From: Gilvimarinus agarilyticus
GTDB lineage: Bacteria; Pseudomonadota; Gammaproteobacteria; Pseudomonadales; Cellvibrionaceae
Assembly: GCF_000832015.1 (NCBI RefSeq)
Contig: NZ_JXCJ01000001.1
Coordinates: 1,091,002-1,132,563 of the forward strand
Length of the DNA stretch: 41,562 nt
Direction: 5' to 3'
Every line of letters begins with the position of its first letter. Position 1 is the first letter of the stretch. The translations under genes were made by a program, and so were the position numbers. Positions 1-41,562 of the stretch are shown here, one piece after another. The notes beneath the pieces were generated by a model. That model was not told the origin of the DNA. It ran no database searches and saw only the letters and a list, made by a program, of their open reading frames with translations.

Positions 1-2048
1 CCACTTACAGCAGGCGCTTCAAAGGTAGCCACTCGGCTATCGGCGTTTCCTAGCCGTATATCCGGCCCTCCCGACACCTTAAGATATGTCCACTCATACT
101 GATACGCAGAGCTACCCTTACCCCCAGCGACGTTTGCCGCTAAATTCACGTTATCGCCTTCGGAAACCACCAGACCTTCAGCTCCACCGCTGAAGATGAG
201 TGGGTCATCGTGGCGCGGAACACGTTGTGGCGGTAAAACTTGTGGGGGCTCGGCCGGTGCGGGAGCAATCGAAGGTGGCCGCACCACAACCACAGGCAGG
301 GCTTGTGTAATTGTGGCGCCTTGAGCATCAAGGCCTGTGATCTCAAAAGTCGCGTGCGCACTGTCCTTCTTAAGTGCTGGAGCCGTCACCGCTATATCAG
401 TGAAACCACTGCCCGCCGGGACAGTTTCTACTGTCATGGCCGGTCCTGAGGTTTGGGCCACCGTTAGGTTACTCAACATTGTATTGAGTATCGTCACGCG
501 CTCACCGCTAATGATCAGCCGTTCTGACAGAGGGGTTACCAGCAGCGGAATATCGCCCGTACTGGGAAGGGGTTCAGGTGTCACCTGAACGCTGGCCTGC
601 GCAGTGCGCTGCGTGCCATTGGCATCCGTGAGCGTCGCCTCAAACGACAGGGTTTCTGTTGCGCTGACCACTGGTAAATCAACGGTTACCAAATTCAGTG
701 CCGTATCGGACAAAGATGCCTGCGTACCGCTTGTTTGTGCCCAAGACCAATTATAGGGCTTAACCCCACCTCCGTAGGTCATACCCAGCTGCACGGTTGT
801 GCCGCCCGTTGCAATCAAGACGTGCGGGGCCAGCAGGCGTAACGCCTGTGGTGGCACCTGTGGCGGATTCAGTATCGGATGAGGCACAGGCGCGACTTGT
901 GTATCCGGGCGAGATTGCAACGGCTGCTCAACCTGTAATGGGTGTAGCTGGGGAAACGCAATAGGGAAGGGTTGCGGTACAGCATCCGGAACTTGGGGGG
1001 GAGCTGCAACAGGAACCAGCTGAGGGGTGGGCGGCTGCACCTCTACGCTATGATGAGCAGTCGCAGTATCACCAGTCGTTGGGTTGTGTGTTTGTACCTC
1101 AAAGTGTAAGACTCCGCCCTGAGGCAAGTTGGGTGCTACAAAACTTGGGTTCGGTGTGTTAGCGTCCGTTAGGCTCACCTGGGGCCCTGCAGGCGAAATT
1201 TGTTGCCAAGTATAATTCTGCCCTGTGCCACTGCCACGAGCATGCAGCGACACGTGATGCCCCCCTTGTACCACCCGATGAGGACTGCCTACAGTGACAA
1301 TGTCGCTTTCCTCGGGCAATACCGTGACTGCGATTTTACTGGGCAAGCCCGGCCCTTGAGAATCGGTAATTCGCAACTCAAACGATAACAGTGTGTTGAT
1401 GCTCACTACCGGAGCTGTGAAGGTCAAGGTCGCGGTACCTGCCCCCTGCAGAGTGACTTTCGGGCCGCTCTCCTGGCTCCAGCTGTAGGTGACGTCTCCC
1501 TTGGCCTGTTCGACAAAAGCATGCAACGTAGTAGTTAGCCCCGAGAACACCTCTTGCTGATCACCGCCGGCGATAACCGCTTTCGCTTCAAATGGCAATG
1601 TCTCGATCCGGCGAGCCGCGGGCACCCACGAAGATCTATCGCCACAGGATTCCCCGGCTTCATCGGCACATGCATTGACGCTATAACAGTAGGCTTGTGG
1701 GGCGGCTAACGGAGGGTAATCGTCCAGTAGCGGTGTGTTTGTTATCTGTCTAGCTCCACTACAACTATCGCTCGTTACCCCGGCACACAAATCTTCAGTC
1801 TCTCCCTCCGGCGCCTCGCAGCGCAGAACAGTATAAACCTTGGCATTTTCGACTTGCGACCAGGTTAGCTCCACACCATCGACGCTTCCCTTCGCCTGAA
1901 CATTTACCGGAGCCTCGGGTAGCTCCTCGGGCAGCTCAGGTAACGGTGGATTAACCGGAATCTCTTGGTGCGAATCACTACAGGCACTAAGAAGCAGCGT
2001 CAAAAGTGCTGCAACCGGCAAACGCCATCGGGAAGGGGCAGTGTTCAT
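1..2048 (-). CDS. Large Ig-like/proline-rich surface lipoprotein (3' end outside window)
   Basis: An uninterrupted reading frame runs from an ATG at 2048 to the left edge (682 codons visible), so the C-terminus is missing. Residues 10-23 form a lipoprotein signal with lipobox LSAC and acylated Cys23. A Pro/Glu-rich spacer follows, then a Cys-containing module (about residues 48-150, fibronectin-III-like in pattern), then several beta-rich modules of about 90 residues with TW/SW-Q-x-SG-P and 'TATLTFTAPVV'-like endings. These resemble PKD/REJ-type Ig folds. A Pro-rich linker lies around residues 340-405. The protein is probably exported and anchored to the outer membrane, with an adhesive or carbohydrate-related role, but nothing catalytic is visible. 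It is divergent from the neighbouring lipoprotein gene. A weak AAGAG ribosome-binding site lies upstream. The frame is certain; the function is not. Confidence 0.8.
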   Translation of the reverse strand, partial: MNTAPSRWRLPVAALLTLLLSACSDSHQEIPVNPPLPELPEELPEAPVNVQAKGSVDGVELTWSQVENAKVYTVLRCEAPEGETEDLCAGVTSDSCSGARQITNTPLLDDYPPLAAPQAYCYSVNACADEAGESCGDRSSWVPAARRIETLPFEAKAVIAGGDQQEVFSGLTTTLHAFVEQAKGDVTYSWSQESGPKVTLQGAGTATLTFTAPVVSINTLLSFELRITDSQGPGLPSKIAVTVLPEESDIVTVGSPHRVVQGGHHVSLHARGSGTGQNYTWQQISPAGPQVSLTDANTPNPSFVAPNLPQGGVLHFEVQTHNPTTGDTATAHHSVEVQPPTPQLVPVAAPPQVPDAVPQPFPIAFPQLHPLQVEQPLQSRPDTQVAPVPHPILNPPQVPPQALRLLAPHVLIATGGTTVQLGMTYGGGVKPYNWSWAQTSGTQASLSDTALNLVTVDLPVVSATETLSFEATLTDANGTQRTAQASVQVTPEPLPSTGDIPLLVTPLSERLIISGERVTILNTMLSNLTVAQTSGPAMTVETVPAGSGFTDIAVTAPALKKDSAHATFEITGLDAQGATITQALPVVVVRPPSIAPAPAEPPQVLPPQRVPRHDDPLIFSGGAEGLVVSEGDNVNLAANVAGGKGSSAYQYEWTYLKVSGGPDIRLGNADSRVATFEAPAVS

Positions 2049-2306
2049 CTGTTATCACTCTTTAGGGAAAGCGTAAATATAGCAAAAAGGCCAACTACCG
2101 TACACTTAATGTCTAGAGTCAATGGGGCAATGTGTTGGTTGTTGTCCCTCTGCTGCAGAACGGGCGAAAGCTCCGTTTAGTACGAAAACGCTGCTATCAG
2201 ATCTTGATTTCCGAGAAGGTGCCTGATGCCGTGACAGGCTGTCGCCACAAACTTGTAACAATCGCTTAGTAGGCTCTTGCGCACAAAAATCAATCTGGAG
2301 TCTGTT

Positions 2307-4154
2307 ATGAGAAAGAGTTTTCCTTACATCCTGGCGGCGTGTAGTGCCTTGGCGCTGGTTGGCTGTGGTAGCGATGATGACGATGAAAGCAGCGAAATTG
2401 TCGTCGAGACCCCAAACTCAATCGAACTGCAATTTGCCGGCCGTTACAGCGCGGGCCAATTTGACGAGAGCGCGGCTGAGATACCCGCTTACGACGCCGC
2501 GAGCCAGCGCCTGTTTGTGGTTAACGCCGAAAAAGGCATGTTGGATGTATTGGACTTATCGGACCCAGCCAACCCCAGCTTGATTGATACCATTGCTGCC
2601 AGCAGCGTGATTGCCGACGGTGAAGTTAACTCGGTGGCGGTGCGCGACGGTATTGTGGCCGTAGCCATTGAGGCCGACATTAAAACCGATACTGGTGCGG
2701 TGGCACTGTACAACGCCGATGATCTGAGCATGATCGCGAGCGTAGCCGTAGGTGCGCAGCCCGATATGCTGATTTTTACCCCAGACGGCAATTATGTATT
2801 AGTGGCCAACGAAGGCGAGCCGAGCGACGATTACCAAATCGATCCGCAGGGCTCGGTGTCGATTATCGACATCACGGATATGGCTAACCCTAGTGCCATG
2901 ACCGCTGGGTTTACCAGCTTCAACAGTCAGCGCGATTTGCTGATCGCGGACGGCGTGCGCATCTATGGCCCCAACGCCAGTGTCGCCCAAGATTTAGAGC
3001 CCGAGTACATTGCCGTATCGGCCGACAGCCAAACCGCCTGGGCGGTGCTGCAAGAGAATAACGCTGTTGCCCGTATCGATATTACCTCGGCTCATGTGCA
3101 ACAAATTCTCTCGCTCGGTTACAAAGATCACGGCCTTGATGGCAACGGCATTGACCCGAGCGACGACGGCCAGATTGCAATTGCTACCTGGCCCGGTGTG
3201 CGTGGCCTGTACTTGCCCGATGCGATTACCGCCTACGAAGCCAATGGCATGACCTACCTGGTTACCGCCAACGAAGGCGATGCGCGCGCTTGGGGTGAAG
3301 ATAACGACGACTACTGGGCTGGTGACTCCAGCAAAGGTTTTGTCGAAGAGTTTCGTGTAAAGCACTTGGTACACGCCGATGGCTTTGATCGTCGTGCCAA
3401 CGATGACTTGCCACCACAACTGCGAGAGCTGGCGGCCGGTGCACTGCTTAACCCAACCACCTTTAGTTACTGTGGCGCCACCGCAGGTGACCCGGGCGAT
3501 TGTCGCGATGATGAAACGCTTGGACGCTTAAACATCACCTGGACCGAAGGCTATCGCCAGCATGCCGATGGTTCACCGGTTATGTTTGATGCCGCCGGTA
3601 ACGAGTCGAGCGACGGCGACCGCATTATGTACGACAACCTTTACAGCTACGGCGCGCGCTCGTTCACTATTTGGGATGATGAAGGCCAACTAGTGTGGGA
3701 CTCGGCCGATGCTATAGAGCAGCTGTTAGCCGGCGACGATTGCATGTTAAGTGCCACGCGCGACATCCCGTGCAAGGACTTCTTTAACAGCGCCCACGAC
3801 GAAGGCAGCGCAATCGATAGCCGCAGCGATGCCAAAGGCCCCGAGCCCGAAGGTTTAACCATCGGCAGCATCGGCGATAAAACGTTTGTGTTTGTTGGCC
3901 TGGAGCGTATGGGCGGTGTCTTGGTATACGACATCACCAACCCCGACGCGCCCGTGTATCAGGATTACTTAAACACCCGTGAAGACTGGGTAACCGAAGA
4001 CGCCGAAAGTATTTTGGCCAGCATCGGTGACCTGGGCCCAGAGGGCTTAGTGTTCATCTCCGCCGAAGACTCACCCACCGACGATGCGTTAGTGGTAGTG
4101 GGGAATGAGGTGAGTGGTACTACGGTGATTTACAAGATCGCACAAACGTTTTAA
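2307..4154 (+). CDS. Choice-of-anchor I family lipoprotein
   Basis: The 615-residue protein starts at the ATG at 2307, which has GGAG at 2297-2300 six bases upstream; an in-frame ATG at 2277 has no comparable site and would bury the signal peptide. Residues 1-20 form a lipoprotein signal with lipobox LVGC (Cys20), followed by an acidic run. The body has the family hallmarks: AAEIPAYD, LFVVNAEKG, DLSDPANPSLI, NSVAV, GAQPDMLIFTPDG, ANEGEPSDDY, and near the C-terminus GPEGL and GNEVSGTT. These are beta-propeller-like repeats. The family is named for its varied C-terminal sorting signals; here the anchor is N-terminal lipid instead. Members are sometimes annotated as alkaline phosphatase-like or esterase-like, but no activity can be assigned here. 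It is monocistronic and ends in a strong terminator. Confidence 0.85.
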   Translation: MRKSFPYILAACSALALVGCGSDDDDESSEIVVETPNSIELQFAGRYSAGQFDESAAEIPAYDAASQRLFVVNAEKGMLDVLDLSDPANPSLIDTIAASSVIADGEVNSVAVRDGIVAVAIEADIKTDTGAVALYNADDLSMIASVAVGAQPDMLIFTPDGNYVLVANEGEPSDDYQIDPQGSVSIIDITDMANPSAMTAGFTSFNSQRDLLIADGVRIYGPNASVAQDLEPEYIAVSADSQTAWAVLQENNAVARIDITSAHVQQILSLGYKDHGLDGNGIDPSDDGQIAIATWPGVRGLYLPDAITAYEANGMTYLVTANEGDARAWGEDNDDYWAGDSSKGFVEEFRVKHLVHADGFDRRANDDLPPQLRELAAGALLNPTTFSYCGATAGDPGDCRDDETLGRLNITWTEGYRQHADGSPVMFDAAGNESSDGDRIMYDNLYSYGARSFTIWDDEGQLVWDSADAIEQLLAGDDCMLSATRDIPCKDFFNSAHDEGSAIDSRSDAKGPEPEGLTIGSIGDKTFVFVGLERMGGVLVYDITNPDAPVYQDYLNTREDWVTEDAESILASIGDLGPEGLVFISAEDSPTDDALVVVGNEVSGTTVIYKIAQTF

Positions 4155-4172
4155 ATCGTTTTTGATAGTTCT

Positions 4173-4209
4173 AAAAAAGGGGCGTCGACTTGAGTCGACG
4201 CCCTTTTTT
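4173..4209 (+). terminator. Rho-independent terminator, probably bidirectional
   Basis: An A-run (4173-4178) precedes GGGCGTCGACT (4180-4190), a very short apex, AGTCGACGCCC (4193-4203) and a T-run to 4209. The flanking A and T runs extend the pairing and would work on both strands. It lies 18 bases after the choice-of-anchor I stop codon. Confidence 0.9.
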
Positions 4210-4354
4210 AATTCAAGAGTCCTGTACTGATCGTCTTTTTAGTTAGCTAAACTTTGACGCGCTATAGGGCGTTGATTGCGCCACTAAGCGCACCGAAACG
4301 CTTTGTCGTTTTTTGGGGGGGCGCTTTTGCATCATGTTTTATTAAGCGCACTCG

Positions 4355-5539
4355 CTAGGGTTCTTGCTGCGGCTCACTAGTGTGTGAGTGCGGTAAGTCA
4401 TTGGGAGTCAGGCGTAGTTGCCTGCAGAGCTTTTCTTGCTCCAGGGTGTGGTCACCCTCCATGGCAATACATGCGGCCAAGCGCATAAGTAATAGCTCGG
4501 GGTTAACTTGGCCACTGGTGGTGGAGTAAGTTGCGCCGATGCGCTCTCGTAAGGTTAGCGGTACGCGCCATTTGATTTTTAGTCGGTTGCCATATTCGGC
4601 GGCGTATTTTTTGAGTGCGCTTGCTATCTCGTCGTCGCTCGCTTGTCCGCCCGAGTCGATGTAAAGCTGCACCGCATCCAGTACCGCGCAATCTCCCAAA
4701 CGAACCATTAATCCGGCGGTATAACAGTTGGCGACGTTAAGCTTTAATTGTTTGGCGAGCAACGCTGCGTACTCGGCCAGTTGCTGTGACTCTCGGGCGA
4801 ACTGCTGCGCCAGCGTTTGCAGCGGCGCATGCTGCAAACGAGACTCACCCGCTAGCGAGAGCGCCAACACCTGGGTTAACGCCATATCGACGCCCACCGC
4901 TGAAATAGCCTCACGCAAGGTGGCAATGGCACGTCCAGCACGCGTCATAAGGCTGCTATTGGCGAGACCTATAAGGCGCGCGGTAATGGCTGGGTCGCGC
5001 TGCCATTGTTGCGCAAGCTCTGATGCTGAGGGTTGATCTGCCTGGGTAATAGTGCAAAGTGCCGCCTCGGTGCCAGGCATGATGGTAAGGCGTTTAAGCA
5101 CTTGTTCGACGTCGCCGACAAAAGCGTCAAGTGGAGGAACGTCTGGGGCATCGTCGATGTTTATGGGCGCGTTATGGCCCGCAAAGTAAGGTTTCAGCCG
5201 TTCCATGACAATGTCCGGCGCGAATGGTTTGACAATAAACTCGTTAACTTTATATCGGGCGCTGTCGGTAACGGTTGCCCGGTCGCCGCGGCCGGTAATC
5301 ATAACAATGGGTAGGTCGGTGTCTTTGGCTCGAATCGCTTTGACGAGCGCTGAGCCCGTTTGTTGGTTGGGCAAATTCCAGTCGCACAGTAATAAATCGA
5401 TAGGGTTTTTCTGCCAAAGGGATAGCCCTGCCTCGACTGTTTCGGCAATGTGGATATAGACACGACTATCGAGTCCACGCAGCAGCGTTGCTAGTAGCTC
5501 TTGCATGGCTAGATCGTCTTCAACAATTAAGACGTGCAT
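4355..5539 (-). CDS. Response regulator with receiver and HDOD domains
   Basis: The 394-residue protein has an N-terminal receiver domain (residues 1-120) with acidic pair D8/D9, phospho-acceptor D53 in LLLCDWNLP, T82 in VMITG and K104 in IVKPF, so phosphotransfer chemistry is intact. Residues about 140-345 are an HDOD domain, the catalytically inactive relative of HD phosphohydrolases (QRDPAITARLIGLANSS, then AISAVGVDMALTQVLALSLAG). The family links phosphorylation to signalling outputs such as cyclic di-GMP or motility control through protein contacts. No histidine kinase gene is adjacent, so the partner must be elsewhere. The ATG at 5539 directly precedes the conserved HVLIVEDD. The gene appears monocistronic; the 4210-4354 stretch downstream holds nothing further that I can identify. 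Confidence 0.88.
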   Translation of the reverse strand: MHVLIVEDDLAMQELLATLLRGLDSRVYIHIAETVEAGLSLWQKNPIDLLLCDWNLPNQQTGSALVKAIRAKDTDLPIVMITGRGDRATVTDSARYKVNEFIVKPFAPDIVMERLKPYFAGHNAPINIDDAPDVPPLDAFVGDVEQVLKRLTIMPGTEAALCTITQADQPSASELAQQWQRDPAITARLIGLANSSLMTRAGRAIATLREAISAVGVDMALTQVLALSLAGESRLQHAPLQTLAQQFARESQQLAEYAALLAKQLKLNVANCYTAGLMVRLGDCAVLDAVQLYIDSGGQASDDEIASALKKYAAEYGNRLKIKWRVPLTLRERIGATYSTTSGQVNPELLLMRLAACIAMEGDHTLEQEKLCRQLRLTPNDLPHSHTSEPQQEP

Positions 5540-5615
5540 AAACTAGTCTCGGGCTCGGTGAGTGTGCGTATTCGTCATTAGTGTTGCCGTAGCCCGTTGT
5601 GTTGCCCAGTCGGGC

Positions 5616-5906
5616 TTATTTATTGCCCCAAATCTTCGCCACCGCCCGGTCCTCGCCCAGTAACCCCACCAGCAGCCCATAGCTGCCCGCTAAGATAAAG
5701 ACGACCACCGGGAAATAGTAGCCCGGGTCGGCATCGGCGGGAATTAGCCATGCGGCCAGTGCGCCTAACCCGACAAAGATTACGCCAAAAAACAGCAAAA
5801 TTTTGCGGCTTAATGGTTTGTAGTGGTAGGGCTCGGTACCAGACTCGAGCCCATTTAACAGTGGTGCGAAGATTTTACGCAGGGCGTTTTTCACGGGGCG
5901 GCTCAA
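5616..5906 (-). CDS. Small two-helix inner-membrane protein coupled to gcvH
   Basis: I do not recognise a named family. The 96-residue product has a basic N-terminus and two hydrophobic helices (about residues 35-55 and 64-84) separated by a short [11 protein letters not shown] loop, with a charged C-terminus. The frame opens with TTG at 5906-5904, which overlaps the gcvH stop as TTGA, so it is probably translated by re-initiation. A GTG four codons later (5894) is an alternative start. It completes a gcvT-gcvH-orfX transcript in the place where gcvP is often found. A link to glycine cleavage is only positional. Confidence 0.65.
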
Positions 5907-6295
5907 TCTTCGGCTTCGATGGCATTTTGGTAGCCATCGGCGTCCAGCGCGTCATCCAACTCAGACAGGTCGGTTGGCTTTACTTTAAAAAACCAGCCGT
6001 CGTCGTAGGGCGATTCATTCACTTGTTCGGGCGAGTCTTCCAGCGCTTCGTTTACGGCGATGACTTCGCCGGTCACGGGCGAGTAGATGTCCGAGGCGGC
6101 TTTTACCGACTCGACGACGCCGGCTTCTTCGCCGGCGGCCACATTGCTGCCTACCTCTGGGGTTTCGACGTAGACGACGTCGCCCAGGCTGTCCTGGGCG
6201 TGATCGCTGATGCCGACGGTGACCGTGCCGTCTTCTTCAACACGAGCCCACTCGTGGCTGGGCAGGTACTTTAATTCTTTGCGAATATCGCTCAT
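5903..6295 (-). CDS. gcvH: Glycine cleavage system H protein
   Basis: The 130-residue lipoyl carrier shuttles the aminomethyl group between the P, T and L proteins of the cytosolic glycine cleavage complex. The lipoylated lysine is K65 in [10 protein letters not shown]. The upstream [20 protein letters not shown] and downstream [14 protein letters not shown] and DGWFFKV segments match the family along its whole normal length. ATG at 6295 is preceded by AAGGA with suitable spacing. It sits 54 bases downstream of gcvT and overlaps the next small membrane gene by four bases, so the three are likely one transcript. gcvP is not in this window. Confidence 0.96.
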
Positions 6296-6349
6296 GGTTG
6301 TGTCCTTAAATAGAAAGTAGGCTCAAAAAGTGTAGACCTAAGTGATCGA

Positions 6350-7441
6350 TTAAACGAGCGCCTCGCCGTGGCGCACAAAGCTGGGTTTAACCACCTCGAC
6401 GTTAACGGTTTTGTTGCGCAGGTTGACCTCGGCGGTGTCGCCAATGGTGCCAGGCACGCGGGCCAGGGCAATGGAGAAACCAAGAGTGGGTGAGAAGCTG
6501 CCGCTGGTAATCATACCCGAGGCGTCGTTACCCACGACGCTGACCGCCTGGCCGGCACGCAGTACACCGCGTTCGCGCATGACCAGACCAACCAATTTGG
6601 TATCTGGCCCGCCGTTGGCCTTTATGTCTTCGAGAGGCGCGCGGCCAATAAAGTCGCGCTGGTCGTCCTCGAGGGCGATGGTCCAGCCCATGTTGGCCAC
6701 CAGGGGTGAGGTGGTCTCGTCCATCTCGTGGCCGTAAAGATTCATGCCGGCCTCCAGGCGCAGGGTATCGCGCGCGCCCAAACCGCAAGGTGCTACGCCG
6801 GCCTTGACCAGAGTTTGCCACAGCTGGCAGGCGGCATCGCCGCTTAACATAATCTCCAGGCCATCTTCACCGGTGTAGCCGGTGCGGGCAATAAACCAGC
6901 CCTCGCACTCTACACCGCAAAATACCTTGAGGTTGCTGATCGCCTCAGCTTGCGCATTGCTCGCGGCAGCTTGTACTTTGTCGATGGCCTCGGGGCCCTG
7001 CACGGCGATCATCGCCAGTTCGGGGCGCTCGGTAACGCTGACGTCAAACTCGCTGGCATGCTCGTTCATCCATTTTAGGTCTTTGTCGCGCGTGGCGCAG
7101 TTGACCACCACGCGATACCAACCGTCGAGGTTGTAAACGATTAAATCGTCTATCACGCCACCGGATGTGTTGAGCATGCCGCTGTATAAGGCTTTGCCGG
7201 GCTTGTCATCGAGCCGCGCGACATCGTTGGCCAGCAGCTTGCGCAAGTAGGCGCGGGCATCGGCGCCCGTGACGTCGACAACGGTCATGTGAGATACGTC
7301 AAACAGGCCCGCAGCGCGGCGCACCTGATGGTGCTCTTCGATTTGCGAGCCATAGTTGATAGGCATATCCCAGCCGCCAAAATCCACCAGTTTGCCGCCG
7401 GCGGCTTTGTGCAGATCGTATAGTGCGGTTTTGTGTCCCAT
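6350..7441 (-). CDS. gcvT: Aminomethyltransferase (glycine cleavage T protein)
   Basis: The 363-residue tetrahydrofolate-dependent enzyme releases ammonia and transfers the methylene group from aminomethyl-lipoyl H protein to THF. Diagnostic segments are [15 protein letters not shown] near the N-terminus, [35 protein letters not shown] and the C-terminal RHGEALV. The length is normal. A GAGG ribosome-binding site precedes ATG at 7441. It is the first gene of gcvT-gcvH-small membrane gene and is divergent from the AsmA gene. I looked for a glycine riboswitch in 7442-7550 and saw none. A short GCGCTA/TAGCGC hairpin (7482-7496) lies upstream and could be an operator. Confidence 0.96.
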
Positions 7442-7658
7442 GGAGTCACCCTCAGCGCTGCGCAGGTGGCAGCCTTAAAGAGCGCTATTTTAGCGCGAGC
7501 GGGGCCGCTATAACCACCCGTAGAGCGTATTAGTGGATAGAATTCATGGCTTTTGTGCCTGTGGCGGCCCGGAAGTTCACTCGCGCAGGGCGCGAATTTA
7601 TTGCTGAGTGCACTGGCGCGCAAAATAGCGTGTTTGTCACGCGGGCGCCCGCCACAAG

Positions 7659-7667
7659 TGCTATGCT
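7659..7667 (+). promoter_or_regulatory. Candidate extended -10 promoter for asmA-mutY-yggX
   Basis: TG-C-TATGCT matches an extended -10 element. It would start transcription near 7674, about 14 bases before the ribosome-binding site of the AsmA gene. The best -35-like hexamer (TTGTCA, 7634-7639) is 22 bases away, which is too far, so the call rests on the -10 alone. Confidence 0.4.
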
Positions 7668-7699
7668 CTGGCTTTACCCGATTACTCAAGGAGATGGTG

Positions 7700-9988
7700 G
7701 TGAAAACGCTATTAAAGGTTCTGGTCGTGTTGCTGTTGTTGGTCGTGCTGGCCGTTGCCGCATTGTTTTTTTGGCTGGACCCCAATATCTTTAAGCCGCG
7801 CATCAAAGCGCTGGCGGCCGATCAGGGTATCGCTCTGGAGATTGCCGGCGACATTGGTTGGCAGTTTTGGCCCAGCATCGGCATCGAGGTCGAAGACATT
7901 AGTGTTGCCGCCCTCAGTACGCCCGACGAGCAACTGGCGCAACTCGGCAGCGCCAGTTTACTGGTTGCTACCCGGCCGCTGTTTGATCGCGAGCTACAGG
8001 TCGAGCACCTTATTATCGATGGCGCGGAGCTAGCCTTTGAGGTAGATAGCTCGGGTGCCAGCAATTGGAACCGTCTGGCTGAAGAGGCTAAGCGCAAAGC
8101 GGAACAAGCCGGTAGCCGCGCTGATCAAATACCAGCAGATGCCGTAGCGGCGGTGGATAAAGGCGAGCGCCAAGCTGCCCCAGAGGTGACCCCCGAGGCC
8201 GATACTAGCGCCGCCAGTGGCGGCGAGCTAAATCTGGCGGTAGAGGCCATTAGTATTACCGATGCCGCGGTGCAATACCGCGATGCCACCACCAACCGCA
8301 GCGCGGACTTCACCATAGGGAGCCTTAAGCTCACCGACTTTAATGTCGATAACCGCCCCTTTGCGCTAAACGCTCAGTGGCAGGCCAATGTGAAAGATCC
8401 CGCTATGTTTGCCGAGCGCACGTTACAGCTAGGCGGCGAGCTTAGCGCCGAGGTGCAATTGGCCGCCGACTTGTCGCAAGTGTCGATTGCCGCCGGTGAG
8501 CTGGCACTGGATATCAGCGGCCTTGGTGAAAAGGCTTCGCTTAACGCCGGGTTTGATATGCAGTTAGAAAACCCCACGCAAGAGCTGGTGTATCGCGGCC
8601 AGTTAGCGCTATCGCCGGTTAATCTCAAAAAACTGCTGGCGAGTTTGGGGCAGAGCGTACCCATAACAGCAGAGGCCGACGCGCTGACGCACCTAAGTCT
8701 AAACACCAGTGTGTCGGGCAGCACCAGCTCGATCAGTCTTGCGCCGATTACTCTGGAGCTTGATGAGACGACCGTAAATGGCGAGCTGGCCGTGACGGAC
8801 TTTAATCGTATGGCGGTTGAGGTCACCCTGACCGGGGATCGAATTAACGTCGACCATTACTTGCCGCCTAAATCCGAGCAGCCTGAGGTGGCAAAAGCAG
8901 ATAAAGCACCGGCTAAACCCAAGGCGTCGGATAATGCTGGTACACAAGCGAAACCCGCCGGCGATGAGCCTTTAATTCAGCTCGATACGGTGAGGGCGCT
9001 TAACGCCCGGGTGCGTATCGATTTGGGTGAGGCGATTGTTAGCGGTTTAACCACGCAAAATTTGCGGTTGCGTTTAAACGCCGCCAACGGTTTGGTGCAA
9101 TTATCGGAGGTGAGTCTTGACGCTTATCAAGGGCATTTGCAGGCATCGGGCAAGCTTGATGGCCGAGGCCCCACGGCACGTATCAGCAGTGTGGCAAAGA
9201 TGAATGGCCTGAATGTGGCGCCACTGCTAAGCGACTTAGCGCTGGATGAAAAAATGCAATTAACGGGTTTGATGAATCTGGACGCTACGGCTAATACCAG
9301 TGGCCTGACCATGAACGAATTGATGCAAACGGCGGTGGCCGACGCCCAGTTTGATGGGGTGCAAGTGACGGTGGCCCCCATAAACGTCGAGCAGTATTTT
9401 TGTCAGGCGATTTCGTTTGCCAAAGATTTACGCGAAAAAGATGAGGCCGATACGGGCGCCAGCTCTGAGCCCTCTGCAGCGCAAAATGTAAGCGAGCAAG
9501 ATTGGCCCGAGCTGACGCAGATGCACGATTTGCAAGGGCGGGTAAAACTGCGCGAGCAAGTCATCACCATCGAAAGTTTTACCGCCGGCGTCGAGCAATT
9601 ATTGCTGGGGCTAAATGGTCAGGTTGATTTGGCCGGGCAAACGTTTGATTTACGTTTACCGCTAACCTTAGAGCAGCGCTCCACCAGTGAACAGGGCTGT
9701 ACGGTGAATAGCAATTATTGGGTTAACCGCAGTTTGTCGCTGTTGCGCTGTCGCGGCTCAATCACCGAGCTTGCCCCGGCTAAAGATTGTCGGCTGGATT
9801 CAAAAGCGTTAGAGTCGCTGCTCGGTGACTACACCAAGTATCGCCTGCAAAAAGAGTTGACCCGCAAGCTCGGCGCCGATGAGGCCGACGGCGATGAAGA
9901 AACCGACCCGACCAAAGCGGCCGTTAAAGGTTTGCTTAACCAATTTTTAAATAAAGACAAAAGTCAGGACAAAAAACAAACAGAATGA
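7700..9988 (+). CDS. AsmA family inner-membrane-anchored protein
   Basis: The 762-residue protein has a single N-terminal membrane helix (about residues 2-24) followed by the AsmA signature [25 protein letters not shown]-like region (quoted in part: [18 protein letters not shown]) and long beta-strand-rich repeats ending in the C-terminal AsmA domain (about 500-690). AsmA-like proteins are thought to bridge the periplasm and affect phospholipid movement and outer-membrane homeostasis. The start is chosen by AAGGAG at 7688-7693: ATG at 7694 abuts it with no spacing, whereas GTG at 7700 has six bases. The frame stays open further upstream from 7553, but that extension lacks family similarity. 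Residues about 125-155 are an Ala/Glu-rich low-complexity insert. The gene overlaps mutY by ATGA. Confidence 0.85.
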
Positions 9989-11058
9989 CCGATAATTTTT
10001 CGGCGGCCGTGCTCGATTGGTTTGATCGACATGGCCGCAAACATTTACCCTGGCAGCAAAACATCACTCCCTACCGTGTCTGGTTGTCTGAGATCATGCT
10101 GCAGCAGACCCAAGTTACCACGGTTATCCCTTACTTCGAGCGTTTTACCGAGCGCTTTCCGAGTGTTGCCGATTTAGCTGCGGCACCAGTGGATGACGTA
10201 CTGCACCTATGGACCGGGCTTGGCTATTACGCCCGCGCGCGCAACTTGCATCGCTGTGCCCAGCAAGTGGTGAATGATTTTGCCGGAGAATTTCCCTCCA
10301 CCGTAGACGAGCTAGCCTTGCTACCCGGTATTGGCGAGTCCACCGCCGGCGCCATAGTCAGTATCGCTTTTGGTAAAACCGCCACCATCTTAGATGGCAA
10401 TGTGAAACGGGTGCTCGCCCGCTATCACGCTATTGAAGGCTGGCCGGGCCAAAGTGGGCCGTTAAAGGCCTTGTGGCAGGTTGCGCGGCAGCACACGCCA
10501 GCCGAACGCTGCAACCACTACACCCAGGCGATGATGGATTTAGGGGCTACTGTGTGTACCCGCACCAAACCTCAGTGCGAGCGTTGTCCATTGGGCGATG
10601 GTTGCGTGGCACGCGCCACTGGCACCCAGTTACAGTACCCGGGTAAAAAGCCGAAAAAAGACAAGCCGGTTAAAGCCACCTATTTGCTCATGTTGCGCGC
10701 CCCCAGTGGTGATCTCTTGTTGCAACAGCGACCGCCGCAGGGTATCTGGGGGGGGCTATGGAGTTTTCCGGAGTTGGCGTTAGAGCAGTCGGTTACGCAA
10801 TACTGCGATCAGCATTACGGTGCGACGGGCGAGATCGAGTACTGGGATAGTTACCGCCACACGTTTAGCCACTATCATTTAGATATCACGCCGGTGCTAA
10901 TACAATTACCCGAGCCGGCGACCGGCGTTATGGCGCCCGGTAAGGCGCTTTGGTATAACGTCAGTCAGCCGCCCAATGTGGGGCTCGCTGCGCCGGTAAA
11001 ACGCCTGCTCGAGCAGCTACACCAATTGGCGCCACTGTCTGTTAACATGGCGCGGTAG
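9985..11058 (+). CDS. mutY: A/G-specific adenine DNA glycosylase
   Basis: MutY removes adenine mispaired with 8-oxoguanine. The 357 residues show catalytic E36 ([10 protein letters not shown]), the helix-hairpin-helix [13 protein letters not shown] (112-124), catalytic D137 in ILDGNVKR, and the 4Fe-4S loop C191-X6-C198-X2-C201-X5-C207. A NUDIX-like 8-oxoG recognition domain follows (about 225-345, with [20 protein letters not shown]). All key residues are present. It overlaps the AsmA gene by four bases (ATGA) and is followed 27 bases later by yggX, a pairing common in gammaproteobacteria and sensible because both deal with oxidative damage. Confidence 0.97.
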
Positions 11059-11085
11059 ATTTTTGCGTAGACATCAGGAGATTTT

Positions 11086-11364
11086 ATGAGCCGAACGGTC
11101 ATGTGCCGCAAGTACAAACAAGAGTTGCCGGGCCTTGCTCAGCCGCCGTTTCCTGGCCCCAAAGGCCAAGACGTTTACGATAACGTGAGCCAAAAAGCCT
11201 GGCAGGAGTGGATGAGCCACCAGACAATGCTCATCAACGAAAAACAATTAAACCTTATGGACACCGGCACCCGGGTCTATCTTGGTGAACAAATGACCAA
11301 GTTTTTGTCTGGGGAAGACTATGATGCCGCCGAAGGCTATGTTCCCCCCACAGAAGACAAATAA
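11086..11364 (+). CDS. yggX: Fe(2+)-trafficking / oxidative damage protection protein YggX
   Basis: The 92-residue protein matches YggX throughout: [17 protein letters not shown] with the conserved Cys7, [27 protein letters not shown], and [19 protein letters not shown]. The family protects Fe-S proteins and may pass iron to them. ATG at 11086 follows AGGAG (six-base spacing). It probably ends the asmA-mutY-yggX transcript; its upstream partner MutY is itself an Fe-S enzyme. Confidence 0.96.
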
Positions 11365-11379
11365 TTTGCCTTTGACCCC

Positions 11380-11408
11380 TTGACTCAAAGCGACTCAAAC
11401 GGTTTAAT
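11380..11408 (+). promoter_or_regulatory. Sigma-70 promoter for tRNA-Phe
   Basis: TTGACT (11380-11385), 17 bases, then TTTAAT (11403-11408), followed by a GC-rich discriminator (GCGCC) of the kind seen at growth-rate-controlled stable RNA promoters. Predicted start is about 11415, giving a short 5' leader before the tRNA at 11451. Confidence 0.75.
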
Positions 11409-11450
11409 ACGCGCCTCTTGTGACAGCGGCTGCACAGCTGCCAACGCAAA

Positions 11451-11526
11451 GCCCAGATAGCTCAGTCGGTAGAGCAGTGGATTGAAAATCCTCGTGTCGG
11501 TGGTTCGATTCCGCCTCTGGGCACCA
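11451..11526 (+). tRNA. tRNA-Phe (GAA)
   Basis: The 76-base gene folds as a full cloverleaf: acceptor GCCCAGA/TCTGGGC, D stem GCTC/GAGC, anticodon GAA at 11484-11486 in loop TTGAAAA, T stem GGTGG/CCGCC with TTCGATT loop, and encoded CCA. The anticodon stem is GTGGA/TCCTC, which leaves a U-U opposition at positions 28 and 42; the usual form has a pair there. It is a single-gene unit with its own promoter and terminator. Confidence 0.97.
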
Positions 11527-11534
11527 TACAAGTT

Positions 11535-11566
11535 AAAAGGCTCGGTCTTCGGATCGGGCCTTTTTT
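11535..11566 (+). terminator. Intrinsic terminator with UUCG tetraloop after tRNA-Phe
   Basis: AAAAGGCTCGGTC (11535-11547), TTCG, GATCGGGCCTTTT (11552-11564) with two G-U pairs and a T-run. The C(UUCG)G loop is exceptionally stable. From here to 11738 I see no further feature. Confidence 0.9.
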
Positions 11567-11738
11567 GTATCTGCGGGTTTGGTTCGGGCGTAATCGATTC
11601 AGCTTTTTAGGGGGGAGCGGTTGATCTGAGTCTCAGGCCAGGCTGCTCTACCTACGTTTTAGCGTTGGTGCTTCTCCTCCTTTTGTATTTCCCCGCCGCT
11701 ATTCCATTCGTTTTTAATCCGCTCGTTGTTTTATTGGG

Positions 11739-12629
11739 TTAACCTGCCAGTTTAATGTCACGGGGTTTGTGTTTGGTGACTAAGGTGCCGAAGCAGGCTT
11801 TGGCCAGTTTACGGTTGTTGCGGCTTACGGGTACCCGCTGGCCGTTACTCATAATGCAGCAGGCGTCTTTGCCGGTTACGGCTAGGCGCTCGACGTGGGC
11901 TTTGGCCACCCAGTGAGAGCGGTGCACCTGTAGGCCGTCATCGTCAAAAGCCTCGGCGTAATATTTAAGGCTGCCGAGAATCATGGTTTTACCCAACGTT
12001 GTGTAGACATTGAGGTAGTGTAAATCTGATGAGATGAGAATAAGGTCCCGCCCCAAAATTTCGGGCAGGGCCGCAAAAAATTCATCGCGGCGAGCTTGCC
12101 GTTCATTGTTTAGCGTCTCATCGTTGGGGGGATCTTCCGGCGGTGTCGGTGGTGTGTTGAGTGTGGGCTTATTCAGCAATAGCGGTAAGTTGACTAAGCT
12201 CCAACCTGCCAGCACCAGCGGTAGCACCTGAAAAAACTCGCTAATCACGGCGTGCCAAGGGCCTTTCAAGGCGTATCGATCCCAGAAACTGTCGGGTGGG
12301 TCGGGCGGTATAAGTGAAGGTAATAACGCCTCAATGGCAAGATACGGCGCAGTGGCAATGGCGGCGCCTAATACACCGGTGGTTAGTAGTAACAACCACA
12401 GCGGCCAGCGCGCTGGGTGGGCGCGGCGTATGAGTAAGCTGACCAGTAGTATGGCGCACAGAGCGATACCAATATGCAGTATCCAAAAACACAACCGCGC
12501 AAGCAGCCCCAGGCCTTGAGAAGCCTCGGGCTCGACGATAGTAAACAGTAAACTCAGCAGCGCGCACACGCCTAACAAACTGGTGCGAATGGGGGCGACG
12601 CCTAATATAGTCCGGTCTATCACATGCAT
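11739..12629 (-). CDS. Membrane-anchored LytTR transcriptional regulator
   Basis: The 296-residue protein joins four predicted membrane helices (about 14-32, 42-67, 75-102, 130-152) to a Pro-rich cytoplasmic linker (153-180) and a C-terminal LytTR DNA-binding domain (about 190-283). LytTR features are LILISSDLHYLNVYT, LQVHRSHWVAKAHV and RVPVSRNNRK. There is no receiver domain, so it is not a classical response regulator; it looks like a one-component factor that senses through its membrane part. It is divergent from a TonB-dependent receptor gene, which it probably controls. ATG at 12629 lacks a strong ribosome-binding site. Confidence 0.85.
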   Translation of the reverse strand: MHVIDRTILGVAPIRTSLLGVCALLSLLFTIVEPEASQGLGLLARLCFWILHIGIALCAILLVSLLIRRAHPARWPLWLLLLTTGVLGAAIATAPYLAIEALLPSLIPPDPPDSFWDRYALKGPWHAVISEFFQVLPLVLAGWSLVNLPLLLNKPTLNTPPTPPEDPPNDETLNNERQARRDEFFAALPEILGRDLILISSDLHYLNVYTTLGKTMILGSLKYYAEAFDDDGLQVHRSHWVAKAHVERLAVTGKDACCIMSNGQRVPVSRNNRKLAKACFGTLVTKHKPRDIKLAG

Positions 12630-12681
12630 CGGCGGTTAAGTCCTTTTGCCTGATTTGTGCCTCTATTTTGGCAAATAACCC

Positions 12682-12711
12682 CGCAATTGTAAGGTTAATT
12701 TCATAAACGGT
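12682..12711 (-). promoter_or_regulatory. Candidate tandem LytTR binding site
   Basis: Reading the minus strand, ACCGTTTAT (12711-12703) fits the general LytTR half-site pattern, and ACAATTGCG (12690-12682) fits at seven of nine positions. They are direct repeats 21 bases apart, the usual spacing of about two helical turns. The second copy is degenerate, so this is tentative. Confidence 0.3.
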
Positions 12712-12793
12712 TGTTTTATTTCATCGGTGGTGGCGCGGTCAGCGGCTATCTCCTACTGTACTAATGGCCGTGTGTAAGCGGTTATTCGTCAGT

Positions 12794-12821
12794 GCTGCAT
12801 AATTATCACCATTAATGCAGC
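12794..12821. promoter_or_regulatory. Inverted repeat in the divergent LytTR/receptor promoter region
   Basis: GCTGCAT (12794-12800) and ATGCAGC (12815-12821) are perfect 7-base arms around 14 bases, 77 bases before the receptor start codon. The AT-rich core could be part of a promoter. It may be an operator; no regulator is identifiable from it. Confidence 0.4.
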
Positions 12822-12897
12822 GAGTAAGAACCGGGCGAGTCCCACTCCCGTATAGTCCGTCAGGTCATCCATTCTGGGTTTAAGGATAATACTCACT

Positions 12898-15288
12898 ATG
12901 AACATTGGTACGTTTCGTCCCCTTTGGGTAGCAGGACTCTTTATGACCGCGGTAGTCCCCGCGGTGGCGGCCGACTTACTGGTCGAGGTTCAGAATCAAA
13001 CCACGCTGCGCAGCTTAGCAAAAGCCCGGGTGGTGGTAACCGACCGGGCTGGACGCCAGCTTGAGGCTGAAAGTAGCCCTCAGGGCCGCGCTCGCTTTAG
13101 CGACTTGCCGCCGGGTTTATACGAGGTGCTGATTACCCAACCGAGTTACAACAGTGTGCGGCTGCCGAGTGTGCGTGTGGTGGAAGATAAAACCACACCG
13201 ATTAATGTCGCGTTGTTGGCGGCCCCCAGTGGTGTGGAGGAGGTGCTGATTTTAGGTAGCAGTAGCCAGGGGCAATGGCTGAGTTCGGCCGGGGCGACAG
13301 AGCTCGATCGCGAGGCGCTGCGCAGCTCGGCCGGTAGTGGCGGGGATGTGCTGCGCGCGCTGGATGGTTTGCCTGGGTTGTTCTCCGATGGTGAATACTC
13401 CAGCTTTACCGTGCGAGGTAACGGCCCGCGTGATAACCAAATATTGGTGGATGGCGTACCCTTTGATAGCGTGGTGCACTTTAGCGACAATTTTGGCGAG
13501 CTAGAGGACGTAGAGGGCGGCGGGCGCTACAGCGTGTTTGCGCCTAATACCATTGGCAAAGCGGACTTTCAGCCCGGAGGCTGGTCGGCTGCTTACGGTG
13601 GGCGAGCCGGCTCTTTGTTGCAGCTAGAGGTGGCCGAGGGTAACCCCGAGACACCCTCGTACAGTGCCCGGATCGATATAGCCGGGCTCGAGGTGGGCTA
13701 CGATGGGCCGACGGGGGTACTGGATAACACCAGCATGCTGTTTTCGGCGCGGCAACTTAATTTTGGCCGGCTGTTTGAAATGGTGGGGCTGGACGACGTG
13801 GGTGAGCCCGAGCTTACCGATATCATTTTAAAAACCACCACCGAGTTTGACAGCGGTGATACGTTTAATTTTCTGGCGATTTACGCCCCGGAAGAATACA
13901 CCCGCGACATTAACCATGTGCTGGCCTCGGACGAAGACGAGCCGGGTAATTTTGAAGATGTTGGGCTGGTTTCTCAATCGGCGGACAACACTTTAGTGTC
14001 ACTTAGCTGGACGCACTTATTGGGTGAGAGCGCCGACTTAACCAACCGTTTGTACTATCGCCATTACGGTGAAGACTCGCAAAGCGGTGAGGCCTATCCG
14101 GATTTAGTCTCACTGGATACGCCGGCGTCTGATGTGCCGCAGCGCTTTCCTATTATTACCTCAAAACGCGATGAATCTGAAATCGGATGGCGGCTGGACT
14201 TTGGCTATGACAATGTCCTGGGGCGCTTCAATGCCGGGCTGCGAGTATTGCAGCTGGACTTAGACCTTGGGTTGGCACTGGACGATGACTGGATTCGCTA
14301 CGAGTACGATCAATCTGATTATCGCCCTTCGCCCGAGCAAAAGTATATTGTGTTAACGCCCGAGTCTCTCGATTCCAGCTATTCCGATAAATCCGTGCAG
14401 TACGCAGGCTACCTTGAGCAAAACATGGCGATGGGGCCGGTGGATATGCGTGCCGGGCTACGTTTTGATGCTGACGAGCTGACCGGCCACGATGCCGTTT
14501 CGCCGCGCTTAGGTGCATCCTGGCCCTTGGGCGAGTCTGTTACCTTAACGGCGACAGCTGGCCGTTACTTACAGGCCCCGCGCATCGATGAGCTGGCGAT
14601 TGACTCGGCCAACACGGACCTCGATTTTGAAAAAATTGATCAGCTAACCGTGGGCATGAGCTACCGCTACAGCGATAACATCGAGATTTTTATTGAGCCT
14701 TACTATCAATCTATTAGTGATCGAATCGTTCAGCTCGATGGAGTCAATCAAACTTACGGCAATACTGGCGAGGGCACCTCGTTTGGGGTAGATACGGCGA
14801 TAACCCGCTACTTTGCTAATGGCTGGTCGGCCAGTGCCACGTATTCGTACAACGACGCCGTTTATAAAGACTCGGCACAAGGCGAAGAATACGATGCCGA
14901 TTACAATCGCCCTCACGCGTTTAGTTTGGGTGGCGTGTGGGAGATCAACCAACGCTGGAAAGTTTCCAGCCGGGTGAAATGGGCCTCGGGCCCGCCGTTT
15001 GGTGATTTTATTGTCAACGATAACGTATTGGGTGACGGTGAACCACTGCGCTACAGCAAAGAGACTATTAGCAATAATACCGAGCGCTACGGCAGCTACA
15101 GCTCGGTTAATGTTCGAATCGATTACCGCCGCGACTTAGGTCCGATGGATGTGATTGCTTTTGTCGACATCATCAATTTATTGGGGGCCGAAAACCCCAA
15201 CAACAGCGAGTTTAACGAGCGCACCGGCGAAGATGCCCCCGAGGAGGGCTCGATGTTGCCACTGCTAGGGTTGCGGTTTGAGTGGTAA
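12898..15288 (+). CDS. TonB-dependent receptor with carboxypeptidase-regulatory-like N-domain
   Basis: The 796-residue outer-membrane transporter has a signal peptide (cleavage near residues 24-25), a carboxypeptidase-regulatory-like domain (about 27-108), a TonB-box-like segment (VEEVLILGS, 113-121), a plug domain with LDGLPGLF, TVRGNGPRDNQILVDGVPF, and a 22-strand-type barrel ending in the aromatic LRFEW terminus. The ligand cannot be told from sequence; no FecA-type signalling domain is present. The gene is monocistronic. AAGGA at 12882-12886 precedes ATG with a rather long 11-base spacing. Divergence from a membrane LytTR regulator suggests dedicated control. Confidence 0.9.
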   Translation: MNIGTFRPLWVAGLFMTAVVPAVAADLLVEVQNQTTLRSLAKARVVVTDRAGRQLEAESSPQGRARFSDLPPGLYEVLITQPSYNSVRLPSVRVVEDKTTPINVALLAAPSGVEEVLILGSSSQGQWLSSAGATELDREALRSSAGSGGDVLRALDGLPGLFSDGEYSSFTVRGNGPRDNQILVDGVPFDSVVHFSDNFGELEDVEGGGRYSVFAPNTIGKADFQPGGWSAAYGGRAGSLLQLEVAEGNPETPSYSARIDIAGLEVGYDGPTGVLDNTSMLFSARQLNFGRLFEMVGLDDVGEPELTDIILKTTTEFDSGDTFNFLAIYAPEEYTRDINHVLASDEDEPGNFEDVGLVSQSADNTLVSLSWTHLLGESADLTNRLYYRHYGEDSQSGEAYPDLVSLDTPASDVPQRFPIITSKRDESEIGWRLDFGYDNVLGRFNAGLRVLQLDLDLGLALDDDWIRYEYDQSDYRPSPEQKYIVLTPESLDSSYSDKSVQYAGYLEQNMAMGPVDMRAGLRFDADELTGHDAVSPRLGASWPLGESVTLTATAGRYLQAPRIDELAIDSANTDLDFEKIDQLTVGMSYRYSDNIEIFIEPYYQSISDRIVQLDGVNQTYGNTGEGTSFGVDTAITRYFANGWSASATYSYNDAVYKDSAQGEEYDADYNRPHAFSLGGVWEINQRWKVSSRVKWASGPPFGDFIVNDNVLGDGEPLRYSKETISNNTERYGSYSSVNVRIDYRRDLGPMDVIAFVDIINLLGAENPNNSEFNERTGEDAPEEGSMLPLLGLRFEW

Positions 15289-15301
15289 GGCGTGTTGCGC
15301 C

Positions 15302-15341
15302 CCCGAGATGACGGCGAGTAATCATGTGCCGTCACCTCGGG
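15302..15341. terminator. Long hairpin between convergent receptor and carboxylase genes
   Basis: CCCGAG and TGACGGC (15302-15315) pair with GCCGTCA and CTCGGG (15328-15341) across one A-C mismatch and a 12-base loop. No clear T-run follows on either strand, so it may end transcripts by structure, by Rho, or merely protect 3' ends. Confidence 0.55.
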
Positions 15342-15368
15342 TTGCCAAGTGGTGTTAAGGTGCGGGGC

Positions 15369-18300
15369 TTATTCTGTTAACACCACTAATGTTTGCCCAG
15401 GTTTAACACCGCCACCGGGCTTTTTAAGCAACTGTTTGACTTGACCGGCGACAGGGGCGGTGATGTTGATCTCCATTTTCATGGATTCCAGTATCAGTAA
15501 CGTTTGCCCCGCCTCTACAGTATCGCCTACCTCGACGTTTAATTGCCAAACGCTACCCGATACTGAGCTGTCGACTGGTGTGTCGCCCTCACCGAGGTCG
15601 AGTTCGTCTTCGCTATCGGTCTGCTCCATAGGGGTGAAGTTAAATTGCCCATCGCGGTGCCAGCGGGCCAATTCGTCATCAAACGCTTGTTGCCGTGTAG
15701 CGTTAAAGCGCTCGATCTCGACGCTGTCGGCGGCGATATTTGCCTCGTAATCGGCCAGGCTAAACTCGGTGTGTTCGATGGTCAGCGGGTATTGCCCACG
15801 GGGAAAATCTTGGCGAATTTGTTTTAGCTCATCACTGCTTACAGGGTAAAACTTGACCTGATCAAAAAAGCGCAGCAGCCAGGGCTGTTCAAACTCTTTG
15901 GTGGTTCGGTAGCGGTTCCACATTTGCAATGTGCGGCCCACAAACTGATAACCGCCGGGGCCTTCCATACCGTATACGCACATATAGGCGCCGCCGATAC
16001 CCACAGAATTTTCGGCTGTCCAGGTGCGCGCCGGGTTGTATTTGGTGGTCACCAAACGGTGGCGTGGGTCCATGGGGGTGGCTACTGGTGCGCCAAGGTA
16101 AACATCGCCTAAGCCCATCACCAGATAGGATGCCTCAAAGACGATTTTTTTCACATCATCGATGCTATCCAGTCCATTAATACGACGGATAAATTCTAAA
16201 TTCGAGGGGCACCAGGGCGCGCCGGGGCGTACGCTTTGTTGGTATTTTTCGATTGCCAGTTGGCAGGCTTCGTCATCCCACGATAACGGAATATGCACGA
16301 TGCGCGAGGGAACACTTAGGTTGGCAATTTGCGTCGCCAAGTAGCGCTCGCCTTGTTGCAAATGCGCCAATAGAGATTCCAGCGATAAGGCTTGGCTGTC
16401 GTAATGAATTTGCAGCGAGCGAATACCCGGCGTGAGCTCACGCATGCCTTGCAAAGGATTTTCTTGCAGCCATTGCATTAAAGCGTGGGCACGAAAGCGC
16501 AGTTTAATGTCTAGCTGCAGCGGGCCGTACTCGACCAACAAGAAGTGATCACCGGCGGCGCGATAGCAAATGTCTTCGCCGACCTCGTCAGCGCTTAGCT
16601 CGCCAACAATGGGTGAGGGCAGGGCGTCGGTGCTCACCTTGTCCTCAAAGGCTAAAGGAAGAACCTCAAGCGAGTTAATGGTGTTTTGTTGCCAGCGCTC
16701 TATATCAACGGCCTGTGCCACGGTAACCGGTACAAATCGAATGGTGTCGCCGGCGCGTAATTGCCCCAGCTTCCAGTGGTCGGCGGTGATAACCGTGGCA
16801 GGGCAGACAAAGCCGCCGAGCGAGGGACCGTCGGGGCCTAGAATCACGGGCATGTCGCCGGTAAAGTCGACGGTACCAAAAGCGTAGGCGTTGTCGTGAA
16901 TGTTGGACGGGTGCATGCCTGCCTCACCGCCGGTGGTGCGGGCCCATTCGGGTTTGGGGCCATTCAGGCGCACACCGGTACGGCTGGAGTTATAGTGCAC
17001 TTCCCAATCGGTGGAAAAAAATGTTTCGATATCGCTGGGGGTAAAAAATTCAGGTGCGCCGTGGGGGCCGTAAATAACGCGCAACTCCCACTGGTTGCTA
17101 ATGCTGGGTTTAAGGGCATCGGGCAAGCTATTGGCTGCGCTATTGTTTGTTGGGTTGGCGCTAGCGTGGCATTTTAAAACATCGCCGGCTAATAACGCGC
17201 GACCGTTGTGGCCGCCAAATTGGCCGAGTGTAAACGTGGATTTTGAACCTAGGTAATCTGGGCAATCGATACCACCTGCAACCGCCAGATAGGCGCGTGC
17301 ACCTTGTTCGCTAACCCGGCCAAGGTGTAGCGTTTGTCCGGCCGATACCGTAAACGGCTGCCAGTTTGGTACGGCATTGCCATCGAGCTTGGCGTCGATC
17401 TCGGCACCGGTTAATACGCACCGGGTATCAAATCCGAATTGGAGTGTTGGCCCCTGTACGGTAATTTCAAGCGCGGCGGCATCGGCGGCATTATCGAGTA
17501 AGCGGTTGGCGATCCGGAAACTGTAGTTGTCGAACGGGCCCGAGGGCGGTACACCAATGTCCCAGTAGCCGCTGCGGCCGGGAAAGTCCTGGATTGTGGT
17601 TTGCGTGCCGCCACTTAAAATATCAATGCGTGCCTCAGAGAATGCACGTTCATTTAGGTAGCGTGTGGTAATTTCACCCTTAATAAAAATCGGTTCGCGC
17701 AACAGCTCCGTGACATAGTCTTTGTTAGTTTGAATACCGTACAGTGAGCTGCCTAACAGACTGGCTTCGAGCAAGTCTACGGCTTGATCCCGGTTGCTGG
17801 ATTTAGCGATAACTTTGGCCAGCATTGGGTCAAAGTAGGGTGAAATCTCTAAACCGGATTCGATCCAGTGGTCGATACGCAGTACGTCGTCTGCTTTGCG
17901 AAAGGTCTCAGGCCATTTAACCTCACTTAATAACCCCGCACAGGGCTGAAAGTTTTTTACCGGATCTTCGGCATACAGCCGTACTTGGATGGCGTGCCCT
18001 TGGGGGATAAGGGTGCTGTGCTCTTGAGCAAGGTCCGCTAGCTGGCCGGCGGCCAGACGAATCATCCAGCTGACCAAGTCAGCACCCCATACCTCTTCGG
18101 TGACGCCGTGCTCTACTTGAAGGCGCGTGTTTACCTCTAGAAAGTAAAACTTTTCATCCTGCGCATCGTAAATATACTCAACGGTTCCGGCACCACGGTA
18201 TTGTACGGCGGCTAATAGATGTGCGGCGGTTTGGTGCATTTGTTCACGCACAACTTGTGGCAGGTTGGGGGCGGGGCACTCTTCAATGACTTTTTGATTG

Positions 18301-18998
18301 CGTCGCTGGCTCGAGCAGTCGCGCTCACCCAGGGCTACGGCGTGGCCTTTACCGTCACCAAAAACCTGTACTTCAATATGACGTGCCTGACCGATAAATT
18401 TTTCTAGAAATACGCGGTCATCTGAGAAGTTATTAGCCCCGAGTTGGCGAACTGCGTCAAAGCTTTCGCGCAGCTCGGATTCACTGTTGCACAGCTTCAT
18501 GCCAATGCCGCCGCCGCCAGCGCTGCTTTTAAGCATAACCGGGTAGCCGATCCCGTCGGCCTGTGCGCAGGCCTCGTCCAAACTTAGTAGCAAGTCGGTG
18601 CCTGGTACCAGCGGCACCTGATTTTGTTCGGCAATTTCGCGGGCGCTGTGCTTTAAGCCGAATACTTCCATCTGCTCAGGGGTAGGGCCGATAAAGGCAA
18701 TCCCTGCCGCTTCGCACTTGGCGACAAAGCCTGGGTTCTCACTTAAAAAACCGTAGCCGGGGTGAATGGCTTGCGCCCCCGTTTTTACGGCGATGGCAAT
18801 AATTTGCTCTTGATCGAGATAGGTTTGGCTCGCGCTACCTTCACCTAAACTGTAGGATTCGTCCGCGTGGCTAACATGCAAGCTGCCGGCATCGGCCTCA
18901 GAGTAAACCGCAACGGATTGGATGTTCATTTGTTTTAAGGTGCGGATAATACGTACGGCAATGGCACCGCGATTGGCAATCAGTACTTTGCTAAACAT
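15369..18998 (-). CDS. Guanidine carboxylase (urea carboxylase family, biotin-dependent)
   Basis: The 1209-residue protein has a biotin carboxylase half (1-450: HPGYGFLSEN, ATP-grasp loop SSAGGGGIGMK at 158-168, EVNTRLQVEH at 288-297), KipA/KipI-like carboxyltransferase domains (about 457-1085), and a C-terminal biotinyl domain with biotin-accepting K1174 in ESMKMEI. The family carboxylates urea or guanidine using ATP and bicarbonate. The riboswitch and DUF1989 partners upstream argue for guanidine as the real substrate, giving carboxyguanidine. ATG at 18998 is preceded by GGGAG with six bases; the open frame continues 22 codons upstream without similarity. It is the last gene of the operon; allophanate hydrolase does not follow. 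Family certain, substrate inferred. Confidence 0.92.
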   Translation of the reverse strand: MFSKVLIANRGAIAVRIIRTLKQMNIQSVAVYSEADAGSLHVSHADESYSLGEGSASQTYLDQEQIIAIAVKTGAQAIHPGYGFLSENPGFVAKCEAAGIAFIGPTPEQMEVFGLKHSAREIAEQNQVPLVPGTDLLLSLDEACAQADGIGYPVMLKSSAGGGGIGMKLCNSESELRESFDAVRQLGANNFSDDRVFLEKFIGQARHIEVQVFGDGKGHAVALGERDCSSQRRNQKVIEECPAPNLPQVVREQMHQTAAHLLAAVQYRGAGTVEYIYDAQDEKFYFLEVNTRLQVEHGVTEEVWGADLVSWMIRLAAGQLADLAQEHSTLIPQGHAIQVRLYAEDPVKNFQPCAGLLSEVKWPETFRKADDVLRIDHWIESGLEISPYFDPMLAKVIAKSSNRDQAVDLLEASLLGSSLYGIQTNKDYVTELLREPIFIKGEITTRYLNERAFSEARIDILSGGTQTTIQDFPGRSGYWDIGVPPSGPFDNYSFRIANRLLDNAADAAALEITVQGPTLQFGFDTRCVLTGAEIDAKLDGNAVPNWQPFTVSAGQTLHLGRVSEQGARAYLAVAGGIDCPDYLGSKSTFTLGQFGGHNGRALLAGDVLKCHASANPTNNSAANSLPDALKPSISNQWELRVIYGPHGAPEFFTPSDIETFFSTDWEVHYNSSRTGVRLNGPKPEWARTTGGEAGMHPSNIHDNAYAFGTVDFTGDMPVILGPDGPSLGGFVCPATVITADHWKLGQLRAGDTIRFVPVTVAQAVDIERWQQNTINSLEVLPLAFEDKVSTDALPSPIVGELSADEVGEDICYRAAGDHFLLVEYGPLQLDIKLRFRAHALMQWLQENPLQGMRELTPGIRSLQIHYDSQALSLESLLAHLQQGERYLATQIANLSVPSRIVHIPLSWDDEACQLAIEKYQQSVRPGAPWCPSNLEFIRRINGLDSIDDVKKIVFEASYLVMGLGDVYLGAPVATPMDPRHRLVTTKYNPARTWTAENSVGIGGAYMCVYGMEGPGGYQFVGRTLQMWNRYRTTKEFEQPWLLRFFDQVKFYPVSSDELKQIRQDFPRGQYPLTIEHTEFSLADYEANIAADSVEIERFNATRQQAFDDELARWHRDGQFNFTPMEQTDSEDELDLGEGDTPVDSSVSGSVWQLNVEVGDTVEAGQTLLILESMKMEINITAPVAGQVKQLLKKPGGGVKPGQTLVVLTE

Positions 18999-19036
18999 GA
19001 GCTTCTCCCGCGGGTCGTCCCGGGCTGTGCGGTTGG

Positions 19037-19054
19037 GTAGAGGTCGTCCTCTAC
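19037..19054 (-). other. Intercistronic hairpin before the carboxylase gene
   Basis: GTAGAGG and CCTCTAC flank a 4-base loop in the 100-base gap between the 213-residue deiminase-type gene and the carboxylase gene. With no T-run it is unlikely to terminate; it may influence processing or the relative yield of the large last gene. Confidence 0.5.
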
Positions 19055-19098
19055 GGCACGTCAAATTAAAAATGTGTGTGACTAAGGTGCGGCAATCA

Positions 19099-19740
19099 CT
19101 AATCCCAGATAATCATTTCTACCGGTGTCGGGTTGTAGCCGTTACACGGGTTGTTAAGCTGCGGGCAGTTGGACATCAGTACCAATACATCCATTGTCGC
19201 TTGCATCTCGACGTACTTGCCGGCACCCGAGATGCCATCGGCAAAGGTTAAACCGCCGTCGGCGGTGACGGGCACATTCATAAAAAAGTTAATGTTATGG
19301 GTAATATCCCGTTTGCTTAAGCCGAATTCCGGGTGCTCGGCAATGGCCAACATCCAGCTATCGCGGCAAGCGTGCATGCAGCGCTTTTCTAAGTCGTAGC
19401 GTACGGTATTGCTCTCGGTGGCACAGGCTCCGCCCAGTGTGTCGTGTCGGCCACAGGTGTCGGCGGTAATTTCCAGCATCGGGTTGCCGAGGTTAGAGCG
19501 CAGTACGCTGCCGGCGCTTAGGTACACTTGAGCTTGCTCGCGAATGGTGTCCATGGCGCTGTAACGCTCCGATGGGTCGGCGGCGTTAAAAAACAATGTG
19601 TCGGCGGCTTGGTTGCCTTCGATGTCTAAGATGCGTAATGTTTGGCCGCGCTTTAGCGGGGCTAAGTAGTAATCACCGGCGCCAATTACGTGCCGAGCGC
19701 TGGCGTTACTGACGTCTAGTTTACTGGCTACAATAGTCAT
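19099..19740 (-). CDS. DUF1989 protein, carboxyguanidine deiminase subunit type (CgdA/CgdB)
   Basis: The 213-residue protein belongs to the urea carboxylase-associated (DUF1989) family: [45 protein letters not shown] with potential metal-binding His and Cys, [10 protein letters not shown] and a closing [20 protein letters not shown] segment. Two such proteins together convert carboxyguanidine to allophanate and ammonia in the guanidine pathway known from Pseudomonas. It begins 11 bases after its paralogue and has an AGGAG-type site. Which of the two corresponds to CgdA or CgdB I cannot decide by eye. Confidence 0.85.
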
Positions 19741-19751
19741 GGTCTCTCCTG

Positions 19752-20474
19752 TTAGACGCCGATGTGGTAGAGCGCGTTATTGGCAAATCCGCGCGTGTTT
19801 TCGGGGCGAGCGTTTAGGCATAAATCGTCATCGCTTATGGCCTCGGCCTCACCCAGTTCAATTTGGATGGGCGCTCGTGGGTATTCGTCTGAGCTGTCTA
19901 GTGGGTGAGGGCAGCTGTGCATCAATACCAGCGTGTCCATCTCAAAGCGCAGTGTGGTGCTAGCGTTTTCACTTTTAGCGCCCTGATCAAGAGCGAGTGC
20001 ACCGTTATCGTCGGTGTAAGCCTTGCTAAAAAAGTTAATGTTAGCGGCCATGTCGGCGCGGCCCAGCCCGTATTTGGCAAGCTCCACTAAAAATGCGTCA
20101 AAGCCATTTTGCTTCCAGTCGTTGCGCTCGGCTTGATAGTCCCGTGCTCCCCAGCGCTGGGCAATATGTTGCGCATTACTATTGCCGCACACGGTGTCGT
20201 GCCAGCCAAAAGTGTCCTCGGTAATTGAGGCGAAAATACGCCCCATATCAGAGTACAAACAGTGGCCCGCCGTTAGCTTAAAGGTGTGCTGGCACTTTAG
20301 GGTGTCGGGTGCGTTGTAGCGCTCGAGTAAGTTGCGCGGGTTGTAAAATAGCATAGCTACATTGCCGTTTCCGGTGAGATCGGTTAAGCGCAGCGCACTG
20401 CCGCGGCGCACTTCGAGTGACCAGTGGCTGGCGCCCGGTAATGTGGTGGTGTAGTCAATAGTTTTTAAGGTCAT
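19752..20474 (-). CDS. DUF1989 protein, second carboxyguanidine deiminase subunit type (CgdA/CgdB)
   Basis: The 240-residue paralogue of the next gene shares the family pattern: [65 protein letters not shown], plus a longer tail with [11 protein letters not shown] and [14 protein letters not shown]. In older annotation it is a urea carboxylase-associated protein. It overlaps the ABC ATPase gene by four bases (ATGA), showing tight coupling of uptake and catabolism. The two DUF1989 proteins probably form a heteromer. Confidence 0.85.
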
Positions 20475-21289
20475 GGTGTTTCTCCGCTTGCGCTGGCTAC
20501 CTCGTTGGTGTCGGCCGGGTTAAGGGATTGTTGTATTTGGTTGAAGGTGTCGTGGGGCATATCGCCTACGGGTAAGTCGTAGGTTATCCGTGCGCCATAG
20601 GCGTTGGGCGCTTGCGGGTCGTGGCGTACTTTGTCGAATACCCACAGGCGCGTACCCAGATAAAAGCCTTCGGTTAAGTCGTGAGTGACCATAAAAATGG
20701 TGAGCTGATGCTCGCGCCACAAATCCAGAATAAGCGCGTGCATGTCGGCGCGAATGCCTGGGTCAAGGGCGCCAAACGGTTCATCCAGTAGCAGGATGCG
20801 CGGCTTACGAATTAATGCTTGAGCAATGGCCAGACGCTGACGCATACCGCCCGACAGCTCGTGTGGATATTTATTGGCGGCCGGGCTAAGGCCCACCCGC
20901 TCTAGCAGTTGACGGGCCTCTTCAAGCACGGCTTTTTTACGACCGCCAAATAGCTTGCCGAGCAATGGGGATTTTTCAAACTCCCTGGCGATAATAACGT
21001 TTTGCAGTACCGTTAGGTGCGGAAACACTGAGTATTGCTGAAACACAATGCCGCGAGCTTGATCCGGCTCGGTGGCGATGGGTTGGTCGTCCAGCAATAG
21101 GTCTCCCCGGGTTTGTGTCTCCATGCCCAACAACATTTTTAAGAAGGTACTTTTGCCGCAGCCAGAGGTGCCAACAAGCGTGACAAACTCTCCAGCCTCG
21201 ACATTTTTGTTGAGGTTCTCGAGTACGATATTGTCGCCGTAACTCTTCCAGAGGTTTTTAATTTGCAACATGGGGGGCGTGGTGCTCAT
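20471..21289 (-). CDS. Guanidine-type ABC transporter ATP-binding protein
   Basis: The 272-residue ATPase of the nitrate/sulfonate/taurine class energises import. It has Walker A GTSGCGKST (40-48), Q-loop FQQYSVFPHLT, signature LSGGMRQRLAIAQAL, Walker B ILLLDEPFGALD and H-loop MVTHDL. It overlaps the permease gene and the following DUF1989 gene by four bases each. Substrate is inferred from operon and riboswitch, not from the ATPase itself; similar genes are usually annotated as urea or nitrate transporters. Confidence 0.92.
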   Translation of the reverse strand: MSTTPPMLQIKNLWKSYGDNIVLENLNKNVEAGEFVTLVGTSGCGKSTFLKMLLGMETQTRGDLLLDDQPIATEPDQARGIVFQQYSVFPHLTVLQNVIIAREFEKSPLLGKLFGGRKKAVLEEARQLLERVGLSPAANKYPHELSGGMRQRLAIAQALIRKPRILLLDEPFGALDPGIRADMHALILDLWREHQLTIFMVTHDLTEGFYLGTRLWVFDKVRHDPQAPNAYGARITYDLPVGDMPHDTFNQIQQSLNPADTNEVASASGETP

Positions 21290-22107
21290 GTGTTGCCTCC
21301 TGCGTGATGCCAGCGAAACAGTAGTCGGCTGCTGTTGGCCAACAGCCAGTCCACCATAAACGCCAGGAAGGTTATCCAGGCTACGTAAGGCAGAATCACG
21401 TCCATCGATAAATAACGGCGCACTAAGAAGATGCGATAACCCAGGCCGTCGGTGGAGGCGATACCCTCAGCGGCAATTAAAAACAGCCAGCCGGCGCCCA
21501 ACGATAAGCGGATGGCGTTAATAAGTCGGGGCAGTAATTGCGGTATTAAAACGCGCACAAGAATGTGCCAGGTGCTGGCGCCTAGCGTTTGCGCTTTAAT
21601 CAACTGCTCTTTCGGAATCTCTTGGGTGCAACGCTGAATATCCCGTGCAATAAAGGGGGCAACACCAAAAATGATTAAGGCCACTTTAGACAGCTCACCC
21701 AACCCAAATACAATAAAGAGTATGGGGAGCAGCGCCATGGGCGGCACTAGGGAAATAACCGTTAGTAGCGGGGCAAATGGCGCGTTTAGGGTAGGAAGTG
21801 CGCCTGTAAGCAAGCCGACAACAAAGCCGATAACAGCCGCGATGCCCACGCCGAGTGCCAGGCGCTGCAAGCTAGAGGCGGTGTCTTGCCAAAACAGGTA
21901 CTCGCCAGTACGTTTGCTGGGCTCGAAGGCCAACCGATGCATTGCATCCCCCATTTGCGCAAAACTGGGTAACAGCTTGTCATTGGGGTTGACCTCTAGG
22001 CGTGCGTCGGACGCAATCACATAGATCAATAAAATCAAGGCAAAAGGCGCAAGGCCGAGCAGCACTTTTAATGGCCGCGATGGTGTCAGATTTACCAGAC
22101 GTTTCAT
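21286..22107 (-). CDS. Guanidine-type ABC transporter permease
   Basis: The 273-residue inner-membrane protein has an N-terminal helix (about 13-33), a large periplasmic loop, and a BPD_transp core of about five further helices. The EAA-like loop that docks the ATPase is EQLIKAQTLGASTWHILVRV. It belongs to the SsuC/TauC class, consistent with the ATPase and the NMT1-like binding protein. It starts 47 bases after the binding protein stop codon, a gap filled by a strong hairpin. Confidence 0.9.
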   Translation of the reverse strand: MKRLVNLTPSRPLKVLLGLAPFALILLIYVIASDARLEVNPNDKLLPSFAQMGDAMHRLAFEPSKRTGEYLFWQDTASSLQRLALGVGIAAVIGFVVGLLTGALPTLNAPFAPLLTVISLVPPMALLPILFIVFGLGELSKVALIIFGVAPFIARDIQRCTQEIPKEQLIKAQTLGASTWHILVRVLIPQLLPRLINAIRLSLGAGWLFLIAAEGIASTDGLGYRIFLVRRYLSMDVILPYVAWITFLAFMVDWLLANSSRLLFRWHHAGGNT

Positions 22108-22121
22108 AAAGGTGTCCCGCT

Positions 22122-22139
22122 CGGGGGCAGGCGCCCCCG
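22122..22139 (-). other. GC-rich hairpin between binding protein and permease genes
   Basis: CGGGGGC and GCCCCCG flank a 4-base loop. No T-run follows on the minus strand. A stable hairpin at this place commonly protects the binding-protein mRNA and limits read-through, so that the binding protein is made in excess over the membrane subunits. Confidence 0.65.
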
Positions 22140-22154
22140 TGGTGTCGGTGATTA

Positions 22155-23195
22155 TTAAAGTTTGCCGTCGGCGGCCATTTGCATGTAGGTAGTATCAAAC
22201 CGCAGCTGAATGTTGCCAGAGTTGCCGTACACATCATTGGGGCCGGCGATGCCGATAAAGCCTGCGTCGGGGGCGCCTTCACCCAGCAAACCGTGGTCGA
22301 ACGAGAACTCAGCGACTTTGGCCATGGTGCTCAGGAGCTCGTCGCTGTTAACCAGTGCCAAGGCATCACTTGGTTGATAAAACATTTTGGTGCTGGCTAA
22401 TTGTGATTCGTAACCGGCCAGATCGGTACCAGAGGCTTTGCCCATAGCGGTACGTGCAGCGACCCCTGTGGCGTTGTCGGCACTCATGGTTTGCATAATT
22501 TCATACCAGGCGCCTACCAGTGCTTTACCCAGCTTTGGGTTGGCGGCCAGTGTGTCGGTGTTGACGACTAACAGGTCCATGATTTCGCCCGGGATTTGCG
22601 ATGAGTCAAACACCTTATTAGCGTTGGGTTGCTGCAAGATTTCGTTTAAGAGTGGGTTCCAGGTCGTAACCGCATCAATAGAGCCGGAACTGTACAGGGC
22701 GACTAAGTCGGCGTCGGAGGTGTTGACTACCTGTACGTCAGCCTCGGATAAGCCGACGGTATCCAGCGCCCGGGCCAGAAGATAGTGTGATACAGATAGC
22801 TCGACCAGGTTAACCCGCTGGCCTTTAATGTCGCTGAGTGAGTCTTTGCCTTTGAGTACGACACCGTCATTGCCGTTGGAGAAGTCCCCGACAATTAACG
22901 CCGTGCTATCGATGCCGCCGGCCGCGGGTATCGTCAAGGCGTCCATGTTGGTCATGGTGCAGGCGTCAAACTCGCCGGCGGTGTATTGATTAATCGACTC
23001 GATATAGTCGTTGATTTGCACAACCTCGATGTCGATGTCGTACTTGTCTGCCCACTTATCGACGATTTTTTGCTCGGCGCCGTAGCCCCAGGGCATCCAG
23101 CCAACGTAAATGGACCAGCATACTTTAAAGGAATCGGCGGCCTGAGCTTGTGCCGAGAGTAGTAATGCCAGGGCGGCAATAGAAAGGGACTTCAT
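22155..23195 (-). CDS. Guanidine-type ABC transporter periplasmic binding protein
   Basis: The 346-residue NMT1/SsuA-like binding protein has a signal peptide ending in AQAQA-A (about residue 19). The mature part begins with KVCWSIYVGWMPWGYG and has ACTMTNMDAL, VVELS-like and WNPLL segments of the group usually called putative urea ABC transporter binding protein. As first gene behind a guanidine-I riboswitch and next to the carboxylase pathway, its ligand is most likely guanidine or a guanidinium compound. A GGAGG site four bases before ATG lies within the palindrome ACCTCCGGAGGT (23200-23211), relevant to control. Confidence 0.88.
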   Translation of the reverse strand: MKSLSIAALALLLSAQAQAADSFKVCWSIYVGWMPWGYGAEQKIVDKWADKYDIDIEVVQINDYIESINQYTAGEFDACTMTNMDALTIPAAGGIDSTALIVGDFSNGNDGVVLKGKDSLSDIKGQRVNLVELSVSHYLLARALDTVGLSEADVQVVNTSDADLVALYSSGSIDAVTTWNPLLNEILQQPNANKVFDSSQIPGEIMDLLVVNTDTLAANPKLGKALVGAWYEIMQTMSADNATGVAARTAMGKASGTDLAGYESQLASTKMFYQPSDALALVNSDELLSTMAKVAEFSFDHGLLGEGAPDAGFIGIAGPNDVYGNSGNIQLRFDTTYMQMAADGKL

Positions 23196-23253
23196 ACAAA
23201 CCTCCGGAGGTCGTTTTGGTTACACATAACTCGCTTGGCGATCAGGCCAATAA

Positions 23254-23361
23254 GTCTCCCGGGCTTTTGTCCCGCCGTGTAACCTCGACAGAGTCGGAGG
23301 TCGAAAGCTCTCGGACCAGTCGCTATGCCTTTATTAACACAGCCGGAACCCTAGCTTTCTA
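23254..23361 (-). promoter_or_regulatory. Guanidine-I (ykkC) riboswitch
   Basis: On the minus strand the aptamer reads CTAGGGTTCCGG (23351-23340 region), GGCATAGCGACTGGTCCGAG, then a variable hairpin (ACCTC-C-GAC / GTC-GAGGT), ACACGGCGGGACAAAAGCCC and CCCGGGAGA. These are the highly conserved blocks of the guanidine-I class, in order and with normal spacing. The 3' end lies 58 bases before the binding-protein start codon. No T-rich terminator follows, so control is probably translational. The class senses free guanidinium and switches genes on. Confidence 0.96.
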
Positions 23362-23425
23362 TTTTCCTAATTGTCTATGTCCTGATCACCGTTGGTTGTG
23401 TGGACATGTCGTACGAGTGATAAAG

Positions 23426-23441
23426 AGCAATATGGGTACCA
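23426..23441 (-). promoter_or_regulatory. Sigma-54 (-24/-12) promoter of the guanidine operon
   Basis: Minus strand TGGTACCCATATTGCT matches the sigma-54 consensus TGGCAC-N5-TTGC(A/T) at all but one position, with the required 10 bases between GG (23440-23439) and GC (23428-23427). Predicted start is near 23415, about 55 bases before the riboswitch. This implies activation by an enhancer-binding protein such as NtrC. Confidence 0.75.
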
Positions 23442-23529
23442 ACTGTAAAAACATAGCGCTCAGCCCTTTTCTGGCGGGCCCGTGGGGGGGAAGTGTGGGA
23501 GTGAGGTGATTTCTAAAGAGGTGTATCAT

Positions 23530-23576
23530 GGCGCATTTATGGTGCGGTTTTGGCTGGCGAGACCCATAATGGTGCA
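23530..23576. promoter_or_regulatory. Two NtrC-like enhancer sites
   Basis: Two 17-base elements (23530-23546 and 23560-23576) resemble TGCACC-N5-GGTGCA. Each has one near-perfect half (GGTGCG and GGTGCA on the plus strand) and a degenerate partner half. Centres are 30 bases apart, about three helical turns, and lie about 123 and 153 bases upstream of the predicted sigma-54 start, close to the geometry of classical NtrC enhancers. Confidence 0.5.
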
Positions 23577-23600
23577 AGTTTCGCCTATTAAAAGACTTGC

Positions 23601-23648
23601 TGTGACGTGGCGCACAAATGTGCGATTATTGTACGGTTAGATTATAAT
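23601..23648 (+). promoter_or_regulatory. CRP/Vfr-like site and -10 box before the DUF1631 gene
   Basis: TGTGA-N6-GCACA (23601-23616) differs from the CRP consensus at one core base, and a dyad CGCACA-AA-TGTGCG (23611-23624) overlaps it. A perfect TATAAT is at 23643-23648 with no good -35, which fits an activator-dependent promoter; the CRP-like centre would be near -46. The rest of 23361-23759 holds only the elements listed separately. Confidence 0.4.
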
Positions 23649-23759
23649 GTTAAAAAATGTCAACTAGCGGTGATTGAGCTGTTCACCGGATCGCGGTTCA
23701 ATACGGTCGGGCGTTTTTATCCGCCAGCAGGCTGTTAGATCGTTCAAGCGGGTGAGCTA

Positions 23760-26150
23760 ATGGATACTATGTCTATGTCTAGGGATAAAAGTGGTGGCGG
23801 AATAAATATGAATAGCCCCGACACCTCCTACGAAGTACTCTCTGAAGCTCAAATCGAGCGATGCCTTAAACTCTGCACAAACGCAGCGCAGGATTATTTA
23901 ACACAGACTTTTCCAGCTTTTTGGGGCGAGTGGGTCACGTCGGTCGAAAAGCGTGAAGAACATGCGCGCTCGAATAAAGAGCAGGTGGCCCTGGCCGAAA
24001 TAGGCAAACAATTACAGGCATCGGGCAATGCTTGTCTCAATCAGTATCAGAAGTACCTGAAGCAGAGCTTTTCCGATTTTTCGGCGCAGCAGCTGCATGT
24101 TGCCAGTGGGCAGGAGCGTTTTAGCCAAAATATTGGCTTATCCCTGGTGGACAATGCTGAGCTCGAAGAAACCATAGCGATTACCTCTATATCTCACCGT
24201 GCTGACGCTCAGTTTGCCGAGTCGCTTTGGACATTACACCAGCGCTTAGCTTTACTTAATGGCGGGCGTAAAATCGATGAGCGCAGTAACCCGGTTAGCC
24301 CCATTCAATTTTGCGACAGCCTGCGCCGGGTGCTTGTCGAGCTAAACTTTGATGCCCGAACCAAAGTGCTTGGTTATAAGCAGTTTGAGCAGGCGGTTAT
24401 CAAGCCGATTGGCGGGCTCTACCAATCGCTCAATGAGCTGTTGGTGGCCGAGGGTATATTGCCGAATATCCGCTACAGCGCCAGTGGCAATGAAAGCGAA
24501 ACCGCCCCGGAACAGAGCGCGCCTGCGGCGCCAGACGCTGAAGAATCCGCGGCCGGTGAGCCGCAGCCTGAGCGGCGCGGTCGCCGGGCAACCGATCAAC
24601 TGATGGCGCCGGGTGCCAGTGATGACCCTCAGCAGTACCAGCAAGGGTTAGTCAGTGCGATTCGTTTATTGCAAACTCACTTGGGCGGTGGGGTGTCTTC
24701 GCCTGGGGCGGCTGCATCGGCAGCGCCGCAGAGTGGCGCCGCAGGTGGTTTTGCGCCTTCACATGGTACACCGAGCATTGCTGGTGCGGCGCCAAACGCC
24801 GGAGTTGGAGGGGCTTCAGCGCCGGTCGTGGGAGCTATTCAGGTACTGCAAGCGCAAATGGCTCAGTCTACCCAGAGTTTGCAACAGGCCGAGGCGGGCG
24901 ACATACAGCCATTGGCGGTTGCGGCCGTATCTGAGCAACTGACGGCGGAGCTTAAAAAGCAAGGCGCCGATAGTGTATTAAACGATGATATGAACACTAT
25001 CGAGCTGGTGGGGTTGGTGTTTGCTTACATTCTGAATGATGAGCAGTTACCGGACTCTGTTAAAGCTTTACTGAGTTATTTACACACACCGGTGTTGAAA
25101 TTAGCGTTTATCGATAAAGATTTTTTCGATAACGTTGATCATCCTGCGCGCCTGCTGTTAAACCAAATGGCCGAGGCGGGCAGTCGCTGGGTAAGTAATG
25201 ACGGTACCAGTCAGTACAATATTTTTGAAAAAATAAAAACCACTGTATTTCATGTGCTGGAGTACTTTGTTAACGATGTAAAAGTTTTTGCTGAAGCGCG
25301 GTTGGAGTTTAGCTCCTACGCGCGCAATGTGTCGCGCCGCCAAGAGTTAATGGAGAAACGCGCACTAGAAAAAGCCCGCGGCGAAGAGAAACTGCGTGAG
25401 GCAAAAATTCGCGTCAATAGCGATATATCTGCTTGTATCGATGGCAAAGCTTTACCATCGCCCATACTGTTACTTTTGCTTTTGCCCTGGTCAGATTATT
25501 TGTCCTTTATTATTTTGCGCTATGGCGCCGACTCGGACAGTTATCAGCAAGCGTTAGGCGTTGCCGGTCAGTTGTTGTGGAGTATTGAGCCTAAATCTCT
25601 GGAGGCAGATCGTTTAAAACAGATCGAGGTGCAGGGTGATTTACTGCATACCTTGCAGTCTGGGTTTGAAACGATTGGTTACGAGCAAAATAAATCGCGT
25701 AAGCTCATTGATGCAGTCAGCTCTTTACAGCGTCTGGCGCTTAAAAGTCGGCAAGTGGAACCTGCGCCCGAGACGATGCGCAATAAACTTGAGAAAATGG
25801 CAGCCGAGAAGGCCGGGCAAGTAAAGCAAGACGATCGCCCTGTGACGCCAGAAGAGGCCCAGTTGATCGAGAAGTTAAAGCTGATCGAGTTTGGTACCTG
25901 GCTGGAAAACGACAAAGGGCAGCGTATTAAAGTGGCGTGGTACAACCACAAAACGATGCACTATATGTTGGTAGATCAGCAGGGACGCAAGGTCTCTATG
26001 ACTTCGGCGAAGCACTTGGCGCGCGAGATGATCGCAGGTAAGCTGCGTGTGATTGCCGGTAGTGCCAAGCCGTTTTTCGAGCGCGCCCTGGAAAATATTT
26101 ATCACAGCCTCAATGCCCGTGCGTCGGGTGAGCTGTTGCAAAGCGAGTAA
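23760..26150 (+). CDS. DUF1631 family protein
   Basis: The 796-residue cytosolic protein matches DUF1631: an alpha-helical N-terminal part (about 25-245), a low-complexity Ala/Gly/Pro/Ser linker (about 245-370) containing ERRGRRATDQ, and a helical C-terminal half with VELVGLVFAYILNDEQLP, PARLLLNQMAEAG and SPILLLLLLPWSDYL. The last 110 residues (GTWLE.., RIKVAWYNHKTMHYMLVDQQG) have a beta-rich PilZ-like look. The function of DUF1631 is unsettled; the adjacent PilZ gene three bases downstream suggests cyclic di-GMP-linked regulation. Several in-frame ATGs occur within the first 17 codons, so the start is approximate. Confidence 0.82.
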   Translation: MDTMSMSRDKSGGGINMNSPDTSYEVLSEAQIERCLKLCTNAAQDYLTQTFPAFWGEWVTSVEKREEHARSNKEQVALAEIGKQLQASGNACLNQYQKYLKQSFSDFSAQQLHVASGQERFSQNIGLSLVDNAELEETIAITSISHRADAQFAESLWTLHQRLALLNGGRKIDERSNPVSPIQFCDSLRRVLVELNFDARTKVLGYKQFEQAVIKPIGGLYQSLNELLVAEGILPNIRYSASGNESETAPEQSAPAAPDAEESAAGEPQPERRGRRATDQLMAPGASDDPQQYQQGLVSAIRLLQTHLGGGVSSPGAAASAAPQSGAAGGFAPSHGTPSIAGAAPNAGVGGASAPVVGAIQVLQAQMAQSTQSLQQAEAGDIQPLAVAAVSEQLTAELKKQGADSVLNDDMNTIELVGLVFAYILNDEQLPDSVKALLSYLHTPVLKLAFIDKDFFDNVDHPARLLLNQMAEAGSRWVSNDGTSQYNIFEKIKTTVFHVLEYFVNDVKVFAEARLEFSSYARNVSRRQELMEKRALEKARGEEKLREAKIRVNSDISACIDGKALPSPILLLLLLPWSDYLSFIILRYGADSDSYQQALGVAGQLLWSIEPKSLEADRLKQIEVQGDLLHTLQSGFETIGYEQNKSRKLIDAVSSLQRLALKSRQVEPAPETMRNKLEKMAAEKAGQVKQDDRPVTPEEAQLIEKLKLIEFGTWLENDKGQRIKVAWYNHKTMHYMLVDQQGRKVSMTSAKHLAREMIAGKLRVIAGSAKPFFERALENIYHSLNARASGELLQSE

Positions 26151-26153
26151 TTT

Positions 26154-26516
26154 ATGGCAGACCCACTATCTCCCGATGCCGATGGCCGCACTACAGCGCG
26201 TAGCTCGGTCGCCCAAAGTATCGACGTGTATGATAATACTCGTGACGCCTACCTGGGGCGCATCGTTAACCTGCACAGTCAGGGGTTGATGGTGATTGGC
26301 GATCAGCCATTTGAAGAAGATTGCCTGTATCGGCTGGACTTGCACTTGTCGGAGCCTGTGAATGAGCGCAATAGCATCCAGCTAGGTGTGGATTGCCTAT
26401 GGGCGAGAAACGCTGAAGATAACGGCAAGCACTGGGCCGGGTTTAGTATTATTGATGCCTCGCCCCAGGCGCTGGCCGATATTGAAGCTTTGACGGCCAG
26501 CGGGGGCGAGCAGTAG
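26154..26516 (+). CDS. PilZ domain protein
   Basis: The 120-residue protein is a single PilZ domain. RxxxR is present as RTTAR (12-16), and the second cyclic di-GMP motif appears as NLHSQG (39-44), where the usual (D/N)xSxxG serine is His41. The later strand WARNAEDNGKHWAGFSII matches the family. It starts three bases after the DUF1631 stop and is clearly cotranscribed. It is either a cyclic di-GMP receptor with a variant pocket or a structural partner of DUF1631. Confidence 0.85.
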   Translation: MADPLSPDADGRTTARSSVAQSIDVYDNTRDAYLGRIVNLHSQGLMVIGDQPFEEDCLYRLDLHLSEPVNERNSIQLGVDCLWARNAEDNGKHWAGFSIIDASPQALADIEALTASGGEQ

Positions 26517-26554
26517 CGCTAACAGCGCGAGTTATTGTTTGTTTATTGCTGAGC

Positions 26555-27835
26555 TTATAACGTCGCGAACACGTCGGCGGCTTTACTGATGGTGGCGTCA
26601 ATGTCGGCATCGGTGTGGGCCCCTGAGACAAAACCCGCTTCATAAGAGGCGGGAGCCAAATACACTCCACGTTCTAACATGCCATGAAAAAAGCGATTAA
26701 AACGCTCCGTGTCGCACGCCATTACTTGGCGATAATTCTCAACGGTTTCTTCTTCGGTAAAAAAGCAGCCAAACATACTGCCCGCGTGATTGGTGGTTAA
26801 TGCGATGCCCGCCTCGCTTGCCGCTTGCTTTAAGCCTTTTACCAGTCGCTCTGTTTTGGCGAATAATTTGGGGTAGAAGTCGCTCTCACCCAGCTGCGTT
26901 AAGGTAGCAATGCCCGCCGCCATGGCCACCGGATTACCCGATAGTGTGCCGGCTTGATACACCGGGCCGCTTGGGGCGATGTGATCCATTATCTCGCGCT
27001 TACCGCCAAAGGCACCCACGGGCATACCGCCACCGATGACTTTGCCGAGCGTGGTTATGTCGGGGGTGATGTTGTAGCGCCCCTGTGCGCCACTGGGACT
27101 GACCCGGAACCCCGTCATAACTTCGTCGAAAATTAGCAGGCTTTGATGCTCATCGCACACATCGCGTAAACACTCCAGAAACCCCTCAACGGGGGGGATG
27201 CAGTTCATGTTGCCGGCCACCGGCTCGACGATCACGCACGCAATTTTGTCGCCTTGCTCGGCAAAAAACTCGCGTACCTGGGCGATGTCATTGTAGTTAA
27301 GCGTTACCGTATGGGCGGCCAATACTTTGGGTACGCCGGGTGAGCTGGGTACGCCCAGTGTGAGTGCGCCGGAGCCTGCTTTAATGAGGAGTGAGTCGCT
27401 GTGGCCGTGATAGCAGCCCTCAAATTTAACGATGGTGTCGCGCCCGGTGTAGGCACGCGCGAGGCGGATAGCGCTCATGGTGGCTTCGGTACCGGAGTTA
27501 ACAAAGCGCACCTGATCCATGGTGGGTACTCGCTGGCACACTAACTCCGCCAGAGTGGTTTCGGCCTCGGTTGGTGCGCCGAAGGTAAGCCCGCTTTGGA
27601 CGGCCGTCATAACGGCGTCGATAACCTTGGGGTGGTTGTGCCCCAGAATCATAGGGCCCCAGGATTGCACATAGTCAATGTAGCGTTTGTCATCGACATC
27701 GGTAATGTAGGCGCCGCTGGCGCTTTTAAAAAATATTGGCGTACCACCCACTGCTTTAAAAGCGCGCACCGGTGAATTAACGCCGCCGGGTATCCATTGG
27801 TTGGCTTGTTGGAAAAGGGTTTCTGAACGAGTCAT
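26555..27835 (-). CDS. hemL: Glutamate-1-semialdehyde 2,1-aminomutase
   Basis: The 426-residue PLP enzyme makes 5-aminolevulinate for tetrapyrrole synthesis by the C5 route. PLP lysine is K265 in [16 protein letters not shown]237 in [10 protein letters not shown] contacts the cofactor; [15 protein letters not shown] and YHGHSD are conserved. Length is normal. It overlaps thiE by ATGA. Convergent with the PilZ gene across 38 bases that show only a weak GCGC hairpin. Confidence 0.97.
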
Positions 27836-28521
27836 GGCTCAGTGGCTCCTGATGGGGTGAAGGATACTGAAACCCGAGGGGGTACAGTGGCTACTATTGA
27901 GTGAAAGGTGTGGGCAAATTCCCGTGGGTTTGCACTGTGAAACGCATCGTGACAAATGGCCGTGTAATCAGCGCCAGCTTGCAGCACTTGCCCGGCATTG
28001 TGCAAACCAATACCGCCAATGGCTACCGTGGGTAATGTTGGCCACCGCTCGCGTGCGGCACTCAGAATATCAAGCGTGGCTGGTTTGGCGCCGGGTTTCG
28101 TATGCGAGTTAAAAAAGCGGCCAAAAGCCAAATAACTAGCGCCGTTATTAGCGGCAGTCTGGGCGAGGGTTAAACTCGCGTGACAGGTAATGCCGATAAT
28201 GACGTCTTCACCTAATTTCTGCCGGGCATCAAGTAGCTGAGTATCCGATTGCCCCAGGTGAACACCCTGGGCGCCGCATTGCCGGGCCAGTTGCACGTCA
28301 TCATTAATAATAAGGGCGGCGCCGTATTGTTGGCACAACTGCGCCAGTTGCCGGGCTTCGCGTTGGCGGCGTGCGTGGTCGGTGCTTTTGTCGCGGTACT
28401 GCAGTAGTTGGCAGCCACCGTCGAGCAGCGCATCGACGACCTGATAAAGCTTTTTCTCTCGAAACTGCGCGCTATCGGTAATGGCGTACAAAGGGTGAGT
28501 GATGTGGCTAGGGTTTGTCAT
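27832..28521 (-). CDS. thiE: Thiamine phosphate synthase
   Basis: The 229-residue TIM-barrel enzyme joins HMP-pyrophosphate and thiazole phosphate. Motifs: LLQYRDK (phosphate/Mg site), [25 protein letters not shown], a variant [12 protein letters not shown] in place of the usual GPxFxTxTK, and [10 protein letters not shown]. The last about 20 residues are a non-conserved tail overlapping hemL. It lies between thiD and hemL, an order also seen in Pseudomonas as I recall. Confidence 0.92.
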
Positions 28522-28584
28522 GGGCGCAGTTTACTGGGGCGGTTAGCGCATCGCAAAATGTTTTTGATGGTTAGGGCGTCGTAC

Positions 28585-29424
28585 TTAATGCAGGCGGCCC
28601 TGAATTTTCCCGTTGCGATCGGCCCAGTAAAGGCGATTGGGAATGCTGTGGCCCATGCCCAGCCGGCGGCTCGCTTTAAGGCATTGCCAGGTGTACTGCT
28701 GACCCTGCTCTAGCGCATCGCTTAGCAGTAAACCGTGAGCAAGATAGGTGCAAATACTGGCGGATAGCGTCGCACCACTGCCGTGACTGAATACGCTGAG
28801 TCGCGGCCAGCAAAATGAGCGCATCGGTTGCCGGGGCAGATACAGGCGGTTTTCATAATCGTTGGCTGTGCGTCGGGCACCGGTAATTAATACCGCGGAG
28901 CAGCCCAGGGTTAAAATCTCCTGGCCACAGGCATCGACTGTGTCTGCTTGGCGAGACAGTTGATGTGCCTCGACGATGTCGGGGGTGGCCACGTCAGCCA
29001 GTGGCAGCAGCAGAGACTTCATGGCGTCGACAAGGTGCTCGGCGTCGTCAAAGTGATCGGCCGAGGCGTTGGCGATCGAGAGCGAGGCAACCGGGTCGAG
29101 CACCACCGGTAAGTCGTGGTAGTCGCGTAAAATACTGTGCACGGCCTCAATTTGCTCCACCTGGCAAAAGTACCCAAGCTTTATCGCCGCGACGGGCATA
29201 TCTTCTAAAATGGCGCGGGTTTGTTCGATTAACAAATTGGCGGGCGTTGGTTGTAAGTCTACCATCTGGCGGGTGTCGCGAGCGCAAAGGGCCGTCACCA
29301 CGGCGCAGCAATGAGCGCCTAAGCTCACGGCCGTTTCTATATCGGCTTGGATGCCGGTACTGCCACTCGGGTCATGACTCGACAGCGAGAGCACAACCGG
29401 AGTGCGATCACTAAACTCTGACAT
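28585..29424 (-). CDS. thiD: Hydroxymethylpyrimidine/phosphomethylpyrimidine kinase
   Basis: The ribokinase-fold kinase phosphorylates HMP and HMP-P for thiamine synthesis. It shows VVLSLSSHDPSGSTGIQADI (substrate loop; the usual first residues are GxDPSGGAG), KLGYF, VVLDPVASLS, ATPDIVEAHQLS, and near the C-terminus FSHGSGATLSASICTYLA (anion hole GxGC-type with Ala). I place the start at ATG 29424 (279 residues): AAGGTGG lies about five bases upstream, whereas the upstream GTG at 29433 would abut it. No TPP riboswitch is seen upstream. Confidence 0.9.
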   Translation of the reverse strand: MSEFSDRTPVVLSLSSHDPSGSTGIQADIETAVSLGAHCCAVVTALCARDTRQMVDLQPTPANLLIEQTRAILEDMPVAAIKLGYFCQVEQIEAVHSILRDYHDLPVVLDPVASLSIANASADHFDDAEHLVDAMKSLLLPLADVATPDIVEAHQLSRQADTVDACGQEILTLGCSAVLITGARRTANDYENRLYLPRQPMRSFCWPRLSVFSHGSGATLSASICTYLAHGLLLSDALEQGQQYTWQCLKASRRLGMGHSIPNRLYWADRNGKIQGRLH

Positions 29425-29500
29425 GGTTGCCACCTTGCAAAGCGAAAACGTGTCATGAGTCTAGCACAAGCGTTTACGGGTAAAGGTGCGCAAGCGCAGA

Positions 29501-29923
29501 CTAAAAAGGTTTTACCACGACCAAAATCACAATAGCGATCAATGCGAGCACTGGCAGCTCGTTAAACACCCGAAAATAGCGATCGCTGCGGGTGTTGGCG
29601 TCGCGGGCAAATCGCTTCACATGGGCGCCGCACATATGGTGGTAACCCACTAACACAATGACCAGAGCGAGCTTGCACCAAAACCAATAAGTGACCTTGA
29701 TTAGCTCCCACTGATAATGCACCAGTGCGCCGCCCAACACGAGGGTGGCAAGCATCGCCGGAGTCGCGATGGCGCGGTACAGTTTGCGCTCCATGACCTT
29801 AAAGCGCTCGTTGCTGGTGTTGTCGTCACTCATGGCGTGATAGACAAACAGTCGCGGCAGATAAAAGAGGGCGGCAAACCAGCAGATAACCGCGATTATG
29901 TGAAACGCTTTGATCCAGAGCAT
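29501..29923 (-). CDS. hemJ: Protoporphyrinogen IX oxidase HemJ
   Basis: The 140-residue four-helix membrane protein matches HemJ (UPF0093): LWIKAFHIIAVICWFAALFYLPRLF with conserved His8, Arg in LPRLF, FKVMERKLYRAIATPAM, and FRVFNELPVLALI. HemJ oxidises protoporphyrinogen IX, the penultimate step of heme synthesis, in bacteria that lack HemG and HemY. ATG at 29923 follows AGGAA. It is divergent from argC and lies upstream of thiD-thiE-hemL, so this cluster holds two heme-pathway genes. Confidence 0.93.
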   Translation of the reverse strand: MLWIKAFHIIAVICWFAALFYLPRLFVYHAMSDDNTSNERFKVMERKLYRAIATPAMLATLVLGGALVHYQWELIKVTYWFWCKLALVIVLVGYHHMCGAHVKRFARDANTRSDRYFRVFNELPVLALIAIVILVVVKPF

Positions 29924-29997
29924 CTGAGTTCCTGGGGCTGACGAAAGCCACCATTATGACAGCCTGTGTGCGTTTGCGCAGCGTCCACGCCTGCGGC

Positions 29998-30037
29998 TGG
30001 CAATTTAACCGGCGGCCTCTTATGATAGAGGCCTTTT
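29998..30037 (+). promoter_or_regulatory. Promoter-like element overlapping a terminator-like hairpin upstream of argC
   Basis: TGGCAA (29998-30003), 17 bases, TATGAT (30021-30026) form a weak sigma-70 promoter. The -10 is exactly the loop of GGCCTCT (30014-30020) / AGAGGCC (30027-30033), followed by TTTT. If transcripts start further upstream the hairpin could attenuate them; otherwise it may be only a DNA dyad. Confidence 0.35.
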
Positions 30038-30095
30038 GTACAGTGGCTTTGGGCGCAGTTACGCGCTGTGAGCGGAGTAAATAGAGGGGCTGAGT

Positions 30096-31142
30096 GTGAT
30101 TAAAGTAGGAATTGTCGGCGGTACGGGTTATACCGGCGTTGAGCTGTTACGGATTTTGTCCAAGCATCCGGAGGCCGAGGTGGCCGTTATTACCTCGCGT
30201 GCCGAAGCGGGCATTCCGGTGGCGGATCTGTATGCCAACCTGCGTGGTCACGTCGACTTATGCTTTACTGAGCCCGATGTTGAGACACTGGGCGCTTGTG
30301 ACGTGGTATTTTTTGCCACGCCTCACGGTGTGGCGCAAAACCTTATGCCTGCGCTGCTGGCCACGGGCACCCGGGTTATCGACTTGTCGGCCGACTTTCG
30401 TATTCGTGACCCAGAACTTTGGGCTCATTGGTACAACCAGGCCCACGGTTGCCCGGAGCTGATCGGCGAGGCCGTTTACGGCATGCCAGAGGTGCAGCGC
30501 GAGGCGATTAAACAGGCGCGTTTAGTGGCGTGCCCCGGCTGTTACCCAACGGCGGCGCAGCTTGGTTTACTGCCACTACTTGAGAATAATCTGGTCGACA
30601 GCGAGCAGCTGATCATTAACGCTGCCAGCGGTGCCACGGGCGCGGGGCGCCAGGCAAAAGTCGACTTTTTGCTTACTGAGGCCAGCGAAAGCTTTAAGGC
30701 CTACGGCGCATCAGGCCACCGGCACTTGCCCGAAATCGAGCAGGCGTTACGGGATATGCAGCCCGCCGGCAGTGTACCGGCCAAAGTGACGTTTGTGCCA
30801 CACCTGCTGCCCATGATTCGCGGTATTCATGCGACCACCTACGCCCGTGCGCTGGACGCCGATAGCCTGCCAAATTTGCAGGCACTGTACGAAGAGCGCT
30901 TTGCTGACGAGCCTTTTGTCGATGTGATGCCCGCCGGCAGCCACCCTCAAACACGCTCGGTAAGAGGCTCGAATGTGTGCCGTATTTCCGTGTTCCAGCC
31001 CCAGCAGCGCGATACAATTGTGGTTTTGTCGGTTATTGATAACCTCACTCGTGGCGCCTCTGGGCAGGCGGTGCAAAATATGAACATTATGTTTGGTTTG
31101 GCAGAAGATGCCGGGCTGGATATCGTCGCGCTGTTGCCGTAA
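30096..31142 (+). CDS. argC: N-acetyl-gamma-glutamyl-phosphate reductase
   Basis: The 348-residue NADPH-dependent enzyme catalyses the third step of arginine synthesis. The nucleotide loop is GGTGYTG (8-14), the catalytic cysteine is C149 in ACPGCYPTA, and HLPEIEQAL and [12 protein letters not shown] are present. The start is GTG at 30096, supported by GAGGGG at 30084-30089 with six-base spacing. It leads a plus-strand group argC, DUF6776 gene, bactofilin, erpA. Confidence 0.97.
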
Positions 31143-31172
31143 ACCAGGTGTTGTTATGAACGGGTTGTTCTT

Positions 31173-31913
31173 TTGAGTGCGGTAAAAGGCAGCAAACAGT
31201 ATTCGATGAAGGTCGTGCCCCGGCGCCCGGGGCGAACGCTACTGCTGATCTTATTGATTGTAGTGTTGCTGGCGGCGGGTGCCGTGGGTGGCTATCTATA
31301 TGGCTACTGGGTTGGTATGGGCGGCAAGCCTTTTGCTTTGGGCCAACGCGATACACTCAAGGTGCAGCTGCAAGATAGCCGCGCTGAAGCCGAGCAGTTG
31401 CGTCAGCAAGTGGCAAACTTAACACTGTCGTCGGAAGTAGATCGGCAAGCCAATAATAGTGTTCGCAAAGAGGTTATTGAGCTGCGTGAAGAGATTGCCA
31501 GCCTTGAGGCCGATATATCATTTTATCGGGGTTTAATGGCTCCGGGAGATGACTCTAAAGGCCTTAAATTAGGCGAGGTGCAACTGGTCGCGCGGGCCGA
31601 GCCCGGCCATTACAACTACAAAATTGTGGTTCAGCAGTTGGCGACTCAGCACTCGGTGATATCCGGAGAGCTCAACATTACTTTGGTGGGGCGCCGCGAT
31701 GGTGAGCTAGAGAGGCTTGGCCTTTATCAAGTGTCCGATGCTGTTGATGCGGAAGACATTAAGCTGCGCTTTAAATATTTTCAGAATGTCGAGGGCGAGC
31801 TGAGCTTACCTGAGGGGTTTACGCCCGAAAAAATAGAGTTGGTTGCCCGGTCTACGGGTAAAAACGCGGCTGAAGCGAGCAAAACGTTTAATTGGCCAGA
31901 GCCCAACGAATAA
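31173..31913 (+). CDS. DUF6776 family coiled-coil membrane protein
   Basis: The protein of up to 246 residues has a short basic cytoplasmic tail, one membrane helix (about 22-46), a coiled coil (about 58-118, many Gln/Glu/Leu heptads) and a beta-rich periplasmic domain. It resembles DUF6776 proteins found next to bactofilin and erpA in related genomes; function unknown, plausibly a cell-envelope or bactofilin partner. The start is unclear: TTG at 31173 overlaps the stop of a six-codon ATG minicistron (31156-31176), and ATG at 31206 lacks a clear ribosome-binding site. Confidence 0.78.
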   Translation: MSAVKGSKQYSMKVVPRRPGRTLLLILLIVVLLAAGAVGGYLYGYWVGMGGKPFALGQRDTLKVQLQDSRAEAEQLRQQVANLTLSSEVDRQANNSVRKEVIELREEIASLEADISFYRGLMAPGDDSKGLKLGEVQLVARAEPGHYNYKIVVQQLATQHSVISGELNITLVGRRDGELERLGLYQVSDAVDAEDIKLRFKYFQNVEGELSLPEGFTPEKIELVARSTGKNAAEASKTFNWPEPNE

Positions 31914-31949
31914 CAATCAAATACCTATAACCTAGGTGGAATTAACATT

Positions 31950-32360
31950 ATGGCATTTAACAGTAATCACACTCTCATCTCTAAAGGCACCCGTATCGTC
32001 GGAGATATTTATTTTGCCGGCGACCTACAAGTTGAGGGCACCATTCAGGGGAATGTGCTGGTGGATGGTGGCGGAGATGCCAAGTTGGTCGTGGCCGAAA
32101 AAGGTGTGGTAGAAGGCGAGATCCGCGTGCCTCGCGTGGTGATCAACGGCAAGGTAGTGGGTAATGTGTTTTCTGGCAAGCATGTAGAGCTGGCCTCTAA
32201 GGCGGTGGTGGAAGGTAATGTGCACTACCAGCTTATCGAAATGGTGAAAGGCGCGCAGGTTAACGGAGCGTTAGTTTACGGCGAGCAAAGCGGCGAGCAG
32301 GCCAAAACCGGTTCCACTGGCTCTATTGATCTGGACGGCGACGAAGTTCCCGCCAGCTAA
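31950..32360 (+). CDS. Bactofilin (polymer-forming cytoskeletal protein)
   Basis: The 136-residue protein has the bactofilin core of short right-handed beta-helix repeats (about 10-110): ISKGTRIVGDIYFAGDLQVEG, then EKGVVEGEIRVPRVVINGKVVGNV and LASKAVVEGNVHYQLIEMVKGAQVNGALV (named in parts by position). Bactofilins assemble into nucleotide-free filaments that position cell-wall or polarity machinery. AGGTGG precedes ATG. Placement beside a membrane coiled-coil protein suggests a shared envelope role. Confidence 0.92.
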   Translation: MAFNSNHTLISKGTRIVGDIYFAGDLQVEGTIQGNVLVDGGGDAKLVVAEKGVVEGEIRVPRVVINGKVVGNVFSGKHVELASKAVVEGNVHYQLIEMVKGAQVNGALVYGEQSGEQAKTGSTGSIDLDGDEVPAS

Positions 32361-32442
32361 CACAGTAATAGTTGACTGTTTTACTCTGGTATTGGGATAA
32401 TGCCGCTTAGTACACCCTTGCCCGAGTTATTGGAGTTTTACC

Positions 32443-32796
32443 ATGTCGACCCCTGAAGTTTTCACCCCCGCTTTGCTCTATGTTAGCCCCGGCGCCGTGG
32501 CTAAGGTAAAAAGCTTGGTCGAGGAGGAGGGGAACGACGAGCTAAAACTGCGCGTTTATGTGACGGGCGGTGGCTGCTCGGGATTTCAGTATGGCTTTAC
32601 ATTTGATGATGTGACCGCTGAAGACGATACCGTGGTCGAAAAAGATGGCGTTAAAGTCGTCGTTGACGCCATGAGCTACCCCTACCTAGTGGGCGCAAAC
32701 GTCGACTATACCGAAGGGCTGCAGGGCGCTAAGTTTGTCATCAGCAACCCTAACGCGGCAACTACCTGCGGTTGCGGCTCGTCCTTCTCGATTTAA
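32443..32796 (+). CDS. erpA: Iron-sulfur cluster insertion protein ErpA
   Basis: The 117-residue A-type carrier delivers Fe-S clusters to apo-enzymes. The three cluster ligands are C45 (GGGCSGF), C109 and C111 (TTCGCGSSF). The remaining IscA-family signature and length are normal. GGAG precedes ATG. It is the last plus-strand gene before convergent anmK; the 20 bases between stop codons contain only a short T-run. Confidence 0.96.
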
Positions 32797-32816
32797 TTTA
32801 CGTTTTTTACGCCGCC

Positions 32817-33962
32817 TTACGCTGGGTAAACCGCGCCGAGTGGTGCTGCCCGGCGAGCGCCTGTGGCGCTTGGCAGGTTACCGGGCAAGCCTTTTAGGCG
32901 CCGCTGCGCCAGCCAGGCAAAAGCCGCCGCCTCTACCCAATCTGGGTCTATCCCTAACTCTGCCGTGCTTTCTACGCTAAACCTTGGCAGGAGGCTGGCA
33001 ATGTGCTGTTTTAATAACGCATTGTGCGCACCGCCCCCGCATAGGTACAGCTCACCTCCTGCGTCTGCCTTGGGGCACTGTGTTATATGGCGGGCAATAG
33101 TCTCGGCGGTAAACAGCGCGAGCGTCGCTTGCACTTGTGCCGGCTGTAGAGTTGTAAAATTTTCTAGTTGAACGTCTAGCCATCCCAAATGGAAGTCTTC
33201 CCGGCCGGTACTTTTGGGGATGGGTAGGCTGAGGTATGGGTGCTTAAGCAGCTGTGCGAGCAACTCTGGGTTGGCTTCGGCGCTGGCGCCCCATTCGCCA
33301 TTTGCATCATAAGCCAGGCCTCGATGGCGTAATATCCAGCCGTCCATCAGGTTGTTGCCGGGGCCGGTATCAAACCCAAGAGTTTGCGCCCCGGCTGCCA
33401 GCCAGCTGATGTTGCCAATTCCGCCAAGATTAACGATCGCGCGATTGTGTTGCGGGTGGGCGAATACCGCGGCGTGAAAGGCCGGCACCAGCGGGGCCCC
33501 TTGCCCTCCCTCGGCGATATCGCGCCGGCGGAAATCGGCCACGGTGGTAATGCCTGTGCGCGCGGCGATAATATTTGGGTCGCCAATTTGCCAGCTGAAA
33601 GGCTGTGGATTACTGCCCGGTGGGCGATGACGAATGGTCTGCCCGTGGCTGCCAATGGCGCTAATGCGTTGTGGGGCTAGCTGGCACTGGCTGAGTAATG
33701 TGTTTGCTGCTTCGGCAAACAGCTCCCCAAGGTGCGAGTCCATGGCGCCAGCCGCTTCTATCTCATTTGTATTTGGCCCGCTGCATAGCGCGTGAATTTG
33801 GCTTCGCAGGTGGGCGTCGAACGCTACACTGTGGTGAGCCAGCAATTGGCACTGCGACTCGTCGATAGCAAGCAGCGCGGCATCTATCCCGTCGGCGCTG
33901 GTGCCGGACATGAGCCCGATATACAGCTCGGTTTCAGGGCTGATGTCACCAAGTGTGTTCAT
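32817..33962 (-). CDS. anmK: Anhydro-N-acetylmuramic acid kinase
   Basis: The 381-residue ASKHA-fold kinase opens and phosphorylates 1,6-anhydro-MurNAc recovered from peptidoglycan turnover, giving MurNAc-6-P. It shows GLMSGTSADGIDAAL near the N-terminus, IGSHGQTIRH, VNLGGIGNISW, FDTGPGNNLMD and LYLCGGGAHN. It follows the M23 endopeptidase gene on the same strand 94 bases later, so peptidoglycan cleavage and recycling genes are adjacent. Confidence 0.96.
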   Translation of the reverse strand: MNTLGDISPETELYIGLMSGTSADGIDAALLAIDESQCQLLAHHSVAFDAHLRSQIHALCSGPNTNEIEAAGAMDSHLGELFAEAANTLLSQCQLAPQRISAIGSHGQTIRHRPPGSNPQPFSWQIGDPNIIAARTGITTVADFRRRDIAEGGQGAPLVPAFHAAVFAHPQHNRAIVNLGGIGNISWLAAGAQTLGFDTGPGNNLMDGWILRHRGLAYDANGEWGASAEANPELLAQLLKHPYLSLPIPKSTGREDFHLGWLDVQLENFTTLQPAQVQATLALFTAETIARHITQCPKADAGGELYLCGGGAHNALLKQHIASLLPRFSVESTAELGIDPDWVEAAAFAWLAQRRLKGLPGNLPSATGARRAAPLGAVYPA

Positions 33963-34030
33963 ACGGGCGCCTGTTGCGTTATTAGTAGTGTTGTTCTTGG
34001 GGCGAGTCTAGCCGCCTGTGCGGCAAGAGG

Positions 34031-34050
34031 CGGGCGCGCGAGCGCGCCCG
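34031..34050 (-). other. GC-rich hairpin between endopeptidase and anmK genes
   Basis: CGGGCGCG and CGCGCCCG flank CGAG. No T-run follows, so read-through into anmK is likely, with the hairpin stabilising the upstream mRNA end. Confidence 0.5.
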
Positions 34051-34056
34051 AGTGTG

Positions 34057-35526
34057 TTAGTTGATGGTGCTGTCGCTCTGGCCCAGCGCTAAACGATTGG
34101 AGTTGTAGTGCTGCTGCAGTTGGGCAACTTTAGGCTCTGTCTGGGCACGAAACTGCGCCATCTCGGCTTTGGGCACCGATGCCGCTTTAGGCAGCTTTTG
34201 CACAATGGTGCGAGGGTTGCGGTGCACACCATCGAGCAGGAATTCGTAATGCAGGTGTGGGCCGGTGGCATAACCGGTGGCTCCCACAGTACCAATAACC
34301 TGGCGCTGCTTAACGCGCTGTCCGGTTTTTACCAGCTTTTTATGCAGGTGTAGGTATTTGGTTTGTATGTTGTTGCCATGCTGGATAAACACATAGTTGC
34401 CGTTGGGCTTTGTGTAGCCAGCGGCGACTACGCGGCCATCCCCTGAGGCCCAAACCGGCGTGCCTGTGTCGGCTGCGTAATCGGTGCCGCGGTGGGGGCG
34501 TACAGTCTTAAAGATAGGGTGCAGACGCTTGGGATTAAAGTTGCCGCTGATACGGCGAAAATCCAGCGGTGCCAGTAAAAAAGCTTTGCGCATACTCTCG
34601 CCGTCGGGGGTAAAGTAATGACTGTCACCGGCGGCATTGGTGTAGCGCACCGCCTGAAACTTGTGGCCTTGATTGGTAAACTCGGCGGCTAAAATGGCGC
34701 CGGTGCCGATTTTTTCGCCCTCAAGGAATTTCTCCTCGTAAAGCACGCTGAAGTGGTCGCCTTTGCGAATATCCAGTGCAAAGTCTACATCCCAGCCAAA
34801 AATGTTGGCCAGTTCCATAATCAGGGCGTCGTGCATGTCCACCGCCTGGCCGGCTAAAAATAGCGAGCTATTGATCGTCGCTTCTTTATAAGCCGTGCGG
34901 ATTTCAGGCTGTTTAATCTCTTCTACGCTGACAAAGCCTTCTTCATTGCGCTCAAAATGGGTGCTGCTCAGGCGGTTGGTAATATGGCTGAGCTTTTGCA
35001 ATTGGCCGCTGTCATCGAGATAAAACACAATCTCGTGGCCCGGCATAATGCGGGTTAACCCTTTGGCTTCTTTGCAGGTGCTGGTGAGCTCGTAAACGTG
35101 GCCGTCGTTAAGGCCGGCGCGCTTAAATAGGGTGGATAAGCTGTCGCCCGAGCGCACGGTAAAGGATTTTTGCGCCAGTGTTGGGGCGCTTTTTTGGACT
35201 GGCGCCGGCGTCGCTACTGGGCCGGTGACTAGTGGAGCCGCATCGGCGGCAGGCTGGGCAACTTCTGGCGCCTTTGTCTGAGGCACGGGTTCGGCCGGGC
35301 TTTTAGTCTGCAGGGGCTCTTCGGGGACGCGATCTAAAGCTGGGTTTGGCAGCGTTAATTTGACTGACGCGTTGTCAGGCGCGGTTTTGTTGGCGTCGTC
35401 GATACCACTGCCAGCCCATACGCCCAAAGCAAAAATCAGTGCTCCAGCGGCGGCCATATGGCCTTTAGGGAACTGTGAAAATGCCCTAAAAGCGCGAGAT
35501 AGTGTATGTTTTTCAGGGGGTTGCAT
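34057..35526 (-). CDS. M23 family peptidoglycan DD-metalloendopeptidase (MepM-like)
   Basis: The 489-residue protein has an N-terminal membrane anchor (about 24-40), a Pro/Ala-rich periplasmic linker (45-120), a LysM/OapA-like domain (about 127-190, SFTVRSGDSLSTLFKRAGL), and a LytM/M23 domain (336-440) with zinc ligands H345 and D349 (HRGTD) and H424/H426 (GPHLHYEF). All catalytic residues are present, so it should cut peptide cross-links to allow wall growth. It shares a strand with anmK and is divergent from tyrS. Confidence 0.92.
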   Translation of the reverse strand: MQPPEKHTLSRAFRAFSQFPKGHMAAAGALIFALGVWAGSGIDDANKTAPDNASVKLTLPNPALDRVPEEPLQTKSPAEPVPQTKAPEVAQPAADAAPLVTGPVATPAPVQKSAPTLAQKSFTVRSGDSLSTLFKRAGLNDGHVYELTSTCKEAKGLTRIMPGHEIVFYLDDSGQLQKLSHITNRLSSTHFERNEEGFVSVEEIKQPEIRTAYKEATINSSLFLAGQAVDMHDALIMELANIFGWDVDFALDIRKGDHFSVLYEEKFLEGEKIGTGAILAAEFTNQGHKFQAVRYTNAAGDSHYFTPDGESMRKAFLLAPLDFRRISGNFNPKRLHPIFKTVRPHRGTDYAADTGTPVWASGDGRVVAAGYTKPNGNYVFIQHGNNIQTKYLHLHKKLVKTGQRVKQRQVIGTVGATGYATGPHLHYEFLLDGVHRNPRTIVQKLPKAASVPKAEMAQFRAQTEPKVAQLQQHYNSNRLALGQSDSTIN

Positions 35527-35585
35527 GAATATTCTAAACCTAAATAAAGCATCAATTGCGCTTAGTTATATCAGAAATGGCCTTT

Positions 35586-35620
35586 AAGATCGATCTTTTG
35601 TGATCGTTTTTTGATCTTTT
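35586..35620. repeat. Phased GATC/T-run repeats upstream of tyrS
   Basis: A perfect palindrome AAGATCGATCTT (35586-35597) merges into three imperfect 10-11-base copies of YGATCKTTTT (35591, 35601, 35612). Four GATC sites fall within 29 bases. The period of one helical turn and the T-runs suggest bent DNA or a protein-binding array. Confidence 0.6.
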
Positions 35621-35656
35621 GGCGGCTGTTTTTATCGCTGGATGGTTAGTCTGTGA

Positions 35657-35699
35657 CCGAGCTAAAAAGTTGCACGAATAGCGCTCGGGGTTTGTTTTT
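35657..35699 (+). promoter_or_regulatory. Terminator-like hairpin in the tyrS leader
   Basis: CCGAGC (35657-35662) and GCTCGG (35683-35688) enclose 20 bases and are followed by GGTTTGTTTTT. It lies about 90 bases before the tyrS start codon and could be an attenuator, or the end of some upstream transcript; no plus-strand gene precedes it. Confidence 0.35.
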
Positions 35700-35790
35700 G
35701 TGACCGGTTCGGGTATCTTTGCCCGCCTATTGGCACGGCGTGGCGCCGTGTTCGTGTTTCTTCATACAGACTAATCGGGTGAATAGTTTC

Positions 35791-37098
35791 ATGACGACGA
35801 TCGATGCTTCGCTATTTGACGACCTGCAAAAACGCGGGTTGATTGCACAGACCACCGGTGGCGATGTGCTGGCGGATTATTTGGCATCCGGTAGTCGTAC
35901 CCTTTATAGCGGCTTCGATCCTACCGCCGATAGTCTCCATATCGGTCATCTGGTGCCACTGTTGGCGCTAAAGCGCTTTCAGCAAGCCGGCCACAAACCC
36001 ATTGCGTTGGTAGGCGGCGCTACTGGTTTGGTGGGTGACCCCAGCTTTAAGGCCGCCGAGCGCAAGCTCAACACCCCGGATATCGTCGCGGGCTGGACCG
36101 ATAAGCTCAAGGCTCAGGTGAGTCGCTTTATCGACTTTGATAGCGGTGAAAACGCCGCCGAGGTAGTCAATAACCTCGACTGGGTCGGCGACATGAATGT
36201 GCTCGACTTTTTGCGCGATGTGGGCAAGCACTTCTCCGTCAATAATATGATTAACAAAGAGTCGGTAAAGCAGCGTATCGATCGTGAAGGGGCGGGTATC
36301 TCGTTTACCGAGTTTACCTATATGTTGCTGCAATCTTACGACTTTGCCGAACTCTATAAGCGCCATAACTGCACGCTGCAGATTGGTGGCTCGGATCAGT
36401 GGGGCAATATTACAGGCGGCATCGATTTGGCGCGCCGTATGTACAGCGGTGAAACCTACGGCATGACGCTGCCACTGGTGACTAAATCGGACGGTACCAA
36501 GTTTGGCAAAACCGAGAGCGGCACCGTGTGGCTCGACCCGGCCAAAACGTCACCTTACGCTTTTTACCAATTCTGGTTGGCGACTGCCGACGCCGATGTT
36601 TATAAGTTTTTGCGTTATTTCACCTTCCTGCCGCTGGCCGACATCGCCGCCATCGAGGAAGAGGATAAAGCGGCTCAGGGGCGGCCTCAAGCCCAGAGCG
36701 TATTGGCTCGGGAAATGACCGCGCTGATTCACGGCGAGCAAGGTTTGCAGGCGGCCGAGCGTATTACCGAGGCGCTGTTTTCCGGGAGTTTGGATCAGTT
36801 AGATGAGTCGGACCTGGAGCAGCTGAAGTTGGATGGCTTGCCTTCGTCTGAGCTCGCGCGTGATCAGTTGGGTGACAAAACACTGACCCAGTGGCTGGTG
36901 GATGCCGAGATGGCGGCCTCTGGTAAGCAGGTAAAAGATGCGTTGGGGCGCGGCGCTGTGACGATAAACGGTGCGGCGATCAGCTTTGAAGAAAACCTCG
37001 ATGCGGCCGCGTGTTTTGCCGCCGAGCGCGCCAAGTTTGGCCGTTTTTATGTGGCCAAGCTGGGTAAGAAGAAGTATCACCTGTTTCAAGTAGGTTAA
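35791..37098 (+). CDS. tyrS: Tyrosyl-tRNA synthetase
   Basis: The 435-residue class I synthetase has HIGH at 50-53, the KMSKS-equivalent KFGKT at 237-241, the tyrosine/tRNA motif [14 protein letters not shown], and a C-terminal S4 domain (about 365-435). ATG at 35791 is chosen because family similarity starts there; an upstream TTG frame from 35719 adds 24 residues without similarity, and a GTG at 35779 is a minor alternative. It is followed by its own terminator. Confidence 0.96.
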
Positions 37099-37107
37099 AC
37101 CCTCTGC

Positions 37108-37136
37108 GCCAGCTCTGGCCGGAGCTGGCCGTTTTA
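37108..37136 (+). terminator. Intrinsic terminator of tyrS
   Basis: GCCAGCTC (37108-37115) and GAGCTGGC (37122-37129) flank TGGCCG, followed by CGTTTTA. The T-run is short, so efficiency may be moderate. Confidence 0.65.
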
Positions 37137-37242
37137 TCCCGTTGCGAAAGCTGTGTATGCTGAGTGCCTGAGTCGCAGTGCCTCTTGCTTGGTCGAGTGC
37201 GCTGTGCCGCATTGAAGCAGCAACTCTCTGGGGATATCAACC

Positions 37243-38340
37243 ATGTTCATTCAGCGAGCGGTGCGTTGGCTCCGCGTTTTTAGTGTTTTGGCTGTGGTAA
37301 CCTTCACTGCGGCTTTTGCCCGTGCACAGGTTACCGTCGAGGCCGTAATAGTGCAGCCTGAAGCCGTTGTCGAGCCGATACCCTTAACCGGATCTGTCAG
37401 CGCATTGCAGTTGTCGTCGCTGTCGGCCGAGGTTAGCGGGGTGGTAAAACGTGCGGATGTTTATGCCGGGGACCACGTGGCGGCGGGGGAGCCGCTGCTG
37501 CAGTTGGATTCGGAGCTTACGCGGCTGGCGCTGGATGGGGCCGAGGCTCATGTGGCCCGGGCTCAAGCTCAAGAGGCCGAGGCGCAACGGTTATTGGCTG
37601 AGGCTCAGGATTTGGTTCGCGAGCACAATATCGCCGCCACCGAAGTTGGTGCCCGCCAGGCGGCGCTCGCCAGTGCCCGAGCCGATCGGCAGGTGGCGGA
37701 GGCCGATCGCGCCCTAACTCAAGCACGCCTGAAAAAGCATAGCCTGACGGCGCCTTTCGCCGGCACTGTGAGTGTTAAGCATACCGATGTGGGCGAGTGG
37801 GTGGAGCCGGGCACAGCGTTACTTGAGTTGGTGTCTACCGAGCAATTGCGGGTAGATTTTCAGGTGCCTCAGCGATACTTTCACCGTATTAACGAGCAAA
37901 CCCGGGTCGTAATGACACTAGACTCGGCGCCAAACGAAACCTTTACCGCTGTAAACCTTCGCAAGGTACCGCTCAGTCGCCCAGGGGCTCGCACCTTTTT
38001 GTTGCGAGCATCGCTGCCGGCTGATGTCCCGCAATCCATCCCTGGCATGGCGGTATCGGCCACCCTCAATCTCGACGCCGGGCGCCGCTCGGTTACGGTC
38101 CCCCGGGATGCATTGTTGCGTTACCCGGATGGTCGCACCGTGGTGTGGGTGGCGGAGTCGGATAGTTTTGGCGAGGAGGTGGCTGTCTCTGAGGTGCAGG
38201 TTACCCCGGGGGTGGCTTTTGCCGGACGGGTTGAGATAACTCAAGGGCTGAGTGGCGGGCAGGTGGTAGTGACCCGCGGCAACGAGGCGCTGCAACAGGG
38301 GCAACGCGTTCAGCTGCGCCACTCGAATCAATCCAACTGA
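37243..38340 (+). CDS. RND efflux periplasmic adaptor (membrane fusion protein)
   Basis: The 365-residue adaptor has a signal sequence (cleavage about AFARA-Q at 28/29), no lipobox, a lipoyl-type hybrid motif (VVKRADVYAGDHVAAGEPLL and later SLTAPFAGTVSVKHTDVGEW), an Ala/Glu-rich helical hairpin (about 85-165), and a beta-barrel domain (DFQVPQRYF). It would link the inner-membrane pump to a TolC-type channel. It is 13 bases upstream of the pump gene. Substrate unknown. Confidence 0.92.
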   Translation: MFIQRAVRWLRVFSVLAVVTFTAAFARAQVTVEAVIVQPEAVVEPIPLTGSVSALQLSSLSAEVSGVVKRADVYAGDHVAAGEPLLQLDSELTRLALDGAEAHVARAQAQEAEAQRLLAEAQDLVREHNIAATEVGARQAALASARADRQVAEADRALTQARLKKHSLTAPFAGTVSVKHTDVGEWVEPGTALLELVSTEQLRVDFQVPQRYFHRINEQTRVVMTLDSAPNETFTAVNLRKVPLSRPGARTFLLRASLPADVPQSIPGMAVSATLNLDAGRRSVTVPRDALLRYPDGRTVVWVAESDSFGEEVAVSEVQVTPGVAFAGRVEITQGLSGGQVVVTRGNEALQQGQRVQLRHSNQSN

Positions 38341-38353
38341 GTGAGGCCAGACT

Positions 38354-41300
38354 ATGTTTGAGGGCATTGTTCGCCACGGAATTCTGGTCACCGTTACGGT
38401 GTTAATCATCAGTGTGTTGGGGATACTGGCGGCGCTGCGCATACCGGTGCAAATGATCCCCGACTTAGAGGTGCGCACAATCAGTGTTCGCACCCAGTGG
38501 CCCGGTGCGACGCCGCAGGATGTGGAAAAAGAGATCCTGATCGAGCAGGAGGAATACCTGCGCAATATCCCTTACCTGGAGGAAATTACCTCGTCGGCCA
38601 GCTTGGGGCAGGCGAGCATTGAGCTGGAATTTCCTTTTGGGGTAGATATAACTGAAACTCTGATTCGGGTAAATAATGCTCTGACTCAGGTGCCTTCGTA
38701 TCCGGTGAATGTGGATGAGCCTCAAGTATACGCAACCTCATTCTCCGCCAATTCGTTTATGTATTTTCGTATCTCGCCGCTGGATGGTAACCCCCGTGGG
38801 CTCGATATGGACATGATGCGTGATTATATCGAGGACAATGTGCGCCCGCGCATGTCTAGCGTGCCGGGGGTGTCCGAGATTAGTGTCGGTGGTGGTGCCA
38901 AACGACAGGTACAAATTCGGCTTAACCCAGATACTCTGGCTCAGCGCCAGTTGACGTTGGCAGATGTGCGCACGGCTATCTCTTTGCGCAACCGCGATAT
39001 CTCTGGTGGCGAGGTGACCAGTGGCAAGCGCCGTTACCTTTTACGGACCTTGGGGCGGTTTGATTCGGTGCAAGAGCTGGAAGCGCTTATTGTTAAGCGT
39101 GACGGTGACAGCGTGACCCGCCTGGCGGATGTGGCCGAAGTACGTTTTGATCATTTTAAAATTCGCGACAAATCCTTTGTGAATACCAAGCCGGTTATTA
39201 GTTTGTCGGTGCGCCGTGAAAGTGGCTCGAATGTGTTGGCCATTAAAGAGGCGATGATGGCCGAGGTAGAGAGCATTAATCGCGAGCTGCTTGAGCCCGA
39301 AGGGATGATTCTTGAGCGCACCGCCGATGATGTGGTTTATGTGAATGACTCGATCATTAACGTGTGGAAGAACTTAGTGCTCGGGGCGCTGCTGGCCACC
39401 GTCATTATGTACGCTTTTTTACGCTCGTTTCGCGCCACGGCGTTGGGTGTTGTGGGTATTCCTATCTGTACCATTGCAGCGTTTATTGGCCTGTTGGCGG
39501 CGGGTCGAACGATTAATGTAATCTCTCTTGCCGGAGTGGCCTTTGCCATTGGCATGACGCTCGATAACTCCATTGTGGTGCTCGAGAGTATCGAGCTCGA
39601 ACGCCAGCGGGGGTTAAAGCGTATGCAGGCGGCTGTCGAGGGCGTTAAAAAAGTTTGGCCGGCCGTGCTTGCTTCTACGTTGACCACGATTATGGTGTTT
39701 TTGCCCGTGGTGTTTATTGCCGAAGAGGCGGGTCAGCTTTATTCCGATATCGCTATTGCGATCTCTGCCTCTATTTTTGTTTCGATGCTGGTGGCGATTA
39801 CGGTGATTCCTACCGCGAGCGCGCGGTTGTCATTGCACTCAAAAAATCACGATACCCGTTGGCGCCGTGTGCTGACCGATAAGTTGTCGTGGTTGTTTGC
39901 CACATCTGGCCGGCGTATCAGCTGTTTGTTGTTAACGGTGCTTGCCAGCGGCGCTATTGTGCTGTTCCTGACGCCTCCTGCTGAATACCTGCCAGAGGGG
40001 GAAGAGGCAAAAACCTTTGCCTCGATGAATGCTCCGCCGGGTTACAACCTTGAGACAATGGAACAGATTGCCTTAGAGGTGCAAGATTACTTTATGCCGT
40101 TTGTGGATGATGAGCCCGAAGCGTTTGCGCGCGGCGAGACTGAAGTCCCGGCGATGAAGTATGTAAACCTCGGGGTCTCGGCGAGCGGTATGCGCATTAT
40201 CTCGGAGACAAAAGATCCCGGGCAGATCGAGCCGCTGATGGATGCCTTAGTGGAAAAGTATGAGAGTTACCCGGGCATGCGCGCCTTTGCCGCCCGCGGC
40301 TCCATTATTAGTAGTAACGATGGCGGTACCCGCAGTGTTAATTTAGAGATATCCAGTCCTAACCTGGCTGACGCCTATCAGGTTGCTCGTGATGCGCTTG
40401 CCCGGGCCGAAGAGATTTTTGACGGCCCCCGTATCCAAACACAGCCTTCTAGCCTGTCGCTATCACAGCCCATGTTGCAAATTAGGCCGCGCTGGGAGCG
40501 TGCTGCGGAGCTTGGTATGAGCGCCGAAGATATAGGCTTTGCGGTGGCAGCCTTAACCGACGGCGCCTTTGTCAGCGAGTACTTTCAGGGCGACGATAAA
40601 ATTGATATGTATCTCTACAGCAACCGTGGTCCGGGAGTGGAACTGGAGACGCTGTCGCAGCTGTCGGTTTATACCCCCTCGGGCGGTACGCTACCTTTGA
40701 CAGAGCTGGCCGAAATAGAAGAGACGGTTGATACCAATGTGCTGCGTAGGGTGGATGGCCGCCGAACCGTTACCTTGAATATTATCCCGCCTCGCTCGGT
40801 GGCATTGGAAACCGGTGTGGCCCGGGTACGTGAGGAGCTGGTCGGCTGGCTTAAAGAGACCGGTCGGGTGCCCGCGGGTGTGTCACTTAATATCGCCGGC
40901 GCGGCCGATCAGCTCGATGCGACCCGAGAGTCCCTTAGCTCCAACTACTTAGTGTCCCTCGTGGTCGTTTATCTGTTGATGGTCGCTATTTTCTCGCACT
41001 GGGGCTATCCGCTGCTTATTATGACGGTAATTCCACTTGGTATTGCCGGCGGCATTGCTGGCTTGGCAGTAATGAATGGGTTGGGGGCGTTGCTGCAGGC
41101 CCTTGGGCTTGGCGGCTTTCAGCAGTCGTTCGATATGATCTCCATGCTCGGCTTTTTGATTTTGATGGGCACTGTGGTCAATAACCCGATATTGATTGTG
41201 CACCGCGCCATCGAAAATGTAGAGCGTTCGGGTATGGAATGTGTCGATGCTGTGCGCGAAGCGGTGCAGTCGCGCCTGCGCCCCATTGCCATTTCATCCG

Positions 41301-41494
41301 TTACCACTATCTTTGGTCTGGCGCCGCTGGTGTTTTTGCCGGGCGCAGGCAGCGAGTTGTATCGGGGCGTGGGGGTGATTGTAATGGCAGGTATCGTTGG
41401 GGCTACGATGGTGACGCTTACGACCCTGCCGTCGGCAACGGTCATGGTGTTGCGCTGGACTAGGCGGGGCAAGGTGGCCAACCCCGGTGCTTAA
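38354..41494 (+). CDS. RND family efflux pump, inner-membrane subunit
   Basis: The 1046-residue transporter has the RND layout: helix 1 (10-30), a periplasmic porter/docking domain, helices 2-6 around 335-500, a second large periplasmic domain and helices 8-12 near 890-1040. The proton-relay helix reads GMTLDNSIVVLE with D404 and Asn405 where AcrB has two aspartates. It resembles the multidrug/HAE branch more than heavy-metal pumps. No outer-membrane channel gene is in the operon, so a distant TolC homologue is presumed. Confidence 0.94.
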   Translation: MFEGIVRHGILVTVTVLIISVLGILAALRIPVQMIPDLEVRTISVRTQWPGATPQDVEKEILIEQEEYLRNIPYLEEITSSASLGQASIELEFPFGVDITETLIRVNNALTQVPSYPVNVDEPQVYATSFSANSFMYFRISPLDGNPRGLDMDMMRDYIEDNVRPRMSSVPGVSEISVGGGAKRQVQIRLNPDTLAQRQLTLADVRTAISLRNRDISGGEVTSGKRRYLLRTLGRFDSVQELEALIVKRDGDSVTRLADVAEVRFDHFKIRDKSFVNTKPVISLSVRRESGSNVLAIKEAMMAEVESINRELLEPEGMILERTADDVVYVNDSIINVWKNLVLGALLATVIMYAFLRSFRATALGVVGIPICTIAAFIGLLAAGRTINVISLAGVAFAIGMTLDNSIVVLESIELERQRGLKRMQAAVEGVKKVWPAVLASTLTTIMVFLPVVFIAEEAGQLYSDIAIAISASIFVSMLVAITVIPTASARLSLHSKNHDTRWRRVLTDKLSWLFATSGRRISCLLLTVLASGAIVLFLTPPAEYLPEGEEAKTFASMNAPPGYNLETMEQIALEVQDYFMPFVDDEPEAFARGETEVPAMKYVNLGVSASGMRIISETKDPGQIEPLMDALVEKYESYPGMRAFAARGSIISSNDGGTRSVNLEISSPNLADAYQVARDALARAEEIFDGPRIQTQPSSLSLSQPMLQIRPRWERAAELGMSAEDIGFAVAALTDGAFVSEYFQGDDKIDMYLYSNRGPGVELETLSQLSVYTPSGGTLPLTELAEIEETVDTNVLRRVDGRRTVTLNIIPPRSVALETGVARVREELVGWLKETGRVPAGVSLNIAGAADQLDATRESLSSNYLVSLVVVYLLMVAIFSHWGYPLLIMTVIPLGIAGGIAGLAVMNGLGALLQALGLGGFQQSFDMISMLGFLILMGTVVNNPILIVHRAIENVERSGMECVDAVREAVQSRLRPIAISSVTTIFGLAPLVFLPGAGSELYRGVGVIVMAGIVGATMVTLTTLPSATVMVLRWTRRGKVANPGA

Positions 41495-41517
41495 CGGGCG
41501 GTCTCAGTGGCAAGAAG

Positions 41518-41540
41518 AGGCGGCGCAAGCCGCCTTTTTT
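41518..41540 (+). terminator. Intrinsic terminator of the RND operon
   Basis: AGGCGGC (41518-41524), GNRA loop GCAA, GCCGCCT (41529-41535) and a T-run to 41540, 24 bases after the pump stop codon. Confidence 0.92.
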
Positions 41541-41562
41541 GTGCCTGTAGTTTGCGCATTTG

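Follow-up and report, generated by a model that had tools for sequence, protein, structure and literature searches.

Operons in which guanidine uptake and breakdown are controlled by two riboswitches have been published for Raoultella, Erwinia, Klebsiella and Vreelandella. In this arrangement, as given in the available excerpts of the reports, a guanidine-I riboswitch accompanies the importer and deiminase genes and a guanidine-II riboswitch accompanies the carboxylase gene. The gca/mgdH operon of V. boliviensis is described in excerpt as starting with guanidine-I, with guanidine-II placed between cgdB and gca, and as encoding an ABC transporter, CgdA/B and Gca (PMC12508155). We analysed a window of 41,562 nucleotides from the genome of Gilvimarinus agarilyticus, in which the operon at positions 15369–23441 has the same layout and probably serves the uptake and first breakdown steps of guanidine as a nitrogen source, under two guanidine-sensing RNA switches. 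The known two-riboswitch operon thus extends to Gilvimarinus and its relatives. The V. boliviensis operon differs in also holding atzF, mgdH and mgdL (PMC12508155, same excerpt), and in the published arrangement, so far as its excerpted descriptions go, the allophanate hydrolase is also under guanidine-II, whereas that of G. agarilyticus is encoded about 2.1 Mb away. The operon is composed of the following features, in the order of transcription:

23254–23365, minus strand: guanidine-I aptamer (RF00442, 93.8 bits, gathering score 63, E 6.6e-16, full model 1–107)
23196–23253, minus strand: 58-nucleotide guanidine-I linker, predicted translational expression platform (folds, leader survey, chimera control)
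22155–23195, minus strand: presumed guanidine importer, periplasmic substrate-binding protein (TIGR03427, 555 bits against a cut-off of 333.9)
21286–22107, minus strand: ABC permease (PF00528)
20471–21289, minus strand: ABC ATPase (PF00005)
19752–20474, minus strand: UAAP1, one presumed carboxyguanidine deiminase (Cgd) subunit (TIGR03425, 316 bits, DUF1989)
19099–19740, minus strand: UAAP2, the other presumed carboxyguanidine deiminase subunit (TIGR03424, 327 bits, DUF1989)
19011–19055, minus strand: guanidine-II riboswitch, two hairpins with ACGA loops directly 5' of the carboxylase start (RF01068, 38.1 bits, gathering score 32)
15369–18998, minus strand: guanidine carboxylase of 1209 amino acids, annotated as urea carboxylase (TIGR02712, 1834 bits; signature residues)

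Building on the two riboswitch matches, the gene families, the signature residues of the carboxylase, and an unlinked allophanate hydrolase (AtzF) of identifiable lineage, we propose, with a probability of about 80%, a guanidine-assimilation operon with two control points, whose final step is carried out by the distant AtzF of a urea-amidolyase lineage. Binding of guanidine to the guanidine-I aptamer would withdraw an aptamer strand from the Shine-Dalgarno (SD) sequence of the binding-protein gene and switch on the importer. The imported guanidine would be carboxylated by the biotin enzyme carrying Asp711, with guanidine-II ahead of the carboxylase gene providing a second check for guanidine. 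The UAAP1/UAAP2 pair would deiminate the product to allophanate, which AtzF would hydrolyse.

Open reading frames and profile matches locate the genes of the binding protein, permease, ATPase, two DUF1989 proteins and carboxylase as the earlier note had listed them. The UAAP1 and UAAP2 genes are adjacent, and both of their TIGR profiles score above cut-off. UAAP1 has no match among solved structures at E 1e-5; the binding protein has weak matches only, to binders of taurine, sulphonate and nitrate. Four of the proteins receive "urea" names from NCBIfam models, as had been anticipated for routine annotation. Such misannotation of guanidine-pathway genes is already in print, according to excerpts of PMC12186494 and PMC7266159.

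The carboxylase is the single full-length member of the TIGR02712 family in the genome. Its mechanically called reading frame starts at TTG 19064 and position 1 of the profile falls on residue 24, which places the start at ATG 18998. The presumed biotinyl residue is Lys1174. In the alignment (positions counted by hand, letters checked), Asp711 and Asp965 correspond to positions 1330 and 1584 of KlUA, where aspartates are the mark of guanidine carboxylases in the excerpted text of PMC11410670. As a TIGR02712-family protein with both aspartates, the enzyme is, by the sequence criterion, a guanidine carboxylase (Gca), and its substrate would be guanidine. The Asp/Asn rule agrees with genomic context across one order, in a sample of 45 carboxylase loci of the Asp type and ten of the Asn type. 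At least one guanidine riboswitch is present at 42 of the 45 Asp-type loci, counting those of genomes G059 and G088 from a second contig, and at none of the ten Asn-type loci. All Asn-type loci have atzF adjacent, and nine of the ten have urtABC within the stretch.

The "urea" names, together with the position of AtzF next to the urea transporter genes urtABC, would suit an operon that imports urea and makes allophanate from it by a true urea carboxylase. This is very improbable, given Asp rather than Asn at position 711, two guanidine riboswitches of a kind missing from all ten sampled Asn-type loci, two deiminase-type genes that have no evident role on urea, and a genome that already encodes urease and a separate urtABC. 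The Rfam match, the protein families and the two aspartates instead support the route that the earlier note had outlined, namely guanidine import, carboxylation and deimination to allophanate. Its description of the operon as complete does not hold, since no allophanate hydrolase is encoded within the operon and AtzF is unlinked.

Riboswitches were called with Rfam cmscan against gathering scores. A guanidine-I leader had been read from the letters at 23254–23361 on the minus strand and a covariance-model scan proposed; the scan returned the RF00442 match at 23365–23254, the only guanidine-I match in the entire genome. In the predicted fold, the SD sequence GGAGG (23205–23201) pairs with aptamer positions 23296–23300, and the linker segment GUGUAACC (23225–23218) pairs with aptamer positions 23277–23284. 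All five SD bases are paired with the aptamer at 0.93–0.94 in the ligand-free fold. When the aptamer is forced, SD bases 1 and 2 alone become open (about 0.9), and the last three are held in a local hairpin (0.24, 0.05, 0.02). The authors of the V. boliviensis study presumed an intrinsic terminator for its guanidine-I (PMC12508155, in excerpt), whereas none is recognisable in the G. agarilyticus leader, where the terminator scan found no terminator-like site on the minus strand at 23365–23195. Among leaders of the order, a T-rich stretch is present in seven of 42. Pairing of the SD sequence with its own aptamer averages 0.70 in native leaders versus 0.38 in chimeras and is higher in the native leader in 30 of 38 cases, the p value of 2e-6 being too small because the rows are related; in the other eight it does not exceed that of the leader's own chimeras. 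The gap in total SD pairing is smaller, at 0.80 versus 0.72. These folds suggest that guanidine-I of this leader acts on translation by occluding the SD sequence. It may also affect transcription via Rho. Should guanidine-I prove translational across the order, its usual portrayal as a terminator-based switch will need qualification.

The guanidine-II element lies within the 100-nucleotide gap ahead of the carboxylase gene and scores an identical 38.1 bits in the genome-wide search. This element is absent from the earlier note. Folding with both hairpins forced did not release the SD sequence of the carboxylase, and we rely on the published mechanism of the class. Guanidine-II of V. boliviensis does not distinguish methylguanidine from guanidine, according to the excerpted report (PMC12508155), as might be expected if a substituted guanidine such as methylguanidine were the real substrate and guanidine merely an intermediate; the operon, which stops at the carboxylase, holds no extra enzyme genes, and we regard this as quite unlikely. 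A second genomic guanidine-II match, with a score of 32.0 bits equal to the gathering score, precedes a sugE-type exporter gene, so guanidine is probably also handled as a stressor. That the operon itself serves detoxification rather than nitrogen assimilation is a little less unlikely, but its first gene encodes a component of a binding-protein-dependent transporter, an importer type, and growth on guanidine is described, in excerpt, for V. boliviensis, whose operon shares this layout (PMC12508155).

The only AtzF above cut-off in the genome is encoded at C1:3218104, and no Rfam match was found around this locus. In a tree of 47 rows, it falls inside the urea-operon group (100/100) as sister to the AtzF of Marinimicrobium (99/98). 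The atzF-urea carboxylase-urtABC operon of M. alkaliphilum contains a carboxylase of the same family, but with Asn at the position of residue 711, no guanidine riboswitch, and no UAAP match in the stretch. By tree and synteny, the G. agarilyticus AtzF appears to be the leftover of such an operon after loss of its carboxylase. A deletion scar beside AtzF in G019, the genome of a relative, retains urea-carboxylase codons 1–47 and 1176–1208. We hypothesize that AtzF was retained for the guanidine pathway, although it could serve some other source of allophanate. The last step of guanidine assimilation would thus lie outside the guanidine riboswitches.

In 12 of 45 genomes of the order, that of G. 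agarilyticus among them, AtzF and the Asp-type carboxylase are encoded at separate places. Gilvimarinus chinensis likewise encodes its AtzF elsewhere than in the operon. Two genomes speak against the proposal: G188, at 87% completeness, gives no AtzF match despite an Asp-type carboxylase, and G168 has a urea-type AtzF with no urt match inside its 18.5 kb. Across the order, we lean slightly towards a guanidine-I that is mainly translational, through aptamer-SD pairing at the first importer or deiminase gene, combined with repeated capture of AtzF from a dying urea-amidolyase operon, outside guanidine riboswitch control. The hand-over, if true, is a repeated example of a pathway that depends on the final enzyme left behind by a vanished one. 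We found no precedent for a shared or orphan AtzF or a translational guanidine-I in excerpts of the open PMC literature.

The next gene after the carboxylase encodes a convergent TonB receptor (12898–15288). As a candidate outer-membrane importer of guanidine it was rejected, because tblastn gave no match in 11 related loci, which extend 2.5–7 kb beyond the carboxylase, and it is not a conserved neighbour. A promoter scan was uninformative, with five sites versus 6.8 expected by shuffling. The terminator scan gave 15 sites versus 10.0 (s.d. 3.7); the eight minus-strand sites are all intragenic, seven in the permease gene and one in the carboxylase gene.

The guanidine operon of the window lies on the minus strand, between two flanking genes. 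From 5' to 3', it comprises a guanidine-I (RF00442) aptamer, genes for a binding protein, a permease, an ATPase, and the DUF1989 proteins UAAP1 and UAAP2 (presumed subunits of carboxyguanidine deiminase), a guanidine-II (RF01068) aptamer, and a carboxylase gene.

Main features of the window
12898-15288, convergent to the operon: TonB receptor gene, flanking
23365-15369, minus strand: guanidine operon
18998, minus strand: ATG start of the carboxylase, replacing TTG 19064 of the mechanical ORF
23760-26150, divergent to the operon: DUF1631 gene, flanking

The intergenic gaps from the binding protein to the carboxylase are 47, -4, -4, 11, and 100 nt, and the guanidine-II element sits within the last of them. 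The downstream carboxylase start was chosen because the match to the urea carboxylase profile TIGR02712 opens at residue 24. A DUF1631 gene divergent to the operon is also found in four Gilvimarinus loci (L076-L079), with 60-64% identity.

Guanidine carboxylases are separated from urea carboxylases by an Asp at residue 1330 of the Kluyveromyces lactis enzyme, and a conserved Asp at 1584 is also required, according to the accessible text of PMC11410670. These positions correspond to residues 711 and 965 of the window carboxylase, as counted by hand on an alignment with the K. lactis enzyme. The window carboxylase has Asp at both, and Lys1174 in its ESMKM motif is presumably the biotin site. Among 55 carboxylase rows of one order, position 711 is Asp in 45 (Asp-type, the guanidine signature) and Asn in 10 (Asn-type, the urea signature); position 965 is Asp in 53, with a gap in two. 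In the family-level set, the residue at position 711 was readable in 44 of 49 loci (L175-L223), some of which repeat one gene, and is Asp in 34 and Asn in 10. We infer the substrate and all other functions of the operon proteins.

The order sample was taken evenly from a larger group and comprises 145 genomes; it was searched with stricter RNA filters at which weak matches are lost. Both riboswitch classes occur at 26 of the 45 Asp loci, guanidine-I alone at 13, guanidine-II alone at three, and neither at three; none of the ten Asn loci has either class. Among the Asp loci, L057, L065, and L073 are cut by a contig end and start within the operon, and the counts for G059 and G088 include a second contig. 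Maps of the 26 two-switch loci place guanidine-II directly 5' of the carboxylase in 20 cases; in the other six it either precedes UAAP1 or follows the ATPase. A second operon type (L037, L040, L052, L060, L075) has a binding protein 31-34% alike, guanidine-II before UAAP1 instead of the carboxylase, and no permease match. Loci L030 and L035 each contain a pair of guanidine-I elements separated by about 10 kb: one is 5' of UAAP1-UAAP2-carboxylase and the other 5' of permease-ATPase. UAAP1 and UAAP2 matches are absent near the Asp-type carboxylase in L038 (G011) and L194 (G179); in L038 the carboxylase directly follows the ATPase. The window genome has a second guanidine-II element just 5' of a sugE-type SMR exporter gene (C1:898425-898483, minus strand; L015:5426-5484), which at 32.0 bits equals the gathering score and was matched in two scans and absent from the larger one.

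The same two switches occur in four Gilvimarinus loci, the carboxylases of which are 77-79% identical to that of the window. In the accessible text of the review PMC12186494, the two-switch layout is described for three enterobacteria. The accessible text of PMC12508155 reports a two-switch operon in V. boliviensis: guanidine binding was measured for each switch, and guanidine strongly induced the proteins of the operon. Since this layout is already in print, the window operon belongs to a known kind. Guanidine-I in Alcanivorax lies 5' of a gene with the annotation urea transporter binding protein (accessible text of PMC9788540).

From the guanidine-I aptamer to the first gene, the scan detected no terminator-like site on the minus strand. 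Folding without ligand pairs the Shine-Dalgarno (SD) site GGAGG (23205-23201) with bases 23296-23300 of the aptamer (0.93-0.94), and GUGUAACC (23225-23218) with its bases 23277-23284 (1.00). When the aptamer is forced, SD bases one and two open to about 0.9 and the last three remain in a local hairpin. We examined 42 leaders of the order, from 47 guanidine-I matches: 35 have no 8-base stretch containing at least six T, and in 34 the linker is 53-70 nt long. Pairing was compared in the 38 leaders with linkers of up to 100 nt. SD-aptamer pairing averages 0.70 in native leaders versus 0.38 in chimeras with aptamers of other genomes; 30 of the 38 pair more in the native form (Wilcoxon p 2e-6, a value inflated by the relatedness of the leaders). 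The gap in total SD pairing is smaller (0.80 versus 0.72; native higher in 28 of 38; p 0.002). Of the 38 linkers, 17 contain a GUGUAAC-like element, with one mismatch allowed, versus 2.8 expected from shuffles. The higher native pairing and the excess of this element therefore indicate that the aptamer and SD region within a genome fit each other. According to the literature, guanidine-II acts by SD unmasking, which was not seen in the guanidine-II fold computed here. According to the accessible text of the review, guanidine-I is usually transcriptional (PMC12186494), and that of V. boliviensis is presumed by the authors to use a terminator (PMC12508155, accessible text). In the accessible portion of the open PMC literature, we found described neither a translational guanidine-I platform nor the retention of a urea-type allophanate hydrolase (AtzF).

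The only AtzF above the cut-off in the window genome, at C1:3218104-3219765, scores 799.6 bits; another amidase match, at 196.9 bits, falls below the cut-off. The AtzF gene is directly 5' of, and adjoins, the urea transporter genes urtA, urtB, and urtC, and cmscan of the surrounding 15 kb (L014) gave no Rfam family at gathering score. The genome also has a urease (990 bits), which can handle urea itself. AtzF is present in 47 of the 145 genomes of the order, one copy each (E 1e-100). Its placement in the 45 Asp-type genomes was read by hand: in 33 it is downstream of the Asp-type carboxylase on the same contig (about 8 kb away in G073), in eight it shares another operon with an Asn-type carboxylase, and in four (G000, G019, G104, G132) it is an orphan beside urtABC, the Asn-type carboxylase being gone. 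The remaining two (G005, G038) have only an Asn-type carboxylase. In a second sample, of 61 family genomes, 36 have AtzF and 37 have the carboxylase; the difference is G188 (87% complete), where an Asp-type carboxylase is present without any AtzF match.

A 47-row AtzF tree, the rows of which are related sequences, unites the four orphans with all ten AtzFs of urea operons and with a single row from a guanidine operon (G074) in one group (100/100). G074 is the reverse case, a guanidine-operon AtzF inside the urea-operon group. The AtzF of the window genome pairs with that of Marinimicrobium alkaliphilum (G057; 99/98) in this tree, and is without a settled nearest partner in a quick 66-row tree including part of the family. 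Of the eight orphan rows in the larger tree, seven fall in the urea-operon group. The exception is the guanidine-type G171; its contig is 4.9 kb long, and its apparent orphan state is therefore probably due to a contig break. In G168, 18.5 kb of sequence at the urea-type AtzF gave no urt match.

In G019 (L070:9726-9974), all that is left of the urea carboxylase is its first 47 codons (1-47) and its last 33 (1176-1208), in one frame and adjoining AtzF; this remnant is a deletion scar. In the window genome, no carboxylase remnant was found between AtzF and urtA, which are about 100 nt apart. A GntR/FCD regulator (Pfam) separates AtzF from urtA in the congener G147, and a similar ORF, judged by eye, lies between the carboxylase and urtA in G057. 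Of the three congeners sampled, G147 and G176 have AtzF and urtABC without a carboxylase, and G193 has AtzF in the guanidine operon. The G193 AtzF (L207) groups with that of G063, from a different family, a grouping which suggests that the guanidine operon of G193 was gained by transfer.
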